DNA of 42,464 bases from a virus. Position 1 is the stretch's first letter; the number at the start of each line of letters is the position of its first letter. The notes below the pieces were generated by a model, which was not told the DNA's origin, did no database searches, and was given only the letters and a program-made list of their open reading frames with translations. The stretch is from positions 1-42,464 of the IMG/VR virus record IMGVR_UViG_3300044701_001159. The stretch is one strand, 5' to 3'. Shown piece by piece: positions 1 through 42,464 of the stretch. The translations under genes and the position numbers were made by a program.

Positions 1-7
1 AGGTGCC

Positions 8-175
8 ATGACAGCCCAAAAGTTCACTTGGTATCAGGTAGAACGAATGCGACCCATATTGAGCGACTGGGTATCAATCATGCATTTTTTGCAATTCAAC
101 CCCCTACCCCGTATTCCGGGCCTTGTCACAGCATCGATAGCCTGTGACAGCAAGTGTGACAGGCTGCGACTGTAG
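8..175 (+). CDS. possible small protein upstream of terminase
   Basis: A 55-codon reading frame runs from ATG at 8 to a TAG at 173-175. The stop overlaps the GTG start of the terminase small subunit by one base (TAGTG), a junction style repeated elsewhere in this phage (8786-8790, 8890-8894). I recognise no domain. The product begins MTAQKFTWYQ and ends in a Cys/Arg-containing stretch. The same DNA also carries the repeated TGTGACAG motif, so it could instead be a non-coding packaging region. The real start may lie left of the window. Confidence 0.3.
   Translation: MTAQKFTWYQVERMRPILSDWVSIMHFLQFNPLPRIPGLVTASIACDSKCDRLRL
124..162. other. repeat cluster next to terminase, possible packaging (cosB-like) site
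   Basis: TGTCACAG at 124-131 is a perfect inverted partner of CTGTGACA at 142-149, and TGTGACAG recurs directly at 143-150 and 155-162. In lambda, terminase small subunit binds repeated R sites just upstream of its own gene. Position and repetition fit that role here, but the assignment is inference. The motif could also be an operator. Confidence 0.4.
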
Positions 176-714
176 TGCTGATCAGTGTTTCTGAAGCGGC
201 GACCATCCTTCAGCTGACCAGCAGGGGCAGCCTGTACCGCAAAGTGAACAGCGGTGAGATGGCCCACGTGCAGGGCCCAGGTGGCGTGAAGCTGCTGGAG
301 CGCGATGGGTTGGAGGACCGCTGGCATGCGGTGACCAGGCCCAAGGCCAGATCACCCAAGCCACGCAAGCCGGTGGTGTCAGTGCTTGATCGTGCGCCGG
401 AGTCAGTGCCACCAGCTGCGCAGGAACGTGGCGAGGTGATCCCTGAGTACAACGAGAGTCGCGCCAAGACGGAGTATGAGCGGGCCAACCTGCTCGAGCT
501 GGAGCGGCGGCAGAAGGAAGGGCTGCTGGTGGAGCGCAAGACGGTGGAGAGCACCTGGTCGGTGCTGGTGACCAATGCAAAGACCAAGCTGCTGGCGGTG
601 CCCAGTCGTGCGAAGCAGCGCATCCCGCACCTGACGCTGGAGGAGGTTGAGATCCTCAACGACTTGGTGCGTGAATCGCTGGAGGATCTGGCGGGGTCTG
701 GAGCGGAAGAATGA
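175..714 (+). CDS. terminase small subunit (Nu1-like)
   Basis: The 179-residue product should recognise the packaging site and recruit the large subunit. The N-terminal residues 3-30 look like a winged/excisionase-type HTH (SVSEAATILQ...). A Pro/Lys-rich linker follows, then a charged helical region (about 95-175) with the ERANLLELERRQKEG stretch typical of Nu1-type small subunits. The frame is open only from base 160, and GTG at 175 is the first usable start. It overlaps the large subunit by 4 bases (ATGA at 711), as expected for a coupled terminase pair. The family assignment is confident from context and moderate from sequence. Confidence 0.82.
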   Translation: MLISVSEAATILQLTSRGSLYRKVNSGEMAHVQGPGGVKLLERDGLEDRWHAVTRPKARSPKPRKPVVSVLDRAPESVPPAAQERGEVIPEYNESRAKTEYERANLLELERRQKEGLLVERKTVESTWSVLVTNAKTKLLAVPSRAKQRIPHLTLEEVEILNDLVRESLEDLAGSGAEE

Positions 715-2618
715 CAGTGCTGGATCCGCAGCTGCTGGAACGCGGCTATGGCCTGTGGCGGCCACCGCCGAAGCTGACGCTGAGCGAATGGGCCGATCGG
801 TTTGCGGTGTTGTCGGCGGAGAGCTCAGCGGAAGCTGGCCGCTGGAAGACGCTGGCGTACCAGAAGGGGATCATGGATGCCTTCACCGATACGACGGTGG
901 AGATGGTGGTGTGGATGAAGTCGGCCCGGGTGGGTGCGACCAAGATCTTCAACCACGTCTGTGGGTATCACATCCACCAGGACCCGTGCCCGATCATGGT
1001 GGTGCAGCCCACGGTGGAAGACTCCGAGGGCTACAGCAAGGATGAGATCGCCCCGATGATTCGGGACACACCAGTGCTGCGTGAGCTGGTGAGTGAACCG
1101 AAGGCAAAGGATGGCAGCAACACCATCCTGCTCAAGGCGTTCCGTGGCGGGACGCTACAGATGGTGGGTGCGAACAGTGCTCGAGGGTTCCGGCGGGTCA
1201 GCCGACGGGTGGTGCTGTTTGATGAGGTCGATGGCTATCCGGCGAGCACGCCGGAAGGGGACCAGATCAAGCTGGGCATCAAGCGGTCGGAGTATTACTG
1301 GAACCGGAAGATCGGGATCGCGAGCACCCCGACGACCAAAGACTTCAGCCGCATCGAGCGGTGGTTCAACATGTCGGACCAGCGGCGCTACTTCGTGCCC
1401 TGTCCTGATTGTGGCCACATGCAGTACCTGCGCTGGCCGCAGATGAAGTGGGAGAAGGGGCAACCGGAGACGGCTGCGTATGAGTGTGAGAACTGCAAGG
1501 TGCTGATTCCGCACCGGTTGAAGCGATGGATGGTGGATCGCGGGGAGTGGCGTGCGACGGCAGAGGCGACACAGCCTGGCTTGGTTGGATTCCACCTGTG
1601 GGCTGGGTATAGCTACAGCCCGAATGCCAGCTGGGAGCAGCTGGTGCGGGAGTTCCTTGAGGTGAAGTCTGACCCGGATCAGCTGCGAACGTTTGTCAAC
1701 ACGTCGCTTGGTGAGTCTTATGAGATCGACTATGCCGCGAAGCTGAGTGCCGATGGCCTGATGGCACGACGTGAGGCGTATGGCGCTGGGGAGGTGCCGG
1801 CTGGGGCGTTGCTGCTGACGGCTGGTGTCGATGTGCAGGGTGGTGGCGGCAGTGCAGCCGATCGCCTGGTGGTCAGTGTCTGGGGCTGGGGGCAGGCAGA
1901 AGAATCATGGCTGGTGTGGCATCAGGAGATCCACGGTGACCCGACACAACCTGAGGTGTGGGGTCAGTTGGTAGCAGTGTTGCAGTCCACCTGGACCCGG
2001 GCGGATGGCCGTGAGATGACGATCTCTCGAATGGCGATCGACTCCGGTGGCCACGCTACCCATGAGGTGTACCAGTTCACCAGGGAATGGCGGCAGTACG
2101 GCGTGGTGGCGGTGAAGGGCAGCAGCAGCAGGGCGCAGGCGCCGGTGAACAAGGGCAAGCCGGTGGACATCAACTGGCGCGGGCAGACGATGAAGCGCGG
2201 CTGCACGTTGTACATGGTGGGAACCGACACGATCAAGACGACGATCTACGGCAGGCTGCGGCAGCCGCCACCGGGGCCTGGGGCGTTCCATTTTGGGATG
2301 GCTGCAGACGATGAGTTCTTCCGGCAGCTGACGGCAGAGAAGCAGGCGATGCGAACGGTGAAGGGTTTCCCGGTGAGGGAGTGGGTGAAGAAATCAGGCG
2401 ACCGTAATGAGGCGCTGGATTGCCTGGTGTATGCGTATGCCGCATTGCAGCTTGAGGCACGGCGCTACAACCGGGCGACGATGTGGGAGCAGCTGGAGCA
2501 GGCACCACCACCGCCGAGGGTCGTGCCGGTGGTGAAAGCACCAGAAGAGGATGAAGATGGCAATCCGGTGGTTGGTCTGCGGCGAAAGCGTGGAAACTGG
2601 TTGGCTGGTAGTCGGTAG
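711..2618 (+). CDS. terminase large subunit (lambda gpA family)
   Basis: The 635-residue motor ATPase/nuclease translocates DNA into proheads and cuts it. The Walker A-like motif is KSARVGATK at residues 70-78, very close to the lambda gpA version KSARVGYSK. The Walker B acidic pair is D171-E172 in VVLFDEVDGY. A zinc-ribbon-like set C231/C234 and C259/C262 follows, and the C-terminal third carries the nuclease region ending in NEALDCLVYAYAA. Length matches gpA (641). It overlaps the small subunit by 4 bases and is followed 22 bases later by the gpW-like gene. No defect is visible. Confidence 0.97.
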   Translation: MTVLDPQLLERGYGLWRPPPKLTLSEWADRFAVLSAESSAEAGRWKTLAYQKGIMDAFTDTTVEMVVWMKSARVGATKIFNHVCGYHIHQDPCPIMVVQPTVEDSEGYSKDEIAPMIRDTPVLRELVSEPKAKDGSNTILLKAFRGGTLQMVGANSARGFRRVSRRVVLFDEVDGYPASTPEGDQIKLGIKRSEYYWNRKIGIASTPTTKDFSRIERWFNMSDQRRYFVPCPDCGHMQYLRWPQMKWEKGQPETAAYECENCKVLIPHRLKRWMVDRGEWRATAEATQPGLVGFHLWAGYSYSPNASWEQLVREFLEVKSDPDQLRTFVNTSLGESYEIDYAAKLSADGLMARREAYGAGEVPAGALLLTAGVDVQGGGGSAADRLVVSVWGWGQAEESWLVWHQEIHGDPTQPEVWGQLVAVLQSTWTRADGREMTISRMAIDSGGHATHEVYQFTREWRQYGVVAVKGSSSRAQAPVNKGKPVDINWRGQTMKRGCTLYMVGTDTIKTTIYGRLRQPPPGPGAFHFGMAADDEFFRQLTAEKQAMRTVKGFPVREWVKKSGDRNEALDCLVYAYAALQLEARRYNRATMWEQLEQAPPPPRVVPVVKAPEEDEDGNPVVGLRRKRGNWLAGSR

Positions 2619-2640
2619 CCTGCGCTAGGAGGTAGATCGC

Positions 2641-2838
2641 ATGGCTTTCACTCAGACGCAATACGATGATCTGACGGCTGCGATTGCCGAAGGTGTCACG
2701 ACAGTGAAGAGCAACGGTCGTGAGGTGTCGTATCGCAATCTGAGCGATATGTTGCGGCTGCGCGATCAGATGGCAGCAGAGCTTGGTATTGCTGGCGCCG
2801 GCCGATGGCGCAAGTATGCCAGCTTCAAGAGGGACTGA
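2641..2838 (+). CDS. gpW-like head-tail joining protein
   Basis: The 65-residue protein carries the short gpW pattern: an N-terminal helix, then VKSNGREVSYRNLSDML, then a helix RLRDQMAAELG. Lambda gpW (68 residues) sits under the portal and is needed for DNA retention and tail attachment. The start has a good AGGAGG-type Shine-Dalgarno (aggaggtagatcgcATG). The stop overlaps the portal start as TGATG. Size, position between terminase and portal, and the strand/helix pattern agree. Confidence 0.87.
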   Translation: MAFTQTQYDDLTAAIAEGVTTVKSNGREVSYRNLSDMLRLRDQMAAELGIAGAGRWRKYASFKRD

Positions 2839-4247
2839 TGGCAAAACGTAAGGCATCCCGTGACCAGCTGGAGATTGCGCTGAAGACTGCGCAGAAGGAG
2901 CTGGCGATCACTCACCTGCGAGCGTTTGAAGCAGCAAAGGAAACTCGGCGCACCGAGAACTGGTACACCAAGAATGGCGGGCCCAATTCTGATATTCGCG
3001 TTGCGTTGAGCATGCTGGTGCGACGGCACCAGGACTTGATCGATTCCAATCCTTGGGCCAACCGTGCCATCAAGGTCATCTGCAACAACTGGATCGGTGA
3101 TGGGATCATCGGATCACCGGTTGGTGCGTCGAAGCGTTACTTGGGCGCATGGAACGATTGGGCGGACACGGTTGAGTGTGACCATGACGGCAAGCTCAAC
3201 TGGTATGGGCTGCAGAACCTGATCGCCCGTACGACGGCTGCTCGAGGGTCGTGCCTGATCCGGCGACGGGTGGATGAGACGATGATGAATCAAGGGCTGG
3301 TGCCCTTGCGGCTGCAGGTGATGGAGCCGGACATGCTGGACATGGGGAAGGACGACGGCAGCCGGATCAAGTTTGGCAAGCAGTACAGCATCAGCGGTCG
3401 GCTGGAGGGCTACTGGCTGCGGGACACGCACCCAGGGGAGACCGACTGGCGTGGGGTGAAGATCAGCTCTACCTTTGTGCCAGCCTCTGAGATCCTCCAC
3501 ACGTATGAGGTGCTGAGGCCCCAGCAGGCGATTGGTGTGCCGTTTGGGTCGTCGGTGCTGCTGCACCTGCGTGATGTTGAGGATATTGCGCAAGCGCAGC
3601 TGCTCAAAACAAAGATCGCGGCATGCTTCACAGCTTTTGTGTACAGCAATGAGCCATCAGAGTTTGATGCTGGCGGCAGTGTGCTGACGGAGTCGCTGGA
3701 GCCTGGCGCGATTGAGATCCTGCCTGATGGCAAGCAGATCACATTCTCCAACCCACCGCAATCACCGGATTACGTCAGCCATCAGAAGCACCATTTACAC
3801 GCAATCGCGGCCGGGTATGGAGTGACGTATGAAGCATTGACCGGCATTCTGTCGGATGTGAACTTCAGCTCAGCCCGTATGGGTTGGATTGAGTTCCACC
3901 GCAACGTGGCGGCATGGCGTTGGAACGTCAGCATCCCGCAGGTGATGGATCCGATCCATCGGTGGTTCAATGATGCCGCAACGCTGGCCCAGGTACGCGG
4001 TCCACGCAAAGTGGTCTGGACGCCACCGCGGCGTGAGCTGGTGGATCCAGCGAAGGAGATGAGTGCCTTGATTGAAGGCGTGAAGGCTGGCTTCATGTCC
4101 CTCTCTGAGGTGCAGAGATCTCTTGGCTACATTCCGACTGAAGTGATGGACGAACTGCAGGCAGACATCGCCAATGCTCGAATCAAGGGGCTGTCCTTGA
4201 GTGTTGATGGTGGAGAGACTCAACCTCTTGGTGTTGAAGTTCCATAG
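2838..4247 (+). CDS. portal protein (lambda gpB family)
   Basis: The 469-residue protein forms the dodecameric DNA channel at the capsid vertex. The segment NPWANRAIKVICNNWIGDGI (about 65-84) matches the lambda-family portal hallmark of a conserved NP...A...NN(V/I)VG(S/D)GI. Downstream are PDMLDMGKDDGSRIKFG, characteristic of Phage_portal_2, and HKHHLHAIAAGYGVTYEALTGILSDVNFSSAR. An in-frame GTG-type start exists upstream (2805), but ATG at 2838, coupled to the gpW stop, is the better choice. Confidence 0.95.
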   Translation: MAKRKASRDQLEIALKTAQKELAITHLRAFEAAKETRRTENWYTKNGGPNSDIRVALSMLVRRHQDLIDSNPWANRAIKVICNNWIGDGIIGSPVGASKRYLGAWNDWADTVECDHDGKLNWYGLQNLIARTTAARGSCLIRRRVDETMMNQGLVPLRLQVMEPDMLDMGKDDGSRIKFGKQYSISGRLEGYWLRDTHPGETDWRGVKISSTFVPASEILHTYEVLRPQQAIGVPFGSSVLLHLRDVEDIAQAQLLKTKIAACFTAFVYSNEPSEFDAGGSVLTESLEPGAIEILPDGKQITFSNPPQSPDYVSHQKHHLHAIAAGYGVTYEALTGILSDVNFSSARMGWIEFHRNVAAWRWNVSIPQVMDPIHRWFNDAATLAQVRGPRKVVWTPPRRELVDPAKEMSALIEGVKAGFMSLSEVQRSLGYIPTEVMDELQADIANARIKGLSLSVDGGETQPLGVEVP

Positions 4248-4256
4248 CCTGACGGC

Positions 4257-6191
4257 ATGGAACACAAACCTCCTTGTGATCTGCGTCGCGCTGCATTCCA
4301 GCCAGCGACACTGAACCGCGACAGCCGAACGATCGAGCTGACGTGGACGACAGGAGCACGAGGGCGTCGTGCGTCCTGGTTTGATGGCGACTGGTATGAG
4401 GAGCTCGATATGAGCGCTTCTGCCGTTCGTCTCGACCGGTTGAACAGTGGCGCTGCGCTACTGAACAACCATCAATCTGGTGACCTGTCCAACATCCTTG
4501 GGGTGGTGGAGAGGGCATGGATTGAGAACGGGGAAGGCCGTGCGCGTGTGCGCTTCAGTGAGCGTGCAGACGTTGATCCAATTTGGAACGACGTTGCAAA
4601 CGGCATCATCCGCAATGTCTCGGTTGGGTATCAGGTCCATCGGTGGTCTGATCCCATTCGTGGTGCGGAGAAGGATCCCCCGACCTACAGAGCGCTGGAT
4701 TGGGAACCAATGGAGCTCAGCCTCGTTGGTGTGCCATTCGACGCCGGTGCCCAGACCCGAAATTCAATCACGGACACTTCCATGCCCGATCTCCTGAAAA
4801 GCCAGGCCGGAGGTGATCCGGCCGTTGTGCAGCAGCCTGCGGAGCAGGTGCGCGCTGCGGACCCCAATCCCCCCCAGCCTGAGCCGGTGCCTGCCGCCGA
4901 TCAGGAGCTGCAGCGCACTGCTGCTGAACTGCGTCGTGAGCGCGACCTGCTGCGCCTCGGCCAGGAAGCTGGCCTTACCGCTGAGCAAACCGATGAGCTG
5001 ATCCGTTCCGGTAAGTCGGTGATGGACTGCAGCCGTGAAGCGGTGCGGCTGGTGCGGGAGCGACTGGAAGGCAACACGCCGACCATCGCCAACCCTGCTC
5101 GCGGTATCGAGGTCACCCGCGACCAAGGCGACACCCTGCTGCGTGGCATTGGTGAAGCCCTGTCCGCTCGGGTGATGCCCGGCAATCCCGTCAGTGACCT
5201 GGGCCGTGAGTATCGCGGCTACAGCCTGATCGAGTTCGCCCGGATGTACCTCGAGTCGCGTGGTGTCAACACCCGTGGGCTGAGCAAGACCGAGATCGTC
5301 ACCCGTGGTTTCCATTCCACCAGTGATTTCCCGCTGCTGTTCTCCAACCTGGCCGGCAAGTCGCTTGACGCTGCCTATCAGGAGGAGCCCCACACCTGGA
5401 AGCCGATCGCCCGGCAACGCAACCTGCCCGACTTCAAGCTGGCCTCCGATCTCGTGATCGGTGGTGATCTCACTCCTGAGGTGCTGCTCGAAGGTGGTGA
5501 GTACCGCGCCGGCACGCTGAAGGAAGCGCAGCATCAGTGGAAGCTGGCGACCTACGCCCGCAAGCTGACGGTCACTCGTCAGGCGATCATCAACGACGAC
5601 CTGTCGGCCCTCGAGGGTGTGCCCGAAATGCTGGGCCGTGGCTTCCGTCGTCTGGAATCCAACCTGGTCTGGGCCCTGATCACCGGTAATGCGGTGACCA
5701 GCGTCGACGGTCAGGTGCTGTTCCATGCCAGCCACAACAACACCGGCAGCGGCGCGATTGGCACCACGGGCTTCAATGCCATGCGGAAGGCGATGCGGAA
5801 GCAGACCGACATCGCGGGCAACACTGTCAACCTTGCGCCCAGCTACATGATGGTGCCGACGGATCTGGAGGCCACTGCTCTGCAGTTCCTCTATCCGACG
5901 GGCTTCATGCCGAGTGCCCGCGTCGGCGCTGATGGCCCTGTGACCGCGCAAACCGCCGGGATGCAGCTGATCGTTGAGCCGCGGCTTGATGGTTCGGCCA
6001 CTCAGTGGTACGCCGCTGCGGCGCCTGGTGCGGTGGAAGGCATCGTTTACGGCTACCTCGCTGGTGAGGAAGGCCCGACGGTGACCACGAATGAGAAGCG
6101 TGATCCTGATGGCGTTGAGCTGCTGGCCCGCTTCGACTTCGGTTGTGCGGTGAAGGACTACCGCTTCATCTATCGCTCCTCGGGTACCTGA
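4257..6191 (+). CDS. prohead protease / major capsid protein fusion
   Basis: A single 644-residue frame joins two functions. Residues 1-165 resemble HK97-type prohead serine protease, with a likely catalytic His in LLNNHQSGDLSNILG and Ser in IRNVSVGYQVHRW. Residues about 180-280 are Pro/Glu/Gln-rich and helical, like a scaffolding segment. Residues about 300-644 resemble Mu gpT-type major head subunit (ARKLTVTRQAIINDDLSAL, LVWALITGN, VLFHASHNN). Self-cleavage would release protease plus scaffold from capsid protein. Such fusions are known in tailed phages. The frame is intact with no internal stop. The Shine-Dalgarno is weak, and the gene follows the portal by 9 bases. Confidence 0.93.
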   Translation: MEHKPPCDLRRAAFQPATLNRDSRTIELTWTTGARGRRASWFDGDWYEELDMSASAVRLDRLNSGAALLNNHQSGDLSNILGVVERAWIENGEGRARVRFSERADVDPIWNDVANGIIRNVSVGYQVHRWSDPIRGAEKDPPTYRALDWEPMELSLVGVPFDAGAQTRNSITDTSMPDLLKSQAGGDPAVVQQPAEQVRAADPNPPQPEPVPAADQELQRTAAELRRERDLLRLGQEAGLTAEQTDELIRSGKSVMDCSREAVRLVRERLEGNTPTIANPARGIEVTRDQGDTLLRGIGEALSARVMPGNPVSDLGREYRGYSLIEFARMYLESRGVNTRGLSKTEIVTRGFHSTSDFPLLFSNLAGKSLDAAYQEEPHTWKPIARQRNLPDFKLASDLVIGGDLTPEVLLEGGEYRAGTLKEAQHQWKLATYARKLTVTRQAIINDDLSALEGVPEMLGRGFRRLESNLVWALITGNAVTSVDGQVLFHASHNNTGSGAIGTTGFNAMRKAMRKQTDIAGNTVNLAPSYMMVPTDLEATALQFLYPTGFMPSARVGADGPVTAQTAGMQLIVEPRLDGSATQWYAAAAPGAVEGIVYGYLAGEEGPTVTTNEKRDPDGVELLARFDFGCAVKDYRFIYRSSGT

Positions 6192-6231
6192 TGGAGCCTG
6201 TTCTAATCAATCAACCTGAGGACTTCTTCCG

Positions 6232-6567
6232 ATGAAAAACTTCGTTCAAGAGGGTGAGTACCTGCGGATGACGGCACCGTATGCCGTCAGTTCCGGTGGT
6301 GGCGCCCTGGTTGGTGCCACGTTCGGCGTGGCTGTGACCGATCTGGCCAATGCTGAGGTCGGTGTGTTCGCCCTGGAAGGGGTGTACACGCTGACCAAGG
6401 CGACGGGTGCCAGCACCGGCGGCGCGCAGGGCGCCAAGGCGTACTGGATCGCTGCAGACAAGAAGGTGACTGCTGCCTCGAGTGGTAACACCCTGATCGG
6501 GGTGTTTGCTGCCACCTGCGCCGATGGTGACGCGACCGCGAATGTGCGGCTGAACGGATCGTTCTGA
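6232..6567 (+). CDS. DUF2190-type capsid decoration/head protein
   Basis: The 111-residue protein is small, Ala/Gly/Thr-rich and beta-predicted, with the pattern VQEGEYLRMTAPYAVSSGG..VG..FGVA and a closing NVRLNGSF. This is the look of DUF2190 proteins that follow capsid genes and bind or decorate the shell. Its position directly after the capsid fusion matches lambda gpD. A GAGG Shine-Dalgarno lies upstream of the ATG. A very stable hairpin follows the stop, which could help set the expression level of capsid genes relative to downstream genes. Confidence 0.87.
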   Translation: MKNFVQEGEYLRMTAPYAVSSGGGALVGATFGVAVTDLANAEVGVFALEGVYTLTKATGASTGGAQGAKAYWIAADKKVTAASSGNTLIGVFAATCADGDATANVRLNGSF

Positions 6568-6576
6568 TCCTGACCT

Positions 6577-6609
6577 GGCCCCGGGAAACCGGGGCCTCCA
6601 TTCTTCATT
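6577..6609 (+). terminator. GAAA-tetraloop hairpin after decoration gene
   Basis: GGCCCCGG (6577-6584), loop GAAA, CCGGGGCC (6589-6596) form a perfect 8-bp stem capped by a GNRA tetraloop, followed by the pyrimidine-rich tccattcttcatt. It lacks a long T run, so it may be a partial terminator or an mRNA-stabilising/processing element at the end of the abundant capsid message. Confidence 0.5.
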
Positions 6610-6620
6610 GAGGCACAGCC

Positions 6621-6887
6621 ATGGGCGCTGCGGTTGGATTTCTTGGGAGCGATGGCAAGGGCCGGACGGTAAGCCCGAGCGATCCGCTGCCGATCGTCAC
6701 TGGCTTCTCGATTCCGAAGCACGACTACGCGGAGCTGAGCTACACCGGCAGCGACATGACTGGCGTCACCTACAAGCTGGGCGGCACCTGGGACACTTCC
6801 ACCAACATCTACACGGGCGGAACCATCGTCGGCCAGCTGGAGCTGGTCTACGACGGCGGGAACCTCGTCCAGATCGTGGAGGTCTGA
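6621..6887 (+). CDS. hypothetical structural protein
   Basis: The 88-residue protein is beta-rich with many Gly/Thr/Tyr residues (TGFSIPKHDYAELSYTGSD, GGTIVGQLELVYDGGN). It has a GAGG Shine-Dalgarno 8 bases ahead of the ATG and is followed 3 bases later by the fibre gene. I do not recognise the family. The middle segment resembles short adaptor or fibre-associated proteins found before Gly-rich fibres, and the neighbourhood suggests a particle component. No Cys and no membrane segment. Confidence 0.82.
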   Translation: MGAAVGFLGSDGKGRTVSPSDPLPIVTGFSIPKHDYAELSYTGSDMTGVTYKLGGTWDTSTNIYTGGTIVGQLELVYDGGNLVQIVEV

Positions 6888-6890
6888 CCC

Positions 6891-8348
6891 ATGGGATACC
6901 AGTTCAATCCGTTCACGGGCAATCTTGACATCGTTGGTGACGGCGGTGGTGGCGGTGGTGACGGTGGCGACATCACGGCAGTCACAGCAGGCACCGGCCT
7001 GAGCGGCGGCGGCACCAGCGGCTCAGTGACGCTGAGCTTGGCCAACACGGCCGTGACGGCCGGCAGCTACACCTACGGCTCGTTCACGGTTGACGCGCAG
7101 GGGCGGATCACCAGCGCCAGCAACGGCACAGCTCCTGTCACGGGAGTCACCGCGGGCACGGGCCTCAGCGGTGGCGGGGCCGGTGGAGGGGTGACACTCA
7201 CCCTGGCCAACACGGCCGTGACGGCCGGCAGCTACACCTACGGTTCGTTCACGGTTGATGCCCAGGGGCGGATCACCAGCGCCAGTAACGGTACGGCTCC
7301 TGTCACCAGCGTGACGGCCACCGGGCCGATCAGCAGCAGTGGCGGCACCACGCCAACGATCAGCACCAGCATGGCAAGCAACCGCCTGTTGGGCCGCACT
7401 ACGGCAGGGACCGGCGTTGCTGAGGAGATCAGCATTGGCACGGGCCTGAGCCTCACTGGCGGCACGCTGTCCAGCACGGGCGGTGGTGGTGGTGGCGGCA
7501 CATCCCTGGATGTGCAGGTCTTCACGGCCAACGGAACGTGGACAAAGCCGGCTAATGCAGAGCTGGTAAAGGTCTGGATGGCCGGCGGTGGCGGTGGCGG
7601 TGGCTCGGGCCGCAGGGGCGCATCTGGCACCGATCGTGGTGGTGGTGGCGGTGGCGGTGGTGCTGCCTGTGTTTACTTTGAGGCCAATCCATCACGATTT
7701 AATGCAACAGAAGCGATTGTCATCGGAGCTGCTGGAGTTGGCGGCGCTGGGCCAACTACCAATGATACCAATGGCGCAAATGGCACCATAGGCGGCACTA
7801 CAACATTTGCGGGCATTAACGCCGTAGGCGGCAACTTTGGCTCTGGAGGATCAACAACTGGCGGCGCCGGAGGAGCGGCAAGGGCATTTACTTGTTTCTA
7901 TCAAGGGTTTGATGCCGCCCTGGCTTCTACTATTGCCGGCGGGGATGGATCCGCTACCGGCTCGGGTGGTACCATTTCCGCTTGCACGGGAATTAGATCA
8001 AATGGCGGCGGCGGCGGCTGTGGAATTACATCTACAAACACTAGAGTTGGAACAGGTGGTTCCTCGCAAGGAATTTCTGGCGGAACAATCGGCACAGTTT
8101 TCCCAGGCGGTAGCGCAATAACAGGAGACGGAAGTAATGGCCAAGACGGCAGCCTCATTCGTTATTTTGGTGTAGGTGGCGGCGGTGGTAACGGTCATCC
8201 AACCGGGTCGGGTGGCCGAGGAGGTGATGGCATTGCCTATGGCGCAGGCGGCGGCGGTGCAGGTGCAAGCCTCAATGACAATGTTGGCGGCAGAGGCGGC
8301 AATGGTGGACCTGGCGTTGTTGTAATCATCACCACGATCAAGCCATGA
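6891..8348 (+). CDS. glycine-rich fibre/adhesin with tandem beta repeats
   Basis: The 485-residue protein starts with a G/D-rich tract. Two tandem 55-residue repeats follow ([19 protein letters not shown] in each), the usual shaft repeat of phage fibres. After [20 protein letters not shown] comes a long Gly-rich domain (about 215-485), of the kind found at fibre tips where poly-Gly sheets build receptor-binding surfaces. The last part (from about base 7660) is AT-richer than its surroundings and uses different codons, suggesting a swapped-in tip. Its place between decoration and FII-like genes is odd for a tail fibre, so a capsid fibre is possible. Confidence 0.9.
6981..7310 (+). repeat. two tandem 165-bp repeats inside fibre gene
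   Basis: Units 6981-7145 and 7146-7310 are offset by exactly 165 bases (55 codons). They are near-identical over about 100 bases from the gccaacacgg motif (7041 and 7206), mostly differing at third positions. They encode repeated fibre-shaft modules and could recombine to change shaft length. Confidence 0.88.
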
Positions 8349-8788
8349 AAAGGATTGCACACATCGCCGATGGCTTTATCGCCAACATCTCCATCCTCCC
8401 GGATAACTTTGAGCTTCCCGTAGATACAATGCTTGAAAGCGATGCTTTGGAGCAGGGTTATACACGGCGTCCAAAGACAGAAGCCGAGCTGGCCGAAGAG
8501 TATCGCTTATCTCATCCGCCACGGTGGATTGAGTTTAGCGATGCGCTGCCAGTTGAGGTGGATCAGTTGCTAACTGCCGCGCAGGCCGTCTCGCCGCGTC
8601 TTGCGCTAGCGCTCGGCGTGGGACTAGGGAAAGCCGCTGATGGTGACAGTAGAGTATTTCTAAATGCCTGGCAGACGGCTCGTGGTATCGGCTTGGTGTC
8701 GCCTGAGCTGATGATTGGCCTTCAGGGATTGGCTGTGCAGTTTGACCTGCCTGCTGAGTTTGTTGCTGGCTTGGCTGCATCGCAGTAG
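8345..8788 (+). CDS. possible fibre assembly/chaperone-type protein
   Basis: The 147-residue protein overlaps the adhesin gene by 4 bases (ATGA). It begins [21 protein letters not shown] with an acidic N-terminal half; the C-terminal half is helical and Leu/Ala-rich. Small proteins directly after fibre genes are often tail fibre assembly factors, but I see no diagnostic motif. Base composition matches the AT-richer end of the adhesin gene, so the two were probably acquired together. Confidence 0.8.
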
Positions 8789-8892
8789 TGGCTTCTCACC
8801 ATCTCACCAACGGGCAGACGTGGACGGACACGAATACAGGCATCGCCTGGGTCTATTCCACCAGCACGAGTAGCTGGACCATCCAGTCGTAG
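8788..8892 (+). CDS. 34-residue coupled microprotein
   Basis: A 34-codon frame with GTG at 8788 overlaps the previous stop as TAGTG and ends in another TAGTG that starts the next gene. The product is Thr/Ser/Trp-rich (GQTWTDTNTGIAWVY, then SSWTIQS), a pattern resembling short beta fibre or adhesin repeat elements. The double coupling and lack of spare bases argue that it is translated. Confidence 0.6.
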   Translation: MASHHLTNGQTWTDTNTGIAWVYSTSTSSWTIQS

Positions 8893-9158
8893 TGTCCCCG
8901 TCTTCGGCCATGAACCGCCAGCTTGAACTCACTGCTGCCGCCGTGGCCCTGCTGGTCACCCTGGTGGGCGGGACCGTGGCGATCGAGAACCGCTACGCCA
9001 AGGCCCAGGACGTCAAGCAGCAGCTGAACAGCATGTATGCCCGTCAGCTCAAGACGCGGATCCTGGAGCTGCAGCTCAAGGCACCAGACCAGTTCACGCC
9101 GGCGGACCGGGCCATGCTGCTGCACCTGCAGCAAGAGCTGAAGGAAGCCACGCAGTAG
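8892..9158 (+). CDS. small single-pass membrane protein
   Basis: The 88-residue protein (82 if ATG at 8910 is used) has a hydrophobic segment LTAAAVALLVTLVGGTVAI, then a basic/helical region KQQLNSMYARQLKTRILELQLK and a C-terminal helix LHLQQELKEATQ. The GTG start at 8892 is coupled to the previous TAG. The layout (N-terminal membrane anchor plus amphipathic helix) is compatible with an inner-membrane, spanin-like or superinfection protein; nothing decides between these. It is the last gene before a terminator. Confidence 0.75.
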   Translation: MSPSSAMNRQLELTAAAVALLVTLVGGTVAIENRYAKAQDVKQQLNSMYARQLKTRILELQLKAPDQFTPADRAMLLHLQQELKEATQ

Positions 9159-9200
9159 GCGCCTCACGGCTACCGTGGACGGGTGACCTGATCCCATCTG

Positions 9201-9232
9201 GCCGGGTGCTGCGGTAACAGCCCCGGCTTTTT
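9201..9232 (+). terminator. Rho-independent terminator after fibre cassette
   Basis: The stem GCCGGG(T)GCTG pairs with CAGCCCCGGC, with one bulged T and loop cggtaa, then TTTTT at 9228-9232. It separates the head/fibre genes from the tail genes, so tail transcription probably needs readthrough, antitermination or the promoter region just downstream. Confidence 0.75.
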
Positions 9233-9258
9233 GCTGCGCCTTCGCAGACTGAAGGCAC

Positions 9259-9270
9259 TGCGCATTCACA
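9259..9270 (-). promoter_or_regulatory. near-match to the phage 12-base operator
   Basis: TGCGCATTCACA directly precedes the ATG at 9271. It matches the reverse complement of TGTGACTGCGCA at 11 of 12 bases. It lies between the terminator at 9201-9232 and the first tail gene, where a promoter would be useful. One mismatch and its overlap with the ribosome-binding region keep confidence low. Confidence 0.3.
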
Positions 9271-9576
9271 ATGGCCGACCCTTGGGATCGATTGCACATG
9301 AGGATGTGGGATGCCGCATCCCGTCGCCTTGGCCGTGTGTCGGTGGTGGCTGGTGCTGTGACCACCACCGGGATGTTTGATCGGCAGTCTGAGCTCATCC
9401 TGGATGACCAGGTGATCAGTGTTGAGAATGCCCTCACGGTGAAGACCAGCGAGCTGGGCACCCTCAGCTATGGCCAGGCCATCGTGGTCGGTGGTGTGAA
9501 CTACACGGTGCGGCAGGAGCCGATGCGGATCGGTGATGGCATGCTCTGCGTCGTACCGCTGCAGGCTGCATCATGA
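9271..9576 (+). CDS. head-tail joining protein (lambda gpFII-like)
   Basis: The 101-residue protein has an N-terminal helix WDRLHMRMWDAASRR and then a beta barrel (VVAGAVTTTGMFDRQSE, GTLSYGQAIVVGGVNYTVRQEP, GDGMLCVVPL). Size and helix-then-barrel order fit lambda gpFII/Gifsy-type joiners that cap the filled head and receive the tail. It overlaps the next gene by 4 bases (ATGA). A terminator lies upstream, making this the first gene of the tail block. Confidence 0.82.
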   Translation: MADPWDRLHMRMWDAASRRLGRVSVVAGAVTTTGMFDRQSELILDDQVISVENALTVKTSELGTLSYGQAIVVGGVNYTVRQEPMRIGDGMLCVVPLQAAS

Positions 9577-10001
9577 GCAGCAAGCGCGAGCAGATTCTGG
9601 CGGCGGTCGCCACCACCTTGATCGGTACCACTGGGGTGAGTACCAGGATCTACCGCTCGAGGCAGGATGCCTTTGCACGTAACGAGTCGCCGGCATTGGT
9701 GATCGAGCCTGGCAAGGACACACCAGCACCGGAGCCGATCAGCACCTGCAAGATTGACTGGAACTTCCTGCTGGTCATTGCGGTCTACAGCCGCGGTGCC
9801 ATCCCTGACCAGGTAGCAGATCCAGTGATCAGCTCAATCCACACCAAGCTGATGGCAGATCGCAGCCTCGGCGGGCTGGTGATGGACATCTGGCCTGGCG
9901 AGGTCGACTATCAGTTTGAGCGTGGCGATCTACCGGCGCTCTGGACTGTGATGCCTTATCAAGTGCGCTATCGCACCAGTGTCACTGACCTGAGTGCATA
10001 G
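9573..10001 (+). CDS. tail terminator/completion protein
   Basis: The 142-residue protein starts KREQILAAVATTLIGTTGVSTRIYRSR and continues with a conserved-looking SPALVIEPG and a C-terminal WPGEVDYQFERGD..ALWTVMPYQVRYRT. This alpha-beta layout with a final strand is that of gpU/Z-type tail terminators, which stop tail polymerisation and bind the head connector. The gene order (FII-like, this, tail tube) supports the call. Confidence 0.77.
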   Translation: MSSKREQILAAVATTLIGTTGVSTRIYRSRQDAFARNESPALVIEPGKDTPAPEPISTCKIDWNFLLVIAVYSRGAIPDQVADPVISSIHTKLMADRSLGGLVMDIWPGEVDYQFERGDLPALWTVMPYQVRYRTSVTDLSA

Positions 10002-10028
10002 CGTGAGACTGAAGCTGTAATCGGTGAC

Positions 10029-10205
10029 ATGCCTACGTTGGATGAGAACTGGGGTCTCGGTGGTAGCTACCTCCTGGATCCTAAAACCGGAAAGCGCAAG
10101 CTCATTGAGCGGACAGCACCGGCACTCACTGCTTCCGACTCTGATCCCGAGGTGATTACTGATGGCACTGCTGTCTCGCAAACGCCTGATCCTGGCGAAG
10201 GCTGA
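10029..10205 (+). CDS. 58-residue protein overlapping tail tube gene
   Basis: An ATG at 10029 opens 58 codons ending at TGA 10203-10205, 44 bases inside the tail tube gene. The product is hydrophilic: it starts with PTLDENWGLGGSYLLDP, then KTGKRKLIERTAPALTA, then an acidic Ser/Asp tail. No domain is recognised. It fills the only gap between the tail terminator and tube genes. The compact composition suggests a real gene; the long overlap counts against its last third. Confidence 0.5.
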   Translation: MPTLDENWGLGGSYLLDPKTGKRKLIERTAPALTASDSDPEVITDGTAVSQTPDPGEG

Positions 10206-11094
10206 GTCTGTCTACGGGACAGATGCCAGTCCTGCTGGCACTGATGCCGTCCTGGTGCGTAACCTCGACATCACGCCGATCTCGGCTGATGTGGTGAGTC
10301 GTGATCTGATCCGCCCGTATATGGGCAACTCAGATCAGCTGATCGCCAACAGCAGGGTTGAGATCAGCTTTGAGGTGGAGCTGGCCGGTTCCGGCACTGC
10401 AGGGACTGCTCCACGGTACGGCGCTGTCCTGAAGGCATGTGGCCTCAGTGAGACGACTGTGGCTGCCACCAGCGTCACTTATGCGCCGGTGAGTGCGAGC
10501 TTCAGCAGCGTCACGATCTACTTCAACGCTGATGGCCTGTTGCACAAGCTGACCGGTTGCCGCGGCACCTTCACGATGAGCTGCCAGGTGGGGCAGATCC
10601 CCGTGCTGCAGTTCCAGATGACCGGCGTCTACAACGCCCCAACGGATACCGCTGCGCCCGCTGTGACCTACAGCAACCAGGCAGCGCCGCTGGTTTTCCG
10701 TGATGGCAACACCTCGGCGTTCCAGCTGCTGTCCTATGCCGGCTGCCTGATGTCGGTCGACTTCAACATGGCCAATGAGGTGGCGTACCGCGAGCTGATC
10801 GGCTGCACCAAGGAGGTGCTGATCACCGATCGCAAGCCTGCTGGTACGGCCACCATTGAGGCACCGACGATTGCGGCGAAGGACTTCTTTGCGGCATCGC
10901 TGGCCACCACCACCGGCAACCTGACGTTCTTGCATGGCACCACTGCCGGCAACCGCGTCACCTTCACCGCTTCCCAGGTGGATGTCGCAAACCCCACCTA
11001 TAGCGACACCGATGGGGTGCTGATGCTGAGCGTGCCGTATGTGGGGCTGCCGACCACTGCTGGCAACGACGAGCTGTCGCTGGCCTTCACCTGA
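10162..11094 (+). CDS. major tail tube protein
   Basis: The 310-residue protein begins ALLSRKRLILAKAESVYGTD, typical of siphovirus tube proteins. It continues with alternating beta strands rich in Thr/Ser/Val and a C-terminal repeat-like beta domain (VLMLSVPYVGLPTTAGNDELSLAFT). It should polymerise into the tail tube around the tape measure, as lambda gpV does. It lies directly before the G/GT chaperone genes, as in lambda. At 310 residues it is longer than gpV (246). Confidence 0.87.
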   Translation: MALLSRKRLILAKAESVYGTDASPAGTDAVLVRNLDITPISADVVSRDLIRPYMGNSDQLIANSRVEISFEVELAGSGTAGTAPRYGAVLKACGLSETTVAATSVTYAPVSASFSSVTIYFNADGLLHKLTGCRGTFTMSCQVGQIPVLQFQMTGVYNAPTDTAAPAVTYSNQAAPLVFRDGNTSAFQLLSYAGCLMSVDFNMANEVAYRELIGCTKEVLITDRKPAGTATIEAPTIAAKDFFAASLATTTGNLTFLHGTTAGNRVTFTASQVDVANPTYSDTDGVLMLSVPYVGLPTTAGNDELSLAFT

Positions 11095-11127
11095 GCCAGT
11101 TCATCCCACCCTCTACCTTCAACCCCC

Positions 11128-11472
11128 ATGGCATTCACCCTGTCGCAGACGGCTTCGTATAAGTGGCCGGTCACCTTGTCGATTCCTGCCGATGGTGGGA
11201 AGTTTGACAAGTTCGTCTTTGATGCGGAGTTCCGGCGGTTGAGCCAGACCCGCATCCGGGAGATTGGTGATGCCATCTCGGCTGGTGATTCCGATGATCC
11301 CAGTGTGGCTCGCGAGATCCTCTGCGGCTGGAGTGGCATCAACGATGAGCAGGGCAAGGCCATTCCCTTCAGTGAGAAGGCCATGAATGACCTGCTGGAT
11401 ATTCCGATGGTGGCCACCTTCATCATGCGCGCCTGGTTTGCCAGCCTGAAGGGAGCGAAGGTAAAAAACTGA
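11128..11472 (+). CDS. tail assembly chaperone, unshifted form (gpG-like)
   Basis: The 114-residue protein is predicted mixed beta then helical (LPLSIPADG-like strand region, AEFRRLSQTRIREIGDAISAG, helical C-terminus). It ends ...KGAKVKN at TGA 11470-11472. Position between tail tube and tape measure and the frameshift signal at its 3' end identify it as the G chaperone, which coats the tape measure during tail assembly and is absent from the virion. Confidence 0.85.
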   Translation: MAFTLSQTASYKWPVTLSIPADGGKFDKFVFDAEFRRLSQTRIREIGDAISAGDSDDPSVAREILCGWSGINDEQGKAIPFSEKAMNDLLDIPMVATFIMRAWFASLKGAKVKN

Positions 11473-11786
11473 TCGACGCCGCTGAGCATTGGGCTCGCGG
11501 CGGGAACAGCAGCAAGCAGTTGGATGCTGATGCTGCAGCATTCAATGTGACGATTGAAGAGGAAGAACCAGAACTGTTTGAGGTGTTCCCAGAGAACTGG
11601 CCAGTGGTTCAGATGTTCCTCAGGTTGCAGACCCAGTGGCGTGTTGGTGGTATGGGTTTGATTGGGTTGGATTATGGCGTCGCGCAGTGGCTCTTTAGCC
11701 TGTATGCAGTGGAAGATCCCACAGCCATGCTTGAGGATCTGCAGGTGATGGAAGCAGCTGTACTCATCAACGAGCAGGAGGGCTGA
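11128..11786 (+). CDS. G-T fusion chaperone made by -1 frameshift
   Basis: If ribosomes slip back one base at A AAA AAC (11463-11469), the G frame continues with CTG at 11469 through LIDAAEHWARGGNSSKQ into the downstream frame ending TGA 11784-11786. This gives a protein of about 219 residues (114 plus 105). The T part is acidic then hydrophobic (EEEEPELFEVFPENWPVVQM, MGLIGLDYGVAQWLFSLY). Lambda gpGT works the same way: a low, fixed fraction of GT joins tube to tape measure. The T frame has no good start of its own. Its stop overlaps the tape measure ATG (TGATG). Confidence 0.9.
11463..11502 (+). promoter_or_regulatory. programmed -1 frameshift site (slippery heptamer plus hairpin)
   Basis: The heptamer A AAA AAC (11463-11469) is in the correct X XXY YYZ phase relative to the G frame (codons GTA AAA AAC TGA). 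Seven bases later, CGCCGC (11477-11482) pairs with GCGGCG (11497-11502) around a 14-base loop, a stimulatory hairpin. The G stop codon follows the heptamer immediately. Confidence 0.92.
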
Positions 11787-14497
11787 TGGCAGTCAACATG
11801 GATACACTGCTGCGCCTTCGCGTTGCAGTGGATGGTGAGAACAATATCCGGCGACTGAGCGGTCAGCTGCAGGGCCTTGAGCGTGCGGCTGGGTCGGTGT
11901 CGAGTGGGTTCAATGCGATGCGTGCGGCATCGGCTGCATTGGCCAGCTCGGCGGTGGTGGCGGGGCTCACAGGGATCATCAAGAATGCGATTGATGCAGG
12001 CGATGAACTGAACAACCTGCAGATGAAGACGGGCATTGCAGCGGATGCCTTGCTTGGTCTGCGCGCTGCGGCAAAGCTGGGCGACGTTGATACGGCGATG
12101 CTGGCCAAGGGCCTCAACCGGCTGAATGTGGTGATCGCTGAAGCGGCGGCAGGAAATCAGCAGTCTGCGGACAAGTTCAAGGGCCTAGGCGTCAGCATCC
12201 GCGATGCCAGCGGCCAGGTGGCCAGCACTGATGTGGTGTTCAAGCGGCTGGCAGATCGGTTCCGCGACATGCCGGATGGTGCTGGTAAGGCAGCAGCAGC
12301 TGCGGCATTGTTTGGCACCAAGATGGGTGCCGAGTTCATCCCAGTGCTGAATGAAGGCAGCATGGCGATGGACAATCTGAACGTGAAGATCGGGGATGAC
12401 TTCCCGGCGCGATCAGATCAGTTCAATGATACGCTCACGGTGATGGGCCTCAAAACTGAGGCAATGGGATTGGAGTTGACGGAAGCACTGCTGCCAGCTT
12501 TGCAGTCAATCCTTAATGAGTTCAGCAATCTGTTTGACACCAAGGAAGACTGGTCGCTGCTGTTTGACACTATCAAGATCGGCGTCCGCAGTCTGGCCAC
12601 GTTTGTCTTTGCTTCAATCAAGCTAGTGGACCAGCTAATCAAGAGCGTGCAGACACTGGCTGGTGCCTTTGGTGCGATCACCGCCGGTGACTTTGGCCTG
12701 GCCTTCAACATTTTGAAGGAGCGTGGTGGTAATCAACTTCAACAAGCAATCGCAGATTTTGAATCTATCGGTCGGATGTGGACCGACGCTGCAGCCCCCC
12801 CCAGCAGCAGCCGTAGAGGTGGCCGCCAGGCTGATACGGCGACAATGCGGGGCATCGAGGATCAGCCCACTGGTGGTGGCAGCAAGGGTGGCAGTGGCAC
12901 GCAGCCAAAGAGCCTTGGCGCTGAGATTGCCCTGGCGTTGAAGGAATCGCTGAGCCTGTCGCCTGCTCAAGCTGCTGGCATTGTCGGCAACTTCATGCGG
13001 GAGTCTGGCCTCAATCCAAGAATCAACGAGGGCGGCGCCGTAGGAATGCCTCGCGGCATCGGCGGCTATGGCCTGGCCCAGTGGACCGGCACCAGGCAAA
13101 CCGATCTGGTGCGCTTTGCCGGTGGTGCGGCTAATGCCGGCAGCTTGGATGCTCAACTGCGCTTCACAATCAGCGAATTGCTTGGCCCTGAGAAGCATGC
13201 TCTTGAGATGTTGCGCACGGCAACCACCCCAGAGGACGCAGCCGTCCTGTTTGACAAGTTCTACGAGCGGTCAGGCATCAAGGCATTGGGCGAGCGCAAG
13301 GCCAATGCCCGGCAGGTGTTTGGTGAGATCGCCGGTACTGGTGCAGGCAGTGGACTGGCTGACTACGCCAGAGCTGAGGATGAACGCCAGAAGGCTCGCG
13401 AAGCTGCAAGGCAGCAACTGGAAGACTCCAAGGTGCTGCTGGCCCAGTCGGAGATGGATCTCAATATTCAAAAAGCTACAACTGACGAGCAGCGCATCCA
13501 GCTTGAATATCAGAAGGAAGCCACCCAGGTTTATGAGAAGTATGTCGACCTTGGTGCCAAGGCAAAGACTTCAATGGAGTGGCAAAACATCAACCAGGCC
13601 TACAACAATGAGATGAAAGCGCTGGAACTCGACTACGAGAATCAGATCACCGAAGCCCGCCAGAAGTCCTATGAAGCCACGCTTTTGCAGATTGAGGCGC
13701 AGCGGGAAGCTATGACGCAGATGGGTGATGCGTTGGGTGGCCAGGTCTTTGGCACGCCTGACATCGTGGCGCCTGGTGACCAGCAGTTCAGTCCCTTCGC
13801 TGGCTACGTCGAGGGCATCGGTTCCATGAACGAAGCACTCAACGGTCTGGCGACCACAGGATTCAAGGGCATTGAGGATGCCATGGTCAGCCTGGCCACC
13901 ACCGGCAAGGCCAACTTCCGGGAGTTCGCTGCGGCCCTGCTGGAGGACACGGCGCGGCTGATCATCCAGCAGCTGGTGCTGAAGACGATCCTGTCCGCCA
14001 TCGGTGGGGGTGGCCCCAGCTTTGGAGGCATCCCTGGGTTTGCGCCATCGACCGGCAACCTGATGGATGGATTCAGCGGGTTCAACCCTGGGGCCTTCTC
14101 CATGTCGGGCTTGTCCGGCGGGCTGGGCTTCTCTCCTGGTATTGGCTTTGCTCGCGGTGGCGTCTTCGCCCGCAATGGCATCGTCCCCTTCGCCAATGGC
14201 GGCATCATCAACCGCGCCACCCTGTTCCCCTTCGCCCGTGGCGGCACCTTCGGCACCGGCGTCATGGGTGAGGCTGGCCCTGAAGCGATCCTTCCCCTGA
14301 AGCGTGGCCGTGATGGCCGGCTCGGTGTTGCCGGCGGGGGTGGCGGTGACATCAACATCTCCGTCCAGGTGGATGCCGGTGGCACCAACGCAGAAGGCAA
14401 TGCCGACACCGGCCGCCAGCTGGCCAACGTTGTCGCCAATGCAGTGAAGACCGAGATGATCCGCCAGAAGCGTCCTGGTGGCATCCTGTCCAAGTAA
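11786..14497 (+). CDS. tape measure protein with tail lysozyme domain
   Basis: The 903-residue protein sets tail length and passes through the tube at DNA ejection. The N-terminus is helical (NIRRLSGQLQGLERAAGS), then Ala-rich hydrophobic. Residues about 378-512 form an embedded phage-tail-lysozyme-type domain (AAGIVGNFMRESGLNP with likely catalytic E, GYGLAQWTG). Coiled coil follows (about 530-645). The C-terminus matches lambda gpH-type ends (GFKGIEDAMVSLATTGKANF, RGG repeats, FGTGVMGEAGPEAILPL). The lysozyme domain would open the cell wall locally during entry. The start is coupled to the GT stop. It is somewhat longer than gpH (853). Confidence 0.95.
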   Translation: MAVNMDTLLRLRVAVDGENNIRRLSGQLQGLERAAGSVSSGFNAMRAASAALASSAVVAGLTGIIKNAIDAGDELNNLQMKTGIAADALLGLRAAAKLGDVDTAMLAKGLNRLNVVIAEAAAGNQQSADKFKGLGVSIRDASGQVASTDVVFKRLADRFRDMPDGAGKAAAAAALFGTKMGAEFIPVLNEGSMAMDNLNVKIGDDFPARSDQFNDTLTVMGLKTEAMGLELTEALLPALQSILNEFSNLFDTKEDWSLLFDTIKIGVRSLATFVFASIKLVDQLIKSVQTLAGAFGAITAGDFGLAFNILKERGGNQLQQAIADFESIGRMWTDAAAPPSSSRRGGRQADTATMRGIEDQPTGGGSKGGSGTQPKSLGAEIALALKESLSLSPAQAAGIVGNFMRESGLNPRINEGGAVGMPRGIGGYGLAQWTGTRQTDLVRFAGGAANAGSLDAQLRFTISELLGPEKHALEMLRTATTPEDAAVLFDKFYERSGIKALGERKANARQVFGEIAGTGAGSGLADYARAEDERQKAREAARQQLEDSKVLLAQSEMDLNIQKATTDEQRIQLEYQKEATQVYEKYVDLGAKAKTSMEWQNINQAYNNEMKALELDYENQITEARQKSYEATLLQIEAQREAMTQMGDALGGQVFGTPDIVAPGDQQFSPFAGYVEGIGSMNEALNGLATTGFKGIEDAMVSLATTGKANFREFAAALLEDTARLIIQQLVLKTILSAIGGGGPSFGGIPGFAPSTGNLMDGFSGFNPGAFSMSGLSGGLGFSPGIGFARGGVFARNGIVPFANGGIINRATLFPFARGGTFGTGVMGEAGPEAILPLKRGRDGRLGVAGGGGGDINISVQVDAGGTNAEGNADTGRQLANVVANAVKTEMIRQKRPGGILSK

Positions 14498-14503
14498 CCA
14501 GCC

Positions 14504-14839
14504 ATGGCCACCTTCACCTACACCCCATCGTTTGAAGCGACCGAGGCAAGCAAGCCTCGCGCCAAGAAGTTTCAAGCGGGTGATGGCTACGAACAGCGGA
14601 TCCGGTTTGGCCTGAACACCGACCCCAAGGAGTGGCAGCTGGTATTCAAAGAACGCACCGACACCGAACGGGACAACATCCTCGCCTTCCTCGAGGCCCG
14701 TGCTGGGGTGGAGAGCTTTGACTGGACACCACCTCGAGGTACGGCGGGCAAGTTTGTCTGTGAGGATTGGCAGGTCACCTTACGATCCTGCAACTTCAAC
14801 ACGATCAGCGCAACATTCCGTCAAGTGTTTGAGGCGTAA
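14504..14839 (+). CDS. minor tail protein (lambda gpM family)
   Basis: The 111-residue protein carries the family pattern SFEATEASKPRAKKFQAGDGYEQRIRFG, then ILAFLEARAGVESFDWTPP and a closing ISATFRQVFEA. gpM-like proteins are part of tail tip assembly. It follows the tape measure by 6 bases, and its TAA overlaps the gpL-like start (TAATG), as in lambda order H-M-L. Confidence 0.9.
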   Translation: MATFTYTPSFEATEASKPRAKKFQAGDGYEQRIRFGLNTDPKEWQLVFKERTDTERDNILAFLEARAGVESFDWTPPRGTAGKFVCEDWQVTLRSCNFNTISATFRQVFEA

Positions 14840-15519
14840 TGGCAGTTCCCTATTCAGAGCTCCAGAAGCCAGCACCCAGCAGCGTCATTGAGCTATTCCA
14901 GCTGACGCTGAATGCTGCGCAGCATGGCGTCGACATCACCTATAACTTCCACGCGGGCACCAGTCTGGTGGCCAATGGTGATCTGGTCTTCAATGGCGTC
15001 ACCTTCACGCAGTATCCCGTGGAGGTGGATGGCTTTGAGTATTCCGGCAATGGTGAACTGCCACGGCCAAAGATCAGGGTGAGCAACATTCTGGGCACGA
15101 TGACCGCCTTGATCCTGACGGTGCCGCGGGGGCTGGAGGGCGCCAAGCTGCAGCGGCTCAGGACAATGGCGCGCTACATCGATGGGGTGAACTTCCCCGG
15201 TGGTACCAACCCATTGGGCACGCCAGACCCTACGGCTGAATTCCCGCGAGAGATCTACTACGTCGACCGCAAGACGGTGGAGAACCGTGAGGTGGTTGAG
15301 TACGAGCTGGCCGCTGCATTCGACCTTGCTGGGGTCAGGGCACCGAAGCGGCAATGCATCGCCAACCTCTGCTCATGGGTGTACAAGTCCGCAGAATGCG
15401 GATACACCGGTGCCCTGCCGACGTGTGACAAGACCTTTGCAGCTTGCCTGCAGCATTTCGGTGGTGGCGTTGACCTGCCGTATGGCGGATTCCCTGGCGT
15501 TGGAGCCTATACGCAATGA
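14839..15519 (+). CDS. minor tail protein (lambda gpL family, Fe-S type)
   Basis: The 226-residue protein has an N-terminal beta region shared with gpL and a C-terminal cysteine domain: LCSW, AECGY, PTCDK and FAAC supply the spaced cysteines that bind a [4Fe-4S] cluster in lambda gpL. One extra Cys (RQC) precedes them. The role is closing the tail tip hub between tube and gpJ. It overlaps gpM by one base and gpK by 4 bases. Confidence 0.9.
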
Positions 15520-16250
15520 ACTGGCGTGATGCTGCCCTCGAGCATGCGGTGGAGGCTTCACCAGAGGAAGCCTGCGGCCTGGTGGTGGTGGTCAAAGGTC
15601 GTGAGCAGTATCACCGCTGCCGCAATCTGGCGACCAACCCTCACGACCAGTTCATCCTCAACCCCGATGACTGGGCTGCTGCGGAAGATGCCGGTGAGGT
15701 CATGGCTGTGGTCCACAGCCATCCATTCACCCCACCGGCACCATCACAGCCCGATCAGGTGGCATGCGAGCGCAGCGGCCTGCCTTGGTACATCGTCAAC
15801 CCCACCACCGGGGAATGGGGCGGCTGTGAACCGTGCGGCTATAAGGCGCCACTGATCGGGCGATCGTGGGCCTGGGGCGTGACTGATTGCTGGACGCTGG
15901 TGCGGGACTGGTATCAGGAGCATGGACTGGAGCTGCCGGACTGGGAGAGACCGCTGACCCCAGAAGAGTTTGAAGCGGCACCGATGTTTGAAGACTGCTG
16001 GAAGAAGGCAGGCTTCAGGTTGCTGCTCTCTGATGAAATGATGCAACCCGGTGATGCTGTTTTGCTGAACATTGGCGGGATCAGCTTGTCACCCAATCAC
16101 GTCGGAGTGTATGTTGGTGATCAAATGTTGCTACATCATATCCGTGGCAGGTTGAGCAGTCGTGATCTGTATGGCGGCTGGCTGCAGAAGTGTACGGGGT
16201 TGGTATTGCGTCATTACAATGCAGATAAGCTAAAGCTAGGATCATGCTGA
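15516..16250 (+). CDS. tail tip assembly peptidase (gpK-like, JAB + NlpC/P60)
   Basis: The 244-residue two-domain protease/hydrolase. Residues 1-105 form a Mov34/JAB domain with E17/E18, H67-x-H69-P, S77 and D80 (HSHP...SQPD) for zinc. Residues 115-240 form an NlpC/P60 domain with C125 ([11 protein letters not shown]), H195 ([10 protein letters not shown]) and a later His. Lambda gpK has the same arrangement and is required for tail tip maturation. All key residues are present. It overlaps both neighbours, gpL-like by 4 bases and gpI-like by 7. Confidence 0.93.
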
Positions 16251-16819
16251 CCAAGATCCGAGTCTATGGTCGGCTGGCAAAGTTCTTGGGCCAGCGATCG
16301 TATGAAGCTGCCGTCTCCAGTGCAGCCGAAGCGGTGCGTTTCCTGCTGGCCAACTTCCCGCATCTGGAACCTGAGCTTGCCAAAGGTCACTATCGCGTCA
16401 CGGTTGGTACCTACGACCTGAGTGATCATGAGCTCCATGATCCCTGCGGTCAGCAGGAGATCAAGATCATCCCGGTGGTGGTGGGTGCTGGTGCCATCGG
16501 TCGGATCGTGGCTGGCGTTGCCTTGATTGCGCTCTCCTTCATCCCAGGTGTTGGTGCATTGGCTGCTCCATTGCTGTTTGGCATTGGATCTTCCTTGGTG
16601 CTTGGCGGTGTGGCCCAGCTGCTGACCCCAGTGCCAAAGCTGATCCAGCCTGGCAACTCAGGCAATGACACCGAGAAGGATCCGCGCAAGAGCTACAGCT
16701 TCTCAGGTATTCAGAACGTCAGCCGGCAGGGTGTGCCGGTGCCGATCGTCTACGGCGAGACCATCGTCGGATCGGTCACAATCTCGGCCGGTATCGACAC
16801 CATCCAGGTGACCGGATGA
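16244..16819 (+). CDS. tail assembly protein (lambda gpI family)
   Basis: The 191-residue protein has an N-terminal ubiquitin-like fold ([31 protein letters not shown]), a long hydrophobic segment (about 80-125, [20 protein letters not shown] and [19 protein letters not shown]), and a C-terminal [14 protein letters not shown] seen in gpI proteins. gpI acts with K, L and J in tail tip formation. It overlaps gpJ by 4 bases. Confidence 0.9.
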
Positions 16820-19800
16820 CCAAGCTGATTGCCGGTGACGGTGGATTCAATCGTGCGGCAGCCAGTGCCGTTGGCTACAAGGGTCGTCAAGCGCAGGGAA
16901 CACCGAATACTGACCCTGACAGTCTCGACTCGTCGCAGTACGCCACGATCCTGGACCTACTGAGCGAGGGAGAGATTGAGGGCCTTGTTGGTGGTGCCAA
17001 GGGGATCTACCTCGACAACACCCCACTGCAGAACCCTGATGGCAGTCTGAACTTCACCAACGTGCAGGCGGATGCACGCAACGGCACGCAGAACCAGACG
17101 TTCATACCTATTGCCAGTGACATCAGCAACGAGATCCCGGTTGGTGTGGTCGTGCTGGAGAATACGCCGATCGTGCGTACCATCACCGATCCAACCGTTG
17201 GTGCTGTTCGTATCACCCTCTCGTTCCCGCGGCTGGAGCAGTATCAAGCAGATGGTGACATCCGTGGCGTAAGTGTCCGCCTGCGGTTGTCGGTGCAATA
17301 CAACGGTGGAGGCTATGTCACGGTCATTGAAGACACGGTGAGAGGTCGCACTGCTGATCTCTATCAGCGGGATTACCGGATCACCTTCACATCAAACGTG
17401 AAGCCGGTCGACATCAAGGTGCAGCGGCTGAGTGAAGACAGTGCCAGCCCGCAATACGTTGATGCCTTCCAGTGGACCAGCTACACAGAGCTGACCTATG
17501 GCCGGCTGTCGTATCCGAACAGTGCCCTGGTGGCGCTGCGGATCAATGCGGAGCAGTTCAGCAACATCCCATCCCGGTCGTACCGGATCCGTGGCATCAA
17601 GGTGAAGGTGCCGACCAGCGTGGCGTATGTCGACCAGACCAACGGTCGGCTGGTGTATGCCAGTGGCCCATGGAACGGATTGTTCACTGCTGCGGCATGG
17701 ACCACGGACCCAGCTTGGATTCTGTACGACCTGCTGATCAGCAAGCGGTACGGCTTCGGCGATCACATCATCGAAGCGCAGCTCGACAAGTGGGCGTTCC
17801 TCGCAGCTAGCCAATACTGCGCCGAACTGGTGTCCGATGGCTTCGGTGGTGTTGAGCCACGCTTCACCTGCAACGTGGCGATCCAGACCGCAGAGGACGC
17901 CTACAAGCTGATCTCAGATATGTGCTCGGTGTTCCGTGCCATGCCCTTCTGGAGCGGTGGTGCGGTCACCATCAGCCAGGATCGCCCGGTCGATAGCTCA
18001 TACCTGTTCACCCTGGCGAACGTGGGGGAGGACGGCTTCACCTATCAGGGCAGTTCGCTGAAGCAACGGCCGACTGTTGCCGTGGTCTCCTACCTGGACC
18101 TTGAGAGCCGGGACATTGCCTATGAGGCCGTGGAGGACCAGGCCGCCATCGCTCGCTATGGGGTGGTGACGACCGAGATCTCCGCATTCGCCTGCACCTC
18201 CCGAGGGCAGGCGCATCGCATCGGCGAGTGGCTGCTGTACTCCGAGCAGTACGAAGGCGAGATCGTCACGTTCACTACCTCGCTGGATGCTGGCGTGATG
18301 GTGCGCCCCGGGCAGATCATCGAGATCGCCGACCCTGTACGTGCCGGCACCCGTCGTGGTGGTCGCATCGTGGCGGCCACCACCACCACGATCACGCTGG
18401 ATGACATCACCAGCATCAGTGCGCTGACCAGCGGCACCATCTCGGTCATCACCCCCAGCGGTGGCGTCCAGAGCCGCACCTATGTCAGCCGTAGCGGCAG
18501 CATCGTCACCGTCACACCAGCCTTCAGCGTGGCGCCCAACGTCAACAGCGTCTGGGTGTGGCAGACCAACGACGTGCAGACCTCCACCTGGCGGGTGCTG
18601 GGCGTACAGGAGCAGGAACAGTCGCAGTACACAATCAGCGCATTGTCGTACAACGTCAGCAAGTACAACTACGTCGAGCGTGGCGTGCCGCTGCAAGCGC
18701 GGGACATCACCAACCTGAACATTGTCCCGCCACCTCCTGCGGCACTGTCGGCATCGGAGACGTTGTATGAATCCAACGGTCGCGCCGAAAGCAAGATCGT
18801 CGTGAGCTGGCGTTCAGTGTCGGGAGTGTTGAACTACCGCTTGCGGTATCGCTTTGGCAATGATAACTGGGTCACGGTTGATTCCAGATCAGCCGTTGAC
18901 TACGAGATCACCAATAGCCAGCCGGGTATTTATTCCATTGAGGTCTACTCTCTCAGCCCCGCCAATATCCCATCACGTACTGCAGCGCAGCTCACGGTCA
19001 ATACCTACGGCAAGACGGCACTGCCAGCCAATATCACTGGGCTGAACCTGGTGCCGATTGATTCGGCCAGCGCCATTCTGTCGTGGGATCGCGCCACTGA
19101 TCTGGACGTGGTGTTGGGTGGCAAAATCCTGATCCGCCATAACCCGCTTCTGGTTGGTGCGACATGGGAGCAGAGCGCCGAGATCGTTGCCGCTACGGCT
19201 GGCGGCCAAACCCAGAAGCAAGTGCCATTGCTGGAGGGCACGTACCTGGTGAAGGCAGAGGATGATGGCGGGCGCCGTTCTGCTGCTGCTTCAACGGTGG
19301 TGGCTGATCTGCCGACCCCACAGCCAAGGCTGCTGGTGCTCACCTACCGGGAGGATCTGGAGACCCCACCATTTAGCGGCAACACGACGGGGATGTTCTA
19401 CTCCGCCGACCAGTCGGGCATCATCATCTCCGGTGGCATTGAGGTCGACTCCATGGCCACTGATGGCAACTGGGATGGCCTGGTGTCGATCGATGCTGTG
19501 GGTGGCATCAATGCCAGTGGATCGTATGAGTTTGGCTCCACACTGGATCTTGGTGGTGTGTATGACATCAACCTGCGGCGCATCCTTGGCATTGCGCCCT
19601 TTGTGCCAGGTGAGCTGATTGATGACAAGACGGCCAATATTGACGACTGGACCGGCATTGATGACCTAGCACCGGATGATGTCAACGCTGCGCTCTACGT
19701 TCGATCTACTGCAGATGATCCAAGCGGCACGCCAACATGGGGTGAGTGGCAGGAGTTTGCCAATGCCATTGTGCGTGGTCGTGGCTTCCAGTTTCAGGTC

Positions 19801-20118
19801 GTCGCTACTTCCGCTGATCCGAGTCATAACATCTCGATTGAAACGCTTGGCGTAGAGGTTGAGCTGCAGCAACGCATCGCTGAACCGGCGGCTGTGATTA
19901 CCAGCGGCACCTCCACCTATTCGGTCTCCTTCGCAGCACCGTTCTACCAGGCGCCGCAGATTGGAATCACTGCGTACAATATGGGGACAGGTGATTACTT
20001 TGCCATCACTGCAGTAACACGCACTGGCTTTGACGTTACCTTCAGGAACTCTGCTGCCACTGTTGTCAGTCGGCAATTTACCTATTCTGCGATTGGTTAC
20101 GGCCGGGAGATCATCTAA
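16816..20118 (+). CDS. tail tip host-specificity protein (gpJ family)
   Basis: The 1100-residue central tail hub/fibre. The N-terminal 600 residues follow the gpJ plan: LLSEGEIEGLVGGAKGIYLD, FTNVQADARNGTQNQTFIP, then SRSYRIRGIKVKVPTSVAY and YDLLISKRYGFGDHI. Fibronectin-III-like modules follow (about 640-840, SETLYESNGRAESKIVVSWR; ITGLNLVPIDSASAILSWD), then a C-terminal beta domain likely to contact receptor. Length is close to lambda gpJ (1132). It overlaps the next gene by one base (TAATG). Confidence 0.95.
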   Translation: MTKLIAGDGGFNRAAASAVGYKGRQAQGTPNTDPDSLDSSQYATILDLLSEGEIEGLVGGAKGIYLDNTPLQNPDGSLNFTNVQADARNGTQNQTFIPIASDISNEIPVGVVVLENTPIVRTITDPTVGAVRITLSFPRLEQYQADGDIRGVSVRLRLSVQYNGGGYVTVIEDTVRGRTADLYQRDYRITFTSNVKPVDIKVQRLSEDSASPQYVDAFQWTSYTELTYGRLSYPNSALVALRINAEQFSNIPSRSYRIRGIKVKVPTSVAYVDQTNGRLVYASGPWNGLFTAAAWTTDPAWILYDLLISKRYGFGDHIIEAQLDKWAFLAASQYCAELVSDGFGGVEPRFTCNVAIQTAEDAYKLISDMCSVFRAMPFWSGGAVTISQDRPVDSSYLFTLANVGEDGFTYQGSSLKQRPTVAVVSYLDLESRDIAYEAVEDQAAIARYGVVTTEISAFACTSRGQAHRIGEWLLYSEQYEGEIVTFTTSLDAGVMVRPGQIIEIADPVRAGTRRGGRIVAATTTTITLDDITSISALTSGTISVITPSGGVQSRTYVSRSGSIVTVTPAFSVAPNVNSVWVWQTNDVQTSTWRVLGVQEQEQSQYTISALSYNVSKYNYVERGVPLQARDITNLNIVPPPPAALSASETLYESNGRAESKIVVSWRSVSGVLNYRLRYRFGNDNWVTVDSRSAVDYEITNSQPGIYSIEVYSLSPANIPSRTAAQLTVNTYGKTALPANITGLNLVPIDSASAILSWDRATDLDVVLGGKILIRHNPLLVGATWEQSAEIVAATAGGQTQKQVPLLEGTYLVKAEDDGGRRSAAASTVVADLPTPQPRLLVLTYREDLETPPFSGNTTGMFYSADQSGIIISGGIEVDSMATDGNWDGLVSIDAVGGINASGSYEFGSTLDLGGVYDINLRRILGIAPFVPGELIDDKTANIDDWTGIDDLAPDDVNAALYVRSTADDPSGTPTWGEWQEFANAIVRGRGFQFQVVATSADPSHNISIETLGVEVELQQRIAEPAAVITSGTSTYSVSFAAPFYQAPQIGITAYNMGTGDYFAITAVTRTGFDVTFRNSAATVVSRQFTYSAIGYGREII

Positions 20119-20846
20119 TGGCACAAGCAGACCTCAACGTCGCCAACGCATCTGGTGCTTCCTTCCGGCAGGACATCAACAATCAGCTGCTGGCCTTGGG
20201 CACCCTGCAGAGTGGCGCCTCCGCACCGAGCACGACCTACGCCTACATGCTGTGGGCGGATACCGCAAACGACCTACTGAAGGTCCGCAACAGCGGCAAC
20301 AGCGGCTGGATTGAGGTCGGCACCCTATCGCTGGAGAACTGGGGCTTTGGCCGATTGCGGCTGGAGACCACCAAGCTGACCACCAGCGGCACCTCTGTCG
20401 ACTTCACCGGCATCCCCAGCTGGGCAAAGCGGATCACGTTGAGCTTGGCTGCTGTCAGCCTGAGCGGCGCCAGCAACCCCGTCGTGCGGCTGGGTGACTC
20501 CGGTGGCATTGAGACCAACAACTACCTGGGCGCCACCTCCCTGGTTGGCCCGACGACCACCACCGGCTCCTATGCCCACTCCTCCACCTCTGGCTTCAAC
20601 CTGCTGGGTGCGACCCCATCGGCAGATACTGTCGATTTCCACGGCTCCCTGATCCTCACGCTTGTCGAGGCATCGTCCAACACCTGGTCCTGCATGGGCA
20701 ACATGGCGCGGACTGACGTGATCCAGGTGAATCAGATTGCTGGCAGTAAGGCATTGTCAGCCACGCTTGATCGCATCCAAATCACTACCGTCGGCGGCGC
20801 CAACACCTTCGACGCTGGTAAGGCCAACATCATCTATGAAGGTTGA
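20118..20846 (+). CDS. tail fibre / receptor-binding tip protein
   Basis: The 242-residue protein begins AQADLNVANASGASFRQDIN and LWADTANDLLKVRNSGNSGW, a pattern common at the base of phage fibres. A beta-rich C-terminal domain follows (about 85-242, WAKRITLSLAAVSLSGASNP). It is directly coupled to gpJ, the normal place for side fibres or tip adhesins. The C-terminal half is the likeliest host-range determinant. Confidence 0.85.
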   Translation: MAQADLNVANASGASFRQDINNQLLALGTLQSGASAPSTTYAYMLWADTANDLLKVRNSGNSGWIEVGTLSLENWGFGRLRLETTKLTTSGTSVDFTGIPSWAKRITLSLAAVSLSGASNPVVRLGDSGGIETNNYLGATSLVGPTTTTGSYAHSSTSGFNLLGATPSADTVDFHGSLILTLVEASSNTWSCMGNMARTDVIQVNQIAGSKALSATLDRIQITTVGGANTFDAGKANIIYEG

Positions 20847-20885
20847 GCTGTCTTCATAGCCTGAAGGGGACCTAGGCCACTTGTT

Positions 20886-21119
20886 GTGGACGACACCAGC
20901 CACCCATGGACAAGCGCCTGGCCACAGCTCTTGATCTTGGTAGCCGCATCCTCCGTGATCGCTACGGGCGGGATGTTCATATCGACCGTGGTGGGCCAGG
21001 CCAGGCTGGAGACCACCCTGTCGACGCTGCTGCGGACGGTGGAGGAGATCAAGGTAGACCAGCGGGATTGGCGCAATCAGATCGATCAGCGGGTGCGGGC
21101 CTTGGAGGTGAAGCAATGA
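20886..21119 (+). CDS. membrane-anchored coiled-coil protein, lysis cassette
   Basis: The 77-residue protein has a hydrophobic segment WPQLLILVAASSVIATGGMF, then a charged coiled coil (VEEIKVDQRDWRNQIDQRVR). The layout (N-terminal transmembrane helix, periplasmic coil) is that of i-spanins and of XhlA-type hemolysin proteins. The GTG start at 20886 is used because no ATG precedes the membrane helix; a GGGGA stretch lies about 15 bases upstream. It overlaps the next gene by 4 bases (ATGA). Its place just before the endolysin supports a lysis role. Confidence 0.72.
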   Translation: MDDTSHPWTSAWPQLLILVAASSVIATGGMFISTVVGQARLETTLSTLLRTVEEIKVDQRDWRNQIDQRVRALEVKQ

Positions 21120-21346
21120 AGCGCCTCGCGGCCTTGATCGGTTCCGCCTCGCTGCTCAGCGTCGCGATCGGCAGCGTCTACCTGGTCGACTGCCGCCGGC
21201 ATGCTCGCGGCCTGGACCAGATCGATCGCTGTTATCTCACGTCGTTGCCGCTGATGGGTATCGGCACGGCAGGTGCTGGTGCCTTCCGCATTGGCTACAA
21301 CACCTTCAACCCTGCCCTGCGGAAGAAAGAGGAGGGTGAAGGATGA
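21116..21346 (+). CDS. small hydrophobic protein, holin candidate
   Basis: The 76-residue protein has two hydrophobic segments (about 4-24, LAALIGSASLLSVAIGSVYL; about 42-58, TSLPLMGIGTAGAGAFRIGY) and a charged tail RKKEEGEG. Two-helix topology, highly charged C-terminus and position between the coiled-coil membrane protein and endolysin fit a class II holin. It has 4-base overlaps on both sides (ATGA at 21116 and 21343). No sequence family is recognised. Confidence 0.7.
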   Translation: MKRLAALIGSASLLSVAIGSVYLVDCRRHARGLDQIDRCYLTSLPLMGIGTAGAGAFRIGYNTFNPALRKKEEGEG

Positions 21347-22413
21347 GCACCAAGCAAACCGTCCGGCTGCTGGATCTGTTCCGCTACTACAAGGGCTTGC
21401 CACATCAGATGGCCGCCATCACGGAGCTGCAGGAGGCCATGCCGGCCGGCTTGCTCAGCCGTGACAACGGCTGGTTCAAGACTTGGAGTGTCGACGGCAA
21501 GCAAGCACCAGAGCCCGCATGGTGGGCCTCAGCCCGTGGCATCGTCTCTGAGTTCGAGGGCTGTGAACTCACGGCCTACCCAGACCCTGGTACCGGTGGC
21601 GACCCTTGGACCATCGGCTATGGCCACACGGGGCCTGAGGTGCAGCCAGGAATGAAGATCACCAAGGCGGTCGCCGAGGACTACCTCCGTCAGGATCTGC
21701 AGGATGCCGCTGATGGTGTGTTCCAACTGCTGTCGCTGGCGATGGACTGGCGACCGCAGCAGCAGGCGGCACTGATCTCATTCGCGTTCAATGTCGGCCT
21801 TGGTGGGCTGGGCGATTCCACCCTGCGGCGCAGGCTGCTGGCAGGGGAGGACCCGGCCACTGCCGTGAAGGAGGAACTGCCGCGGTGGAACAAGGGCGGC
21901 CATGGCGTGATGCCTGGGTTGACGCGGCGCAGGGCGGCGGAAGTGGCCCTGTTCTGCTCGCAGCCTGCCCTGGCCCATGCACCGCAGCAACCAGCGGTGA
22001 TCAGGCACAACTCACCGTTCACGGCACGGCTGACGCCGAACGTCACCCTGGGCGACTTTGCCCTGCAGCAGGATGCCAGGCGGTTTCAGCAGCAACACCA
22101 GGTCGATACGGCGGCGCTGTTGGCGAACTTCCTCGAGCGGGTGAAGCGCAATCTGGGCGGCACCATCGTCATCACCAGCGGCTACCGTCCGCCGGCCATC
22201 AACCGATCGGTCGGTGGTGCTTCTGCCAGTGAGCACCTATTTGACGCCCCGGGCGTTGGGGCGGTGGACTTCTACCTTGAGGGTGTGGACATCAACAAGG
22301 TGCAAGCCTTCTGCGATCGGTACTGGGACTATTCGGTCGGCTACGGCGCTCCCAAGGGTTTTGTCCACTTGGGCATCAGGAAGGGCAAGCCTCGTCTGCG
22401 CTGGGATTATTGA
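21343..22413 (+). CDS. two-domain endolysin (GH24 lysozyme + M15 peptidase)
   Basis: The 356-residue protein. Residues about 60-205 are a T4-lysozyme-type muramidase with the catalytic triad E72 (EFEG), D81 (AYPDPG) and T90 (WTIGYGHT). Residues about 225-355 are a peptidase M15_3-type domain with SGYRPPAINR, SEH, a downstream Asp (VDF) and VHLGI supplying zinc ligands. It would cut both glycan strands and peptide stems. The N-terminal 55 residues are unassigned and not a signal peptide, so a holin is needed for release. It is last in the late operon and converges on the gene at 22407-22589. Confidence 0.92.
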   Translation: MSTKQTVRLLDLFRYYKGLPHQMAAITELQEAMPAGLLSRDNGWFKTWSVDGKQAPEPAWWASARGIVSEFEGCELTAYPDPGTGGDPWTIGYGHTGPEVQPGMKITKAVAEDYLRQDLQDAADGVFQLLSLAMDWRPQQQAALISFAFNVGLGGLGDSTLRRRLLAGEDPATAVKEELPRWNKGGHGVMPGLTRRRAAEVALFCSQPALAHAPQQPAVIRHNSPFTARLTPNVTLGDFALQQDARRFQQQHQVDTAALLANFLERVKRNLGGTIVITSGYRPPAINRSVGGASASEHLFDAPGVGAVDFYLEGVDINKVQAFCDRYWDYSVGYGAPKGFVHLGIRKGKPRLRWDY

Positions 22414-22589
22414 GGCACTGGCAGCCCCTTGCTGCGGCATAGCGCACGCAGCTTCTCAATCGCTCGCTGGCCGCAACGATCCCGGCAGCAGACACCACCG
22501 CAACACACCTGCCACCACGGCTCCCCTTCAATCTCCACTACCTCAATCCGTGGCTGCTCCGCAGACTGGTTCATGATCCCATCGTTCAT
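22407..22589 (-). CDS. small cysteine-rich protein
   Basis: The 60-residue protein has acidic EVVEIEGEPWWQVCCGGVCC followed by RDRCGQRAIEKLRALC: seven cysteines with CC..CC and C-x2-x-C spacing suggestive of a small zinc-binding fold. The start is ATG at 22589, with a second ATG 5 codons in. It converges with the endolysin (7-base overlap) and diverges from the NblA-like gene, whose start lies only 5 bases away. No family is recognised. Confidence 0.65.
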   Translation of the reverse strand: MNDGIMNQSAEQPRIEVVEIEGEPWWQVCCGGVCCRDRCGQRAIEKLRALCRSKGLPVPQ

Positions 22590-22594
22590 GTCTC

Positions 22595-22939
22595 GTGAGC
22601 TTCTCGAATTGGATGGTCCCGGAACTCAGTCTGACGATGGAGCTTGGACTGGAAGCGGCCAGGCGTGAACTGCACCAGATGAATCGCGACGAAGCAATCG
22701 CGATGGCCGATCAATTCATGGGTCGTTCTGTCATGCAGGAGGTCTGCCTGCGCAACAGCCTCAAGCGGGTGGCAGAGCTTGAGATTCAACTGGCGATCAT
22801 GCAGGCTGATCCCTATGTCAATGGCAAGACAAGTTGCCCGGGGCAGGAGCGCACCCGACGCCATGGTATTCGCGGGATGTGGAGCACGCTGGCGCATGCC
22901 ATCGGTGCTGGTGGCAAGGGTGCAGCAGGTGAAGCCTGA
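22595..22939 (+). CDS. probable NblA-family phycobilisome degradation protein
   Basis: The 114-residue frame from GTG 22595; ATG at 22613 gives 108. Residues 9-60 resemble NblA: PELSLTMELGL, then MNRDEAIAMADQF and GRSVMQEVCLRNSLKRV align with the NblA plan ELSLEQEF.., M(S)REQAQ..., LY.QMM.RE.MY..FLK. NblA docks Clp protease adaptors to phycobilisomes and triggers their breakdown; nblA genes are known in freshwater cyanophages. The C-terminal 45 residues extend past the usual 55-65 residue length and overlap the sigma gene on the other strand. There is no clear Shine-Dalgarno. A plain small helical protein is the alternative. Confidence 0.62.
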   Translation: MSFSNWMVPELSLTMELGLEAARRELHQMNRDEAIAMADQFMGRSVMQEVCLRNSLKRVAELEIQLAIMQADPYVNGKTSCPGQERTRRHGIRGMWSTLAHAIGAGGKGAAGEA

Positions 22940-23799
22940 ACGGCACCCAGCAGGACCCCTAGGCGATCGCGGGCATCACTGATCAATCCTTCCACCTCCC
23001 GCATCCGTAGGCCCTCTATACGGGCCAGAGCGGTGATGGATTGCGGGCTGCCATTCAAGCCGTAGTGCCCCATTACCAGCCGCTGCTGCAGGGGATCCAG
23101 TGTTGTGATCGCTGCAGTCAGGTTCTCACGTCGCACCAGATCATCAAGCTGATCGATCCAGTTCCCTTCACCATCGGCTAGCAGGCTGCCTAGTGGGCTG
23201 TGCTCATCGTCACCTGCGGCAGCATCCAATGACGCACATGGCATGGCCATCTGCAGGATGGCAGCCAATCGATCTTCGGTGACGCCCATCCGGTGGGCCA
23301 GCTCATGGCGTGATGGCCGGTGGTTGCCTTCTGCCGCAAGCTGCCGCGTTGCCGCCAACATCTGACCCCAGACTTTGGGATACGTGGTCGGCAGTCGAAT
23401 CGTATGGGACTGGCCATCGATCGCATTGCCGACCCCTTGGCGAATCCACCAATAGGCGTAGGTGGAGAACTTGTAGCCGCGTGCGGGATCAAACAGCTCG
23501 ACGGCACGGATCATGCCCAGGTTGCCAGCCTGCACTAGGTCCATGAACTCGAGTGAGGTGCGACGACCGATGCGTTGCACGACATGGACCACCAGCCGGA
23601 GGTTGGCGCGCACCATTCGATCCTTGGCGCGCTTGCCGATGCGCTTCACGCTGCGTGGTGCGTGCTCTGACCCGTCGGGATGATCGAGCCAGGCACGCAC
23701 GGCATTGCCAAGGGTGATCTCTTCTGCGGCGGTCAGTAGCGGCTCACGGCCGATCTGATCTAGGTACCAGCTGACATCAGACCCTTCGGCTGTCGTCAC
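22813..23799 (-). CDS. sigma-70 family RNA polymerase sigma factor
   Basis: The 328-residue protein has region 1.2 (WYLDQIGREPLLTAAEEITL), region 2 (MVRANLRLVVHVVQRIGRRT, GNLGMIRAVELFDPARGYKF, STYAYWWIRQGVGNAI), region 3 (THRL-like linker RPSRHELAHRMGV) and region 4 (LDPLQQRLVMGHYGLNG, SITALARIEGLRMREVEGLI). The region 1.2 style is that of cyanobacterial group 1/2 sigma factors. The GTG start overlaps the upstream stop (GTGA). The last 40 residues are Pro/Arg-rich and unconserved, overlapping the NblA-like gene. It probably directs host polymerase to phage late or host stress promoters. Confidence 0.93.
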   Translation of the reverse strand: MTTAEGSDVSWYLDQIGREPLLTAAEEITLGNAVRAWLDHPDGSEHAPRSVKRIGKRAKDRMVRANLRLVVHVVQRIGRRTSLEFMDLVQAGNLGMIRAVELFDPARGYKFSTYAYWWIRQGVGNAIDGQSHTIRLPTTYPKVWGQMLAATRQLAAEGNHRPSRHELAHRMGVTEDRLAAILQMAMPCASLDAAAGDDEHSPLGSLLADGEGNWIDQLDDLVRRENLTAAITTLDPLQQRLVMGHYGLNGSPQSITALARIEGLRMREVEGLISDARDRLGVLLGAVQASPAAPLPPAPMACASVLHIPRIPWRRVRSCPGQLVLPLT

Positions 23800-23954
23800 G
23801 ATCGCGGTACCTCCGGACGTTGCGGCTCCTGCTGTTGCCTGCGGATGTGATCAGCGAATGCCACGCACACCATTTCGGTGTGAGTGGCGGGCTTGGTGGC
23901 GTAGCTCAAAGCCCACCAGCGGCGGAACTCAGCAATCAGATCGGGGTGGGTCAT
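23796..23954 (-). CDS. 52-residue protein coupled to sigma gene
   Basis: ATG at 23954 opens 52 codons ending TGA at 23796-23798, overlapping the sigma GTG as GTGA. The product begins THPDLIAEFRRWWALSYATK and ends Gln/Arg/Pro-rich. No family is recognised. Its own start overlaps the previous stop as ATGA, placing it firmly in a translationally coupled chain. Confidence 0.7.
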   Translation of the reverse strand: MTHPDLIAEFRRWWALSYATKPATHTEMVCVAFADHIRRQQQEPQRPEVPRS

Positions 23955-24091
23955 TGCCATTTGAAGAGCAGCCAGATGATTGTGAGCATGTTGAAGACGA
24001 TCGACAGCATCAGCAGGCGATGCATGCTGCGCAATGTCGTGATCGGTACCAGCCTGGTGCGACGGGTATCAAACAGCGGAAGTTCAGCCAT
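23951..24091 (-). CDS. 46-residue single-pass membrane protein
   Basis: The start MAELPLFDTRRTRLVPITT is followed by HRLLMLSIVFNMLTIIWLLF, a clear hydrophobic helix ending in KWQ. ATG at 24091 lies 8 bases inside the upstream gene. The topology (basic N-terminus in the cytoplasm) suggests an inner-membrane protein. Function unknown. Confidence 0.68.
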   Translation of the reverse strand: MAELPLFDTRRTRLVPITTLRSMHRLLMLSIVFNMLTIIWLLFKWQ

Positions 24092-24281
24092 TGCTCTCCA
24101 GTAGGTAATCAAGTTGCAGGCATAGCAGCTGCACTGTCGCTGCTGTCTTGGTGGCATGCACCAAGGGAGTGAGCTGGCCATCAGCGAGCTTGTAGGCGGC
24201 TGCCGACTGCTGGGCCCGGGATAGCTCCCGGGCTTGCTGCAGCAGCTCACGCGCACCGCTCAGGGCGTCGTGAAGAGTCAT
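24084..24281 (-). CDS. 65-residue helical protein
   Basis: The product is almost entirely helical (LHDALSGARELLQQARELSR; VQLLCLQLDYLLESNG) with Ala/Leu/Gln repeats and no recognisable family. Its ATG at 24281 overlaps the last base of the SSB-like gene stop, and its end overlaps the next start by 8 bases. Confidence 0.72.
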   Translation of the reverse strand: MTLHDALSGARELLQQARELSRAQQSAAAYKLADGQLTPLVHATKTAATVQLLCLQLDYLLESNG

Positions 24282-24859
24282 CAGAACGGCGGCTCCTCAT
24301 CACCGAACTCATCAACAAACTCATCGGCCTTGGCAACGGCATAACCTTCCTGCTCGTCAAAGCCGTCCACACCGTCATCAATGATGTACGGCACGAAGTG
24401 GACCACTTGGGCAGCGGTGATGATCAGGCTGATGCCGCAACCTTCAGGGCGATCCCACGGGTAGACCTTGAAGGCAACGATCAGCTTCGAGCCGTTGCCG
24501 ATGGCAGCGCCATCCCATGGCTGCTTTTTGGCGTCCAGGATCTTGGGCCCTGGCGCCGTGCTGCCGTCGCGGTTGGTCAGCTGCTGCGCCTTGAACTTGG
24601 CGATCAGCAGGTTGGGATCATTCTTGTCAGGCTTGAGAGGAAACCCCTTGTCACTGCGGCGCTTCTTGGTACCGTGCTCCGCGGTGAACACCTCCTCGAG
24701 CTTGGCCTGAAATGCTGCCGTCTTGGGATCGCTGGTGGGCAGCACCAGATCGACCGACCATGCCAGCGGCTTGTCAGGGTCCATCTGCTGCCGGGGCTCC
24801 ACCAGGTACGCCCAACGGGCCAGCGCAAGCGGTGAATACAGGATCTTGGATTCAGTCAT
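24281..24859 (-). CDS. single-stranded DNA-binding protein (DUF2815/gp2.5-like)
   Basis: The 192-residue protein has the OB-fold order of phage SSBs: YSPLALARWAYLVEP, AWSVDLVLPTSD, GSKLIVAFKVYPWDRPEGCG, ISLIITAAQVVHFVPY. It ends in an acidic tail, DEFVDEFGDEEPPF, whose terminal Phe is the hallmark of tails that recruit polymerases and recombination proteins (T7 gp2.5, bacterial SSB). ATG at 24859 is chosen over an in-frame upstream codon because it overlaps the previous gene by 8 bases. It probably coats replicating phage DNA. Confidence 0.85.
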   Translation of the reverse strand: MTESKILYSPLALARWAYLVEPRQQMDPDKPLAWSVDLVLPTSDPKTAAFQAKLEEVFTAEHGTKKRRSDKGFPLKPDKNDPNLLIAKFKAQQLTNRDGSTAPGPKILDAKKQPWDGAAIGNGSKLIVAFKVYPWDRPEGCGISLIITAAQVVHFVPYIIDDGVDGFDEQEGYAVAKADEFVDEFGDEEPPF

Positions 24860-25064
24860 CGGAGTTCTCAAAGGGGAAGAGGGGTTGAAGGCCAGCACCA
24901 AGCCGCATCAGGTGATGGGCAGCGCCAGAGATTGAGAGGCCATGCCGTTCGGTCAATGACTGGATGGCAGCCCATACATCAGGTCGCACGCAGGACTGCA
25001 GGTAATGACGACCTGGGGACCGGCGCGAGCCATAGGGCACGGCTTGCTTTTTGCTGTCAGTCAT
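24852..25064 (-). CDS. small RHH-like protein
   Basis: The 70-residue product has a basic N-terminus and then RHYLQSCVRPDVWAAIQSLTE / GLSISGAAHHLMRLG, a strand-helix-helix pattern like short ribbon-helix-helix DNA-binding proteins. It is the first member of the SSB-sigma chain on this strand and overlaps the SSB start by 8 bases (ATGACTGA). It could regulate this operon. The assignment is tentative. Confidence 0.7.
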   Translation of the reverse strand: MTDSKKQAVPYGSRRSPGRHYLQSCVRPDVWAAIQSLTERHGLSISGAAHHLMRLGAGLQPLFPFENSDD

Positions 25065-25092
25065 CAGCAGGTGATGGCAGAGTGATCAGCGG

Positions 25093-25812
25093 TCATGCCG
25101 CCACTCCCTGGAGCTCCAGCTCATCCAGGAATGCCTGAACGAATTGCTGATGCTGCACCTGGGTGATGAATCCCGAGATGGTGCGAGCCTCGCGGTCGAT
25201 ATTGAAGTGATTGCGGAACTCGATCGTGAACGACTTGCGGGCATCAGGGCTCATCGCCTTGATCACCGCAATGCAGGTATCGCGATCAGCAGCAGACAGC
25301 AGCTGCAGGTTCTCAGGCAGCACTTCGGTGTCGGGTGATCCCTCGCCAATCAGATCAGCTGGTGCCTCGTCGGGTTCGGCAATGGGGTCAGGCGCTGCAA
25401 CTTCAGGCTCCGGCTGGGGCTTGGCTGCTGCCTTGGGCGTAGGCGGTATGACGGTGGGTTGCGGCTGCGCAGTAGCAGCTGATACGGCAACGCGAATGCC
25501 CAGCAGGTTGGCCAGCAGCTGACCGGTCAGCAGCTCATTGGCATCCTCGGTAGGAACCGTTGAGCTGTGGTCCCAGCCGCTGCGATGCAGCAACCGAACG
25601 GTCAGGTCGTCGTGGCTCACCTCCATCGACCAGGCAAAGCCCAGCTTGTAGGCGGGCTCCATTGCAGTCACGACATCGTTGATGTCGAAGCTGGCAGCCA
25701 TCGGCGCAGTCGCCTGAAAGGCTGCGAGGTCGGCAGCCATGGATCCGTAGGCAGCGATCCATGAGGTGGGATCGGCGGCGCCGCCCCCGAGGACGGCGGG
25801 TGGTTGGGGCAT
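25093..25812 (-). CDS. hypothetical early protein with proline-rich linker
   Basis: The 239-residue protein has a folded N-terminal half (to about 105: FDINDVVTAMEPAYKLGFAW; DLTVRLLHRSGWDHSSTVP). A low-complexity Pro/Ala/Glu linker follows (about 110-160, QPQPTVIPPTPKAAAKPQPE), then a helical C-terminal domain (about 165-239, AADRDTCIAVIKAMSPDARK). It is upstream of the SSB gene, so a replication or recombination accessory is plausible, but I recognise no family. A candidate operator cluster lies just upstream. Confidence 0.8.
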   Translation of the reverse strand: MPQPPAVLGGGAADPTSWIAAYGSMAADLAAFQATAPMAASFDINDVVTAMEPAYKLGFAWSMEVSHDDLTVRLLHRSGWDHSSTVPTEDANELLTGQLLANLLGIRVAVSAATAQPQPTVIPPTPKAAAKPQPEPEVAAPDPIAEPDEAPADLIGEGSPDTEVLPENLQLLSAADRDTCIAVIKAMSPDARKSFTIEFRNHFNIDREARTISGFITQVQHQQFVQAFLDELELQGVAA

Positions 25813-25833
25813 AGAGGGCTAGTGCTGCGCAGC

Positions 25834-25910
25834 CCTTAGCGGCTGCTGAGACGCACCTTAGCGGCATCTGCTGCGCAAGCGCAACCCGGCTCACCTAATG
25901 CGCAGTCACA
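25834..25910 (-). promoter_or_regulatory. operator cluster upstream of early operon
   Basis: The 159-base gap 25813-25971 holds CCTTAGCGG twice (25834-25842 and 25856-25864), exactly 22 bases apart, so on the same DNA face. It also holds one exact copy of the 12-base operator on the minus strand (TGCGCAGTCACA at 25899-25910). The combination marks a regulated promoter firing leftward into the gene at 25812. I cannot assign -35/-10 boxes with confidence. Confidence 0.55.
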
Positions 25911-25971
25911 GCACCGTGCTGGGATTTCAGCCAACTGTCCTGCCCCATGGGCCCTTGCAGCCCTGCGACGG

Positions 25972-26673
25972 TTAGTTTCTTTCCAATGGCAGGTCTTGCA
26001 ATTTCCATTGCTGTAATGCTTTGGCAGGCAACCAGCCGTTTTCCCATGTCGCCTTCAGTTCCGCTGCGTCATACAGCGCATCGGCTACCAGCAGCTGCGT
26101 CAGCCGCCGCCGGTGTTCCTTTGGGATGTGGCGCCCCAGGGCAGCAAGCGCTTCACCTGGATCCAGGTCGTGGGTGAGCAGCGCATCCTTCCATTCCTTG
26201 CGCCACTGCTCTGACAGCTGACGTGCTTGCTCTTCGGTGATCCGCGGCACTGGTTCAGGCTCCGGGCTGGCCAGTTCCTCTGGCACCGCCAGTAGGCCCA
26301 CGGAGCAGGACCAGAACTCAGTGGGTCCCCACGGCTTGCCGTTGCTGTACGCAATGGGCTTGGACAGCTCCAGCTGATCCATCAGCCCCCTGGAGCGCAC
26401 GGTGCCCCAGTCCTGATCGGCAACACGGCAGTTGAGCTCGGCCAGGTGGAAGAGGGTTGCCGGTGTCAGGTTGCCCTGCTTGCCGTGCTCGATGTTGGAG
26501 AGGTTGCCCGGCGCGATCGCCTTAAAGCCGGCCTCCTTGCCCCATTGCGAGGCTGTGTACTGGGTCCAGCCATTGCGGATCCTCCAGTTGCGGAGCATGC
26601 CGCCGAAGCGTCGCAGGGCATCGTCGCGCTGTGCTGCGTACTGCGCAGCAGATGGTGGTCTTGGTGTTGCCAC
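25972..26673 (-). CDS. XRE-type HTH regulator, repressor candidate
   Basis: The 233-residue protein has an N-terminal Cro/CI HTH at about 23-80: FGGMLRNWRIRNGWTQ, KAIAPGNLSNIEHGKQG (recognition helix), NLTPATLFHLAELN. The remaining 150 residues are helical with no LexA/CI-type Ser/Lys peptidase motif that I can see, so RecA-dependent self-cleavage is unlikely. The start is GTG at 26673. A palindrome TTAGCTGACGCTAA lies 19 bases upstream of the start and related TTAGCG sites lie downstream, consistent with autoregulation. Neighbour of the serine recombinase, as lysogeny regulators often are. Confidence 0.82.
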   Translation of the reverse strand: MATPRPPSAAQYAAQRDDALRRFGGMLRNWRIRNGWTQYTASQWGKEAGFKAIAPGNLSNIEHGKQGNLTPATLFHLAELNCRVADQDWGTVRSRGLMDQLELSKPIAYSNGKPWGPTEFWSCSVGLLAVPEELASPEPEPVPRITEEQARQLSEQWRKEWKDALLTHDLDPGEALAALGRHIPKEHRRRLTQLLVADALYDAAELKATWENGWLPAKALQQWKLQDLPLERN

Positions 26674-26691
26674 TGTCCAATCGGAACACTG

Positions 26692-26705
26692 TTAGCTGAC
26701 GCTAA
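26692..26705. promoter_or_regulatory. palindromic operator candidate at regulator promoter
   Basis: TTAGCTGACGCTAA has arms TTAGC/GCTAA around a 4-base centre and sits just upstream of the HTH gene's GTG. The TTAGC(G) half-site recurs in the tandem CCTTAGCGG repeats at 25834 and 25856. Likely autoregulatory. Confidence 0.5.
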
Positions 26706-26860
26706 GACGGAATCGGGCGGACGAGTCAACCCCGGGCCGTACCTCGTTTCAACCTCGTCGCTGCCATCCGAAATGCGCTGCATCGCAGCGGATGCAGTCC
26801 CGTAACGCCCTGTGTCGCGGGTGGTGTGCCAGTCGGCTTCCCGCCCATCGGCTTGATCTA

Positions 26861-26876
26861 CCCCCCCCCCCCCCCC
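26861..26876 (+). repeat. 16-base poly-C tract in regulator-recombinase gap
   Basis: Sixteen consecutive C lie in the 336-base gap 26674-27009. The rest of the gap holds the palindrome at 26692 and a TGCGCAGTCGCA element at 26902-26913 (11 of 12 to the operator), followed by the possible small gene at 26944. Otherwise I see nothing coding. The tract length may vary by slippage or be a sequencing artefact. Confidence 0.9.
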
Positions 26877-26943
26877 ACTGCGCGTAGCATCTGGATCTTG
26901 CTGCGCAGTCGCAGTACTGCCGGTACCACCAGGGAGCAGCGCG

Positions 26944-27108
26944 ATGAGGCATCACCAATCCATGGGTCTGTCCCTAGGCGAAGCCCTGAGCAGGATTGCT
27001 GATCGCGCCCTAGCGCAGCGTGATCGCGACCGACTCGCTGCCACCAGGCCAGACGATCGAGCGGATCATGTTGACCATGACCACGCGCAGCTCCTCATCC
27101 GTCGCTAG
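26944..27108 (+). CDS. possible 54-residue protein opposite the recombinase end
   Basis: ATG at 26944 has a good GGGAGC Shine-Dalgarno 7 bases upstream and follows the TGCGCAGTCGCA element. The product starts RHHQSMGLSLGEALSRIADR and becomes Asp/His/Arg-rich. Its last 99 bases overlap the recombinase 3' end on the other strand, which explains part of the open frame. It could be a Cro-position gene, but evidence is weak. Confidence 0.3.
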   Translation: MRHHQSMGLSLGEALSRIADRALAQRDRDRLAATRPDDRADHVDHDHAQLLIRR

Positions 27109-28275
27109 TTCCAGCGTCGCTGGATCCTTGAACAGCTCGCTCAGCTCACTGGTGTCCGGTGCAGCCTGCTGGACCGTGAGCAGCGCCAGCTGGGCACGCT
27201 GACGATCGATCAGTTCCTGCACCCCGGGCAGGTGGGCCACCTGCTCGAGGTTGGCCAGGTCGGCGCGCAGCTGCTGCTGCTCTGTGGTTTCCAATTCTTC
27301 GGTGCGGCCGGTGGCCTGCGCCAGCTGCTGGTGCCGTTGGGTCAACGCTTCAATCACCAGACGGCGCACCACCTCCACACGGATGCCACGACCGAACCAG
27401 TCGCAATGCCGGGCCAAGCAGGCCAGTCGGCAGGCGCGGCCTTCTCGGCATTGCGTGTGCAGATTCTTCCCGCACTGCTCGCAGGCCACCAAGCCGGTGA
27501 ACAGACGCACACGGCGTGCAGTCTGGCCACGGATGGTGGAGCGCACCTTGAGCATCGTCTGCGCACGCTCCCATTCCCCCCATGTGATGACCGGCTCCAC
27601 CTTCCCCCATTCGCCGCGGACAGCACCGCGCAGCATCGGGTTCTGGATCCAGGTGCGCACGCCCCGGGTGGTCCATGGCATGCCGGTGACCTTCACCCAG
27701 CCGCTCACGTTCATCTCGAGCTCCATCAGCTGGAGCCACATCACCCGTGCCGCCTCGAAGTGCTCAGGGTGCGGCAGCACCTGGCCGTCGACGACGCAGT
27801 AGCCGAACGGCACCTTGCCCGATCCGTAGTGGCCAGCAGCACGGCGGCGGGCGATGCCATCGCGCACCTTGGCGCCGATCAGCTTCGACTGGGCCTGGTT
27901 GACCACTGAGATCACGCCGGCCGACACGAAGCCGCTGTAGGACTCGGCCTCGATCACCCCACCGGTGAGGGCACGCACGGTGACGCCTTTCAGGGAGCAG
28001 GCATTGAGGAAGTCCAGGTCATCACCAGATCGGCTGAGGCGCGACTGATCAACGACCAGCACCTCGGTGACCTGACCCGATGCGACGATGGCCCAGAGCT
28101 CATCCCAGCCGGGTCTGCGGCCTCGATAGGCCGAGGCTCGCTCCACGATCACCCGATCGCAACCAGAGGCAAGCAGCTGCTGCTCTTGGCCCTCGATGCT
28201 GAGATCCTGCTCGATCTTGGTGGTCGAAACCCTGGCGTAGCCGACCTTCACGGGCACCTCTGACCTGTTTGCCAA
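27010..28275 (-). CDS. large serine recombinase (phage integrase)
   Basis: The 421-residue protein. The resolvase catalytic domain (1-145) has R15 and nucleophile S17 in VGYARVSTTK and a second Arg motif VDQSRLSRSGDD. A recombinase domain (about 160-270) follows (GSGKVPFGYCVVDGQ, WIQNPMLRGAVRGEW), then a zinc ribbon (CEQCGKNL, CRLACLARHC) and a coiled coil (about 310-370). It integrates and, with a directionality factor, excises the phage. TTG at 28275 lies in a candidate attP repeat; GTG at 28257 (415 residues) is an alternative with AGAGG upstream. It is shorter than many integrases (450-550). Confidence 0.92.
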   Translation of the reverse strand: MANRSEVPVKVGYARVSTTKIEQDLSIEGQEQQLLASGCDRVIVERASAYRGRRPGWDELWAIVASGQVTEVLVVDQSRLSRSGDDLDFLNACSLKGVTVRALTGGVIEAESYSGFVSAGVISVVNQAQSKLIGAKVRDGIARRRAAGHYGSGKVPFGYCVVDGQVLPHPEHFEAARVMWLQLMELEMNVSGWVKVTGMPWTTRGVRTWIQNPMLRGAVRGEWGKVEPVITWGEWERAQTMLKVRSTIRGQTARRVRLFTGLVACEQCGKNLHTQCREGRACRLACLARHCDWFGRGIRVEVVRRLVIEALTQRHQQLAQATGRTEELETTEQQQLRADLANLEQVAHLPGVQELIDRQRAQLALLTVQQAAPDTSELSELFKDPATLELATDEELRVVMVNMIRSIVWPGGSESVAITLR

Positions 28276-28305
28276 AGGTACTAGAGAAAGCTGTAGATCC
28301 TTTGG
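28272..28305. other. candidate attP (inverted repeat at recombinase start)
   Basis: CCAAAGG (28272-28278) and CCTTTGG (28299-28305) are perfect inverted arms around a 20-base centre, directly at the 5' end of the serine recombinase gene. Serine integrases recognise attP sites of about 50 bp with imperfect dyad symmetry, usually adjacent to their gene. A regulator site is the alternative. The rest of 28276-28396 shows only a Shine-Dalgarno (GGAAGGA) for the next + strand gene. Confidence 0.45.
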
Positions 28306-28396
28306 CCAGCATTTTCTGCTAGGTTCGCCCCATCGGCAGCGCGAGGCAAGGCCCGCCGCCGATCACCCCATCGCCCGGCACTGGCCGGAAGGATTT

Positions 28397-28588
28397 ATGA
28401 CCACCGCCGCATGCTTCGTCGTCTGGATCGCCGTGCTGCTGACCCTGCCGTTCATCCTGCTGCTGAGAGCCACCGAGAGCCGTGAGCAACGCGCACGTCG
28501 CTGGCGGGCCGACGGCTGGACCCAGCAGCGCATCGCCGATCGCCTCGGTTGCAGTCGCACTACGGTGAGTAGGATGCTCGCGGCCTGA
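28397..28588 (+). CDS. membrane-anchored helix-turn-helix microprotein
   Basis: The 63-residue protein has an N-terminal hydrophobic helix (ACFVVWIAVLLTLPFILLL, about 5-23), a basic linker (RATESREQRARRW), then a resolvase/Hin-type HTH (GWTQQRIADRLGCSRTTVSR, about 40-59). It would hold a DNA-binding domain at the inner membrane. A strong GGAAGGA Shine-Dalgarno lies 4-5 bases before ATG. It is divergent from the recombinase. I know no named family with this exact build. Confidence 0.8.
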   Translation: MTTAACFVVWIAVLLTLPFILLLRATESREQRARRWRADGWTQQRIADRLGCSRTTVSRMLAA

Positions 28589-28604
28589 CCGGTCCTCGCC
28601 AGTC

Positions 28605-28919
28605 ATGGATCTCTATCACTACCGCGCCGATCTGGTTCGCGTTGTTGATGGAGACACCATTGATGTAGCACTGGACCTTGGCTTCAGCCTGCGTGCACGT
28701 CACCGGTTGCGGCTGCTGGGTGTCGACACCCCAGAGCGGGGGCAGCCGGGCTTCAGCGATTCGACTGCCTTCGTGCAGCAGCGGCTGAGCAGTGCGCAGG
28801 AGATCATCATCTGGACCGTGAAGCGCGACTCGTTCGGCCGCTGGTTGGCGAACGTCTGGGCCGATGACCAGCTGCTGAATGACGAGCTGGCCGCAATGGG
28901 CTGGGGCGCACAGTTCTGA
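28605..28919 (+). CDS. thermonuclease-like (SNase family) nuclease
   Basis: The 104-residue protein has the staphylococcal nuclease core: VRVVDGDTI (D15, D17), RLRLLGVDTPER (R36, D41, T42, E44) and DSFGRWLANVW (R79), giving both catalytic Arg and the catalytic Glu. It is shorter than secreted SNases (about 150) and has no signal peptide, so it would act in the cytoplasm, perhaps on host DNA/RNA or recombination intermediates. It follows the membrane-HTH gene by 16 bases, likely co-transcribed. Confidence 0.92.
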   Translation: MDLYHYRADLVRVVDGDTIDVALDLGFSLRARHRLRLLGVDTPERGQPGFSDSTAFVQQRLSSAQEIIIWTVKRDSFGRWLANVWADDQLLNDELAAMGWGAQF

Positions 28920-28970
28920 TGATGATCACCATGGGCGATCAGTACGCCTGAACCACTTATCAATGGGATC

Positions 28971-29119
28971 CACTGCAGCGCAATGGATCTAACTCGCTGA
29001 TACATCCGTTCACCCCTGTTTGTGAACGGATGTAACGCAGGCCAGTGTGACACCTGTGGAAACTCTTTTTTCCTCAGGTACGCCCGTACTGTTTTGGGCA
29101 GATCCATTGCGCTGCAGTG
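28971..29119. repeat. 149-bp element with perfect 20-bp terminal inverted repeats
   Basis: CACTGCAGCGCAATGGATCT (28971-28990) is the exact reverse complement of 29100-29119. It encloses a second perfect inverted repeat (29001-29034) and a T6 run. It lies in the 474-base gene-free stretch 28920-29393. The design suits a replication origin, a recombination site, a structured RNA or a tiny mobile element; no flanking target duplication is seen. Confidence 0.9.
29001..29034. repeat. perfect 13-bp hairpin inside the 149-bp element
   Basis: TACATCCGTTCAC (29001-29013) and GTGAACGGATGTA (29022-29034) pair fully around the 8-base loop ccctgttt. No T run follows directly, though TTTTTT occurs at 29066-29071, so it is not a normal terminator. 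Confidence 0.9.
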
Positions 29120-29324
29120 TATTTCAGTGCCAGTGTGCGTGTACTACCTGCCGTCGTTTGGTATCAAGTTGCTACTAACTCAGCCGCCCCTTGTGCCAGT
29201 TGGGGGCCAACCCGTGTGCAGCGAGTGTGCCAGTTCTGGCTTATGTGTGCCACTACGTCACAGGCACAAGGCGGCCGGATCGACTGCGCTGCAAAGGATC
29301 TGGCCGAACTTGGTACGCCCGTAC
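29077..29324 (+). repeat. iteron-like repeats, possible replication origin
   Basis: GTGCCAGT occurs at 29127-29134, 29193-29200 and 29227-29234, with GTGCCACT at 29247-29254. GGTACGCCCGTAC occurs exactly at 29077-29089 and 29312-29324. Together with the adjacent nested inverted repeats and the absence of coding, this is the best origin candidate in the window. Confidence 0.45.
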
Positions 29325-29393
29325 CACTCTGCGGCTGGGCGCGTGACGTGACGATCTGGTGCACAGTGGTGGGGTCCCACCGCACCAGATCAC

Positions 29394-29591
29394 ATGGGCG
29401 TCCTCACCGACACGCTCCGCTCCACCCTCCGCGATCTCGCGGAATCAGATGCGCGGCTCTACCGCGGGCTCGCCACCGAGCTGGAACCCACGGTCGACGA
29501 CCTGGAGTTCCAGCCGGCGCTCCCCGCGGACGAGATCGCGGCTGCCATCGCGCTGCTCGAGGCGCACGGCTACACGGTCACCTGCGGGTGA
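29394..29591 (+). CDS. 65-residue acidic helical protein
   Basis: The product GVLTDTLRSTLRDLAESDAR... ends ADEIAAAIALLEAHGYTVTC: two helices with a small alpha-beta C-terminus. The ATG at 29394 follows a GGTGGGGTCCCACC hairpin. No family is recognised. It is the first of four small + strand genes with very high GC. Confidence 0.72.
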   Translation: MGVLTDTLRSTLRDLAESDARLYRGLATELEPTVDDLEFQPALPADEIAAAIALLEAHGYTVTCG

Positions 29592-29593
29592 CC

Positions 29594-29617
29594 GGCCCCA
29601 CGGGGCCCTGCGGGGCC
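29594..29617 (+). other. very GC-rich hairpin between small genes
   Basis: GGCCCC (29594-29599) can pair with GGGGCC at 29602-29607 or 29612-29617, so alternative hairpins are possible immediately after the stop codon. No T tract. Could limit readthrough or protect mRNA ends. Confidence 0.4.
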
Positions 29618-29647
29618 CCATCACTGATCCCCGCCACACGGCACGCC

Positions 29648-29899
29648 ATGAACCACGCCACCACCACCACCGACACCGACGCCCTGCTGGCGGAGGTGGA
29701 CGCCCTGCTGGATCAGGCCGACGCCACCAGCGCACGGGTGGACGCCCTGCTGGACGGCTGGGCCCCCCGCCCCACCACCGGCCAGCGCATGACCGCCCTG
29801 TGGGAGGGCGTGGAGCAGCTGCGCCGCTGGAACGACCAGGACGAGGCCGAGCAGGCCGACCTGCTGGCCGAGATCGAGGCCCTGGAGCAGGACGCCTGA
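29648..29899 (+). CDS. 83-residue acidic coiled-coil protein
   Basis: Starts NHATTTTDTDALLAEVDALL, with a near-repeat of DALLxxxD units (ALLAEVDALLDQAD, ARVDALLDGW), then a helix EQADLLAEIEALEQ. The heptad spacing suggests a coiled coil. The ATG at 29648 is internal to a longer open frame whose upstream part is antisense-like and not real. Function unknown. Confidence 0.7.
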   Translation: MNHATTTTDTDALLAEVDALLDQADATSARVDALLDGWAPRPTTGQRMTALWEGVEQLRRWNDQDEAEQADLLAEIEALEQDA

Positions 29900-30021
29900 G
29901 CGGCCCCCACGCGCCCCTGCAGGGCGCCTCAACGTCGCGCCCCGTGTCTCACACCGTCACGCCCTCTGCCACGCCTCACAGGCGCTCCTGTGCGCCACTC
30001 CGTCACATCACCCCGCCACGC

Positions 30022-30258
30022 ATGCCTGATCGCAGCACCATCCGCACACGCCGCTACCGCGCCCGCCTGCGCGGTCTGCCCGACCCGGCCGCCCCACAGC
30101 CGTGCCCCGGCTGTGGCCGCCTAGTGCGCAGCCGCCGCACCGCCCCCCTGTGTTCGTTCTGCTGGAAGCGATCGCCGGCAGGACGAGAGGTCAACCGTCA
30201 ACGCATGGCGGCCACCAGGGCCCAAGGCAAGGCATCACTCAATACGGAGGGATCCTGA
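30022..30258 (+). CDS. small zinc-ribbon protein
   Basis: The 78-residue product is strongly basic at the N-terminus (STIRTRRYRARLRG), then has CPGCG at about 30 and CSFCW about 15 residues later: two CxxC knuckles forming a zinc ribbon. The Arg/Lys/Gln-rich tail suggests nucleic-acid binding. ATG at 30022 is chosen because upstream codons in the frame lie in low-complexity GC-rich DNA. Possibly a small transcription regulator. Confidence 0.68.
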   Translation: MPDRSTIRTRRYRARLRGLPDPAAPQPCPGCGRLVRSRRTAPLCSFCWKRSPAGREVNRQRMAATRAQGKASLNTEGS

Positions 30259-30296
30259 TCACTGCCATGATGAAGACATACGAAATAGGAACCAAC

Positions 30297-30680
30297 ATGC
30301 TTCGCATCCTCATAGCTCTCGCTGTCCTCATGCCATCCACCGCGATGGCGCAATGGGGCTACGATCCGAGCCAGAGTGCAGCCGCTGCATACTGCGCCGC
30401 ACGACAGGCGGGGAAGTCCCACAGGCAGGGTGAGAATGCTGCACGCAATGCCGTCGTCAATGCCACCGGTGGATCGTTTGCCAACCAGCTTGGTGCGATC
30501 CTCACCGGCGGCAGGCAGGCGATGCAAACCGCCAACTACCTGGCGCAGAAGATGTGTCCAGAGTGGTTTGAAGGCAGCAGCACCGTTGCATCTGACTACC
30601 GGCCGATGCTTCCGGCCAATGCGGCATGCATCAATCCAAAGGAAGGAGAAGATTGCGTGATCCGCAATCCGTTCCAATAA
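30297..30680 (+). CDS. secreted small protein with signal peptide
   Basis: The 127-residue protein has an N-terminal signal peptide LRILIALAVLMPSTAMA with a likely cut before QWGYD. The mature part is YCAARQAGKSHRQGENAARN, then a Gly/Ala/Gln region and two Cys-containing motifs (KMCPEW, AACINP, EDCVI). Starts at 30267/30270 would add a basic leader; 30297 has an AGGA Shine-Dalgarno and a clean signal. Small secreted proteins of this kind are found in picocyanobacteria. A lysogenic-conversion role is possible. Confidence 0.75.
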   Translation: MLRILIALAVLMPSTAMAQWGYDPSQSAAAAYCAARQAGKSHRQGENAARNAVVNATGGSFANQLGAILTGGRQAMQTANYLAQKMCPEWFEGSSTVASDYRPMLPANAACINPKEGEDCVIRNPFQ

Positions 30681-30705
30681 AAAAAGGGCGGTCCCACAAC
30701 CGCCC
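30679..30705 (-). terminator. strong terminator of the leftward operon
   Basis: On the minus strand, GGGCGGT, loop tgtggg, ACCGCCC is followed by T7 (A7 at 30679-30685 on the + strand). It ends the long operon that finishes with dcd. The hairpin may also weakly stop + strand transcription. Confidence 0.9.
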
Positions 30706-30737
30706 ACCACCCTCTACCGCTTCACGGTAGGTACGGC

Positions 30738-31325
30738 TCAGATCCGGGCCAGCGTCACCCGTTCAGGCTGGTTCTGGTACTTGCCAGCACGACCCGCGTA
30801 GGTCGTCTCGCATGGTTCACCCTCAAAGAACAGCGCCTGCACAATGCCTTCACCGGCATACACCCGACAGTCGGCACTGGACGAGTTGGAGAGCTCCAGG
30901 GTCAGGTGGCCGGTCCAGCCGGCTTCGCCCGGGGTGGTGTTGGCGATGATCCCGCACCTGGCGTAGGTCGACTTGCCGATGAACAGCGCCGTGATGGTGC
31001 GAGGCAGGGCGATGCGCTCCACCGTCACGCCCAGGCCGTAGCTGTGGGCCGGGAGGATGAAGTAGGAGCCGCGCTCGAGGTCGTGGTGCAGCGGCGCTGG
31101 CGAGAGGTTGGCCGGGTTGAAGGCTTTGGGATCCATCACCGTGCCAGGAACGTGCTGGAAGGTGAAGAATTCCTGCGGCGACAGGCGTAGGTCGTAGCCG
31201 TAGGAGGAGCAGCCGTAGCTGAGCACCTTGGTGTTGTCGACGGTGCGGATCAACTCAGGCTCAAAGGGACTGAGCATGCCGGCCTTGGCTTGGGCGCGGA
31301 TCCAGGAATCAGATCGGATGGTCAT
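30738..31325 (-). CDS. dcd: dCTP deaminase
   Basis: The 195-residue protein converts dCTP to dUTP and ammonia, feeding dTTP synthesis for replication. Family motifs are intact: GCSSYGYDLRLSP, FIGKSTYARCGIIANTTPGE, GWTGHLTLELSN (catalytic Glu in TLELSN), GEGIVQALFF, and a Gln/Tyr-rich C-terminus (YQNQPERV). Full length compared with the usual 190-195. It is the last gene of the operon, with a 4-base ATGA overlap with the zinc-ribbon/HTH gene upstream and a terminator 33 bases downstream. Confidence 0.95.
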   Translation of the reverse strand: MTIRSDSWIRAQAKAGMLSPFEPELIRTVDNTKVLSYGCSSYGYDLRLSPQEFFTFQHVPGTVMDPKAFNPANLSPAPLHHDLERGSYFILPAHSYGLGVTVERIALPRTITALFIGKSTYARCGIIANTTPGEAGWTGHLTLELSNSSSADCRVYAGEGIVQALFFEGEPCETTYAGRAGKYQNQPERVTLARI

Positions 31326-31756
31326 GGGAGATGGGACCAGAGCTTGCGGGTGACGATGCGGGAGACGGTGGCGGGAGCGATGCCGTAGGTGGCAGCGATG
31401 TGCTTCTGCGAGGTGCCATTGGCAGCCAGCTCACGCAGGCGGCGGACATCGTCCTCGGTGAGTACGGCGGCGCCGTTGGCTGTGCCGCGGGCCACCGGGC
31501 CGAGGCGGCGGCCACCAGGCTTGGGGCCCCGCCTGGAGAAGACGACGGGATCAACCGTCGGCTGATCGTTGGACCAGGTGACAGCACCAGGCGGGAGGGG
31601 ATACTCCCGCGACTGATGGGTGTACCAGCGATGGCCGCAGTCTTGGCAACGGCGGCGACGTAGCAGGTTGCCGTTCTCGAGGGGGCGGGTCGTGATGACG
31701 AGGATGCGGTCAGTGCGGCACTGGGGGCAGAGCACCTTGCATGTGGGTGATGCCAT
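31322..31756 (-). CDS. NrdR-type zinc ribbon fused to a HTH
   Basis: The 144-residue protein. Residues 8-50 match the NrdR zinc ribbon (CPQC, VITTRPLENGNLLRRRRCQDC, HRWYTHQ), but the ATP-cone is absent. A Gly/Arg/Pro linker leads to a Hin-like HTH (about 110-135, NGTSQKHIAATYGIAPATVS). NrdR represses ribonucleotide reductase genes and senses dNTP/ATP. This version could bind such operators without nucleotide control. ATG at 31756 is coupled to the previous stop (TGATG). Adjacent to dcd, consistent with nucleotide metabolism control. Confidence 0.8.
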   Translation of the reverse strand: MASPTCKVLCPQCRTDRILVITTRPLENGNLLRRRRCQDCGHRWYTHQSREYPLPPGAVTWSNDQPTVDPVVFSRRGPKPGGRRLGPVARGTANGAAVLTEDDVRRLRELAANGTSQKHIAATYGIAPATVSRIVTRKLWSHLP

Positions 31757-32025
31757 CAGATGTGCCGCTGCCTGGCCCACCGGCGGATGCGATTCTCGCG
31801 CTCAAGCAGTTCCACCCGTTCGCGTGAGGTGAGCCGATCCAGCGGCACCCGCTCGCAAATCGTGCCCTCTGGCAGGTAGTGATCCAGCCAGGCGAGGCCG
31901 TGCTCAATGGTGTCGGCAACGATGCCCAGGGCCGCGGCGAACAGCCCAGCAGGGGTGATCAGCACGAGGCGCAGCAACAGCCATGGCCAGATGTTGCGCT
32001 CGCGCAGATAGGTTCGATCAGTCAT
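31756..32025 (-). CDS. 89-residue membrane protein
   Basis: A basic N-terminus (TDRTYLRERNIW) precedes a hydrophobic stretch PWLLLRLVLITPAGLFAAAL and a second weaker one, then a charged C-terminal helix (LTSRERVELLERENRIRRW). A strong Shine-Dalgarno AGGAGAG precedes ATG at 32025. It overlaps the upstream gene by 8 bases (ATGACTGA). No family is recognised. Confidence 0.75.
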   Translation of the reverse strand: MTDRTYLRERNIWPWLLLRLVLITPAGLFAAALGIVADTIEHGLAWLDHYLPEGTICERVPLDRLTSRERVELLERENRIRRWARQRHI

Positions 32026-32677
32026 CGTTTCTCTCCTCACTACAAGGGATTGGAAAGGCGTAATGGGGAAGCCAGTGGGTCCAGCCACCTCCGGCAATAA
32101 TTCGCTTGAAGGTTTCAGTGCCAATCCCCAACATGCTGATCTGAGCCCATTCCCATCCGCCGGCTACTTCTTTGGCGGCCCAGGCCCATGGCGTTGCGTC
32201 TGGCTCGTCAGGCCACGGTGCGCAGTCCTCCGGCCCCGGCAGGCGCTCGCTCACCGGGATGGGCTCGATGGCGGGGCGGCCCCAGCGGGCGAGGACGGCG
32301 CGAATCTGGTTGATGGTGTCCTCTTTGCTGAGAGCTTCGTACTCGGGCATTTCCCATGCCTTCCACAGCTCCTCATCCGTCGGCCCCACCGGCAGGGCGG
32401 CGGGGCGGCCCCAGCGGGCGAGGACGGCGCGGGCGATCTCCAAAAGCCCTTTGGCGCTCTCCTCCTCATTGGCGCCGTCAACACCAAGCATGAACTCGTG
32501 TTCGGCGCACAGCTCCACAACGTCATCAAGCGTCGGCCCCACCGGCTCGGGCTGGGCCTCCAGGGCGGCGCGGGCGCTGTTGCAGAGTCGGTCGTTAAAA
32601 CGCAGATCGTCAAGCTCAATCTCAAGCGCCTCCAGCAGCTCAGCGCACAGCGCACGAAAGTCGGGCGGGGTTGTCAT
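32018..32677 (-). CDS. repeat protein with C-terminal DUF551-like domain
   Basis: The 219-residue protein has two copies of an IRAVLARWGRPA-type unit (about 82-94 and 125-137), each tied to PVGPTDEEL-like segments. The C-terminus IPVSERLPGPEDCAPWPDE with later W and THWLPHYAFPIP matches the short DUF551 module often found in phage proteins. The repeats are also repeats in DNA (33 bp identical). Function unknown; a sister short protein with GPTDEEL...EIARAVL is at 33256-33465. Confidence 0.78.
   Translation of the reverse strand: MTTPPDFRALCAELLEALEIELDDLRFNDRLCNSARAALEAQPEPVGPTLDDVVELCAEHEFMLGVDGANEEESAKGLLEIARAVLARWGRPAALPVGPTDEELWKAWEMPEYEALSKEDTINQIRAVLARWGRPAIEPIPVSERLPGPEDCAPWPDEPDATPWAWAAKEVAGGWEWAQISMLGIGTETFKRIIAGGGWTHWLPHYAFPIPCSEERNDD
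32270..32431. repeat. 33-bp perfect direct repeat in the DUF551 gene
   Basis: An identical 33-base segment occurs at 32270-32302 and 32399-32431, 129 bases (43 codons) apart, so recombination between them would keep the frame. It encodes the RAVLARWGRPA unit. Confidence 0.92.
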
Positions 32678-32955
32678 GATGCAGTCTCCAGTTCGGCGGC
32701 GATGTGATCCAAAAAGTCTGAGGCCGCTTCAATTCCTTCCATGTACTTTGGATGGCAAATGTCGCCAATCAGGCTCATCATTCGATCTGAAGCAGCGCGA
32801 AGGGCGGCGGCGGCAATCTCACCGGCTGGGGCAGGGCAGATTTCGCCTACCGCATCCAGCACCGCCTGAGCGGCAGGCGATAGAACCATTTTCGTGGCGT
32901 CAGGAAATTGGTCAGTCGTGGGTGTGTTAGCCATTTCGGTGTTAGTGGTTGTCAC
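32674..32955 (-). CDS. 93-residue helical protein
   Basis: The Thr/Asn-rich N-terminus is followed by LSPAAQAVLDAVGEICPAPA and a helical ALRAASDRMMSLIGDICHP segment. The GTG start at 32955 is coupled to the upstream TAG (TAGTG); ATG at 32934 is possible. It ends with a 4-base overlap into the DUF551-like gene. Unknown function. Confidence 0.7.
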   Translation of the reverse strand: MTTTNTEMANTPTTDQFPDATKMVLSPAAQAVLDAVGEICPAPAGEIAAAALRAASDRMMSLIGDICHPKYMEGIEAASDFLDHIAAELETAS

Positions 32956-33167
32956 TACGAGGGAAACAGTCGCTGTTCAATGCACTTGTCGATCTCTTCG
33001 ATAGTTGTATCGGCTGGGCGAAAGCGACCCAATACGACCCAGCTAAGCATCGGCGGAGCGTCGGAGACATAGGTAACGGATAGAACACAGCAGCCGGCAT
33101 CTTCCATACCTTGCGCAGTCATTAGAGCGCAGAAGTCGCTCTTTGCGTGTCGAAGAATAATAGACAT
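32955..33167 (-). CDS. 70-residue hypothetical protein
   Basis: The product SIILRHAKSDFCALMTAQGM then CCVLSVTYVSDAPPMLSW shows alternating beta strands and a terminal helix (TIEEIDKCIEQRL). No family is recognised. ATG overlaps the upstream microprotein stop as TGATG, and its TAG overlaps the next GTG. Confidence 0.68.
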   Translation of the reverse strand: MSIILRHAKSDFCALMTAQGMEDAGCCVLSVTYVSDAPPMLSWVVLGRFRPADTTIEEIDKCIEQRLFPS

Positions 33168-33256
33168 CAGTCAAGCCCTTTCTTTGGTGGATGCAGAGAA
33201 ACTATCACACTGGCCCCAATAGCTTGTGCTGTGTGCAGTAAATGAGATTTAGCCAT
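33167..33256 (-). CDS. 29-residue microprotein
   Basis: ATG at 33256 has a near-perfect Shine-Dalgarno (AGAAGGAGACTA before ATG) and overlaps the upstream TAA (TAATG). The frame ends in TGA, which overlaps the next ATG (TGATG). The product is AKSHLLHTAQAIGASVIVSL plus a Lys-rich end. Double coupling and the strong ribosome site argue it is translated. No family. Confidence 0.62.
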   Translation of the reverse strand: MAKSHLLHTAQAIGASVIVSLHPPKKGLD

Positions 33257-33465
33257 TAGTCTCCTTCTTGAGTGTGGTTGCCAAAAGTATCAAGAACAGC
33301 CCGAGCAATCTCGCAGAAAGTCTCAGGGCTGATGTAGTTCCAGTCATGCTGCTCAAAAAAGGCGACCAACTCCTCATCTGTTGGCCCCTGCGGTGCAGGC
33401 TTCCAGTTCTTAAGTCCTTGCATAGCTTGATCTCTTAACAGCTCCCATAACGGTTGCTCAGCCAT
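33256..33465 (-). CDS. 69-residue GPTDEEL-motif protein
   Basis: Starts AEQPLWELLRDQAMQGLKNW and carries APQGPTDEELVAFF and FCEIARAVLDTFG, the same two elements repeated in the DUF551-type protein at 32018-32677, so the genes share an ancestor or exchange modules. The ATG has GGAGG upstream. Function unknown. Confidence 0.75.
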   Translation of the reverse strand: MAEQPLWELLRDQAMQGLKNWKPAPQGPTDEELVAFFEQHDWNYISPETFCEIARAVLDTFGNHTQEGD

Positions 33466-33499
33466 CGCTCAAGACCTCCTGGTTAGTGTGTTCGGTCAT
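33458..33499 (-). CDS. 13-codon coupling leader (possible)
   Basis: ATG at 33499 overlaps the upstream stop (ATGA) and the frame ends 8 bases inside the next gene. The frame contains that gene's GGAGG ribosome site. It may only carry ribosomes into the 33465 start and need not make a functional peptide. Confidence 0.3.
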   Translation of the reverse strand: MTEHTNQEVLSDG

Positions 33500-33645
33500 T
33501 TGTAGAGCCAATCAGGGATCACCTTGGCGACTCGATCGACGCGGGCCAGAAGCCAGCGACCAAGGGCAATGGCGACGGGCTTTACGATCGCTTCCATCAC
33601 GATCAGCGCCGCAAAGGTGTCGGCTGCGACGTGTAGGTCAGTCAT
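33496..33645 (-). CDS. 49-residue single-pass membrane protein
   Basis: The acidic N-terminus TDLHVAADTF is followed by a hydrophobic helix AALIVMEAIVKPVAIALGRW and a basic tail VDRVAKVIPDWLYK. ATG at 33645 overlaps the upstream stop by 8 bases (ATGACTGA). Unknown role. Confidence 0.68.
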   Translation of the reverse strand: MTDLHVAADTFAALIVMEAIVKPVAIALGRWLLARVDRVAKVIPDWLYK

Positions 33646-33889
33646 GCACCCTCTGCCATTGAACGGCGCCTGCGATCTGCTCACATGCCACGACATGGCA
33701 GCCATCAGTCAACCAGTCGTCGCAGAGCAGGTTGAGCAGCCTGTCGCGCATCCAGTGCTCGGCCCAGTTGTCTAGGTCGAAGTCGCGCATCAGTGGATCG
33801 TTGATGTCGATCCCGATGCAGTAACGGCTGATGGTCAGCTCCGGGGCATGGTGCGCGACGGACACCAGCAGGTGGACGTAGGGGCTCAC
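33638..33889 (-). CDS. 83-residue hypothetical protein
   Basis: The GTG start at 33889 overlaps the upstream TGA (GTGA); an ATG at 33913 in frame would overlap further. The product has SPYVHLLVSVAHHAPELTIS, then DINDPLMRDFDLDNWAEHWM and a Cys-containing end. No family is recognised. Confidence 0.68.
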   Translation of the reverse strand: MSPYVHLLVSVAHHAPELTISRYCIGIDINDPLMRDFDLDNWAEHWMRDRLLNLLCDDWLTDGCHVVACEQIAGAVQWQRVHD

Positions 33890-34317
33890 AGCTTGGCCTC
33901 CCGCTCTAGCCATGCCGCTGCGGCGTAGCCGATCTCGTTCTGCCGCATCCAGGCCGCCACCTCACGAATCGCGGCGCGGGCGCCAACTGGGTCGTCAGGG
34001 GTAAACGGCTTGTGTAGGAAAACGTCAGCCACCCGCTGCACCAGACCATCAGCAGGCGGCGCATCCGGCATGGCTCGTTCGTTGTCCTCGTCCTGCTGCC
34101 GGTCGTTGGCGGCAGCCTCTAGGGCCTCGATCCGCTTCAGCTGGTCGTCAATCCAGCGGCTGTGATTGTCGATGTCTTCGCCCCAGTCCAGCGTGGCCAG
34201 GCGCATCGTCTCGTACTTGCCCTCCAGTGCCTCGATCCTGGCGCGGAGTTCTATGAGGCAGGCGGTCAACGTGCCGCCCCATTGCTCAACGTCGGCCCAG
34301 TGTTCAGGCGTCGCCAT
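33886..34317 (-). CDS. 143-residue coiled-coil protein
   Basis: Starts ATPEHWADVEQWGGTLTACL and continues as a long coiled coil (IELRARIEALEGKYETMRLA; WIDDQLKRIEALEAAANDRQ). An acidic linker follows, then a C-terminal helical part GARAAIREVAAWMRQNEIGY. ATG at 34317 is coupled to the upstream stop (TGATG). Unknown function. Confidence 0.72.
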   Translation of the reverse strand: MATPEHWADVEQWGGTLTACLIELRARIEALEGKYETMRLATLDWGEDIDNHSRWIDDQLKRIEALEAAANDRQQDEDNERAMPDAPPADGLVQRVADVFLHKPFTPDDPVGARAAIREVAAWMRQNEIGYAAAAWLEREAKL

Positions 34318-34523
34318 CACGCCACCTCCTTCGCAGCATCCAGCAGCCGACCGGCCACCTGATGGGCAGTGAGCGCAGGGCAGCGGTTGGCCTCAGCGAT
34401 GATCTCGGCCGCCAGGTGCTCGAGCACCGCGGCCAAGCAGGGCGGGCCGGGATCTTCCAGTGCTCCAGTGCGTTCCAGTCGGTCGTCGTACACATCAATG
34501 CAGCGATGTAGTAATCCAGTCAT
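34317..34523 (-). CDS. 68-residue helical protein
   Basis: The product is TGLLHRCIDVYDDRLERTGA then a helix LAAVLEHLAAEIIAEANRCP and AGRLLDAAKEVA. ATG at 34523 has GAGGA 6 bases upstream. An in-frame ATG at 34571 (84 residues) with a GGAGG site also fits and would sit closer to the previous stop. No family. Confidence 0.68.
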   Translation of the reverse strand: MTGLLHRCIDVYDDRLERTGALEDPGPPCLAAVLEHLAAEIIAEANRCPALTAHQVAGRLLDAAKEVA

Positions 34524-34572
34524 CAGTAATCCTCGGGAATGGGTGAATAATGGTGATGCTGCAGTCAACATT

Positions 34573-34809
34573 TCATGGCTGCCCTCCCCACTTGATTCGC
34601 TGCAGTTGCCCAATGCTGGTGGCACGTAGATGCACCGTTCGTGCTCCTGCTCGCATCCGATGCGCTGCAATCGGCTTGAGGCACACACCACCGGTGAAGA
34701 TCCCGCGACTCACCAGATAATCAATCCCATTGAGTCGCCACACATCACCCAACCTGAACCGATCTGCGGTAGGGCTCTTGGGCAGCCCGGTGAACTTGGT
34801 ATCGGTCAT
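34573..34809 (-). CDS. 78-residue basic protein
   Basis: The product carries RFRLGDVWRLNGIDYLVSRG and ends TSIGQLQRIKWGGQP, small beta-rich and basic. ATG at 34809 overlaps the previous gene by 4 bases. No family is recognised. Confidence 0.68.
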   Translation of the reverse strand: MTDTKFTGLPKSPTADRFRLGDVWRLNGIDYLVSRGIFTGGVCLKPIAAHRMRAGARTVHLRATSIGQLQRIKWGGQP

Positions 34810-35021
34810 GGCTTGGCCTCCATCAACTGCTTGGCGGCAACCAGCAGGGCTTCCAGCTCCTGCAGTTCCAGCCGCACGGATTGATCGTCTTGGGTCAACA
34901 CCAAGAACTGACCACCGCCTTCATCATCCAGCCGTATGTGAGAGACACCCACGGCAAGGATCGGATCTTCACCCGTGGGATGCACGCTCATGGCAAGAGG
35001 GCTGATCTTGTAACTGGTCAT
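34806..35021 (-). CDS. 71-residue acidic protein
   Basis: The product contains ILAVGVSHIRLDDEGGGQFL and a C-terminal helix QELEALLVAAKQLMEAKP, alpha-beta and acidic. It has 4-base overlaps on both sides (ATGA), with the methyltransferase gene upstream. No family. Confidence 0.7.
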   Translation of the reverse strand: MTSYKISPLAMSVHPTGEDPILAVGVSHIRLDDEGGGQFLVLTQDDQSVRLELQELEALLVAAKQLMEAKP

Positions 35022-35908
35022 GCCGCCACCTCGGGCATGGAGAACAGCGTTGCCGCTGCACCCTCTGCCTGCTCCAGGAACTTGGCAGCCTGCCTGGCGT
35101 ACTCAGGCTTCAGCTCGACGCCGATGTACCGCCGGCCCATCTTCACTGCCTGGTAGCCCGTGCTGCCGATTCCATTGAACGGATCCAGCACCAGGTCGCC
35201 GGGGTTGCTGTACAGCGTCAGGCACCGCTCAATCACATCCAGCTGGAGGGGGCAGATGTGGCGTTCATCCTGCTGGCCCCGAGCCATTCGGCCATTCAGC
35301 ACCTTGGTCTGATTCACGTTCATCCAGACCGGTGATGCCAGCTCCTGCCACTGCGACACCGGCAGATCAGCCGGCTGATGCGTGATCGGATCCGGGTTGG
35401 GCTCATCCTTTCGGAAGAACAGCATGTAGTCCGGCATGCCCACCCTGCTCATGCTGCTGTCCTTCTTTAGCTGCTTGTACAACAGCCCCAATGCCTTGGT
35501 GCGCTGCATCTCAATCACAGGATCCTTCCAGATCGTGCATCTGGCGTGATACACAAATCCAGCAGCCTGATGAGCACGGATCAGGTCACCACCGAAATCA
35601 TGCAACCCAATGAATCCATCCTTGCCCTTTCGTGCTGGCAGGTCTGAGCAATGGACGCAAACGATGCGGCCAGGCTTCATCGCTCGATACAGCGCAGCGC
35701 AGAAGAATCCATAGTGATCCATGAACTCGGCATGGCTGCCGCAGTTGCCCATGTCTCGCTCAGAATCTGAATAGACGAACAGATCAGAGAACGGTGGCGA
35801 AAAGATCGACAGGTCAATCAGGCCCTCAGGCAGGCCGGTCATGACCTCAATGCAGTCAGCGAGGTAAACCGCCCAGCTGGCGCCCTGGTAGTCGGGGGAT
35901 AGTTTCAT
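35018..35908 (-). CDS. DNA methyltransferase, beta class
   Basis: The 296-residue enzyme. Motif IV is SPPF (about 38-41), the form seen in N4-cytosine and some N6-adenine enzymes. Motif I follows later, DPFNGIGSTG (about 242-251), then RRYIGVELKPEY. The order IV...I with the target-recognition region between them is the beta class. No restriction nuclease lies beside it; its start overlaps the helicase stop by 4 bases. It may protect phage DNA from host restriction or mark it. Catalytic motifs are intact. Confidence 0.92.
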   Translation of the reverse strand: MKLSPDYQGASWAVYLADCIEVMTGLPEGLIDLSIFSPPFSDLFVYSDSERDMGNCGSHAEFMDHYGFFCAALYRAMKPGRIVCVHCSDLPARKGKDGFIGLHDFGGDLIRAHQAAGFVYHARCTIWKDPVIEMQRTKALGLLYKQLKKDSSMSRVGMPDYMLFFRKDEPNPDPITHQPADLPVSQWQELASPVWMNVNQTKVLNGRMARGQQDERHICPLQLDVIERCLTLYSNPGDLVLDPFNGIGSTGYQAVKMGRRYIGVELKPEYARQAAKFLEQAEGAAATLFSMPEVAA

Positions 35909-37284
35909 GTGAGGAAAGATGGAAGCGATACATCAGCAGATCGCGTGTAGATCTTTTTGCTTGCAGCGGTCTGGAATCCAACCATTGCCTTGGCCATTGC
36001 CTGCTTCATCCGCAGGTGATCAGCTTGCTTGCGTTGCACATTGGACCAGATCGAGGATTCCGTGTCGCTAATCACGACATGGCAATCCACTGGATTGCTC
36101 TGGCCAAACCGCCATGCACGTCTGACGGCTTGGTAGTGCTGTTCATAGCTGTGGCTGACGCTGGCGAACACCACCGTGCTGGCGTGCTGCCAGTTCAATC
36201 CCAACCCGGCCAGCTTGGGTTTGCTCACGATCACCCGGGCCTCGCCAAAGGTGAAGGCATCCAGCGCCGCAACCTTGGCATCAGGTGGCATGGAACCATG
36301 CACCTCGATCGCCTCCGGGATGGCGCGCGCCAGAGCGGTGGATTCATCGTTGGTTTCGCACCACACGATCACCGCACCTGTGGCCTTGTTGGCCACCTCA
36401 GCGGCAGCAGCCACCCGCTCAGCCAGCGTCAGCCGCTTCTCCTTATGGATCGTGGTGGCAGACCCATCTGGGATGCGAAACAGCATCCCGTCAGGCACCT
36501 CGGTCGTGATGTCAGCGCTGACGGTATGCAGGTGGTACCGCAATGGCGGCAGCACAAAGCCATCGTCATCACCGCCCAGGTCTGAGGGCAACGTGGCTGC
36601 CCGGGACCATGACGCGACCCACTGCCAGAAGTCCTGCTGCGCGTGGCCCTTCAGCCGCCACTCCTGGCTGGCGGTAGCGGTGTCGTTGACGAACCACCGG
36701 CACAGCATCTCCATGCTGCCCAGCAGCCCAAGGAACTCGGAATGGTTGCCGAGCTCCATGTGATCGTTCGGGGCTGGTGTGGCCGTGGCCGCCAGCCGAT
36801 ACGGCGTACCAGCGAAGGCATCGCACAGCAGCCGCTTGGTGGGGCCTGAGAAGCTCTTGAGGATGCTGCTCTCGTCCAGCACCACCCCGCCAAACAACGT
36901 GGGGTCCAGCTTCGGCAGCCGTTCGTAGTTGGCGATGTTGACGCCAGCCCATACATCCTCTGGCTCACGCACCACCTTGGCCTCAACACCAGCGGCCGCA
37001 CATTCGCGTTGCATCTGCCTGGCAACAGCCAATGGTGTCAGGATCAGCGACGGCTTGCCTGATGCAATGCGGAACTCCTCAGCCGCGCATGCCTCGATGC
37101 GGGACTTGCCCAGGCCAGTGTCGAGGAATGCAGCAGATCGACCTTTCTCGCAGGCGAACTTAAGTGTTGCTAGCTGGTGTGGGAACAGATCCCACTGGCC
37201 GGTCATGGCAAACCCATCAGATGCTGCAGCGGCACCTTTGGAGGCAATGAACTCCCGATAGCGGGCGATGGTGGCAGCAGTCAT
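35905..37284 (-). CDS. SNF2-like superfamily 2 helicase
   Basis: The 459-residue protein. Q/I region HQLATLKFACEKGRSAAFLD, Walker A DTGLGKSR (about 60), DEAD-box variant VVLDESSIL, motif III TATPAPND, then C-terminal half KLAGLGLNW and motif VI QAVRRAWRFGQ. This is the compact phage SNF2/DEAD type, probably an ATP-driven DNA translocase for replication or recombination. The upstream in-frame ATG (37386) would add 34 Gly-rich residues; ATG at 37284 has GGAGGTGGAGGG before it and overlaps the prior gene by 4 bases. Coupled to the methyltransferase. Confidence 0.93.
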   Translation of the reverse strand: MTAATIARYREFIASKGAAAASDGFAMTGQWDLFPHQLATLKFACEKGRSAAFLDTGLGKSRIEACAAEEFRIASGKPSLILTPLAVARQMQRECAAAGVEAKVVREPEDVWAGVNIANYERLPKLDPTLFGGVVLDESSILKSFSGPTKRLLCDAFAGTPYRLAATATPAPNDHMELGNHSEFLGLLGSMEMLCRWFVNDTATASQEWRLKGHAQQDFWQWVASWSRAATLPSDLGGDDDGFVLPPLRYHLHTVSADITTEVPDGMLFRIPDGSATTIHKEKRLTLAERVAAAAEVANKATGAVIVWCETNDESTALARAIPEAIEVHGSMPPDAKVAALDAFTFGEARVIVSKPKLAGLGLNWQHASTVVFASVSHSYEQHYQAVRRAWRFGQSNPVDCHVVISDTESSIWSNVQRKQADHLRMKQAMAKAMVGFQTAASKKIYTRSADVSLPSFLT

Positions 37285-37460
37285 CCCTCCACCTCCTGCT
37301 GCTTCCAGGCTGCTGAATGCGCCCACGGTTCCCCGGGTCGCACTGCTTGCCATGCCATCAACAGCCCCGGTTGATGGATGCCCCATCGCACCAAGCCATG
37401 CAGATCACCATCAGCAGCAGTTGGCTGACGGCTGATAATCCAGCGGTTGCGGTCGGTCAT
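37281..37460 (-). CDS. 59-residue protein
   Basis: The product TDRNRWIISRQPTAADGDLH continues GLVRWGIHQPGLLMAWQAVR: Trp-rich, mixed basic. ATG at 37460 is coupled to the upstream stop; it overlaps the helicase start by 4 bases. No family is recognised, but size and Trp pattern resemble small phage VSR-like or regulatory proteins only superficially. Confidence 0.65.
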   Translation of the reverse strand: MTDRNRWIISRQPTAADGDLHGLVRWGIHQPGLLMAWQAVRPGEPWAHSAAWKQQEVEG

Positions 37461-37708
37461 GGCCGTAACCCCTGCATGTGTGCCTCGACATGGTCCAGGA
37501 TTGTCTGCGGCACCATCGGCGACTGTGGTACCCATCGCTTGTTATCCCAGCCCTTACGGGTCCACCGCGCATACTTGATCAACAGGTTGCGGCGATAGTT
37601 CCACTTGTGGAATCTCACCACCAATGGATCGGAGATCTCACCCGGCTGGCGTTCAATCTTCCATTTCACATTTCCGCTGGATCCACACTGATAGATCACT
37701 TGGCTCAT
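37457..37708 (-). CDS. 83-residue basic protein
   Basis: The product SQVIYQCGSSGNVKWKIERQ, VVRFHKWNYRRNLLIKYARW is strongly basic with several Trp/Tyr, so nucleic-acid binding is plausible. It has 4-base overlaps with both neighbours. No family is recognised. Confidence 0.68.
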   Translation of the reverse strand: MSQVIYQCGSSGNVKWKIERQPGEISDPLVVRFHKWNYRRNLLIKYARWTRKGWDNKRWVPQSPMVPQTILDHVEAHMQGLRP

Positions 37709-37962
37709 TGCCCTTCCTCCCGTAACGCATCACGCAGCGTCCGCAGGCTCAACGCATTCAGCCCACCTCGAGCCAACGTCTCCAGCTGCAGGTCAATCAT
37801 CCGCAGCACCCGCAACCGTTCCTCCTGTTGACCCAGCAGGAATGCCAGCTGCACTTCCTCCTGCTGGCTGATCTCTTCCATCGCAGCCGCCAGCTCCTGC
37901 TCACGCTGCTCAAGCCGCTGCTCATACTCCCGCAGTTCATCCACCAGGGCGCTGATGTTCAT
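37705..37962 (-). CDS. 85-residue coiled-coil protein
   Basis: Nearly all heptad repeat: ALVDELREYEQRLEQREQEL, EEISQQEEVQLAFLLGQQEE, then LARGGLNALSLRTLRDALRE. Coupled on both sides by 4-base overlaps. Probably a small oligomerising partner of a neighbour; function unknown. Confidence 0.7.
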   Translation of the reverse strand: MNISALVDELREYEQRLEQREQELAAAMEEISQQEEVQLAFLLGQQEERLRVLRMIDLQLETLARGGLNALSLRTLRDALREEGQ

Positions 37963-38552
37963 GACGCCACCTCGAACGTCCAGCGGCCACAGCTCTTGCG
38001 GCCTTCACGTCTGGCCAGTGACACCGATGAGTAGTCCAGGTGCAGCGCTCTTGCTGCAGCACTCTGAGAGGCGTAGACCTGACCGGTCTCGACGCACCGC
38101 ACCGGCACCACATTCGGCCGATGCTGGTACTGGCTGAGCAGGTCCACCAGATGCTCACTCTCGAACAGCTGCAGCAGTCGCCAATGTTCAATGCCACCGA
38201 ACATCTCAGGATGCTTCCGGGCCCACTTCTTCAGGTCCTCCCGGCGGATGTAACACCGCCGGCCGATCATCAGTCGCTTCAGGTCCTGATGCCGCATAAG
38301 CCATTTCGTCACGCTGCCGGTTGAGATGCCCAACGTCTCGGCCACACCTCCAGTGGTGAGCCAGGCACCAACCGGCAGGAACGTCTTGCCCAGTCGTTCC
38401 GCCTTGGTATCCAATGACGCATCACTGCGTTCCACCCAGCCGCGTTGACCAGCGATCTGCCGGTACTGCTCAAACACCAGCAGCCGCGGCATGTCGCCCA
38501 GCAGCTCCTCCAGCAGCTGTGTCTCTTCCTTGGTCCATGGGGTACGGGTCAT
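37959..38552 (-). CDS. three-part DNA-binding protein (SANT-like, HTH, NUMOD1-like)
   Basis: The 197-residue protein. N-terminal WTKEETQLLEELLGDMPRLL resembles a SANT/Myb-type helix bundle. Residues about 65-115 are an excisionase/MerR-style HTH (TTGGVAETLGISTGSVTKWL, then YIRREDLKKWARKHP). C-terminal VRCVETGQVYASQSAAARAL..YSSVSLARRE is NUMOD1-like, a homing-endonuclease specificity module, but no nuclease domain is present. It is probably a regulator or recruitment factor at the head of the operon; it overlaps its neighbours by 4 bases. Confidence 0.75.
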   Translation of the reverse strand: MTRTPWTKEETQLLEELLGDMPRLLVFEQYRQIAGQRGWVERSDASLDTKAERLGKTFLPVGAWLTTGGVAETLGISTGSVTKWLMRHQDLKRLMIGRRCYIRREDLKKWARKHPEMFGGIEHWRLLQLFESEHLVDLLSQYQHRPNVVPVRCVETGQVYASQSAAARALHLDYSSVSLARREGRKSCGRWTFEVAS

Positions 38553-38971
38553 CGCGCCCTCCGCATCGGCTTGGCCTTTGCCTTCACCCGCTCCTGCAGC
38601 GGCAGCACCGCCGAGGCGATCAGCTCCGGTTCAGGCCATGCGACAGCCGACTGCAGCCGTACATCCAGCTGATGCCGCTGCTCTGGCGTGAGCATGTCGA
38701 GCGGTTCGATGATGTTGCCGTCAGTCGTCCAGTTGCGCTGACAGCCCCATTGCCAGGTGCGGCCATCAGGGCTCACCGCTTCCTGCGTGTGGTGCAGACC
38801 CTGCGTGGCATCACGCCATAGCCGCACACGCCATAGCGCTGAGGTGGTGAACTCCAGCGGTCCACTCACCGGGTCAATCGGTTGATCCAGGATCACAGCG
38901 GACTGTGGCTGCGCAGCAGCAGCAAGCACCACACTGATCTCCTCCGCTGTGCAGCGGGTTGGGGGCTCCAT
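38549..38971 (-). CDS. 140-residue hypothetical protein, first gene of leftward operon
   Basis: The product starts EPPTRCTAEEISVVLAAAAQ, has a Trp-rich middle (ALWRVRLWRDATQGLHHTQE; TWQWGCQRNW) and a basic end (KAKAKPMRRAR). No family is recognised. ATG at 38971 lies 69 bases from the large palindrome of the divergent promoter region (38972-39082). No clear Shine-Dalgarno. Confidence 0.72.
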   Translation of the reverse strand: MEPPTRCTAEEISVVLAAAAQPQSAVILDQPIDPVSGPLEFTTSALWRVRLWRDATQGLHHTQEAVSPDGRTWQWGCQRNWTTDGNIIEPLDMLTPEQRHQLDVRLQSAVAWPEPELIASAVLPLQERVKAKAKPMRRAR

Positions 38972-39039
38972 AAAGAGAGAGGCAGAGGCCAGGCGCAGCC
39001 CTGCAGCAGGTCGACCGAGGCCGCCGGCTGGGTTGCGTG

Positions 39040-39072
39040 GTCACAACCTATCCCATAGGCTGTGACTGCGCA
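39040..39072. promoter_or_regulatory. 27-bp palindrome plus 12-base operator in divergent promoter
   Basis: GTCACAACCTAT (39040-39051), centre CCC, ATAGGCTGTGAC (39055-39066) is a dyad with 11 of 12 matching positions. Its right arm runs into the exact operator TGTGACTGCGCA (39061-39072). It lies 17 bases before the RHH gene ATG, between the rightward and leftward operons, so it can control both. Confidence 0.75.
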
Positions 39073-39082
39073 ACAATCTCAC

Positions 39083-39286
39083 ATGACTGCATCCGGCCCC
39101 GGTCCCGTCTCCTTCACTCTCTTCAGTCGGCACCTCGACTGGCTGGACGCCAAGCGGCGACACGGTTCCCTATCCCGCTCTGCTGCCCTCCGTCAGGCCC
39201 TCGATGCCCTCATCGCCATCGATGCCGCCGGTGGTGCACTCCACTCTGCTGTGACTGCGCAGCATGACGTGCAGGGGCATGGCTGA
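39083..39286 (+). CDS. ribbon-helix-helix type regulator
   Basis: The 67-residue protein has a strand SFTLFSRHLDWLDAKRR followed by helix SLSRSAALRQALDALIAIDA, the CopG/RHH signature order. Its start is just after the palindrome/operator at 39040-39072, suggesting autoregulation. A second exact operator copy lies within its 3' end. An upstream GTG (39062) in the operator is an unlikely start. Confidence 0.78.
   Translation: MTASGPGPVSFTLFSRHLDWLDAKRRHGSLSRSAALRQALDALIAIDAAGGALHSAVTAQHDVQGHG
39250..39261 (+). promoter_or_regulatory. exact copy of 12-base operator before primase gene
   Basis: TGTGACTGCGCA lies 65 bases upstream of the primase ATG, inside the last codons of the RHH gene (encoding VTAQ). 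An exact match to the copies at 39061, 41724 and (minus strand) 25899. Confidence 0.6.
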
Positions 39287-39325
39287 TCCCTCGGTTCAGC
39301 CCACCACGCCCCACCACGCCACGTG

Positions 39326-41719
39326 ATGCTCTCTACCGCCCTTCTCGCCTCACTTGAGGCGATCGATTCCGATTGGCGGCTCATCCCGTGCGATGACCGC
39401 AAGCGACCCGTAGATCCCACCACCGGGCATCCATTGGATGACTGGGTGTCGCATGCCGCCACCCTCGACGAGATCGCCGGCACTGCCGCCTCGCCCCACG
39501 TCCATGCGCTCGGCCTGGTACTTGGTCCCATCTCCGGTGTGCTCGCGGTCGACTTCGATGGCACCGGCAGCACCGCCACCTTCCGCGAGGTTTTCGGCCG
39601 TCCGCAGTCCGATCTGCCGCCGACACCCGCCTGGTCCTCTGGTCGCCCCAACCGCCGGCAGCTCGCGTTCCGCGTGCCCTTTGAATACTGGCCGCACCTT
39701 CGTGGTCGCCGCTTCTGGCAGCGCGATGGCCGCACCGTCCTTGAGCTCCGCTGGGCAGGCCATCAGTCCGTCATCGCCGGCGCCCACCCGGACACAGCCG
39801 GCTATCACTGGATCCCCAATCGATCGCCTTCTGATCTTCAAGTTGCCGACGCACCCGACTGGCTGCTGGAGCCACTGATCAAGCCGCCGACCGAATCACC
39901 CGACACCGACTACGAGCCATCAGCAGGCGACGCGCAGCGTGCCTTGGAGTTGCTCCAGCACATCCAGCCCCGCGATGACTACAGCAGCTGGCTGTCGATC
40001 GGCATGGCACTCCATTCCGCCGATCCAGGGCTGCTCGATGCCTGGGTCAGCTGGTCGCAGGGCTGCAGCAACTTCAATGAAGACGAGTGCCGCGCCAAGT
40101 GGCCCAGCTTCAAAGGCCGCGGCATCACCACCGGCACGCTCCATTGGTTCGCCTCACAAGACGGCTACCTCGCGCCGGCAGCGCCTGAGTTCGAGTGGAA
40201 CCCACCGGATGACCTGCTCGACGATGAGCCCCAGGGCCAGCAGCAGGCACCCGACACCGGCACCACCGACACCCTCACGGAAGAGATCGAGAATGCCCGT
40301 GAGCGGCTCCAGCAGCAGCTGGCCAATCTCGACGCATCCATCAACCTGGCGCTGATCCTTCCGCCACGGCTCGCGCATGCCCTGATCAGCAAGGCGGAAT
40401 CCATGTCAGCGGATCCGTCCGCCTTCCTCGGCCCTCTTCTCACCGCTGCGGCCTCCGTCGTCGGCACCAGGGCCAAGGTGGTGGTCAACCCCGGCTGGTC
40501 TGAGCCATTCGTCATCTGGGCCGGCAACATCCTCCCGCCATCGGCGATGAAGTCACCCATCCTGGGTGCCATCGCTGAACCACTCGTTGCTCGCCAGCAA
40601 GCTGGCCTCAAGGCTCACCTCGAGGAACTCCGCCAGCTGCGCCGCGATGGCGAGAAGGACCCGGACATCCCGCCACCACGTCGCTGGCTGGTCAGTGATG
40701 CCACCTACGAACGCCTCGCGCAGATCTGCGCCGAGCCTCGCACCTACGGCATCTGGTCCCAGCAGGATGAACTGGCCGGCTGGTTTGAACGCCTCGATGC
40801 CCGCCAGTCCGCCGGCGCCCGAGCAGGCTGGCTCAGCCTCTGGGGTGGTGGTGCTGCCCTGATCGATCGCAAGGTGGCCGCCAGCTCCATGGCGACACGC
40901 TCTGCCGTCTCCCTCTTCGGCAACGTGCAACCCGAGCGGCTGCTCAACATGATCGAGGCCCAAGGCGACGATGCCGCCGCTGCCGGTGATGGCCTATGGG
41001 CACGCTTTCTCTGGTGCCGCCCACCGCAGCGCGTTTGGTCGTACAACCCCAACGGCCTCTCCATCTACTCCTACCTGTCCTCCCTGGTCGCCTCGCTTGA
41101 TGGCGTGCCCCAGTCGCTGCAATCCGACGACGACCCCAATGCCATCGGCTTTGAGGTGCGCCTACCTCACGAGGTGGTGATGGAGCTCGCCGCACCCACC
41201 TGGGAGACCTGGGCGCAGGACGCGATCGGCTCCACTCCCGCACGTGCGGCCTTCCTCGGCAAGCTGCGCGGCTACTCCTGCCGCCTCATGGGCATCCTGC
41301 AGATGATCGAGCTGGCGGAATCCGCCCACATGGCCGGCTGCCCACTGTCGACCATGTGCGAATGCGATCCGAGCAGCGGCGCCTGGTTCATTGAGGTGTC
41401 GCCCGCCATGGTCGGCTACGGCCTGCTGCTGTCCGATTGGTACCGCGCCCAGTTCGATGCCATCTCTACCGAACTGGGCTCCAGTGAGCTGCGCGCCCCT
41501 GTCGCCCGGTTCCTGCGCCTCGTGCGTGAATCCGGCCGGCAGGAGGTCACACCCCGCGACGTGATGACCTGGCGGGTCTTCGGTCGCCAGAAGATCGACT
41601 CAACCATCGCCCTGCGCTTCCTGCGCCAGCTGGTCGAGGTCTATGGCCATGGCGCCATGAAGGCCGGCAAGAGGAAGGGGTCGATGGTCTGGGTTGCGAA
41701 CAAAGAGCCTGAGGCTTGA
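39326..41719 (+). CDS. replicative primase-helicase type (prim-pol + PriCT + DUF3987)
   Basis: The 797-residue protein. Residues 1-180 form an archaeo-eukaryotic type prim-pol: metal motif VLAVDFDGTG and SVIAGAHPDTAGYHWIP. Residues about 210-270 are PriCT (ALELLQHIQPRDDYSSWLSI, RAKWPSFKGRGIT). Residues about 320-700 are DUF3987-like, where the P-loop region reads NILPPSAMKSP, keeping K-S but lacking the usual glycines. It probably primes and may unwind phage DNA. A GTG at 39323 precedes ATG by one codon. It overlaps the promoter at 41716. Confidence 0.88.
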   Translation: MLSTALLASLEAIDSDWRLIPCDDRKRPVDPTTGHPLDDWVSHAATLDEIAGTAASPHVHALGLVLGPISGVLAVDFDGTGSTATFREVFGRPQSDLPPTPAWSSGRPNRRQLAFRVPFEYWPHLRGRRFWQRDGRTVLELRWAGHQSVIAGAHPDTAGYHWIPNRSPSDLQVADAPDWLLEPLIKPPTESPDTDYEPSAGDAQRALELLQHIQPRDDYSSWLSIGMALHSADPGLLDAWVSWSQGCSNFNEDECRAKWPSFKGRGITTGTLHWFASQDGYLAPAAPEFEWNPPDDLLDDEPQGQQQAPDTGTTDTLTEEIENARERLQQQLANLDASINLALILPPRLAHALISKAESMSADPSAFLGPLLTAAASVVGTRAKVVVNPGWSEPFVIWAGNILPPSAMKSPILGAIAEPLVARQQAGLKAHLEELRQLRRDGEKDPDIPPPRRWLVSDATYERLAQICAEPRTYGIWSQQDELAGWFERLDARQSAGARAGWLSLWGGGAALIDRKVAASSMATRSAVSLFGNVQPERLLNMIEAQGDDAAAAGDGLWARFLWCRPPQRVWSYNPNGLSIYSYLSSLVASLDGVPQSLQSDDDPNAIGFEVRLPHEVVMELAAPTWETWAQDAIGSTPARAAFLGKLRGYSCRLMGILQMIELAESAHMAGCPLSTMCECDPSSGAWFIEVSPAMVGYGLLLSDWYRAQFDAISTELGSSELRAPVARFLRLVRESGRQEVTPRDVMTWRVFGRQKIDSTIALRFLRQLVEVYGHGAMKAGKRKGSMVWVANKEPEA

Positions 41720-41746
41720 CAGTTGTGACTGCGCAGCCGTTATAGT
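41716..41746 (+). promoter_or_regulatory. strong sigma-70 promoter with operator in spacer
   Basis: -35 TTGACA (41716-41721) is perfect; -10 TATAGT (41741-41746) at 19 bases or TTATAG at 18. The exact operator TGTGACTGCGCA fills 41724-41735, right between the boxes, so a bound repressor would block polymerase. It drives the HTH and HNH genes. Confidence 0.85.
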
Positions 41747-41762
41747 GTGTATGGCGGAACAA

Positions 41763-41828
41763 GGAGGGCTGCAACCCTCCCCGCTCCTGGCCCTCGGGCC
41801 AGCCTCGCTCGCCCAGCCCTAAGGCTGG
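41763..41828 (+). other. 5' leader with three successive hairpins
   Basis: GGAGGG/CCCTCC (41763-41768, 41775-41780), CTGGCC loop CTCG GGCCAG (41787-41802) and CCAGCC loop CTAA GGCTGG (41813-41828) stand one after another between the promoter and ATG. None has a U tract. The last one ends 7 bases before the start codon and may cover the ribosome site. Compare HK022 put RNA or translational control elements. Confidence 0.7.
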
Positions 41829-41835
41829 AACCATC

Positions 41836-42042
41836 ATGGCTTTTACCCTCACGACCAAGGAGGCCGCAGCACAGCTGCGCCTCAGCGAGTCCACCCTTGC
41901 CCGCCTGCGTGCCGAAGGCGTGCTGCGCCCTGGCGTCCACTACCGCGTGGCGGGCCTGGGCACTCGGCGCCCTCCCCTGCTGTGGGATGCCACTGCAGCA
42001 GATCAAGCACTGGCGCAGCGCAGCCGTCGCGTTCTCCATTGA
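41836..42042 (+). CDS. excisionase-like HTH protein
   Basis: The 68-residue protein has a winged/MerR-type HTH: TTKEAAAQLRLSESTLARLR, then GVLRPGVHYRVAGLG and a short basic tail. Such proteins serve as excisionases or small regulators. It is the first gene after the operator-controlled promoter and structured leader. It overlaps the HNH gene by 4 bases (TTGA). Confidence 0.8.
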   Translation: MAFTLTTKEAAAQLRLSESTLARLRAEGVLRPGVHYRVAGLGTRRPPLLWDATAADQALAQRSRRVLH

Positions 42043-42464
42043 GCACGTCCAACTCCTACTACCTGTCTCGCGAATGGCGGCAACGCAGACAGCAACGGCT
42101 TGAGATCGACAACCACCAATGCCAAGGCTGCGGCATCACAGCCGCCCAGCTGGACGCTCTTGGCTGGCCACCTCTCCAGGTTCACCACAAGAACGCCGGC
42201 CCACCGAACTACACGTACCCGTCATTCGGCAACGAGCTCATGTCAGACCTCCTGACGCTCTGCTCTGAATGCCATGACGGCATCACCAATTCAGTCCGGC
42301 GCCAGCGGTTCAAGTTGGACCCCAAGAAGCAAGTCGATCCGGTTCACCTTCCCCCGCCTTCCCTTTCCATTCCATCAGCAACCCCAAAGCAACATGTCCA
42401 ACCTTCCTTCTGTTCAGATCCGGTTTCAGGGCGTGAGCCCACTGTTGTGCCACAACGGTCAGAC
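42039..42464 (+). CDS. HNH endonuclease (3' end outside window)
   Basis: At least 142 codons from TTG at 42039. Zinc/HNH region: HQCQGCG, then QVHHKNAG (catalytic His pair) and LLTLCSECHDGI. CxxC pairs plus HH and a final His are the HNH pattern. TTG overlaps the upstream TGA. The C-terminus is Pro/Ser-rich and remains open at the window edge. HNH enzymes of this type commonly assist terminase cleavage or homing; here it is coupled to early control genes. Confidence 0.85.
   Translation, partial: MSTSNSYYLSREWRQRRQQRLEIDNHQCQGCGITAAQLDALGWPPLQVHHKNAGPPNYTYPSFGNELMSDLLTLCSECHDGITNSVRRQRFKLDPKKQVDPVHLPPPSLSIPSATPKQHVQPSFCSDPVSGREPTVVPQRSD
42394..42464 (+). CDS. start of a further phage gene (truncated by window)
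   Basis: ATG at 42394, overlapping the HNH frame, reads SNLPSVQIRFQGVSPLLCHN and then GQ at the edge. A VxFxGVSPLL(M)HN start is one I recall from a hypothetical phage protein family, so this looks like a real gene. Only 23 codons are visible. Confidence 0.55.
   Translation, partial: MSNLPSVQIRFQGVSPLLCHNGQ

Follow-up and report, generated by a model that had tools for sequence, protein, structure and literature searches.

A conserved palindrome-bearing noncoding module in a picocyanobacterial phage and its possible part in replication

Nested inverted repeats in a noncoding gap

The DNA analysed here, referred to over its whole length as the window, is a 42,464-bp IMG/VR contig without an exact terminal repeat. 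For the large terminase, the nearest relative is that of Synechococcus phage S-LBS1 (53% aa), and for the tail protein, those of Prochlorococcus phages; we therefore take the source to be a siphovirus-like phage of picocyanobacteria. A partial contig that is nearly identical (L010/L011, 99.9%) also exists. A gap of 474 bp separates an SNase-like gene (28605-28919) from a 65-aa ORF of no known family (29394-29591, plus strand). Within this gap, positions 28971-28990 (CACTGCAGCGCAATGGATCT) are the reverse complement of positions 29100-29119 (AGATCCATTGCGCTGCAGTG), forming a perfect 20-bp inverted repeat. The repeat encloses a T6 run (29066-29071) and a perfect 13-bp hairpin with an 8-nt loop (29001-29034), in which 29001-29013 (TACATCCGTTCAC) pairs with the inverted GTGAACGGATGTA at 29022-29034. 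The initial annotation had described this nested arrangement, and its coordinates and letters check exactly; its gene-free location is likewise correct, as the repeats fall between genes ending at 28919 and starting at 29394. When the window was shuffled 60 times with dinucleotide composition preserved, no 20-bp inverted repeat within 200 bp was obtained, and perfect 13-bp hairpins with a loop of ≤20 arose at a mean of 0.08 per shuffle, compared to one of each in the real window. Neither repeat is expected from chance alone.

Upstream of the gap lie a gene (28397-28588, plus strand) for a 63-aa protein whose N-terminus is membrane-like and which has a helix-turn-helix, and, on the minus strand, a gene for a 421-aa serine recombinase/integrase (27010-28275; Resolvase domain, phrog_95), of which a single near-identical relative was found among viral contigs. 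The gap between 26673 and 27010 holds a run of ~17 G on the minus strand at ~26845-26885. To the right, a 152-aa ORF (31322-31780, minus strand) weakly matches the zinc-ribbon end of NrdR (E 1.9e-6, short of the curated cut-off). The PrimPol primase of the phage is encoded 10 kb from the repeats, at 39323-41719. An intergenic repeat, GCTGTGACTGCGCARCA, occurs three times upstream (38902, 39059, and 39248) and once just downstream (41722) of this primase gene, all on the plus strand, and twice more on the minus strand (25899 and 26902); these copies are candidate iterons or operators of the window's own primase region.

A 25-bp palindrome within a conserved module

The two 20-bp arms make up most of two among three copies of an imperfect 25-bp palindrome, AGATCnnYTGC-RSY-GCARnnGATCT. 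Site 1 (GGATCCACTGCAGCGCAATGGATCT, 28966-28990, plus strand; PWM score 37.8) contains the left arm, site 2 (AGATCCATTGCGCTGCAGTGTATTT, 29100-29124, plus strand; score 28.6) contains the right arm, and site 3 (GGATCGACTGCGCTGCAAAGGATCT, 29277-29301, plus strand; score 31.7) lies outside the 28971-29119 interval first reported. A PWM scan of the window returned exactly these three sites and nothing else above 8, and the reversed window, used as a control, gave no score above 4. Of 48 strict viral sites, 41 are mixed, with TTGC in one half and CTGC in the other, as would suit two half-sites that are each contacted by protein; the mixing may reflect avoidance of perfect palindromes. A role of Dam methylation at GATC was rejected because degenerate sites lose GATC. 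The core sequences of the palindrome were in no paper found by our literature search.

Searching with a 17-mer of the arm brought up other phages; two of them (L004 and L005) have a counterpart of this gene-free region that can be aligned with it, with five to six motif copies in each phage. Scanning viral contigs with a degenerate pattern yielded 52 stretches. Over 28956-29393, the window can be aligned with at least 16 of the cyanophage contigs concerned, at 64-76% identity and with nearly no indels. This stretch of ~438 bp is a noncoding module, rich in direct and inverted repeats, with a GC content of 57% vs. 61% for the window. The left flanks of the module are unrelated among the aligned relatives. 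On its right, the 65-aa ORF is kept in most relatives and is swapped for another gene in four (L042, L037, L014, and L017). Site 2 keeps its position in relatives, with one half degenerate. Stop codons interrupt all six frames of the module, save one minus frame in one relative, and by this reading it is conserved cis-acting DNA rather than a gene. The element originally delimited at 28971-29119 is thus real but incomplete, since the third palindrome copy lies outside it and the conserved unit spans 28956-29393.

When the three sites were masked, the module contained 41 pairs of repeated 7-mers vs. 10.7 expected, a number that none of 200 shuffles reached. A dyad, CACCTGTGGAAA ... TTTCCTCAGGT (29051-29079), contains the T6 run; its CACCTGTGGAAA half is invariant across 17 of 17 aligned sequences, and the partner TTTTCCACAGGT is intact in L004. 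We take this dyad to resemble DnaA boxes (TGTGGAAAN). The sequence GGTACGCCCGTAC, presumably similar to cyanobacterial LexA boxes, occurs on the plus strand at 29077-29089 and again as an exact repeat at 29312-29324, where it adjoins site 3. Between them lies a cluster of TGTGCCAGT/GTGTGCCACT repeats (29189-29271), aligned in relatives, with direct exact copies at 29192 and 29226, a variant at 29245, and an inverted copy at 29260-29271.

The initial annotation held that perfect conservation of both dyads implies selection. This did not survive comparison with relatives: among 14 distinct homologous modules, the exact 20-bp and exact 13-bp pairings are found in this phage only. Only the window has complementary bases at the centre of the 20-bp arms (28978/29112), a T-A pair at 29009/29026 of the hairpin occurs in one module of 14 (that of the window), and the 13-bp helix is broken in L051, L055, L017, and L040; the helix of the ACCTGTGGAAA dyad was left out of this comparison. 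Over 100 distinct palindromes, arm pairing equals the value for independent positions at each position pair, with no covariation. L042 and L047 have site 3 in opposite orientations, one copy being the exact reverse complement of the other, with the flanks oriented alike, so individual sites flip in place. Given the broken hairpin, the in-place flips, and the lack of covariation in the arms, we conclude that the unit is a double-stranded DNA site with two half-sites and not an RNA or cruciform stem. Judged by these alignments, what is conserved is the half-site sequence together with the module, not the stems. Drift without compensatory change in the stems, which had been named beforehand as the observation that would speak against the element, is what the 100 palindromes and 14 modules display, and it tells against any stem-dependent role.

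These results bear directly on the idea of a structured RNA, a terminator, or an extruded cruciform with selected stems. The perfect stems of this phage and the T6 run are what one would expect of such an element, and some single sites elsewhere (L006 and L039) are terminator-like. Against these stand the absence of covariation over 100 distinct sites and a hairpin that is broken in several relatives. Moreover, an Rfam search of the region at the gathering cut-off and at E ≤ 1 gave no match, a tRNA scan found none, and no terminator-like site was found in the module. We consider a selected stem extremely unlikely. In short, the element is real, conserved, and larger than noted, and was misread as a stem structure; the description as a selected, gene-free cis element stands by virtue of the half-site sequence and the module conserved across relatives.

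Copies beside primases and in host genomes

Further copies had been proposed as something to look for in phage and host genomes, and they are present in cyanophage contigs and in some picocyanobacterial genomes. Since the window's own primase gave two loci only, we used as a test set 42 relatives of the L016 primase that are 44-93% identical. In 34 of the 42, the 470 bp that follow the primase stop codon contain a PWM site with a score of ≥10, mostly at 38-70 bp, whereas reversed-sequence controls gave no score above 3; some of the 34 loci are close kin, and the number is not one of independent events. The palindrome is constant at these loci, and its flanks are phage-specific iteron arrays (TAACG, CATACGG, CCGTGACA, or GTAACA), with the iterons inverted about the palindrome in L239 and an AT-rich stretch beside the site in L253 and L267. 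Repeats exceeded dinucleotide shuffles (p ≤ 0.05) in 16 of 21 post-primase flanks vs. 1 of 21 coding controls.

The association extends to other primases. The palindrome lies 3′ of PrimPol/DUF3987 genes in S-LBS1, L006, L034, and L087 and 3′ of a zinc-ribbon primase in L077; profile comparison of the two primase types detected no similarity and no common C-terminal domain. Its neighbours are GGTTAGG iterons in S-LBS1 and L049, and GGGGGAAGTC iterons in L014. Three phages that carry the module (L042, L049, and L014) have, in addition to it, a second repeat region with the site. In S-LBS1, L233, L042, and L016, the post-primase site and the minimum of the GC skew are ~0.3-2.6 kb apart. Syn5 has one site in each terminal repeat and nowhere else, and in some other phages the palindrome lies near terminase genes without an obvious primase. 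A distant blastn search of the region against named phages returned no match; blastn with 30-31-mers of the site gave weak matches, of which those in S-LBS1 (PWM score 10.5) and Syn5 (19.8) hold up. No convincing palindrome matches were found in a plasmid collection.

Clustering of the genes at site-bearing loci revealed no binding protein or regulator common to all. Homologues of the 63-aa protein with the membrane-like N-terminus and helix-turn-helix occur near the module in many relatives and also in S-CBS3. We rejected this protein as the binder, as S-CBS3 encodes it but has no sites, and no homologue was detected in Syn5, which has sites.

Among 300 Cyanobiaceae genomes, 27 contain a strict site, and a sequence-only model placed dozens of palindrome copies in some picocyanobacterial genomes. 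Most of the copies that we examined (in G038, G076, and G086) are inside elements of ~1.7-1.8 kb that encode an IS5-family transposase, with the palindrome ahead of the transposase gene, ~20 bp in from one end of the element. Loci L320-L334 (G038, G063, G076, G086, and G090) represent such high-copy palindromes, the IS5-family context being putative for G063. Separately, the palindrome occurs a few bases to ~30 bp after the argJ stop codon at six loci from AT-rich Prochlorococcus (L204, L217, L314, L336, L337, and L338); a conserved native host site near argJ was dismissed, as only 4 of 41 genomes have it. The position in IS5-family elements suggests transcription control or a host factor used in transposition. 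It keeps alive an operator function, taken up below, and makes it possible that one host protein serves many mobile elements. We suggest, tentatively, that the palindrome is the target of a single host-encoded picocyanobacterial DNA-binding protein that unrelated mobile elements have each recruited. Just as tentatively, the recruiting elements would comprise siphophages, T7-like phages, prophage-like elements, and IS5-family transposons, with the box at origins and at transposase promoters.

The dozens of copies inside IS5-family elements also raise the question of whether the phage palindromes are remnants of IS5-family ends scattered into phages, that is, a miniature mobile or IS-derived element. 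The phage copies, however, have neither IS flanks nor target duplications, the site keeps one position across a primase clade that is 44-93% identical, and the module aligns without insertions at the sites, making such an origin of the palindrome very unlikely.

The host copies are similarly compatible with an attachment or resolution site for the serine recombinase or with a dif-like Xer site, as are the recombinase gene 0.7 kb away and the palindromic sites with asymmetric half-sites (mixed in 41 of 48). Yet no recombinase homologue was found near the module in any relative, and recombination would delete the several close copies. The odd-length centre of the palindrome ill suits the 2-bp crossover of serine recombinases, and the small proportion of Cyanobiaceae genomes with a strict site argues against a universal dif. 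We give recombination at this locus hardly any probability. From the candidate functions first put forward, a replication origin thus fits best, with the evidence arguing against an attachment or resolution site, a structured noncoding RNA, and a miniature mobile element.

Predicted function and nearest known systems

We predict that, in this picocyanobacterial phage, the element belongs to a region of the replication-origin type or one that controls replication, a proposal based on sequence comparison that we regard as about evenly balanced. The functional unit would be the 25-bp imperfect palindrome with its two inverted half-sites (AGATCnnYTGC), present in three copies in a repeat-rich module. 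A dimeric, perhaps host-encoded, protein would bind each palindrome as double-stranded DNA; several bound sites and the adjoining iteron-like repeats could then nucleate a complex that opens the DNA and loads the replication machinery, or that controls this step. We infer that the post-primase arrays are origins, that the module of the window has this function too, and that the binding protein is dimeric.

The features taken as criteria of an origin are present in part. Short repeats above chance in a noncoding region are found in the module. An adjoining initiator or primase gene is found beside the palindrome in other phages and is lacking beside the window module, which also lacks an AT-rich unwinding region. 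The GC-skew minimum of the window is at the contig ends, with the module nearer the maximum at 25824. Also against an origin, the window's own primase is flanked by other repeats, GCTGTGACTGCGCARCA, and the presence of the palindrome inside IS5-family elements counts against an origin role, which makes no sense there; so do the palindromes near terminase genes in phages where no primase is obvious. The distance of 10 kb to the primase, the position off the skew minimum, the lack of AT richness, and the two regions in L042, L049, and L014 are our reasons for wording the prediction as origin-type or replication-control, possibly the second of two such regions. Because the primase lies 10 kb away, the window module may be a second origin or control region, comparable to P4 crr, rather than the only origin.

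The main rival to a replication role is an operator region, in which a dimeric regulator on the three palindromes would control a rightward small-gene operon from 29394; this we regard as possible, though on the unlikely side. The module is indeed directly upstream of a conserved small-gene operon, and the GTACGCCCGTAC repeats look like LexA-type operators (a resemblance in sequence only). However, the right-hand gene is swappable while the module is retained, and no sigma-70-like promoter was found in 28200-30800. Elsewhere, the operator would control the post-primase operon (terminase genes) in phages and the transposase promoter in IS elements, an extension to which we give similarly limited credence. 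Here, the site is only at the transposase-promoter end of IS5-family elements, and L035-type phages have it just upstream of a likely small-terminase gene. Against operator control, the L016 primase clade keeps a near-constant distance of 42-51 bp from the primase stop codon to the site, inside iteron arrays, and no regulator gene is common to all site-bearing loci.

Cyanophage replication origins are almost unmapped. If the replication role is correct, a 25-bp site that marks iteron regions beside the primases of many unrelated cyanophages would make origins predictable from sequence, and a common factor, perhaps from the host, would be needed by many mobile elements of picocyanobacteria that are abundant in freshwater and the sea.

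Known systems share parts of this arrangement. In pRN1 of Sulfolobus, the origin is a stem-loop that starts ~54 bp 3′ of the primase-helicase gene and retains its function at other places in the plasmid, and a similar stem-loop downstream of the PrimPol replication gene of phage BIP-1 is a proposed origin (PMC4234260). The palindromes described here resemble these in being dyad-containing noncoding elements 3′ of a primase, with agreement in both position and primase type. In pRN1 and BIP-1, however, structure is conserved and sequence is not, over a stem-loop of ~100 nt, whereas the palindromes described here keep their half-site sequence but not their pairing and have iterons around them; in addition, the origin there is beside the primase, unlike the window module. 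Since the conservation pattern is the opposite, we do not class the element as a pRN1-type origin.

Replication of satellite phage P4 needs two separated repeat-bearing regions, ori and crr, served by a primase-helicase, and alpha, a protein of P4 itself, binds the iterons. The module plus second site-bearing region of L042, L049, and L014 is similar in layout. Unlike in P4, primases of unrelated types have the palindrome in common, which makes the primase an improbable binder. In RSF1010, oriV combines iterons with inverted ssi sites near the primase gene, and the ssi sites act as single-strand hairpins. Shared with the present case is the placing of imperfect palindromes among the iterons of an origin close to a primase gene, whereas the sites described here show no selection for pairing.
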